This document shows positions 1-19,205 of a stretch of DNA of 19,205 nt, piece by piece. The DNA comes from Methanocorpusculum sp. GTDB taxonomy: Archaea > Halobacteriota > Methanomicrobia > Methanomicrobiales > Methanocorpusculaceae. The stretch lies in NCBI GenBank assembly GCA_017555685.1, contig JAFZFW010000120.1, forward strand, positions 1 to 19,205, in the 5' to 3' direction. A model generated the notes under the pieces. It was not told the origin of the DNA. It worked only from the letters and a program-made list of their open reading frames with translations, and ran no database searches. How positions within the stretch are numbered: position 1 is the first letter of the stretch; every line of letters starts with the position of its first letter. The position numbers were made by a program, and so were the translations under genes.

Positions 1-40
1 CGATAAGCAGGACTTGTTTGAGTGTCGGGTTTTTAGGCAT
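1..40 (-). CDS. carB: Carbamoyl-phosphate synthase large subunit, N-terminal 13 codons (partial)
   Basis: Reading the minus strand from the ATG at 40-38 gives MPKNPTLKQVLLI, a typical start of the large subunit of carbamoyl-phosphate synthase, the synthetase that makes carbamoyl phosphate for pyrimidine and arginine synthesis. The rest of the gene lies beyond the left edge. Its start overlaps the last codons and stop of carA by 8 nt (ATGCCTAA), which suggests translational coupling of the two subunits. Only 40 bases are visible, but the N-terminus and the position behind carA make the call firm. Confidence 0.88.
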   Translation of the reverse strand, partial: MPKNPTLKQVLLI

Positions 41-1094
41 CGGGGATTCCTCTGTACATGATATCGTAGATTGGTTTTTCCGCGCCGTCGTACATGGAGT
101 CGTGCTCAGGCTGGAACTGCACACAGGTGATTCCAAGATCACTGTTTTCGAATCCTTCGAGGGTTCCGTCGTTTGCGTTTACGCAGGTGACTGCACAACC
201 TTCGGAGAGGGAGTCAGCGATGACTGCGTATCCGTGGCTCTGGAAGGTGACGGCAACGGTTCCGTCGCTGAATTTGACCGGCTGGGATGCTCCGCGGTGT
301 CCGAGTTTAAGTTTTTCAAACTCTGCACCAAGGGCTGCGGCGATGATTTCAGAACCCATGCAGATTCCCTGTACCGGGATGGTGCCTAAGATGTCTTTGA
401 CGGTTTCGATTGCTTTCGGTGCTGCAAGCGGATATCCCGGACCGTTGGTTACGAAGAGTGCGTCCGGTTTGTTTTCCAGGATGACGTCCGCCGGAGTTCC
501 GTACGGGTAGATGTATAAGTCTGCGCCGCGTTTTACGAGGCTCTGGTAAACGGACTTTTTACAGCCGAGGTCGAGGACGGCAATCTTTTTGCCGTTTCCT
601 TCGATGCGGTACGGTGCATCACAGGTAACTGCAGGGATTAATTCGCGGGTTTCCTGTACCGGGCTTGCGCGGGCTAAAGCGACGGCTGCTTCTCCGTCGT
701 CGGAGCCGGTGATGACTGCTGCCCGCATTACTCCTTCTTCGCGGAGTTTGATGGTAAGTTTTCTGGTATCGATTCCCTCAATTCCGATGAGGCCGTTTTC
801 TTCGAAGAAGGATGCGAGGGACGGCTGGTGTTTCGGCTGTGTGCAAAGCTCGCGAACAATGGTTCCTGCCGCGTGAACCTTTGAGCTTTGAAGCTGGTCT
901 TTATTTGCCCCGTAGTTTCCGACCAGAGGATATCCGAACATTAAAAGCTGTCCTGATACTCCCGGGTCGCTTAAGGCTTCCATGTATCCATTGGATGCAA
1001 GGTTTACTATCAGCTCGCCGGATGCCTGGCCTTCCACGCCAAATCCGGTTCCGGTGAGGATAGTTCCGTCTTCAAGTCCTAAGACCGCTTTCAT
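33..1094 (-). CDS. carA: Carbamoyl-phosphate synthase small (glutaminase) subunit, with an altered active site
   Basis: The small subunit normally hydrolyses glutamine and channels ammonia to CarB. I start at ATG 1094 (MKAVLGLEDG, 353 residues), the usual family start; ATG 1109 in the same frame adds five residues and neither has a convincing Shine-Dalgarno. The N-terminal CarA domain (GYPLVGNYG near residues 54-62) and C-terminal class I amidotransferase domain (TNGPGYP about 216-222) are full length. The nucleophile Cys245 is present in GICMGSE, but this motif is usually GICLGHQ. The usual HPE near the C-terminus reads QPE (Gln328, codon CAG at 111-113), so the catalytic histidine is missing; Glu330 remains. 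NHG reads SHG and the N-terminal glutamine-contact serine is Gly45. It is followed directly by carB. The subunit may be a poor glutaminase, with the pair using free ammonia; that is inference. Confidence 0.93.
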   Translation of the reverse strand: MKAVLGLEDGTILTGTGFGVEGQASGELIVNLASNGYMEALSDPGVSGQLLMFGYPLVGNYGANKDQLQSSKVHAAGTIVRELCTQPKHQPSLASFFEENGLIGIEGIDTRKLTIKLREEGVMRAAVITGSDDGEAAVALARASPVQETRELIPAVTCDAPYRIEGNGKKIAVLDLGCKKSVYQSLVKRGADLYIYPYGTPADVILENKPDALFVTNGPGYPLAAPKAIETVKDILGTIPVQGICMGSEIIAAALGAEFEKLKLGHRGASQPVKFSDGTVAVTFQSHGYAVIADSLSEGCAVTCVNANDGTLEGFENSDLGITCVQFQPEHDSMYDGAEKPIYDIMYRGIPDA

Positions 1095-1118
1095 AGTAAA
1101 TCCAAACATATAATTTTC

Positions 1119-1199
1119 TTCGGAGAGATAATAAGGCTATTCACTGATATGAATAGAGTGTGTTTGTGATTCTATGATAAGGATTTCAGAAATATATTG
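1119..1199 (-). promoter_or_regulatory. carA upstream region with a 7-bp dyad
   Basis: A perfect inverted repeat, CTATTCA-N6-TGAATAG, lies at 1137-1156, centred about 52 bp upstream of the chosen carA start. Two TATA-like boxes can be read on the minus strand, around 1127-1135 (TTATTATC) and around 1190-1199 (AATATATT). With the first, transcription would begin near 1105 and the dyad would sit just upstream of the TATA box; with the second, the dyad would lie in the leader. Either position suits an operator, but no regulator is identified. Confidence 0.4.
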
Positions 1200-1240
1200 T
1201 GGTTCAAAGAAAACTATAGATTACTAACAACCTATTGTTG

Positions 1241-1251
1241 AAAAAGAAAAA
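1241..1251 (-). terminator. Oligo-T terminator downstream of ftr
   Basis: Shortly after the ftr stop the minus strand reads CTTTTTCTTTTTC. Archaeal RNA polymerase commonly terminates in such T tracts without a strong hairpin. It lies before the carA promoter region and would separate ftr from carAB. Confidence 0.45.
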
Positions 1252-1265
1252 GTTGGGGAAGGGGT

Positions 1266-2162
1266 TTAAATGCAGTCCTTTAAGTTGAACTTGAATGGAC
1301 CGAGGTTTCCGCCGTAGTTTCCTGCGGTGATCTTAACGACACCCGGAACTCTGCATGCTGCCTGGACACCTGCCTTCATTGCTGCCTTGACTGCCTCTTC
1401 GGAGACACCGTCGATAACAATCTCGTAAACTGCCTTGACGCCTTCCGGAATCTCGGTCTCGAGACCCTTTTCGAGAACTTCTGCACGGATGGACGGGCAG
1501 AACTTTTCGTTGGTGGATGCGCCCATGAACTTGTAGCTTAAGGATCCAACCTTGGAACCAGAGGAGACAACTCCTCCCGGGAACGGAGTGATGGCACCGT
1601 CAACTTCTGCGATTGCATCAACTGCTGCTTCTGCTGCGATTAATGCGGACATCTGGGAGTCACCGAGGATTAAGAAGTTACCGCCTGCAACACCCTTGAC
1701 TGCACCGATTTCTTCCTCAACAATGAAGTCGCCGCCCATAATTGGGATGGACCAGCACTGGATTCCGCCAACTTCGACCTTCTTCTCGAACTTGTCTCCG
1801 AAGAAGTGGAGCTTAATTGGGATGATTTCCTCTTCGCCTGCGTGTCCGTTGAAGACAGCGGTGGTTGGTGCGGTTAAGACACACTCAGAGACACGCTCTA
1901 AGACCTGCTCCTTGAGTGCTTTCTTTCCACAGCAGATGAGGATGGAGTATCCCGGGCGGTTGTCCGGAGTCTCGGATGCCGGAAGGAACTTCTCAATACC
2001 TGCTTCACACGGACATCCGATGGTGGAGGTTGCAAAACCGGTTGCTTCGGTTGCTGCCTTGTATGCCCACTCTTTCGTTACTGCAGTGATAATTACACGG
2101 GCTGCCCAGACCGGGAAACCTTCTGCGTAAGTATCCTCAATAGTTACACCGTTAAATTCCAT
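1266..2162 (-). CDS. ftr: Formylmethanofuran--tetrahydromethanopterin formyltransferase
   Basis: Ftr moves the formyl group from formylmethanofuran to tetrahydromethanopterin, the second step of CO2 reduction to methane, in the cytoplasm. The 298-residue product has the family's usual length and a typical start (MEFNGVTIEDTYAEGFPVWA), the conserved stretch ATSTIGCPCEAGIE around residues 45-58, and a typical C-terminal region with GNYGGNLGPF. The ATG at 2162 is preceded by AGGTGA at 2168-2172 and a TATA box at 2203-2213, so it is transcribed on its own. No other methanogenesis gene is adjacent. All of the family's conserved blocks that I can recall look intact. Confidence 0.97.
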   Translation of the reverse strand: MEFNGVTIEDTYAEGFPVWAARVIITAVTKEWAYKAATEATGFATSTIGCPCEAGIEKFLPASETPDNRPGYSILICCGKKALKEQVLERVSECVLTAPTTAVFNGHAGEEEIIPIKLHFFGDKFEKKVEVGGIQCWSIPIMGGDFIVEEEIGAVKGVAGGNFLILGDSQMSALIAAEAAVDAIAEVDGAITPFPGGVVSSGSKVGSLSYKFMGASTNEKFCPSIRAEVLEKGLETEIPEGVKAVYEIVIDGVSEEAVKAAMKAGVQAACRVPGVVKITAGNYGGNLGPFKFNLKDCI

Positions 2163-2167
2163 ATGTT

Positions 2168-2215
2168 CACCTAAGTAGTGATACCTTATGTTTGGAAGGA
2201 TTACTAAATATCACT
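2168..2215 (-). promoter_or_regulatory. ftr promoter, SD and flanking half-sites
   Basis: On the minus strand a TATA-like ATATTTAG lies at about 2204-2211, predicting a transcription start near 2181 and a leader of about 20 nt that contains GGTGA at 2168-2172. AGTGATA (2177-2183) and its inverted copy TATCACT (2209-2215) fall on the predicted start site and the TATA box. They could be half-sites for a regulator, though 7-bp matches at this spacing can arise by chance. Confidence 0.5.
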
Positions 2216-2220
2216 TTCCC

Positions 2221-2379
2221 TTCGCCCGTATACCCGTGACGGGCGCGAGCCGCCAGGCTCAAGCCGGAAGCAAGTCAGAATGACTTGCGACCCTCGGAGG
2301 CATGCGGAGACTGCGTCTCCTTCGCAAACCTCAAGAGGTTTGCTCATGGCTTGAGCCTGCGGCTCGCGCCCTTAGCCCC
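2221..2379 (-). repeat. Palindromic intergenic element A, multi-hairpin
   Basis: This 159-bp GC-rich stretch between ftr and its upstream neighbour is almost all dyad symmetry. Outer arms at 2241-2265 and 2348-2371 pair over 24 positions with one bulged base. Between them lie perfect hairpins: CAAGTCA-GAA-TGACTTG (2271-2287), GGAGAC-TGC-GTCTCC (2306-2320) and GCAAACCTC-AA-GAGGTTTGC (2324-2343). The single strand could fold as one stem opening into three arms. Its two ends match element B (3243-3294), in the opposite orientation, and the 16-mer at 2340-2355 recurs at 18963-18978. I see no ORF in it. It resembles a dispersed MITE- or REP-like element. Confidence 0.7.
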
Positions 2380-2429
2380 TAGGTGTTGAGGATTTGAGAT
2401 GATGTGAAAGCGCATACATTCAGAGAGTC

Positions 2430-3170
2430 TTACTTGCCTGCATTTTCTTTGAGTTTCTGCCAGGCTTCGTCATGGTGCTTTGCGGAAGATTCAGGGAAGG
2501 CTTTTACCAGACGCCGTATCTGCCGTTTCGGCTTTGAAAGAGCGAGGAGGACATCATCGCGGAACTCTCCTGCATCCTCTCTGAACTCTTCTGCGGCATG
2601 CTCCAATCTGAGCTGAATCTCCGCGAGATGGGATTTGAGATGCAGAAGCGAGGAAAGCGTAACTGACAAATCAACCACGAATAGGACAAGGAAAATCAGA
2701 GCGAGCGGATTAGCAATCTCTGCAGGGATATTTACCGTAACCTGAGAGACCAGCGGCTGGACAATATAGATGATAACAACCGACATCAGCCCAAAGAAGA
2801 GAGCGCTTTTCAGACAGATTCTCCCCTGGAAGTTGAACTTCTGCTTCGAGTAGTCCCACCAACGGATATGAAATGCACTTTCAAGAATCACTGCGGTCAC
2901 ATATTCAAGAAGCGTACAAATCACCATGCCTGAAAGAAAGACCAGTGGAATATCAATATAGGGAAGGTGAGTTGGAAGAAGCGGAGAGGCGAAGGACAAA
3001 GCAGTCAGGACAAAAACAGCGCCAAAACCATAAACTGGAATAACCGGACCATTTAAAAATCCGCGATTGATAAAATGCCCTGCCCGTATTGAACAAAACG
3101 AAGTTTCCCACACCCAGCCGAGAAAACTGTATATGGTAAACCAGATGAAGAGCGAGATAATATCTATCAT
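2430..3170 (-). CDS. PF06541-type integral membrane protein (putative ABC-transporter type IV family)
   Basis: The 246-residue product opens with a membrane segment and FLGWVWET (residues 16-23), followed by NRGFLNGP (35-42) and a WWDYS...FNFQGRICL stretch (about 104-120). These are hallmarks, as I recall them, of the family named putative ABC-transporter type IV (CmpB-like), whose biochemical role is not established. Five or so hydrophobic segments reach to about residue 175, and the last 65 residues are charged and helical, probably a cytoplasmic coiled coil. There is no Shine-Dalgarno. A TATA box 27 bp upstream points to a leaderless transcript starting at the ATG. It stands alone between two repeat elements. 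Confidence 0.82.
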   Translation of the reverse strand: MIDIISLFIWFTIYSFLGWVWETSFCSIRAGHFINRGFLNGPVIPVYGFGAVFVLTALSFASPLLPTHLPYIDIPLVFLSGMVICTLLEYVTAVILESAFHIRWWDYSKQKFNFQGRICLKSALFFGLMSVVIIYIVQPLVSQVTVNIPAEIANPLALIFLVLFVVDLSVTLSSLLHLKSHLAEIQLRLEHAAEEFREDAGEFRDDVLLALSKPKRQIRRLVKAFPESSAKHHDEAWQKLKENAGK

Positions 3171-3202
3171 TTACAGCCTTGTTTGCTGTAAGAAATATAA
3201 TA
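3171..3202 (-). promoter_or_regulatory. Promoter with operator-like dyad for the PF06541 gene
   Basis: The minus strand has TATTATATTTC at 3192-3202, placed so that transcription would begin at about the ATG (3170). Between this TATA box and the start lies a perfect dyad, TTACAGC-N7-GCTGTAA (3171-3191). A protein bound there would block initiation, so a repressor site is plausible. Confidence 0.5.
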
Positions 3203-3230
3203 CCTAAAGATTGCGGCAGAAAAGAATTAC

Positions 3231-3268
3231 AAAAAACAAACTGGGGCTAAGCCGCAGGCGCACGCCCC
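3231..3268 (-). terminator. Terminator of the rps12-rps7-fusA operon
   Basis: On the minus strand a GC-rich hairpin (GGGGC and GCCCC arms at 3243-3247 and 3264-3268) is followed by TTTGTTTTTT (3231-3240). It lies about 100 nt past the fusA stop. Farther upstream, 3311-3326 forms TTGGGA-GAAA-TCCCAA with a GNRA-type loop, which may stabilise the mRNA end. Part of the terminator is supplied by repeat element B. Confidence 0.6.
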
Positions 3269-3294
3269 AAAGGCGTCGCGGGCATACGGGCGAA
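3243..3294 (+). repeat. Palindromic intergenic element B, short relative of element A
   Basis: Read on the plus strand, the element begins GGGGCTAAG and ends GTCGCGGGCATACGGGCGAA. Element A, read on the minus strand, begins GGGGCTAAG and ends GTCACGGGTATACGGGCGAA. The ends are nearly identical while the interiors differ in length (52 versus 159 bp), as expected for a family with fixed ends and deleted interiors. The interior forms small GC hairpins, including ACGCC-CCAAA-GGCGT. Confidence 0.65.
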
Positions 3295-3366
3295 CCCGAG
3301 AGGGTGGGTTTTGGGATTTCTCCCAATCCGTAAACCAACCCGAAGGAAGGTACACGGGTGAAGAAC

Positions 3367-5565
3367 TTACTCGAGGTAGTCCTTCGGGGTTGGAATCTCT
3401 TCCTTGAGACCCTTTCTCTTACGGATACCCTTAACGATTTCCGGAAGCATACCCTGCGGGACCATTGCGAATCCTGCGAAGGACTGGGACCACATTGCAC
3501 GACCCTCAGTTGCAGAGCGGAGGTCGCCTGCGAAACCGAAGAGTTCTGCGACTGGTGCCTGACCGTTGACAACAATCTGGTCACCCTCAACATCAGTGGT
3601 GGAGAGCATACCGCGTCTTCCCTGAATCTGAGAGATTGCTGCACCCATCTGATCCTGCGGGACAGTGATCTGGATGTTCTGCATCGGCTCTAAGAGAGTG
3701 TCGCCTGCCATAAGGAGAGCTGCCTTCATACCGCCACGAACTGCCGGAATGACCTGTCCCGGACCACGGTGGATTGCATCTTCGTGGAGCTTGACATCGT
3801 GGAGCTTGATTAAGACATTCTGAACCTGCTCGTCTGCAAGCGGTCCGCCGTCGAGTGCCTCGTGGATACCATCGATGATAAGTTCCATGGTTTCGTTGAG
3901 GTACTGGATACCCTTGGTACAGTCGACGAACATGTTGGAGCCGTAGATGTCCTTAACGGACTTTGCCTCTTCCTTGTCCATACCGAGTGCAACAAGTGCA
4001 TCACGGCGTGCGATGTTGTCCATGTTCATGGTAACTTCGTTGGACTGGATTGCCTCAAGGATGTTCTCCGGCATCGGCTCAACAGAGAGGAAGAATCTGT
4101 TGTGTCTGTTCGGGGACTTTCCTTCTACAGTGCCGTTGAGTGCCTGGGAGACAGTCTCACGGTAAACAACGATTGGCGGGGAAGTGATGATGTCGACACC
4201 TTTGTCTCTCTTGATACGTCCGGTAACGACTTCAAGGTGAAGTTCACCCATACCTGCAATGAGGTGTTCTCCAGTCTCTTCGTTGATGTTGACACGGATA
4301 GTCGGGTCTTCCTTACCAACCTGGTGGAGAACTTCGATGAGTTTTGGAAGGTCCTTGGTGTTCTTTGCTTCGACTGCGACGGTCATGACCGGCTCAGAGT
4401 AGTGCTGGAGGGACTCGAACGGAGTCATTTCCTTTAAGGAAGTGACGGTAGAACCGACGATTGCGTCACCGAGACCGGTAACTGCTGCGATGTTACCTGC
4501 AACAATCTTGTCGACATCGACACGGGTCGGACCCATGAAGATACCAACCTGCTGGAGTCTGTTCGGCTTGCCTGCAGTTCCGGAAACGAAGAGTTCCTGA
4601 CCGCGGGTAAGAGTTCCAGAGAACAGTCTTCCGGTTGCGACTTCTCCTGCGTGCTTGTCGAAGGAGATATCAGTAATCATGAGTGCAACAGGTCCGTTCG
4701 GGTCACATGCGTACATTGCCTTACCGACGGTAGACTCAACATCGCCGTGCCAGATGATGTGGCATCTGTTACCCTGTGCCTGGAGCGGGTTCGGGAGGAA
4801 CTCGACGACCATGTCAAGGAGAACTGCGTGGAGCGGGGATGCCTTTGCAAGGTACTTTGCATCTCCCTCGTTACACTTGTCGATGATAGTCTGGAGAGTG
4901 ACACCGGACTTCTTCATGTACGGAATCGAGATTGCCCAGTTGTAGAGTGCAGATCCGAATGCGACGTTGCCCTTTAATGCATCGAGCTTCCATCCACCGT
5001 TGTTGTAGAGCTCCTCGTTCATTCCCTTGATGAGCTTGTTAACCTTGTCAATGACCTTTCCTAAGCGGATCATCATGTCCTGCGGGTTAACTTTCAGCTC
5101 ATTGATGAGTCTGTCAACCTTGTTGATGAACAGTACCGGGTGGACACCCTCTTTGAGTGCCTGACGGAGAACGGTTTCAGTCTGCGGCATCGGGCCTTCG
5201 ACTGCATCGACGACGACGACTGCACCATCGACTGCTCTCATTGCACGAGTAACATCTCCACCAAAGTCAACGTGACCCGGGGTGTCAATCATGTTAATGA
5301 GGTATTCCTGACCGTTGACTTCGTGGACCATTGAAACGTTGGAAGAGTCAATAGTAATTCCACGTGCCTGTTCTTCTTCGTCAGAGTCAGTCCAGCATGC
5401 CTTTCCTGCAAGCTCTTCGGAGAGCATTCCTGCTCCGGAGAGAAGGTTGTCAGAAAGGGTAGTCTTTCCGTGGTCAATGTGTGCTACGATACCGATGTTT
5501 CTAATGTGCTGAGTATCGTTCATCAGCACATTAATACGCTCGACCATTTTCTTTCCGCGTGACAT
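3367..5565 (-). CDS. fusA: Translation elongation factor 2 (aEF-2)
   Basis: EF-2 is the GTPase that drives ribosomal translocation. The 732-residue length is normal for archaeal EF-2. The G motifs are AHIDHGKT (28-35), RGIT (68-71), DTPGH (94-98) and NKVD (148-151). His599 in [12 protein letters not shown] matches the diphthamide histidine of eukaryotic EF-2, and the archaeal C-terminus KDYLE is intact. The start at 5565 has AGGTGA at 5572-5577. It is the last gene of rps12-rps7-fusA, 37 nt behind rps7. The usual following genes, tuf and rps10, are absent; a terminator and a membrane protein gene follow. The modifying enzyme Dph6 is encoded at 16463-17119. Confidence 0.98.
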
Positions 5566-5602
5566 TTTCTTTCACCTGAAAAATAAATTGTATGGGGGGT
5601 GA

Positions 5603-6187
5603 TTAGCGTGCAGACTTTGCCATACGCTCGACTTCGTCTTTCTTTCCAACAGAGAAGCACTTGGTATCTCCCTTTGCTGCCATGATTAACTCATTTGCAA
5701 GGACAAGGTATGCCGGCTTCTTTGTCTTGTGGGATCCCTTCCAGGTTGCAAGGGCAATGTATCTGAGTGCAGTGTTGACACGGCGGATTGGTGCAGAGTC
5801 AACGGACTTCGGAACATTGATACCACCGTACTTTAAGCGGACAATTTCCTCACGCGGTGCTGCGTTGGAGATTGCATCAACTAAGACCTGAAGCGGGTTC
5901 TGCTTGGTCTTCTTGTTGATCTCGTCGAATGCATCCATGACCATCTTGGTACAGTGCATCTTCTTACCGGTGTTGGTTTCGGTCTGCATTAAGCGGTTGA
6001 TAAGTCTCTCGACGATTGCCATCTGGGACTTGGTGAACTGCTGCTGGGTCAGTCTTCCACAGGTGCTTGGAACCTCGGTAGAGCTGACGGTGATGTAGCG
6101 GATGAGACCCTGATCTTTAACAACGACTTCGGAAGTGTCCCACTTGCCGAAGAGGAGAATCTTGGAGGTTGCGTTTTCTTCAGTCAT
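5603..6187 (-). CDS. rps7: 30S ribosomal protein uS7, archaeal type
   Basis: uS7 binds the 3' major domain of 16S rRNA and lines the exit site of the small subunit. The 194-residue product has the archaeal and eukaryotic style N-terminal extension (KILLFGKWD), then the uS7 core with RLTQQQFTKSQMAIVERLINRLM and a C-terminal region containing NELIMAAKGD and ending in FSVGKKDEVERMAKSAR. The ATG at 6187 starts 5 nt after the rps12 stop, with AAGGT upstream inside the end of rps12, so the two are translated in tandem. This is the conserved archaeal order. Confidence 0.97.
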   Translation of the reverse strand: MTEENATSKILLFGKWDTSEVVVKDQGLIRYITVSSTEVPSTCGRLTQQQFTKSQMAIVERLINRLMQTETNTGKKMHCTKMVMDAFDEINKKTKQNPLQVLVDAISNAAPREEIVRLKYGGINVPKSVDSAPIRRVNTALRYIALATWKGSHKTKKPAYLVLANELIMAAKGDTKCFSVGKKDEVERMAKSAR

Positions 6188-6192
6188 TTTAT

Positions 6193-6621
6193 TTACCTTC
6201 TTGCCTTCTCCTGACGTCCGAGAACAAGTTCATGTAAGGTGACACCGTTTACTGCGATGACAACGAAACGAACTCCCGGGATATCTCCCATGGAACGTCC
6301 TGCACGACCACCGATACCACAGATGGTAACTTCGTCGTGTTCATCAATGAAGTTGATTGCACCGTCGCCGACTGCGAATGCAGTAACCTGACGACCGTTC
6401 TTGATAAGCTGAACTCTGACGCACTTTCTGATTGCGGAGTTCGGCTGCTTTGCTTCAACACCGACCTTTTCGAGGACGATTGCACGTCCGAGCGGTGCAC
6501 CCTCTAACGGGTCTGCTTTCAGTTTCAGTTTAAGTGCCCTGCGGGAGTAAACTGAGTCGCTCCACCGGAATTTCTTGGCGTTGCGAACTAATTGTCTTGC
6601 TGCGAATTTTCCCTGTCCCAT
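6193..6621 (-). CDS. rps12: 30S ribosomal protein uS12, archaeal type
   Basis: uS12 sits at the decoding centre. The 142-residue product is the usual archaeal length and carries the signature [16 protein letters not shown] (about 78-93) and [15 protein letters not shown] near residue 110, where the Asp of the GDIPGVRF segment is the position modified in some relatives. The start at 6621 has AGAGGA at 6628-6633. It is the first gene of the operon here: nusA and rpl30e, which usually precede it in archaea, are not upstream, where fbp-type genes and their terminator are found instead. Confidence 0.97.
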
Positions 6622-6841
6622 TAAAGTTCCTCTTTATACAAGTTGGATTAATGTGAATTGGTATTGTGACTGCCAGAGGAGATCTCACTCTGACATGTTC
6701 CTATAGTAATGAGATGGATGAGGTTATAATAGTGACGGAGGGCAAAAGAGGGGCAAAAACGCCTTTCAACCCCGCATTTTTGCAGGAAATCAAACATCGA
6801 AACTACATAGTTTAAATATAATGAATTAATCCATTTGCAAA
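6622..6841 (-). promoter_or_regulatory. Promoter and leader region of the rps12 operon
   Basis: This is most of the 303-bp gene-free gap 6622-6924. On the minus strand two TATA candidates are seen: ATTATATTT at about 6814-6823, giving a start near 6790 and a leader of about 170 nt, and ATTATAA at about 6724-6733, giving a start near 6701 and a leader of about 80 nt. The leader contains ATCTCA-N22-TGAGAT (6682-6715), a possible weak hairpin of the type used for ribosomal-protein autoregulation, with no further support. No ORF is convincing. Confidence 0.4.
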
Positions 6842-6876
6842 AACGCCAAAAACAAATTGTTCGTAGACGAACAATT
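6842..6876 (-). terminator. Hairpin plus T-tract terminator of the fbp operon
   Basis: A perfect dyad AATTGTTCGT-CT-ACGAACAATT (minus strand, 6855-6876) is followed by TGTTTTTGGCGTTTTT, the form of an intrinsic terminator. It lies about 50 nt past the stop of the last gene of the fbp operon and insulates it from the ribosomal-protein promoter. Confidence 0.7.
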
Positions 6877-6924
6877 CGCCTACAGCAGGCAAAAAATCCA
6901 TGCGCGCCAAAAGCGCAGAAAAAA

Positions 6925-7584
6925 TCAGAGTTCTGATGCCCGGTATCTGCAGGCATCAAAAAGAGGCGTGTCAAAAAGATCAAGCGGACCGGTAAGGATT
7001 CCATTACCCAGAGAGAATCCGAGTGCAACAACCGGAGTGACTTTTGTTCTGACGATTGCCGAGTCACAGAGGCTGACCGGAGAGAGTCCGCGGGCACTGA
7101 CAGAAGCATCCGCAAAGGTTTCCAGAAGTTCAGCAGTGGAAGAGAACTCACCTTCTGTTCTGCAGAGCATCACTGCAGGAACTGCTGCAGCCTGGTTTTC
7201 TCCTGCCGGAAGCAGACCATTCCAGATTGTTCCATCTGCAGAACCTGCAAGGAAGAGAACAAATGCCTCACTTTCGCGTTCTTCGAAGGTGAGGGTAAGT
7301 GATGAAGCAGGAGCAGGATTTTTGAAGAGCTTTCTTTCTGCAGAAATCTTTTCCCCGACTGCATATGCTTCAGCACGTACCGCTTCAGCTTCTGCAGTCC
7401 GCTCTGCATCACACACCATGAGGGAGACAACGCGGTCCCCCATGTGTGTTACCACAAAGTCATGCAGAACACCGCCCTTTGCTTTCCGGAAAACCTTGTC
7501 TACTGCCTGTAAGACATCCGGAAAGACACGGGTGCATCCGGCAATTCCGCCAAGAGGCTGAGAGTAAACCGTGACTGTATACAT
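6925..7584 (-). CDS. Shortened, catalytically degenerate paralogue of archaeal FBP aldolase/phosphatase
   Basis: The 219-residue product aligns by eye with the two ends of the archaeal bifunctional fructose-1,6-bisphosphate aldolase/phosphatase (about 360-400 residues). The N-terminal part (VTHMGD 45-50, TFEERESEAFVLF 99-111) matches VTHxGDD and EERxSEPxxxF; the C-terminal part (VVALGFSLGNGILTGPLDLFD, about 185-205) matches the LGFxLxNGxLxGPxDLFD block. Between them about 130-150 residues are missing, including the YVGKDD segment that holds the Schiff-base lysine. Metal ligands are also changed: the first Asp is Pro10, the next His is Cys17, and the second Asp of GDD is Arg51. It cannot be a normal enzyme. 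Its ATG overlaps the fbp stop (TAATG), so it is coupled to class I FBPase and may be a regulatory partner; that role is inferred. The frame is intact, so I do not call it a pseudogene. Confidence 0.75.
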   Translation of the reverse strand: MYTVTVYSQPLGGIAGCTRVFPDVLQAVDKVFRKAKGGVLHDFVVTHMGDRVVSLMVCDAERTAEAEAVRAEAYAVGEKISAERKLFKNPAPASSLTLTFEERESEAFVLFLAGSADGTIWNGLLPAGENQAAAVPAVMLCRTEGEFSSTAELLETFADASVSARGLSPVSLCDSAIVRTKVTPVVALGFSLGNGILTGPLDLFDTPLFDACRYRASEL

Positions 7585-8468
7585 TACTCGGTTGCTTCAA
7601 TCTTGGCAATCATGCCGTGGCTTCCGACATAGACAACGGTTCTCTGGTGAACCTCTTCCGGAACGATGTCAAGAGTAGTCTTGGTTCCATTAGATACAGC
7701 CCCTCCTGCCTGTACTGCGAGATAGCCGATCGGGTTTACCTCGAAGACTAAGCGGAGCTTTCCATTCGGCTGCTTCTCGCTTGGCGGGTATGCGTAGACG
7801 CCGCCGTACTGAAGAATCTGGTGGAAGTCTGCAACAAAGGATCCGGAGTAACGGTTCTTTGCCCCTTCATTTTCGATGCGGTTGACGAACTTTGCGTGTT
7901 TTCCGAGCCACTCGGTTCTGACTCCTCCGCTTCCGTAGAGGTTGCCTTCCGGAATCTTGACATGATCTTTGAGCATCTGGTAGACACCGTCTTTATCCTG
8001 TGCAAAGATGGCAACGCCTTTTCCGACAGAGACAGTCATGGTAGTCATCGGACCGTAGAGGATGTAGAATGCAGCCTTGAGATCCTTTCCTGCCTGCATA
8101 CAGCTTCCCTCATAGATTCCGACAATAGTTCCCACGCAGAGGTTGACTTTGATTAAGGAAGATCCGTCAAGCGGGTCCATAACAACAGAGTATTTTGCAG
8201 ACTCGGAGAGTTTGACAATGTCATCACGCTCTTCGGATGCCACTTCACGAACGAGCCCGCTTGCAGCGAGTACATTAGTAATGTGAGTGTCAGACCAGGT
8301 ATCCATCTCCGCCTGGGTTTCGCCGGAGGAGTTGGTCGAGTCAGCATAGTTCTGGTTGGAGATGAATGCATCACGAATCGGTGCTGCCTGTGCACCAATC
8401 AGAGAGATGATTGCAGAAAGGTCATCGTCGACCCCGCAGTTTTTGAGATATTCAGGCAGTGTGGTCAT
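7584..8468 (-). CDS. fbp: Class I fructose-1,6-bisphosphatase
   Basis: This enzyme removes the 1-phosphate of fructose 1,6-bisphosphate in gluconeogenesis, which autotrophic methanogens need for sugar synthesis. The 294-residue product has the metal-binding DPLDGSS (98-104), the upstream SEE (78-80), NSSGETQ, and the C-terminal block SGSFVADFHQIL...GGVYAYPP...GKLRLVFEVNP...AGG, with the HQR near the end, all typical of class I. The start at 8468 lacks a Shine-Dalgarno; a TATA-like ATTATTAG about 27 bp upstream would fit a leaderless transcript. The stop shares one base with the ATG of the degenerate aldolase/phosphatase paralogue. Archaea usually use the bifunctional type, so a class I enzyme may be a bacterial acquisition. 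Confidence 0.93.
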   Translation of the reverse strand: MTTLPEYLKNCGVDDDLSAIISLIGAQAAPIRDAFISNQNYADSTNSSGETQAEMDTWSDTHITNVLAASGLVREVASEERDDIVKLSESAKYSVVMDPLDGSSLIKVNLCVGTIVGIYEGSCMQAGKDLKAAFYILYGPMTTMTVSVGKGVAIFAQDKDGVYQMLKDHVKIPEGNLYGSGGVRTEWLGKHAKFVNRIENEGAKNRYSGSFVADFHQILQYGGVYAYPPSEKQPNGKLRLVFEVNPIGYLAVQAGGAVSNGTKTTLDIVPEEVHQRTVVYVGSHGMIAKIEATE

Positions 8469-8661
8469 AGTAACTATACTATATGCGCTTCAGACTAATA
8501 ATCATCAAGGTTGGAAGTAGAAGCATTTCTGGCAGGGCAGGATAGAGTACACAGAACAGGAGTCGAAATATATCTGTGTGTGAAAATAGTGCGAGGTTCG
8601 AGAGGATGCGAAGCAGACTCGAAGATCGAGCATGGATTTTCGAATGAAGTGAGAAAAGACA
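8469..8661 (-). other. Spacer between tRNA-Leu and fbp with small dyads
   Basis: This 193-bp spacer contains the presumed fbp promoter next to 8469 and several small dyads: ACACAGA and TCTGTGT arms near 8552 and 8573, TTCGAG and CTCGAA near 8597 and 8618, and CTCGA-AGA-TCGAG at 8618-8630. The stretch with GCGAGG and GGTTCGA near 8590 is faintly like the 3' half of the adjacent tRNA gene and could be a decayed fragment. No ORF is convincing. Confidence 0.3.
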
Positions 8662-8744
8662 TGCGAGGGAAGGGATTCGAACCCTTGAACTCCTAGAGAC
8701 TGCGCCCTAAACGCAGCGCCGTTGACCGACTTGGCAACCCTCGC
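8662..8744 (-). tRNA. tRNA-Leu (anticodon TAG)
   Basis: The minus strand folds as a class II tRNA. The acceptor stem is GCGAGGG with CCCTCGC and discriminator A at 8662. The D arm has GCC/GGC, the anticodon stem CTGCG/CGCAG carries loop TTTAGGG with anticodon TAG, the long variable arm is CTC-TAG-GAG, and the T arm is AAGGG-TTCGAAT-CCCTT. The discriminator A and long variable arm are as expected for archaeal tRNA-Leu. The 3' CCA is not encoded. No intron is present. Confidence 0.96.
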
Positions 8745-8888
8745 CTGATTGTCTAAATATATTGGCGGGAAACCACTAAATACTCTTCTATAAGGAAAAG
8801 ACAGGTGGAAAATTTTTCAGAACAGAAAAGAATGGAAGAACCATCGGTGAAAAAGTCTATCTTCCTTTACAGAGAATAGAATAATACT

Positions 8889-9041
8889 ATGGTTGTAGAA
8901 CATACCTGCGGATTCAAACGGGACATTTACTGTCGGGAATGCGGTACAGAACTGATTCAGAACTCGCGCGGAGAGCTTCTCTGTCCGAAATGCGGAAGAA
9001 GACCGGCAATCCTCTGCCCGCACTGCGGAAAGCTCTGGTAA
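8889..9041 (+). CDS. Small zinc-ribbon protein, 50 residues
   Basis: The plus strand encodes a complete 50-residue protein starting at ATG 8889. It carries Cys7, CREC (15-18), CPKC (32-35) and CPHC (43-46), the spacing of a rubredoxin-like double zinc ribbon. Such short proteins are common in archaea and usually have unknown roles in nucleic acid or protein binding. No clear Shine-Dalgarno is visible, so a leaderless transcript is likely. Its stop is one base from the stop of the convergent zinc-ribbon gene at 9043. The dense cysteine pairs make a chance ORF unlikely. Confidence 0.75.
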   Translation: MVVEHTCGFKRDIYCRECGTELIQNSRGELLCPKCGRRPAILCPHCGKLW

Positions 9042-9042
9042 T

Positions 9043-9312
9043 CTACGCAGAAGAAAGCCACTCTGCATACTTTTTCCGGACGAGTGCTACCTCTTCCGGA
9101 TGTAAATCAACACGGCCGGTATGCTGAAGATACCGGTGAACAGCAGAGATCAGTTCCTCTGCTTCGGAAAAATCATTCACTTCCAGATATACCGGAACCT
9201 CTGAAAGGGAAATCACCTCTCCGCAGACCGGACAGAGTTTCCACTTTCCATATTTATCCGTATACGTGAACTCACGGCAGTTCGGACAGCGTACGACCCA
9301 GTAACTGCTCAT
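9043..9312 (-). CDS. Zinc-ribbon protein, DUF1922-like
   Basis: The 89-residue product has an N-terminal zinc ribbon, CPNC at 9-12 and CPVC at 27-30, followed by a helical part, VNDFSEAEELISAVHRYLQ, ending near LVRKKYAEWL. The layout (ribbon, then a DFEEA-like helix) resembles the archaeal DUF1922 family as I recall it; its function is unknown. The start at 9312 has GAAGAG directly adjacent, too close for a normal Shine-Dalgarno, while a TATA-like TTATTTAC at about 9340 would place the transcript start next to the ATG. It converges on the 50-residue zinc-ribbon gene with a one-base gap. Confidence 0.7.
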   Translation of the reverse strand: MSSYWVVRCPNCREFTYTDKYGKWKLCPVCGEVISLSEVPVYLEVNDFSEAEELISAVHRYLQHTGRVDLHPEEVALVRKKYAEWLSSA

Positions 9313-9363
9313 CTCTTCTTTGATATTGGTTTGTCAGGTAAATAAGGTATCTGTAGTATTTTC

Positions 9364-9849
9364 TCAGAGACGCTGGATGATAGAGGTTGCCGCATCTGTT
9401 GCCGCCCGCATCTCCGGTTTCATGATAGCAACCGGGACATCAACAACCCGCTCCACAAGACCGGATAAGATTGGTGCACAGATAATACCTGCTGCGCCTT
9501 CGTTTCTTGCATGTACGGCTGCAACCAGACAGTCCTCCAGAGAGTTTGCGGTATATCCTTTCAGGCGGTATTCGATGCCGTTTGCCTGAATCTTTGTTCC
9601 CTCGATTTCATCAAGCAGGAATTTTGCGGCAATTACTGCGATGAACTTCCCGTGGTTCGGAGAAAAGACGGAAACGATTTTCTTAACAGTTGAAAGACGC
9701 GGGTCACGCTCGCCGGATGCGATTTTATACAAAGTGACTGCAGGAATTCCCGTAAGCTCTGAGAGCTGGCGGATAGACATTCCGCGTCTGTCAAGCTCTT
9801 CCTGAAACGCAATGCGGAAATCAGTCTCAAAAATACGCTGTTCAAACAT
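9364..9849 (-). CDS. XRE-family regulator with a C-terminal PrpR_N-like domain
   Basis: The 161-residue product has a Cro/CI-type helix-turn-helix (MSIRQLSELTGIPAVTLYKIASG, about 24-46), then a C-terminal alpha/beta domain, HGKFIAVIAAKFL through AAGIICAPILSGLVERVVDVPVAIMKPEMRAATDAATSIIQRL, which looks like a small ligand-sensing fold related to the PrpR N-terminal domain. I start at ATG 9849 because AAGGTG (9856-9861) lies 6 nt upstream; the in-frame GTG at 9858 is part of that Shine-Dalgarno. It is the only gene between the zinc-ribbon pair and the metal ATPase, on the same strand as both DUF1922-like and ATPase genes but separated by its own promoter. The target is unknown. Confidence 0.8.
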   Translation of the reverse strand: MFEQRIFETDFRIAFQEELDRRGMSIRQLSELTGIPAVTLYKIASGERDPRLSTVKKIVSVFSPNHGKFIAVIAAKFLLDEIEGTKIQANGIEYRLKGYTANSLEDCLVAAVHARNEGAAGIICAPILSGLVERVVDVPVAIMKPEMRAATDAATSIIQRL

Positions 9850-9893
9850 ACAAAACACCTTCTGATTAGTGATAATGTATTGCGTTAATTATT

Positions 9894-9920
9894 AAAAAAT
9901 ATGATGTGATGTATATCACA
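9894..9920 (-). terminator. Terminator or operator-like dyad behind the metal ATPase gene
   Basis: The dyad TGTGAT-ATAC-ATCACA (minus strand, 9905-9920) overlaps the stop codon of the ATPase gene and is followed by TCATATTTTTT, so it reads as an intrinsic terminator. The same dyad is also upstream of the XRE-type gene and could serve as a binding site. Confidence 0.5.
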
Positions 9921-11742
9921 CCTTCAGCATCCGCATAGAGTTGAGGATAGCAATCACTGCAACGCCGACATCTGCAAAGATTGCTTCCCACATGGTTGCA
10001 ACCCCAAAGAGTGCGAGGATAATCACCCCGAATTTGATGCCGAGCGCAAAGACAATATTCTGGATAACGATACGACGGGTTTTCTTTGCGATACGGATTG
10101 CCTCCGGAAGCCGTGTTAAAGAGTCATCCATGAGAACAACATCAGCGGCTTCTATAGCTGCATCACTTCCCAGAGCACCCATGGCCACACCGATATCTGC
10201 TCTGGCCAGAACCGGTGCATCATTGATTCCGTCGCCGACGAAAACGAGAGAGCCGTTCTTTTCCGCAAGCAGTTCCTCTACAGCAGCCACTTTATCCTGC
10301 GGGAGAAGGTTTGCCCGGAACTCTGCAGCACCAACACTGTCCGCAACCCGTTTTGCTGCTTCAGCCCTGTCTCCGGTGAGCATGACTGTCTTTCTGATGC
10401 CAAGAGAGCGAAGATCGGCAAATGCCTTCTGTGCTTCCGGCTTGATGGTATCTTCAAGGAGAACACAGCCAACATACACTCCGTCAACTGCCACATAAAC
10501 TGCTGTCCCCTCCGCACCATCCGGTTCGAAGAGCACGCCGTTTTCCTGCAGAAGTTTGGCGTTTCCGCTCAAAACCTGATGTCCGGCAACATCAGCAGAG
10601 ATGCCGCGGCCGGAAAGTTCTGTAATATTTTTGACACAGGAACGGTCAACCGTTCCAAATGCTTCGCGAATGGATACAGACAGCGGATGCGTACTCTCCG
10701 CTCCGGCATACGCTGCATAGTATAGTGCATCAGCGTCTGCTGATACGACCGAGAAGGTTCCGGAAGTAATAGTGCCGGTCTTATCAAACACGAAGGTGTC
10801 CGCTTTGGCAAGCGCTTCAAGGTAGTTGCCTCCTTTGATTAAGATGCCGTGCCTGGATGCCGCACCGATTCCGCCGAAGAAGCCGAGCGGAATGGAGATT
10901 ACCAGTGCACACGGACAGGAGACGACAAGGAAGATTAATGCCCTAAAGATCCACTCTTCCCAGACGCCGTTGAAAAACAACGGCGGGATGAAGGCAGCAG
11001 CAAGCGCGGCTGCGACAACAGCCGGCGTGTAGTAGCGGGCAAAAACACTGATGAAGTTCTCCGCCTTCGCTTTCTTTGCGGCTGCGTTTTCCACGAGCTC
11101 CAAGATGCGGGAGACAGCAGAGTCGCCGAAGGTTTTTACCGTCTTCACGGTCAGGACTCCGCTGAGATTGATACAGCCGGAAATTACCGCATCACCGACA
11201 GACACTGCCCGCGGCAGAGACTCGCCGGTTAATGCTGCGGTGTCAAGCTCGGATGTTCCTTCGATTACCTCCCCGTCAAGCGGGATGCGTTCTCCTGCTC
11301 TGATGAGAATGGTAGAACCAACCGGAACTTCTTCAGGAGATACCGTAACGAACTCATCTCCGCGAAGGAGGTTTGCAGTATCCGGAGCAATGCTCATGAG
11401 GTCAGCAATGGACTGACGGGAACGGGCGACTGCGACATCTTCGAAAAGTTCTCCGGTCTTGTAGAACAGCATCACAAAGACGGCTTCCGGATACTGGCCG
11501 ATAGCCAGTGCGCCGATGGTCGCAAGCCCCATGAGGAAGTTTTCATCGAAGACTCTTCCGCGGATGATGTTTCGTCCCGCATGATAAAGCACATCCCATC
11601 CAATGATAAAGTACGGGATGAGGAAGGCCAAAAGACGCAGAGCTCCATCCAGCGGGAGGAGAGAGACAAACGCAAACAGAAGAGCTGACGCTATGATTCG
11701 GGCGATGGTTTTCTTCTGTGACCGGGTGAAGGAAATCTTCAT
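9916..11742 (-). CDS. cadA: Heavy-metal P1B-type ATPase (Zn/Cd/Pb class), without its own metal-binding domain
   Basis: This integral membrane pump exports divalent metals using ATP. The 608-residue product has the order of a P1B ATPase: paired N-terminal membrane segments, TGES (172-175) in the actuator domain, the metal-site SCPCAL (CPC at 276-278) typical of Zn/Cd/Pb pumps, phosphorylation motif DKTGT (Asp320), the class motif HP (352-353), TGD (456-458) and GDGINDAP (503-510). A conserved Asp591 lies in the last membrane segment (FADVGVAVIAILNSMR). Bacterial relatives usually carry an N-terminal metal-binding domain; here it is a separate upstream gene with which this one overlaps by ATGA (11739-11742). 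The divergent HxlR-type gene is the likely regulator. The substrate metal cannot be fixed from sequence. Confidence 0.94.
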   Translation of the reverse strand: MKISFTRSQKKTIARIIASALLFAFVSLLPLDGALRLLAFLIPYFIIGWDVLYHAGRNIIRGRVFDENFLMGLATIGALAIGQYPEAVFVMLFYKTGELFEDVAVARSRQSIADLMSIAPDTANLLRGDEFVTVSPEEVPVGSTILIRAGERIPLDGEVIEGTSELDTAALTGESLPRAVSVGDAVISGCINLSGVLTVKTVKTFGDSAVSRILELVENAAAKKAKAENFISVFARYYTPAVVAAALAAAFIPPLFFNGVWEEWIFRALIFLVVSCPCALVISIPLGFFGGIGAASRHGILIKGGNYLEALAKADTFVFDKTGTITSGTFSVVSADADALYYAAYAGAESTHPLSVSIREAFGTVDRSCVKNITELSGRGISADVAGHQVLSGNAKLLQENGVLFEPDGAEGTAVYVAVDGVYVGCVLLEDTIKPEAQKAFADLRSLGIRKTVMLTGDRAEAAKRVADSVGAAEFRANLLPQDKVAAVEELLAEKNGSLVFVGDGINDAPVLARADIGVAMGALGSDAAIEAADVVLMDDSLTRLPEAIRIAKKTRRIVIQNIVFALGIKFGVIILALFGVATMWEAIFADVGVAVIAILNSMRMLKV

Positions 11743-11960
11743 GGCTCAATGAGTTTGCAGTCCGGCTCTACCTTGCGAATCGCTTTTTTGACCTCTTCAA
11801 GGATTGCCGGGAAGTTTTCCTCTTCCGCTTCCAGGATAAGCTTCTGTGTCATGAACGCGATAGTAGCAGAGTTGACGCCGCTGATTTTTTTGATTGCGTG
11901 TTCCATGTTTGCCGCACAGTGAGCACAGCAGAGGTTTTCGAGTTTGTATGATTTCTGCAT
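11739..11960 (-). CDS. Stand-alone heavy-metal-associated (HMA) domain protein
   Basis: The 73-residue product is one ferredoxin-like HMA domain. Its motif LCCAHCAANME (Cys11, Cys12, Cys15) is close to the GMxCxxC of HMA domains and to the DCANCA type in CadA. The C-terminal helix ends in KVEPDCKLIEP, as at the end of CadA HMA domains. Start ATG 11960 has AAAGGAAA about 6 nt upstream. It overlaps the ATPase gene by 4 nt (ATGA), so it is effectively the split-off N-terminal domain of the pump and could deliver or sense metal. Confidence 0.88.
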   Translation of the reverse strand: MQKSYKLENLCCAHCAANMEHAIKKISGVNSATIAFMTQKLILEAEEENFPAILEEVKKAIRKVEPDCKLIEP

Positions 11961-12038
11961 GATAGTTTCCTTTGGTTACTTAGTGTTGGATTTATATCCA
12001 TATAAAAGAAAAAGTTACTCTGAAGAGAGGAGATTTCC
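11961..12038 (+). promoter_or_regulatory. Divergent promoter region of the metal-efflux locus
   Basis: The 78-bp gap holds two overlapping TATA boxes: CATATAAAAG (about 11999-12008) on the plus strand for the regulator, and GATATAAATCC (about 11989-11999) on the minus strand for the HMA-ATPase operon. Both sit on the dyad TGGAT-TTAT-ATCCA (11987-12000). GTTACT is repeated directly at 11975-11980 and 12014-12019. A protein bound at the dyad would control both directions. Confidence 0.6.
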
Positions 12039-12410
12039 TTGGAGAAACCAGACCACACCCAGATATGTTTCTGCCCGCTGCACGGAATCCTGGATACCAT
12101 CAGCAAAAAATGGGCACTTATGGTGATTGCCGTGATTGGAAACAATGGCTCGGCCGGATTTAACGAACTCAAGCGGGCACTCTGCAACGTAAGCTCAAAG
12201 ACGCTTTCAAATACACTCAAGGATCTGGAAGCTCAGAACCTTGTTGAGAGAAGAGTTGCAGACACCATGCCGCCGACGGTTCAGTATTATCTGACAGTCT
12301 CCGGATGGGAACTGCGGGAACTGCTGATTCCGCTTCTGGAGTGGGTGCGCAAAAACGGCGGGCATGCAGAAGAAGGATGCCCGATTCATGTAAAAATGGG
12401 TGAGGATTAG
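12039..12410 (+). CDS. HxlR-family winged-helix transcriptional regulator, TTG start
   Basis: The 123-residue product follows the HxlR pattern: CPLHGILDTISKKWALMVIAVIG, then FNELKRAL...SSKTLSNTLKDLEAQNLVERRV, PPTVQYYLTVSGWELRELL and LLEWVRKN. It is a DNA-binding repressor or activator, usually a dimer. The start is TTG 12039, supported by GGAG at 12029-12032; no in-frame ATG lies nearby. Cysteines are arranged oddly: ICFCPLH (Cys10, Cys12, His15) at the N-terminus and GCPIH (Cys114, His117) at the C-terminus. Next to a metal pump these could bind metal. It overlaps cbiB by 4 nt, tail to tail. Confidence 0.88.
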   Translation: MEKPDHTQICFCPLHGILDTISKKWALMVIAVIGNNGSAGFNELKRALCNVSSKTLSNTLKDLEAQNLVERRVADTMPPTVQYYLTVSGWELRELLIPLLEWVRKNGGHAEEGCPIHVKMGED

Positions 12411-13324
12411 AAAAGTACCATCAGCAAGATGCCGACAGCCGCCGCAAGGATAGTCGTCCAGCGCATCACCGAAATAATCGAGCGGCCGCCTTCGGCAAGG
12501 CTGATTTTCCCATCCCCGATTCTGTATACCTCAGGCTTTTCAAAGCAGATACCGCAGCCTCCTGCAATCAGACTCATCGGGATTCCGCCGTTGAATCCCG
12601 GACGCTTTTTTCTGTCGCGGCAGTAACAGCGAACGGCATCTTTTGCCTTCCCCTTCATCGCAAAAATCAGCAGAAGGAGGATGCCGGTAATCCGTGCCGG
12701 AATAAACGCCAGAACATCATCAGCCCGTGCCGCAAACCAGCCGAGACGGATTCTCTCGTCACGATAGCCAAGCATCGCATCCATAGTGTTTGCACAGCGG
12801 AAGAGGACTGCGCCGAAAATTCCGGCACCGAAGATGAGTTCAAATACCGTAAACCAGAAAATCGGTGCAATGATGCTGTCAACCAGATTCTCTGCTGCTG
12901 ACTCGTATGCGCCGGAACGGATCTGCTCAAACGTCAGCGTCTTTGTATCCCGGCTTACCAGATACGAGACTGCACGGCGCCCTTCCTCCTCGCCCTTTGC
13001 AAGTGCATCCTCTACAGAGACCACATGCTCTTCCAAGGAACGCCAGCCGATACAAAAGGCAAGAGCGGCAATCGAGAAGAGGACAAAGACAATTTCCGGC
13101 GCAAAGAGATAGAGCAGAATGCAGGGAATAAAAGCGACAGCAACGGTAACAAGCCAGCCGAGGATTCCAGCCGCCCGTTCAAGCGAACGCGGATAAAAGT
13201 TCGTCCGTCCCCAGAAGCCGATGAGATTTCCAAGCAGAGCTACCGGATGAAACCGCGTCCGAGGGTCTCCAATCAGACGATCGAGAACAAGCCCGAAAAA
13301 AAGAGTTATTGAACCGAACGACAT
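12407..13324 (-). CDS. cbiB: Adenosylcobinamide-phosphate synthase (cobalamin biosynthesis)
   Basis: CbiB attaches aminopropanol phosphate to adenosylcobyric acid in the membrane, a late step in making corrinoid cofactors; methanogens need these for methyl transfer. The 305-residue product shows LDRLIGDPRTRFHPVALLG (14-32), SAAENLVDSIIAPIFW (142-157) and NTMDAMLGYRDERIRLGWFAARADDVLAFIPARITG (about 179-214), all family blocks, plus several membrane segments. The start at 13324 lies inside the end of the previous gene, overlapping it by 19 nt. No strong Shine-Dalgarno is seen. It is the third gene of a minus-strand operon and ends overlapping the HxlR-type gene, so termination must occur within that gene. 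Confidence 0.94.
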   Translation of the reverse strand: MSFGSITLFFGLVLDRLIGDPRTRFHPVALLGNLIGFWGRTNFYPRSLERAAGILGWLVTVAVAFIPCILLYLFAPEIVFVLFSIAALAFCIGWRSLEEHVVSVEDALAKGEEEGRRAVSYLVSRDTKTLTFEQIRSGAYESAAENLVDSIIAPIFWFTVFELIFGAGIFGAVLFRCANTMDAMLGYRDERIRLGWFAARADDVLAFIPARITGILLLLIFAMKGKAKDAVRCYCRDRKKRPGFNGGIPMSLIAGGCGICFEKPEVYRIGDGKISLAEGGRSIISVMRWTTILAAAVGILLMVLF

Positions 13325-13833
13325 GCAATATAAACGCCGGCAAGCATAATCACATAGATAATAAGACCCATCAGGAATCCCGGAGCACTCGGGAAGACTG
13401 CAATCCAGAGGATGAGGAGAATGAGTGCTAAGGCAGGCATAGCTGCGTTGATTACCATCGGCGGAATCTTAAACGGCTCTTTTTCAACCGGTGCTTCCTC
13501 GCACACGCACGGCTCCGGGTCCGGAAGCAGAACATTGACGGTAAACTCCTCACGGTGCATGCCGTATCCGGAGATCATCTGCATCGAAAAACTTCCGGGA
13601 TTTGCATTCGGCAGGATATCAATTCTGACCTCGGACTCATCCTGCACATAGAGATTTTCGTAGGTGAATCCGGTATAGGCGTTTGCCTCAGTCTTCAGTG
13701 TTGCATGCGTCGGCGCTCCGTAGTTTATGATACGAACATGAAGCGATGTTCCTACACTGACATCAACACTATCTGTAGAGATTTCCAGAGAGTTGATTCC
13801 AAGACGGTTTAATTGAACTTCAACAATTGCCAT
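13306..13833 (-). CDS. Small archaeal membrane protein, DUF7524-like
   Basis: The 175-residue product begins with a soluble beta-rich part (VEVQLNRLGINSLEISTD through EFTVNVLLPDPEPC) that resembles an Ig-like or cupredoxin-like sandwich, then has two C-terminal membrane helices (about residues 129-147 and 151-170) and no signal peptide. The layout recalls small archaeal proteins of the DUF7524 type; this identification is from memory and moderate. No function is known. Start ATG 13833 has AGAGGT about 4 nt upstream inside the preceding gene. It sits between the Trm112-like gene (2-nt gap) and cbiB (19-nt overlap). Confidence 0.7.
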   Translation of the reverse strand: MAIVEVQLNRLGINSLEISTDSVDVSVGTSLHVRIINYGAPTHATLKTEANAYTGFTYENLYVQDESEVRIDILPNANPGSFSMQMISGYGMHREEFTVNVLLPDPEPCVCEEAPVEKEPFKIPPMVINAAMPALALILLILWIAVFPSAPGFLMGLIIYVIMLAGVYIACRSVQ

Positions 13834-13835
13834 AA

Positions 13836-14015
13836 TTACCTCTGATTATCCGGGAGAAGGTCTGCAATGCCTTCTGCAATCGAATAAACGCGTTCGCATT
13901 TCGTACAGGTAAGCGTTCCAGTCAGAACTTCGGTCTCGTCACCTTCAGACTCTAAGAGACTCAGGCTGCCTTTGCATTCAGGACAGCAGATATAATCCAG
14001 TACCCATCTCTTCAT
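13836..14015 (-). CDS. Trm112-like zinc-binding protein, 59 residues
   Basis: The minus strand from ATG 14015 encodes a 59-residue protein: VLDYICCPECKGSL at the N-terminus, GTLTCTKCERVYSIAEGIADLLP at the C-terminus. This is the layout of Trm112 (UPF0434/DUF343) proteins, which bind and activate methyltransferases for tRNA and release factors. The zinc ligands would be CPEC (11-14) and CTKC (37-40). AGGAT lies about 7 nt upstream, with a TATA-like box at about 14049-14060. It is first in an operon with the DUF7524-like gene and cbiB. It is short but matches its family along the full length. Confidence 0.82.
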   Translation of the reverse strand: MKRWVLDYICCPECKGSLSLLESEGDETEVLTGTLTCTKCERVYSIAEGIADLLPDNQR

Positions 14016-14152
14016 GTGATATCCTGTTCAGAAAGAATCTTCCTGCACAATAATATAGTACCATTTGTTTGGAAAGGTGATAAGGCATTGGGTTGGATAG
14101 TTGTGCACCCCATCAGAAAACAACTTATTGCAGTGTGTACAAATTTATACAT
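14016..14152. promoter_or_regulatory. Divergent promoter region, Trm112-like operon and nitroreductase
   Basis: An AT-rich core AATAATATAGTA (about 14049-14060) can serve as TATA box in both directions, giving a start near 14028 on the minus strand and near 14082 on the plus strand. A near-perfect 16-bp palindrome (14136-14151, TGTA-C-AAATTT-A-TACA, two mismatches) abuts the nitroreductase ATG. TGCACAA (14044-14050) and TTGTGCA (14101-14107) form a further inverted pair. Confidence 0.4.
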
Positions 14153-14683
14153 ATGAATACCAGAAACCCGGGAATTGCCAACTTCGGCATTACCGTCATC
14201 CAGTCCCGCCACAGTGTGCGCAAGTTCAAGGACGCAGAAGTCCCGCAGGAATTCGTCAGAAAGGCTCTTGAATGTGCATCCAAGGCATCCACTGCAAGAA
14301 ACGTTCAGCCGTGGATTTTCGTTGTCGTAAAGGAGAAGGAAACCCTCGCAAAGATTGCAGAGCTTGCACCAAACGGAGCATTCATTGCAGGCGCAGGCGT
14401 TGGAATCCTTGTCTTCGGAGAAGCAGACCACCAGTATGTTGTTGAAGACTGTTCCGCAGCAACCCAGAACCTCTTACTGGCACTCCACGCATACGGATAC
14501 GGCGGATGCTGGATTGCAGGAAACGGTAAGGACTACGCAGCAGACGTGCAGGCACTTGTCGGTGTCCCGGACAAATACAAGCTTATGTCCATCGTTGCAG
14601 CAGGTGTCCCGGATGTCGGCGGCATCACTCTTGCAGAGAAGAAGAAGCTCGAAGATATTGTATTCAACGAGAGATACGAGTAA
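14153..14683 (+). CDS. Nitroreductase-family flavoprotein
   Basis: The product (176 residues from ATG 14153) has the family's FMN-binding layout: SRHSVRKF (18-25), then KALECASKASTARNVQPWIFVVV, and a C-terminal GYGGCWIAGN with VGVPDKYKLMSIVAAGVP. Members are NAD(P)H-dependent FMN oxidoreductases. I chose ATG 14153 because similarity begins soon after it; an in-frame TTG at 14093, with GGTGA 12 nt upstream, would add 20 residues that look unlike the family. The ATG has no Shine-Dalgarno, so the start is uncertain. It is a single gene, divergent from the Trm112-like operon, followed by a T tract. Substrate unknown. Confidence 0.87.
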   Translation: MNTRNPGIANFGITVIQSRHSVRKFKDAEVPQEFVRKALECASKASTARNVQPWIFVVVKEKETLAKIAELAPNGAFIAGAGVGILVFGEADHQYVVEDCSAATQNLLLALHAYGYGGCWIAGNGKDYAADVQALVGVPDKYKLMSIVAAGVPDVGGITLAEKKKLEDIVFNERYE

Positions 14684-14698
14684 GTATTTCTCATTTCC

Positions 14699-14735
14699 TT
14701 TTTTCAAAAAAAAAAGTTGTGTGCTTTAGAGCACA
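14699..14735. terminator. Convergent terminator between nitroreductase and DUF2070 genes
   Basis: On the minus strand the DUF2070 stop codon lies in the loop of the hairpin TGTGCT-CTAA-AGCACA (about 14719-14734), followed by a run of ten T (14706-14715). On the plus strand CCTTTTTTC (14697-14705) would stop the nitroreductase transcript. The region can therefore end both transcripts. Confidence 0.7.
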
Positions 14736-16462
14736 ATCATGCAGACAACAAGGACTGCAAAGAATGCGACCAGCAGGAAGAGGATGCACAGCGGAATCAG
14801 CGTCGAGACGATTCCAGAGACGATAGATGTGAGCTGAATCATCTTTCCCGGACCGAACACTTCGACTTCTTCGCAGATTTCTGTTGCAGCGCCAACGGAT
14901 GCCGGAGATAAGTCGTCAACTGCCCGCTTGATGCTGTCGAGGACAAACGGCACAATTTCTGCGGAGTCCACTTCCAGTCCCACCGGATTTCTGCCGGACA
15001 TGGAGTTTACGACGTGAGAGTCGGTGGTGAGGATTTCACACTCGGTAAAACCTTCTGCAAGAACTGCATCACGAAGAATCTCACGGACACCTGCCTCCAC
15101 GTTGTTTCCGTCAAAGAGGACGTAAGCAGTTCTTTCCCCGCCGGCTTCGGTAACCAGTGTTACAATTCCTGTGTCGCCAAATCCGCTGTCGCGGTCAAAC
15201 GGCAGTTCGAGATGGGATACACCGGCTTTGAGCGGGAACATCTCAGCATTTTCCATATTGCAAAGAGCAGCGGTTCCACCGGCAATAAACTCGTTTCCTG
15301 CTTTGGTTGACGGATAGATAATCTTTGTCGCATTGGTCATACAGTTGTGGGCATCCACAAATCCGACATTTCCATAGCGGAGTTTTCCCTCACCCATAAC
15401 AATACGGCCGATGGAGTAGTCCATATCTTCTGTCATCTTCGGGCTGCGGGTGGTAACCATCAGCAGAGAGTCGCCGAACTTCTGCGAGAGGATGGACACG
15501 TTGCCGCATCTGCTTCTGACCGGTCTGCTTGCTTCATCAGAGAAGACTGCCTTCGGCAGACTCTTTCTGATTGCATCCGCAATCTTTGTCGTCTCGTTGT
15601 TCGAGATCATGTTTAAGTCATGGCTTGCACAGCCGTGCGAGACGAGAAGGGTTGCCTCATCAGAGAACTCTTTGAAGAGGAGGTTCGGGAAGTTACTGCC
15701 GCCGATGTCAGACATCGGTCCCGGATGCAGGTTCGGCACGACAAACCAGATGTCCTTCTTTTTCTCGCGGCGGAAGAAGAAGGTAGTGACCGGAACCGAG
15801 ACGAAGTCGCTGATTTTGCAGAAGTAGCCTTCCATGTCGTTAGAGCCGTTGGTTAAGTGTCCTAAGAACACGTTGACGAAATGCATGCCGGAAAGACCGC
15901 AGGAACGTTTCAGCGGGATGTCGAAGATGGTGAGGAAGACACAGACACAGACGCCAAAGGTACCAACCGATACGATAAGCGGCATAATCAAATCAGTGCC
16001 GAAGAGGACAAGTCCGCAGACTGCTGCTGCAAGTGTCTGCGTGGCAGCGGGGAGAATCATCCGCGGGATGCGGTAGTCTACCACTGCCACTAAGACAATC
16101 ATACGGATGGCAAAGACATAGCCGAGCCCGAACACGTAGGCGAAGGGGACACCAAGAATCGGACCGACAATAAGCCACCCGATGGAGAACAACACGCCTG
16201 CAAGTGCGAGCATGGCAGAACGGTTCCACGTAAACTCCTGACGGCCGAGGACATCTACCAGCGGTTTTGTGGTCAGGAATCCAACTGCGGCAGGAACGGA
16301 AAAGGCAAAGCCCAATCCGATTTCGAAACCGAGTACATAGACTATCAGGTCGATAAGGATACCGATGGCAAAGATGCAAAGCAGAGAGAGCCACCACTTC
16401 GGCGCACGAAACATGAAGCGGGTGAGTGTCTCCGGCTGAAGTGCACGGATTTTTCTTTTCAT
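14726..16462 (-). CDS. DUF2070 family membrane protein
   Basis: The 578-residue product has six or so membrane segments in residues 20-182, a large soluble domain with NLHPGPMSDIGGSN (244-257) and HGCASHDLN (276-284), and a C-terminal pair of membrane helices ending at the C-terminus (about 536-578). This matches the archaeal DUF2070 family, whose function is not known; the conserved His and Asp residues suggest a metal-dependent hydrolase-like domain. The start at 16462 directly abuts the dph6 stop (TAAATG), and the family is often found near such genes. It is the last gene of the operon, ended by a hairpin that overlaps its stop. Confidence 0.9.
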   Translation of the reverse strand: MKRKIRALQPETLTRFMFRAPKWWLSLLCIFAIGILIDLIVYVLGFEIGLGFAFSVPAAVGFLTTKPLVDVLGRQEFTWNRSAMLALAGVLFSIGWLIVGPILGVPFAYVFGLGYVFAIRMIVLVAVVDYRIPRMILPAATQTLAAAVCGLVLFGTDLIMPLIVSVGTFGVCVCVFLTIFDIPLKRSCGLSGMHFVNVFLGHLTNGSNDMEGYFCKISDFVSVPVTTFFFRREKKKDIWFVVPNLHPGPMSDIGGSNFPNLLFKEFSDEATLLVSHGCASHDLNMISNNETTKIADAIRKSLPKAVFSDEASRPVRSRCGNVSILSQKFGDSLLMVTTRSPKMTEDMDYSIGRIVMGEGKLRYGNVGFVDAHNCMTNATKIIYPSTKAGNEFIAGGTAALCNMENAEMFPLKAGVSHLELPFDRDSGFGDTGIVTLVTEAGGERTAYVLFDGNNVEAGVREILRDAVLAEGFTECEILTTDSHVVNSMSGRNPVGLEVDSAEIVPFVLDSIKRAVDDLSPASVGAATEICEEVEVFGPGKMIQLTSIVSGIVSTLIPLCILFLLVAFFAVLVVCMIVL

Positions 16463-17119
16463 TTACCAAAACCTCCGGTAAGATACTTTTCCAACCATTC
16501 CTTCAAAGACTGTTTCCATGCCTTCCGCGTTTACGGGAGAAGAGAAGAACGGTGCGTTGAAGACAAGAGATTCGTACTCCCCGCCTTCTCCGGCGATGTG
16601 AATCCGGCGTTTTTTCTCCACTGCCTTTAAGATGCGGATTAACTCATCGTCGATTCTTTTGCCGAGCACATTTTCCCCGAGACCGTCTGCAGCGGTTACA
16701 ACGATGCGGGCATCCATGCGGGATGCAACTTCAGAGACGACTGCATCCGGCTCCATGCCCCAGAGCGGGGCAAAGACAGAAAGCCCTAACTCGCGGCAGA
16801 CAGCTTCAACGCGTTCGCGCTGATAGGTTGAGGCGATTGCCCCGACGATTAAGCCTTCGGTGTCAAGTCCGCGGATTCCCTCCTGCATGTCAGTAATCTC
16901 TGCCTCTTTTTCACCGGCGGTTGGGATTTCCACATACTCCATTCCGGCTCTTTCCGCCATGACTTTAACAGCTGCGAGGTTTGCCGAGTGGAACATATAG
17001 GACTCTTTGTTTTCGGGGACGACAGTAATCATGTGCGTTACGGTGTGTCCTGCATCAAGAGCTTTCTGGATTGCGAGAATGGAGTCTTTTCCGCCGGATG
17101 TTAATGCCGCAAGTTTCAT
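16463..17119 (-). CDS. dph6: Diphthine--ammonia ligase
   Basis: Dph6 is an ATP-dependent amidase that finishes diphthamide on EF-2. The 218-residue product carries the PP-loop SGGKDS (8-13), GAIASTYQRERVE (93-105) and the signature GEGGEYESLVFNAP (177-190), as in archaeal one-domain Dph6 (MJ0570-type). The start at 17119 overlaps the PfkB stop by ATGA, and its stop abuts the DUF2070 start. The substrate, EF-2 with its histidine at residue 599, is encoded at 3367-5565. It sits in an operon with UPF0212, PfkB and DUF2070, none with a proven link to diphthamide. Confidence 0.93.
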   Translation of the reverse strand: MKLAALTSGGKDSILAIQKALDAGHTVTHMITVVPENKESYMFHSANLAAVKVMAERAGMEYVEIPTAGEKEAEITDMQEGIRGLDTEGLIVGAIASTYQRERVEAVCRELGLSVFAPLWGMEPDAVVSEVASRMDARIVVTAADGLGENVLGKRIDDELIRILKAVEKKRRIHIAGEGGEYESLVFNAPFFSSPVNAEGMETVFEGMVGKVSYRRFW

Positions 17120-18000
17120 TGCGGAAGCTCTCCAAAGGCCGCCTCGAAGCGGACTTTCATCTCATCCCAGGTTGGCAGGTTGGTCTGGGTTCCAATCTTT
17201 TCCACTGCGAAGGAGGAGACGACAGCGCCGACTTTGCAGGCATCTGCTAAGTCAAAGCCTTTCTTCCATGCAGTAAAGAGTCCGGCACGGTATGCATCGC
17301 CTGCTCCGGTCGGGTCGACAGCGGTGACCGGAACGGACGGGATTTTTTCCACGCTTCCGCGGTAGAGCGTGCTTCCTGATTTTCCTTCGGTGATGATGGC
17401 TGTCGGAACGGCAGCGATGATGTCTTCGTGGCTCATACCGGTCGTCTCTGCCATGATATCCAACTCGAAGTTGTTGCAGATCAAAAGACCAATGTTTGCG
17501 AAGAGCTCTTCGAGCTGCGGTTTGGTGTAGTATTTGACATCCTGTCCCGGGTCAAGGGAAGCGAAGTCTGCATTTCTGGCAACGCCGATGTTGTACTCGG
17601 CATCTCCGGTTGCCATGTGGATGAACTCACGCTTCGGAGACTCGCTGCGGGCGAAGGCTTCACCTGCTCCCCACTCAAAGTAGGTAATCTGATCTCCTGC
17701 AGTGGTGTTGACCATGAAGGCAGTAGAACAGTTCTCCGGGCTTTCGAAGAAGGAGGTGACAACCCCTAACTCGCGTAAGTGCCGCTCGTACGGACTTCCG
17801 GGGAAGTCACGGCCGACTGCTGCGATAAGTTCGGACTCTCCGCCAAGCTTTGCGATACCGACAGCGATGTTTGCCGCTCCTCCGCCGAAGTAGTTTTCGC
17901 GGTTGACGACTTTTCTGGACTCGCCAATTGGCGGATACTCGTCAACGGTTATGATGTAGTCGTTGCAGAGGTGTCCGGTGACCGAGATGCGGTTACTCAT
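17116..18000 (-). CDS. PfkB-family sugar or nucleoside kinase
   Basis: The 294-residue product begins [16 protein letters not shown] and shows both PfkB signatures: [16 protein letters not shown] (39-54) and [12 protein letters not shown] (229-240), with Asp235 as catalytic base. Archaeal members include nucleoside kinases and ribokinase-like enzymes; the substrate cannot be assigned. I use ATG 18000 because GGAGGA lies about 6 nt upstream; a longer in-frame reading to 18096 overlaps UPF0212 coding sequence and has no family similarity. It overlaps UPF0212 by 8 nt and dph6 by 4 nt. The cluster may be a housekeeping unit; a direct role in dph6 function is not indicated. Confidence 0.9.
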
Positions 18001-18352
18001 GTGCTTCCTCCGCTTCGAGCTCTTCGATGCTGTAGGTTGACAGCGGAACATCGCGGAGGGCTTTGCCGATAACGGTCTTTGCGATACGCTCTGCATGCTC
18101 AGGGTTTTCTGCGGAGAATACTTTCATGGAAAGAAGCAGACCGACAAATCCGGTTCTGGCAACAACCATTCCAGTGTCAATTTCTCTCTCGCAGTAAGGG
18201 CACGGGGTTGTTAAGATGTCGACATCGACAAACTTCGCCGACGGCTGCAGGCGCTTTCCTGCCTCACTTACGGCGATGCCGAGAGCATCCGGGACGGAGG
18301 TAACGTCTTTTACAATCCATGCGGCTTCCAAGATTACCCGATAATCCAACAT
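17993..18352 (-). CDS. UPF0212 (DUF555) family protein
   Basis: The 119-residue product matches the archaeal UPF0212 family: [24 protein letters not shown], the zinc-like CPYC (51-54), [45 protein letters not shown]. Function unknown. ATG codons at 18358 and 18352 and a GTG at 18361 are in frame. I choose 18352 because a TATA box at about 18375-18383 lies 27 bp upstream, predicting a leaderless transcript starting at that ATG, and because family members start close to DY. It is the first gene of the UPF0212-PfkB-dph6-DUF2070 operon and overlaps PfkB by 8 nt. Confidence 0.9.
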
Positions 18353-18383
18353 AGTCATCACTCTATAATTGTGTAATATATTT
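18353..18383 (-). promoter_or_regulatory. Promoter of the UPF0212-PfkB-dph6-DUF2070 operon
   Basis: The minus strand has AAATATATTAC at about 18374-18384, an archaeal TATA box whose centre is 27 bp from ATG 18352, so a leaderless mRNA is expected. No obvious operator is present. The rest of the spacer up to 18561 shows no convincing gene; it holds a plus-strand TATA-like GATATATG near 18499. Confidence 0.6.
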
Positions 18384-18561
18384 GATGTAGAGATAGATAA
18401 TCATTCGGGGGAGGGTGGTTTTTGCGTTAGTTGTATTATATCGGGATCCGGTTTCTCCTTGCTGTTTCGGTGCTGTTATGTGATTTGAAGATGAATTGAT
18501 ATATGCTGATTTTTTGTCAGCTCCGGACTTTGCCGGGTTACCAAAAGAGGACATATACCAA

Positions 18562-18666
18562 ATGTCTTATGAACATATATTGATCATCACGTCAGTAGTT
18601 AATACTGTTGTGAATCTCTTGCGAGAACTTCGCGAGTGGCATCGAGATAAGAACAAGAGAGAATAA
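18562..18666 (+). CDS. Candidate 34-residue protein (or part of a structured RNA)
   Basis: ATG 18562 opens a 34-codon frame ending TAA 18664-18666: a hydrophobic start (MSYEHILIITSVVNTVVNLL) followed by a basic tail (RELREWHRDKNKRE), a plausible single-helix membrane peptide. AGAGG lies 11 nt upstream and a TATA-like GATATATG near 18499 predicts a leader of about 33 nt. The stop lies inside a 22-bp palindrome followed by T runs, so the unit has a promoter, ORF and terminator. The 3' half of the ORF also shows dyads (CTTGCGAG and CTTCGCGAG; CTTGC...GCAAG), so a noncoding RNA is an equal alternative. Confidence 0.4.
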   Translation: MSYEHILIITSVVNTVVNLLRELREWHRDKNKRE

Positions 18667-18700
18667 TTATTCTCTCTCTTTTCTCGAAGCAAGGCTTTTT
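18656..18700 (+). terminator. 22-bp perfect palindrome plus T tracts
   Basis: Positions 18656-18677 are a perfect palindrome with half-site AGAGAGAATAA, followed by CTTTTCTC and, after GCAAGGC, TTTTT at 18696-18700. It works as a terminator for the plus-strand unit at 18562-18666. Confidence 0.6.
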
Positions 18701-18930
18701 ATTCTTATGAGTAATATTATATTATGTCAACGAACCTCTGGTTCGTGTGCACAGTCCGATATCCTCGGACAGTCAATATATGTTCCAAGCGCGGATGTTT
18801 CCGGGGTGGTATCCGGATTCTTCACACATTCGCGTTTTTGATGAGTTCTGTTTTCCTGTGTTTTTGGTTGTTCGTTTCTCTTTTGATTCTCACCGTTGGA
18901 AGTGTTTGTGATTTGCTTTTGGATTCATGA
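18701..18930 (+). other. Gene-poor stretch with two adjacent hairpins and a doubtful 68-codon ORF
   Basis: Two perfect hairpins stand side by side: ACGAACC-TCT-GGTTCGT (18730-18746) and GTCCGA-TATCC-TCGGAC (18754-18770). An ORF from ATG 18724 to the stop at 18928-18930 could encode 68 residues with one strongly hydrophobic stretch (about residues 36-60), but it has no Shine-Dalgarno, a Cys-rich odd N-terminus and hairpins within its first codons. I cannot decide between a small membrane protein and a structured RNA. Confidence 0.25.
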
Positions 18931-18944
18931 GGAGTAAACGCAGA

Positions 18945-18997
18945 ATCGCCAGCCCTTTGGGCTTGCTCATGGCTTGAGTCACTTCGTGCCTCTCGCC
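18945..18997. repeat. 53-bp insertion related to palindromic element A
   Basis: These bases interrupt the left arm of the long inverted repeat and are absent from the right arm. They contain AGCCC-TTT-GGGCT and the 16-mer TTGCTCATGGCTTGAG (18963-18978), which also occurs in element A at 2340-2355. A short palindromic unit seems to have inserted here, or to have been lost from the right arm. Confidence 0.5.
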
Positions 18998-19089
18998 CCA
19001 CGCAGACAAAGCAACGCGTCGCTCTCGCTCCCGTTGGTCGCGAGCTGCTGCCGCAGCCGCTTTAGCGTTGCTAACCAGATTACTTCAAC

Positions 19090-19205
19090 ATGAGTAATTT
19101 AGAATCATTTAACCGCATCAACGCTAAAGCGGCTGCGGCAGCAGCTCGCGACCAACGGGAGCGAGAGCGACGCGTTGCTTTGTCTGCGTGGTCTGCGTTT
19201 ACTCC
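19090..19205 (+). CDS. Possible 5' end of an ORF leaving the window (partial)
   Basis: From ATG 19090 the frame stays open to the edge for 38 codons: MSNLESFNRINAKAAAAARD then a basic stretch QRERERRVALSAWSAFT. It is rich in Ala, Arg and Glu, as in a helical or coiled-coil protein. No Shine-Dalgarno or TATA box is visible, since the upstream sequence is the inverted copy. I do not recognise the family. It could be real, or an open frame that exists only because the repeat is GC-rich. Confidence 0.35.
   Translation, partial: MSNLESFNRINAKAAAAAARDQRERERRVALSAWSAFT

Follow-up and report, generated by a model that had tools for sequence, protein, structure and literature searches.

The window, that is, the whole stretch of 19,205 nucleotides of Methanocorpusculum sp. 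that was analysed, carries on its minus strand the gene fbp (7584..8468), encoding a class I fructose-1,6-bisphosphatase (FBPase) of 294 amino acids. Directly behind it on this strand is a gene (6925..7584) for a degenerate FBPase_3 homolog of 219 amino acids, recognized by PF01950 homology as a pseudo-form of the bifunctional fructose-1,6-bisphosphate (FBP) aldolase/phosphatase (FBPA/P) and called the partner below. As a preliminary description of this DNA had claimed, the two genes meet in a TAATG junction (7582..7586), where the stop codon of fbp and the start codon of the partner share a single base (CDS gap -1). This overlap couples the two genes.

The FBPase matched PF18913 (E 2.1e-36) and PF00316 (E 1.5e-30). 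Its best NCBIfam subfamily was NF006786 (E 4.9e-77), with 258.9 bits, below the cut-off of 428. In the alignment to its best structural match, 2gq1 from E. coli, the ASEE-like, DPLDGSS and E-NP motifs were present, so the class I catalytic motifs are kept. This alignment starts only at residue 42; those to animal and plant enzymes start at residue 14-17. Upstream of fbp, on the same strand, are a tRNA-Leu gene (8662..8744) and a gene for a small zinc-ribbon-like protein (9043..9312), whose match to DUF1922 is under the cut-off. There is also a short open frame near 8819-9086, and eight genomes of the genus have relatives of it ahead of fbp. Directly downstream of the pair, also on the minus strand, are the rpsL-rpsG-EF-2 genes (3367..6621). 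Because they adjoin the pair on one strand in the window's clade, genes for gluconeogenesis and for translation may be transcribed together in this place.

The claimed membership of the partner in the FBPA/P family is confirmed, with chance excluded by a wide margin. A profile search, which had been named as a possible refutation, instead matched it to PF01950 at E 8.3e-20 (71.7 bits, cut-off 25), and the crystal sequences of ST0318 (1umg/3r1m) and Tneu (3t2b-g) matched at E 5.5e-13 to 3e-8. The NCBIfam equivalog model for FBPA/P, NF041126, matched at E 3.5e-20, yet the score of 72.7 bits does not reach its cut-off of 520. FBPA/P itself is octameric.

Catalytic positions are numbered here as in an intact relative of 365 amino acids (G045). 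Pro10 (codon 7555..7557), Cys17 (7534..7536) and Arg51 (7432..7434) of the partner, all on the minus strand, align with Asp12, His19 and Asp53 of intact proteins, the last being the second residue of an Asp-Asp pair; these are the three replacements originally proposed. Asp50 of the partner (Asp52 of G045) is retained. With FBPA/P the partner has PF01950 homology and a predicted fold in common, but it is without the active-site loops, the C-terminal tail and the Schiff-base lysine, whose position in YVGKDD is aligned with Ala, in agreement with the earlier claim of its loss. It also lacks 14 residues and keeps two of a 16-position active-site set of metal and phosphate ligands, as reportedly assigned in the 2011 structure papers. 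The gaps relative to G045 are at 95-108, 144-207, 215-229, 263-270 and in the tail, 325-365, a total of 142 residues. They are lost in five separate stretches and not in the single central block of about 130-150 residues described earlier. Because the tail is among the gaps, the true C-terminus is lost as well, and what had been described as a match to the C-terminal end of FBPA/P is a match to the C-terminal part of its core. The double ferredoxin-like core is predicted, with confidence, to be kept. A search of the window's genome (69% complete) for a second PF01950 gene, a check that had been suggested, found none. The genus is represented by 25 genomes, of which 12 are at least 90% complete, and in each the listed matches fall on a single site, that of the partner gene. 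The window's partner is very probably a dead enzyme.

We surveyed 232 genomes of the order Methanomicrobiales. A PF01950-type match was present in 173 of them (in one, G212, only at E 6e-4) and a class I FBPase in 137. We aligned 102 PF01950 proteins; they came from 102 of these 173 genomes, and the intact sample was hand-picked across genera, not drawn at random; a protein broken near a contig end (G169) and a partial row (G215b) were left out. In genomes in which no class I FBPase was found, 25 of 25 proteins keep 16 of 16 positions. In a second group of 52 rows, an FBPase gene of type A is directly upstream, and 51 of the proteins keep 1 to 10 positions while one (G214) keeps 16. Two more proteins of this group (G094 and G215) keep three and four positions, and contig ends hide or cut their fbp. 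Counting these two, there are 53 degenerate partners of class A directly behind fbp. In a third group, the order is type B FBPase gene, class II aldolase-like gene (PF01116) and PF01950 gene, the last at a distance of about 1.2 kb (in G181, 1.8 kb). Its 23 rows keep 16 positions in 16 cases, 15 in four, and 14, 13 and 9 in one each. The row with 13 (G190) has two unresolved letters within the 16-position set, and that of G172 is cut before the last of the 16 positions. The row with nine (G189) is the sole degenerate case that is not directly behind a type A fbp, as the class II aldolase gene lies between.

The type B FBPase is a distinct class I enzyme, 41-43% identical to the window's FBPase in the loci compared. 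In its loci (L112:1713-2871, L113, L114, L144, L146 and L150), the FBPase gene is accompanied by the class II FBP aldolase-like gene and a mostly intact FBPA/P gene, which makes a module of two enzymes ahead of the old bifunctional gene. G189 (L114:1245-2288, minus strand), with 9 of 16 sites and the lysine lost, is the only clearly degenerate FBPA/P in the 23 type B genomes. Here the same degeneration may have begun recently.

There is also a fourth group, with FBPase and without PF01950. Twenty such loci were fetched: four of type B, all from g34, and 16 of type A, of which ten are from f5, four from g36 and one each from g26 and g31. None showed an open frame with the conserved motif GP.D..D; a twenty-first (G212) runs into a contig end. 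Type A FBPase without a detected PF01950 gene occurs in the genera of f5 other than g16 and in g36, g26 and g31 (16 type A loci examined). That so many genomes are of this kind implies that the partner is not indispensable to that enzyme type.

The pair is present with an open frame in 25 of 25 Methanocorpusculum genomes and is kept together across families, so the comparison with related genomes that had been proposed turned out in favor of the pair, and the frequently broken frames that would have argued against selection were not seen in any of the 25. Because of this, a sequencing error or frameshift in one MAG is ruled out. In 50 of the 52 aligned loci, the start of the partner overlaps or nearly touches the stop of fbp. 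No fusion of the two was seen among the best 120 of 1448 matches to a fused query, all of which were of fbp length (at most 312 amino acids and 58% query coverage). Degenerate PF01950 proteins were found only with fbp (one fragment, in G016, is cut by the contig start).

It is conceivable that the retained fold has a job unrelated to FBPase, binding another metabolite, RNA or protein, and is in the operon only for co-regulation with gluconeogenesis. This would agree with a core that is selected though its old site is lost, and with the many genomes that have the same FBPase type and no partner. A free-standing protein would, however, be expected to move in some lineages, and all 53 degenerate class A partners are directly behind fbp. 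The downstream neighbors have changed within Methanocorpusculum (rpsL in 7 of 25 genomes, two other neighborhoods in 6 and 5), but the pair stayed. We regard such a separate job as possible though unlikely.

The degenerate partners behind type A fbp vary in length and in the residues kept. In g16 (three proteins, 367 amino acids), Asp12, His19, Tyr90, Gln94 and Tyr346 are lost and the Schiff-base lysine is kept. The G217 protein is near full length (355 amino acids) and keeps 3 of 16 positions. Lengths are 298-315 amino acids in g2, g35 and the trimmed forms of g38, 258-274 in g14, and 277-285 or 214-223 in Methanocorpusculum. In all 12 listed proteins shorter than 320 amino acids, the tail is missing from 317-342 onward, as are the stretches around 95-108 and 221-229. 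The ten of them that are not from g2 have also lost part or all of 256-270, and the loss of 144-207 was seen only in the four with the short Methanocorpusculum form. This series consists of states in different lineages and is not a single line of descent.

Within the single genus g38 (L117, L118, L119, L136 and L137), there are intact, full-length dead and trimmed partners. The intact one (G214) has a spacer of 127 nt and the full-length dead one (G217) a spacer of 98 nt; the trimmed ones (G213, G216 and G218) have overlapping starts. The FBPases of g38 form one clade. In a partner tree, which was built with a quick method, has long branches that meet, and left out G172 and G190 besides the rows absent from the alignment, at least three changes between the intact and degenerate states were required.

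Selection on the partner was estimated from dN/dS (YN00), with pairs of dS within 0-3 counted as usable. In the window's clade, the median was 0.113 (14 usable of 15 pairs), with a range from 0.06 to 0.31, the highest value being that of the pair G032-G034. For fbp it was 0.044 (11 usable pairs), from frames that run stop to stop and include a few codons before the start, and for the intact FBPA/P of g10 it was 0.034 (8 usable pairs). The other partner clades with usable pairs had medians of 0.14-0.18; a three-genome clade had one such pair and g38 had none. Within the window's clade, NG86 estimates were 0.098 for the first 60 codons, 0.12-0.19 for the middle and a median of 0.054 for the last 53 (codons 167-219). 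In simulations of substitution free of selection, the frame stayed open in 11, 1 and 0 of 2000 runs at 0.25, 0.5 and 1.0 changes per site. The partner of the window is thus almost certainly under selection, and the earlier claim that it is a pseudoenzyme that has been kept is well supported by the lost catalytic residues, a frame that is open in every aligned class A partner, the median dN/dS of 0.11 in the window's clade and the conservation of the pair across families.

Unlike the other clades, g38 had NG86 dN/dS values of about 0.3 to 0.75 between its partners (10 pairs), which suggests relaxed constraint or decay there. Catalytic loss and purifying selection thus go together in the window's clade, and constraint is weak in g38. 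The shortening in several lineages, the sister lineages that have no such gene and the weak constraint in g38 could all be taken to mean that the partner is a functionless remnant in decay. The 25 of 25 open frames, the median dN/dS of 0.11-0.18 in the window's and other usable clades, the conserved start overlap and the confidently predicted fold speak against this, and as a general explanation it is scarcely credible. For the window's clade, a pseudogene is rejected on account of the dN/dS and the open frames; g38 remains a candidate for decay.

To see what is conserved, we compared 50 degenerate proteins with 13 intact ones at columns invariant in the 13; the g16 proteins and G189, which keep more residues, were excluded. 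Lys230 (the Schiff-base lysine), Lys132, Gln94, Tyr90, Asp53 and Gln240 were kept in none of the 50 and His19 in one. Asp52 survives in most of f1 and Asp12 in most of g14, and lineages differ in the residues now at the old catalytic positions. Gly14, Gly39, Asp44, Pro273, Val274, Phe295, Leu302, Gly304, Pro305, Asp307 and Asp310 were kept in 96-100%. The most conserved part of the window's partner, with near-invariant columns in the 50 proteins, is residues 169-207 (6964..7080, minus strand; PVSLCD ... LGFS..G.L.GP.DLFD.P), within the segment of lowest dN/dS. In its PVSLCD motif, Cys173 is present in 50 of 50 degenerate proteins and in 69% of the 13 intact ones, and Ser171 in 86% of degenerate proteins, with Gly in 13 of 13 intact ones. 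These features may have been fixed after catalysis was lost.

The invariant Cys173, the Asp50 retained in most Methanocorpusculum forms and the well-folded predicted core might indicate a remodeled site that still catalyzes, as another phosphatase or aldolase. But the Schiff-base lysine and five other catalytic positions are gone in 50 of 50 proteins, the loops that form the pocket are deleted in the 12 listed shorter forms, and the old catalytic positions hold different residues in different lineages, which makes remaining catalysis very unlikely. As Lys230, Lys132, Gln94, Tyr90, Asp53, Gln240 and His19 are lost, with each of these seven kept in 0-1 of 50, the sensor role suggested earlier is disfavored in the sense of FBP binding at the old site, and sensing of a ligand there is unlikely.

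The phosphatase activity would have been replaced by the class I FBPase. As to the aldolase activity, the window's genome has two PF01791 genes, one of which is a 2-amino-3,7-dideoxyheptulosonate synthase. The second, of 301 amino acids, passed the threshold of NF005321, a model for DhnA-type aldolases, and by its family is a possible FBP aldolase. Of the 232 genomes, 129 had a match to NF005321 above the cut-off. Among the 93 fbp genomes outside g24, g30 and g34, 87 had one, with three more partial and three without, in a tally counted by hand with the fbp type sequence-checked only for the fetched pair loci. In g24, g30 and g34, 42 of 44 fbp genomes have a class II aldolase instead. A class II aldolase as the replacement in Methanocorpusculum was rejected, since the 44 genomes with PF01116, which goes with type B fbp (g24, g30 and g34), include none from f1.

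In most Methanofollis-type genomes and in two other lineages, the DhnA-type gene directly precedes fbp: by locus, in 10 of 11 in f4 (in the eleventh, G085, it is more than 1 kb from fbp), in that of g35 and in 7 of 7 in g38. The resulting order aldolase-fbp-partner in f4, g35 and g38 could mean that the partner scaffolds a gluconeogenic complex, in which the DhnA-type aldolase and class I FBPase are coupled as the activities were in their bifunctional predecessor. The aldolase gene is, however, elsewhere, away from fbp, in both Methanocorpusculum and Methanocalculus-type genomes, and we judge a scaffold of this kind improbable. Most intact Methanoculleus-type genomes (f3 g10) hold NF005321 alongside an intact FBPA/P. 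This counts against simple replacement and implies that the aldolase was there earlier or has other uses as well.

On the homology, catalytic loss, predicted fold, selection, coupling to fbp and occurrence only with fbp, all obtained by computation, the explanation that we find best, and somewhat favor, is that the partner descends from a displaced FBPA/P and is kept as a non-catalytic subunit of FBPase. Both activities of the ancestral bifunctional enzyme would have been lost after unrelated enzymes took them over, the phosphatase step passing to the adjacent class I FBPase and the aldolase step probably to a class I aldolase of the DhnA type. The ancestor would then have shed its active-site loops and most catalytic residues, its double ferredoxin-like core being held by purifying selection. 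The partner would fold during synthesis beside the nascent FBPase, bind it and adjust its assembly, stability or activity, with the conserved C-terminal block (residues 169-207) as the candidate contact face. Co-translational assembly of a non-catalytic subunit is favored by the occurrence of degenerate forms only with fbp, by the touching starts and by the constancy of the pair despite changing neighbors. A partner or regulator of FBPase would also fit the adjacency, the translational coupling and the one-way dependence on this type of FBPase.

Several observations weigh against an FBPase partner: lineages with the same FBPase lack it, the adjacency may be a relic of the fbp insertion site, the g38 partners may be decaying given their dN/dS, no fusion turned up among the best 120 matches to the fused query, and the degenerate G189 protein is encoded near a type B fbp, one class II aldolase gene away. 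For the window's protein, a role as FBPase partner is close to evenly balanced, leaning slightly toward such a role.

Some pseudoenzymes serve as regulatory partners of active enzymes, and known cases are mostly paralogs of the enzyme regulated. Like them, the partner is inactive, under selection and encoded together with an enzyme that is active in the same step. In contrast to them, it is no paralog: class I FBPase (PF00316/PF18913), encoded next to it and acting on the substrate of its ancestor, belongs to an unrelated family, and the partner descends from a displaced non-homologous predecessor. We suggest tentatively, at slightly short of even confidence, that, more than once in Methanomicrobiales, the enzyme that had been displaced was taken on by its unrelated displacer as a subunit for regulation or assembly, with intermediates alive even within one genus. 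In the literature searched, outside which most subscription papers lie, we found no description of a degenerate FBPA/P or of the fbp-partner pair, and the passages of PMC3146512 consulted describe neither. Public names were available for a minority of 60 relatives; four of them (P0021, P0028, P0034 and P0044) are named fructose 1,6-bisphosphatase or FBP aldolase/phosphatase. Because relatives carry such enzyme names, a protein that is not an enzyme may be taken for one when the pathways of these methanogens are reconstructed.

FBPA/P has been proposed as an ancestral gluconeogenic enzyme. Within one archaeal order, a possible path leads from this bifunctional enzyme to a pathway of two enzymes, and its stages are found in living lineages: an intact protein by itself, an intact one next to the newcomer, a full-length dead one, a trimmed one, one gutted to about 219 amino acids, and complete loss. 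Should the partner bind FBPase, it would be a clean case of a replaced enzyme that survives as a subunit of its replacement, and would explain, in a way that can be tested, why some displaced genes are retained.
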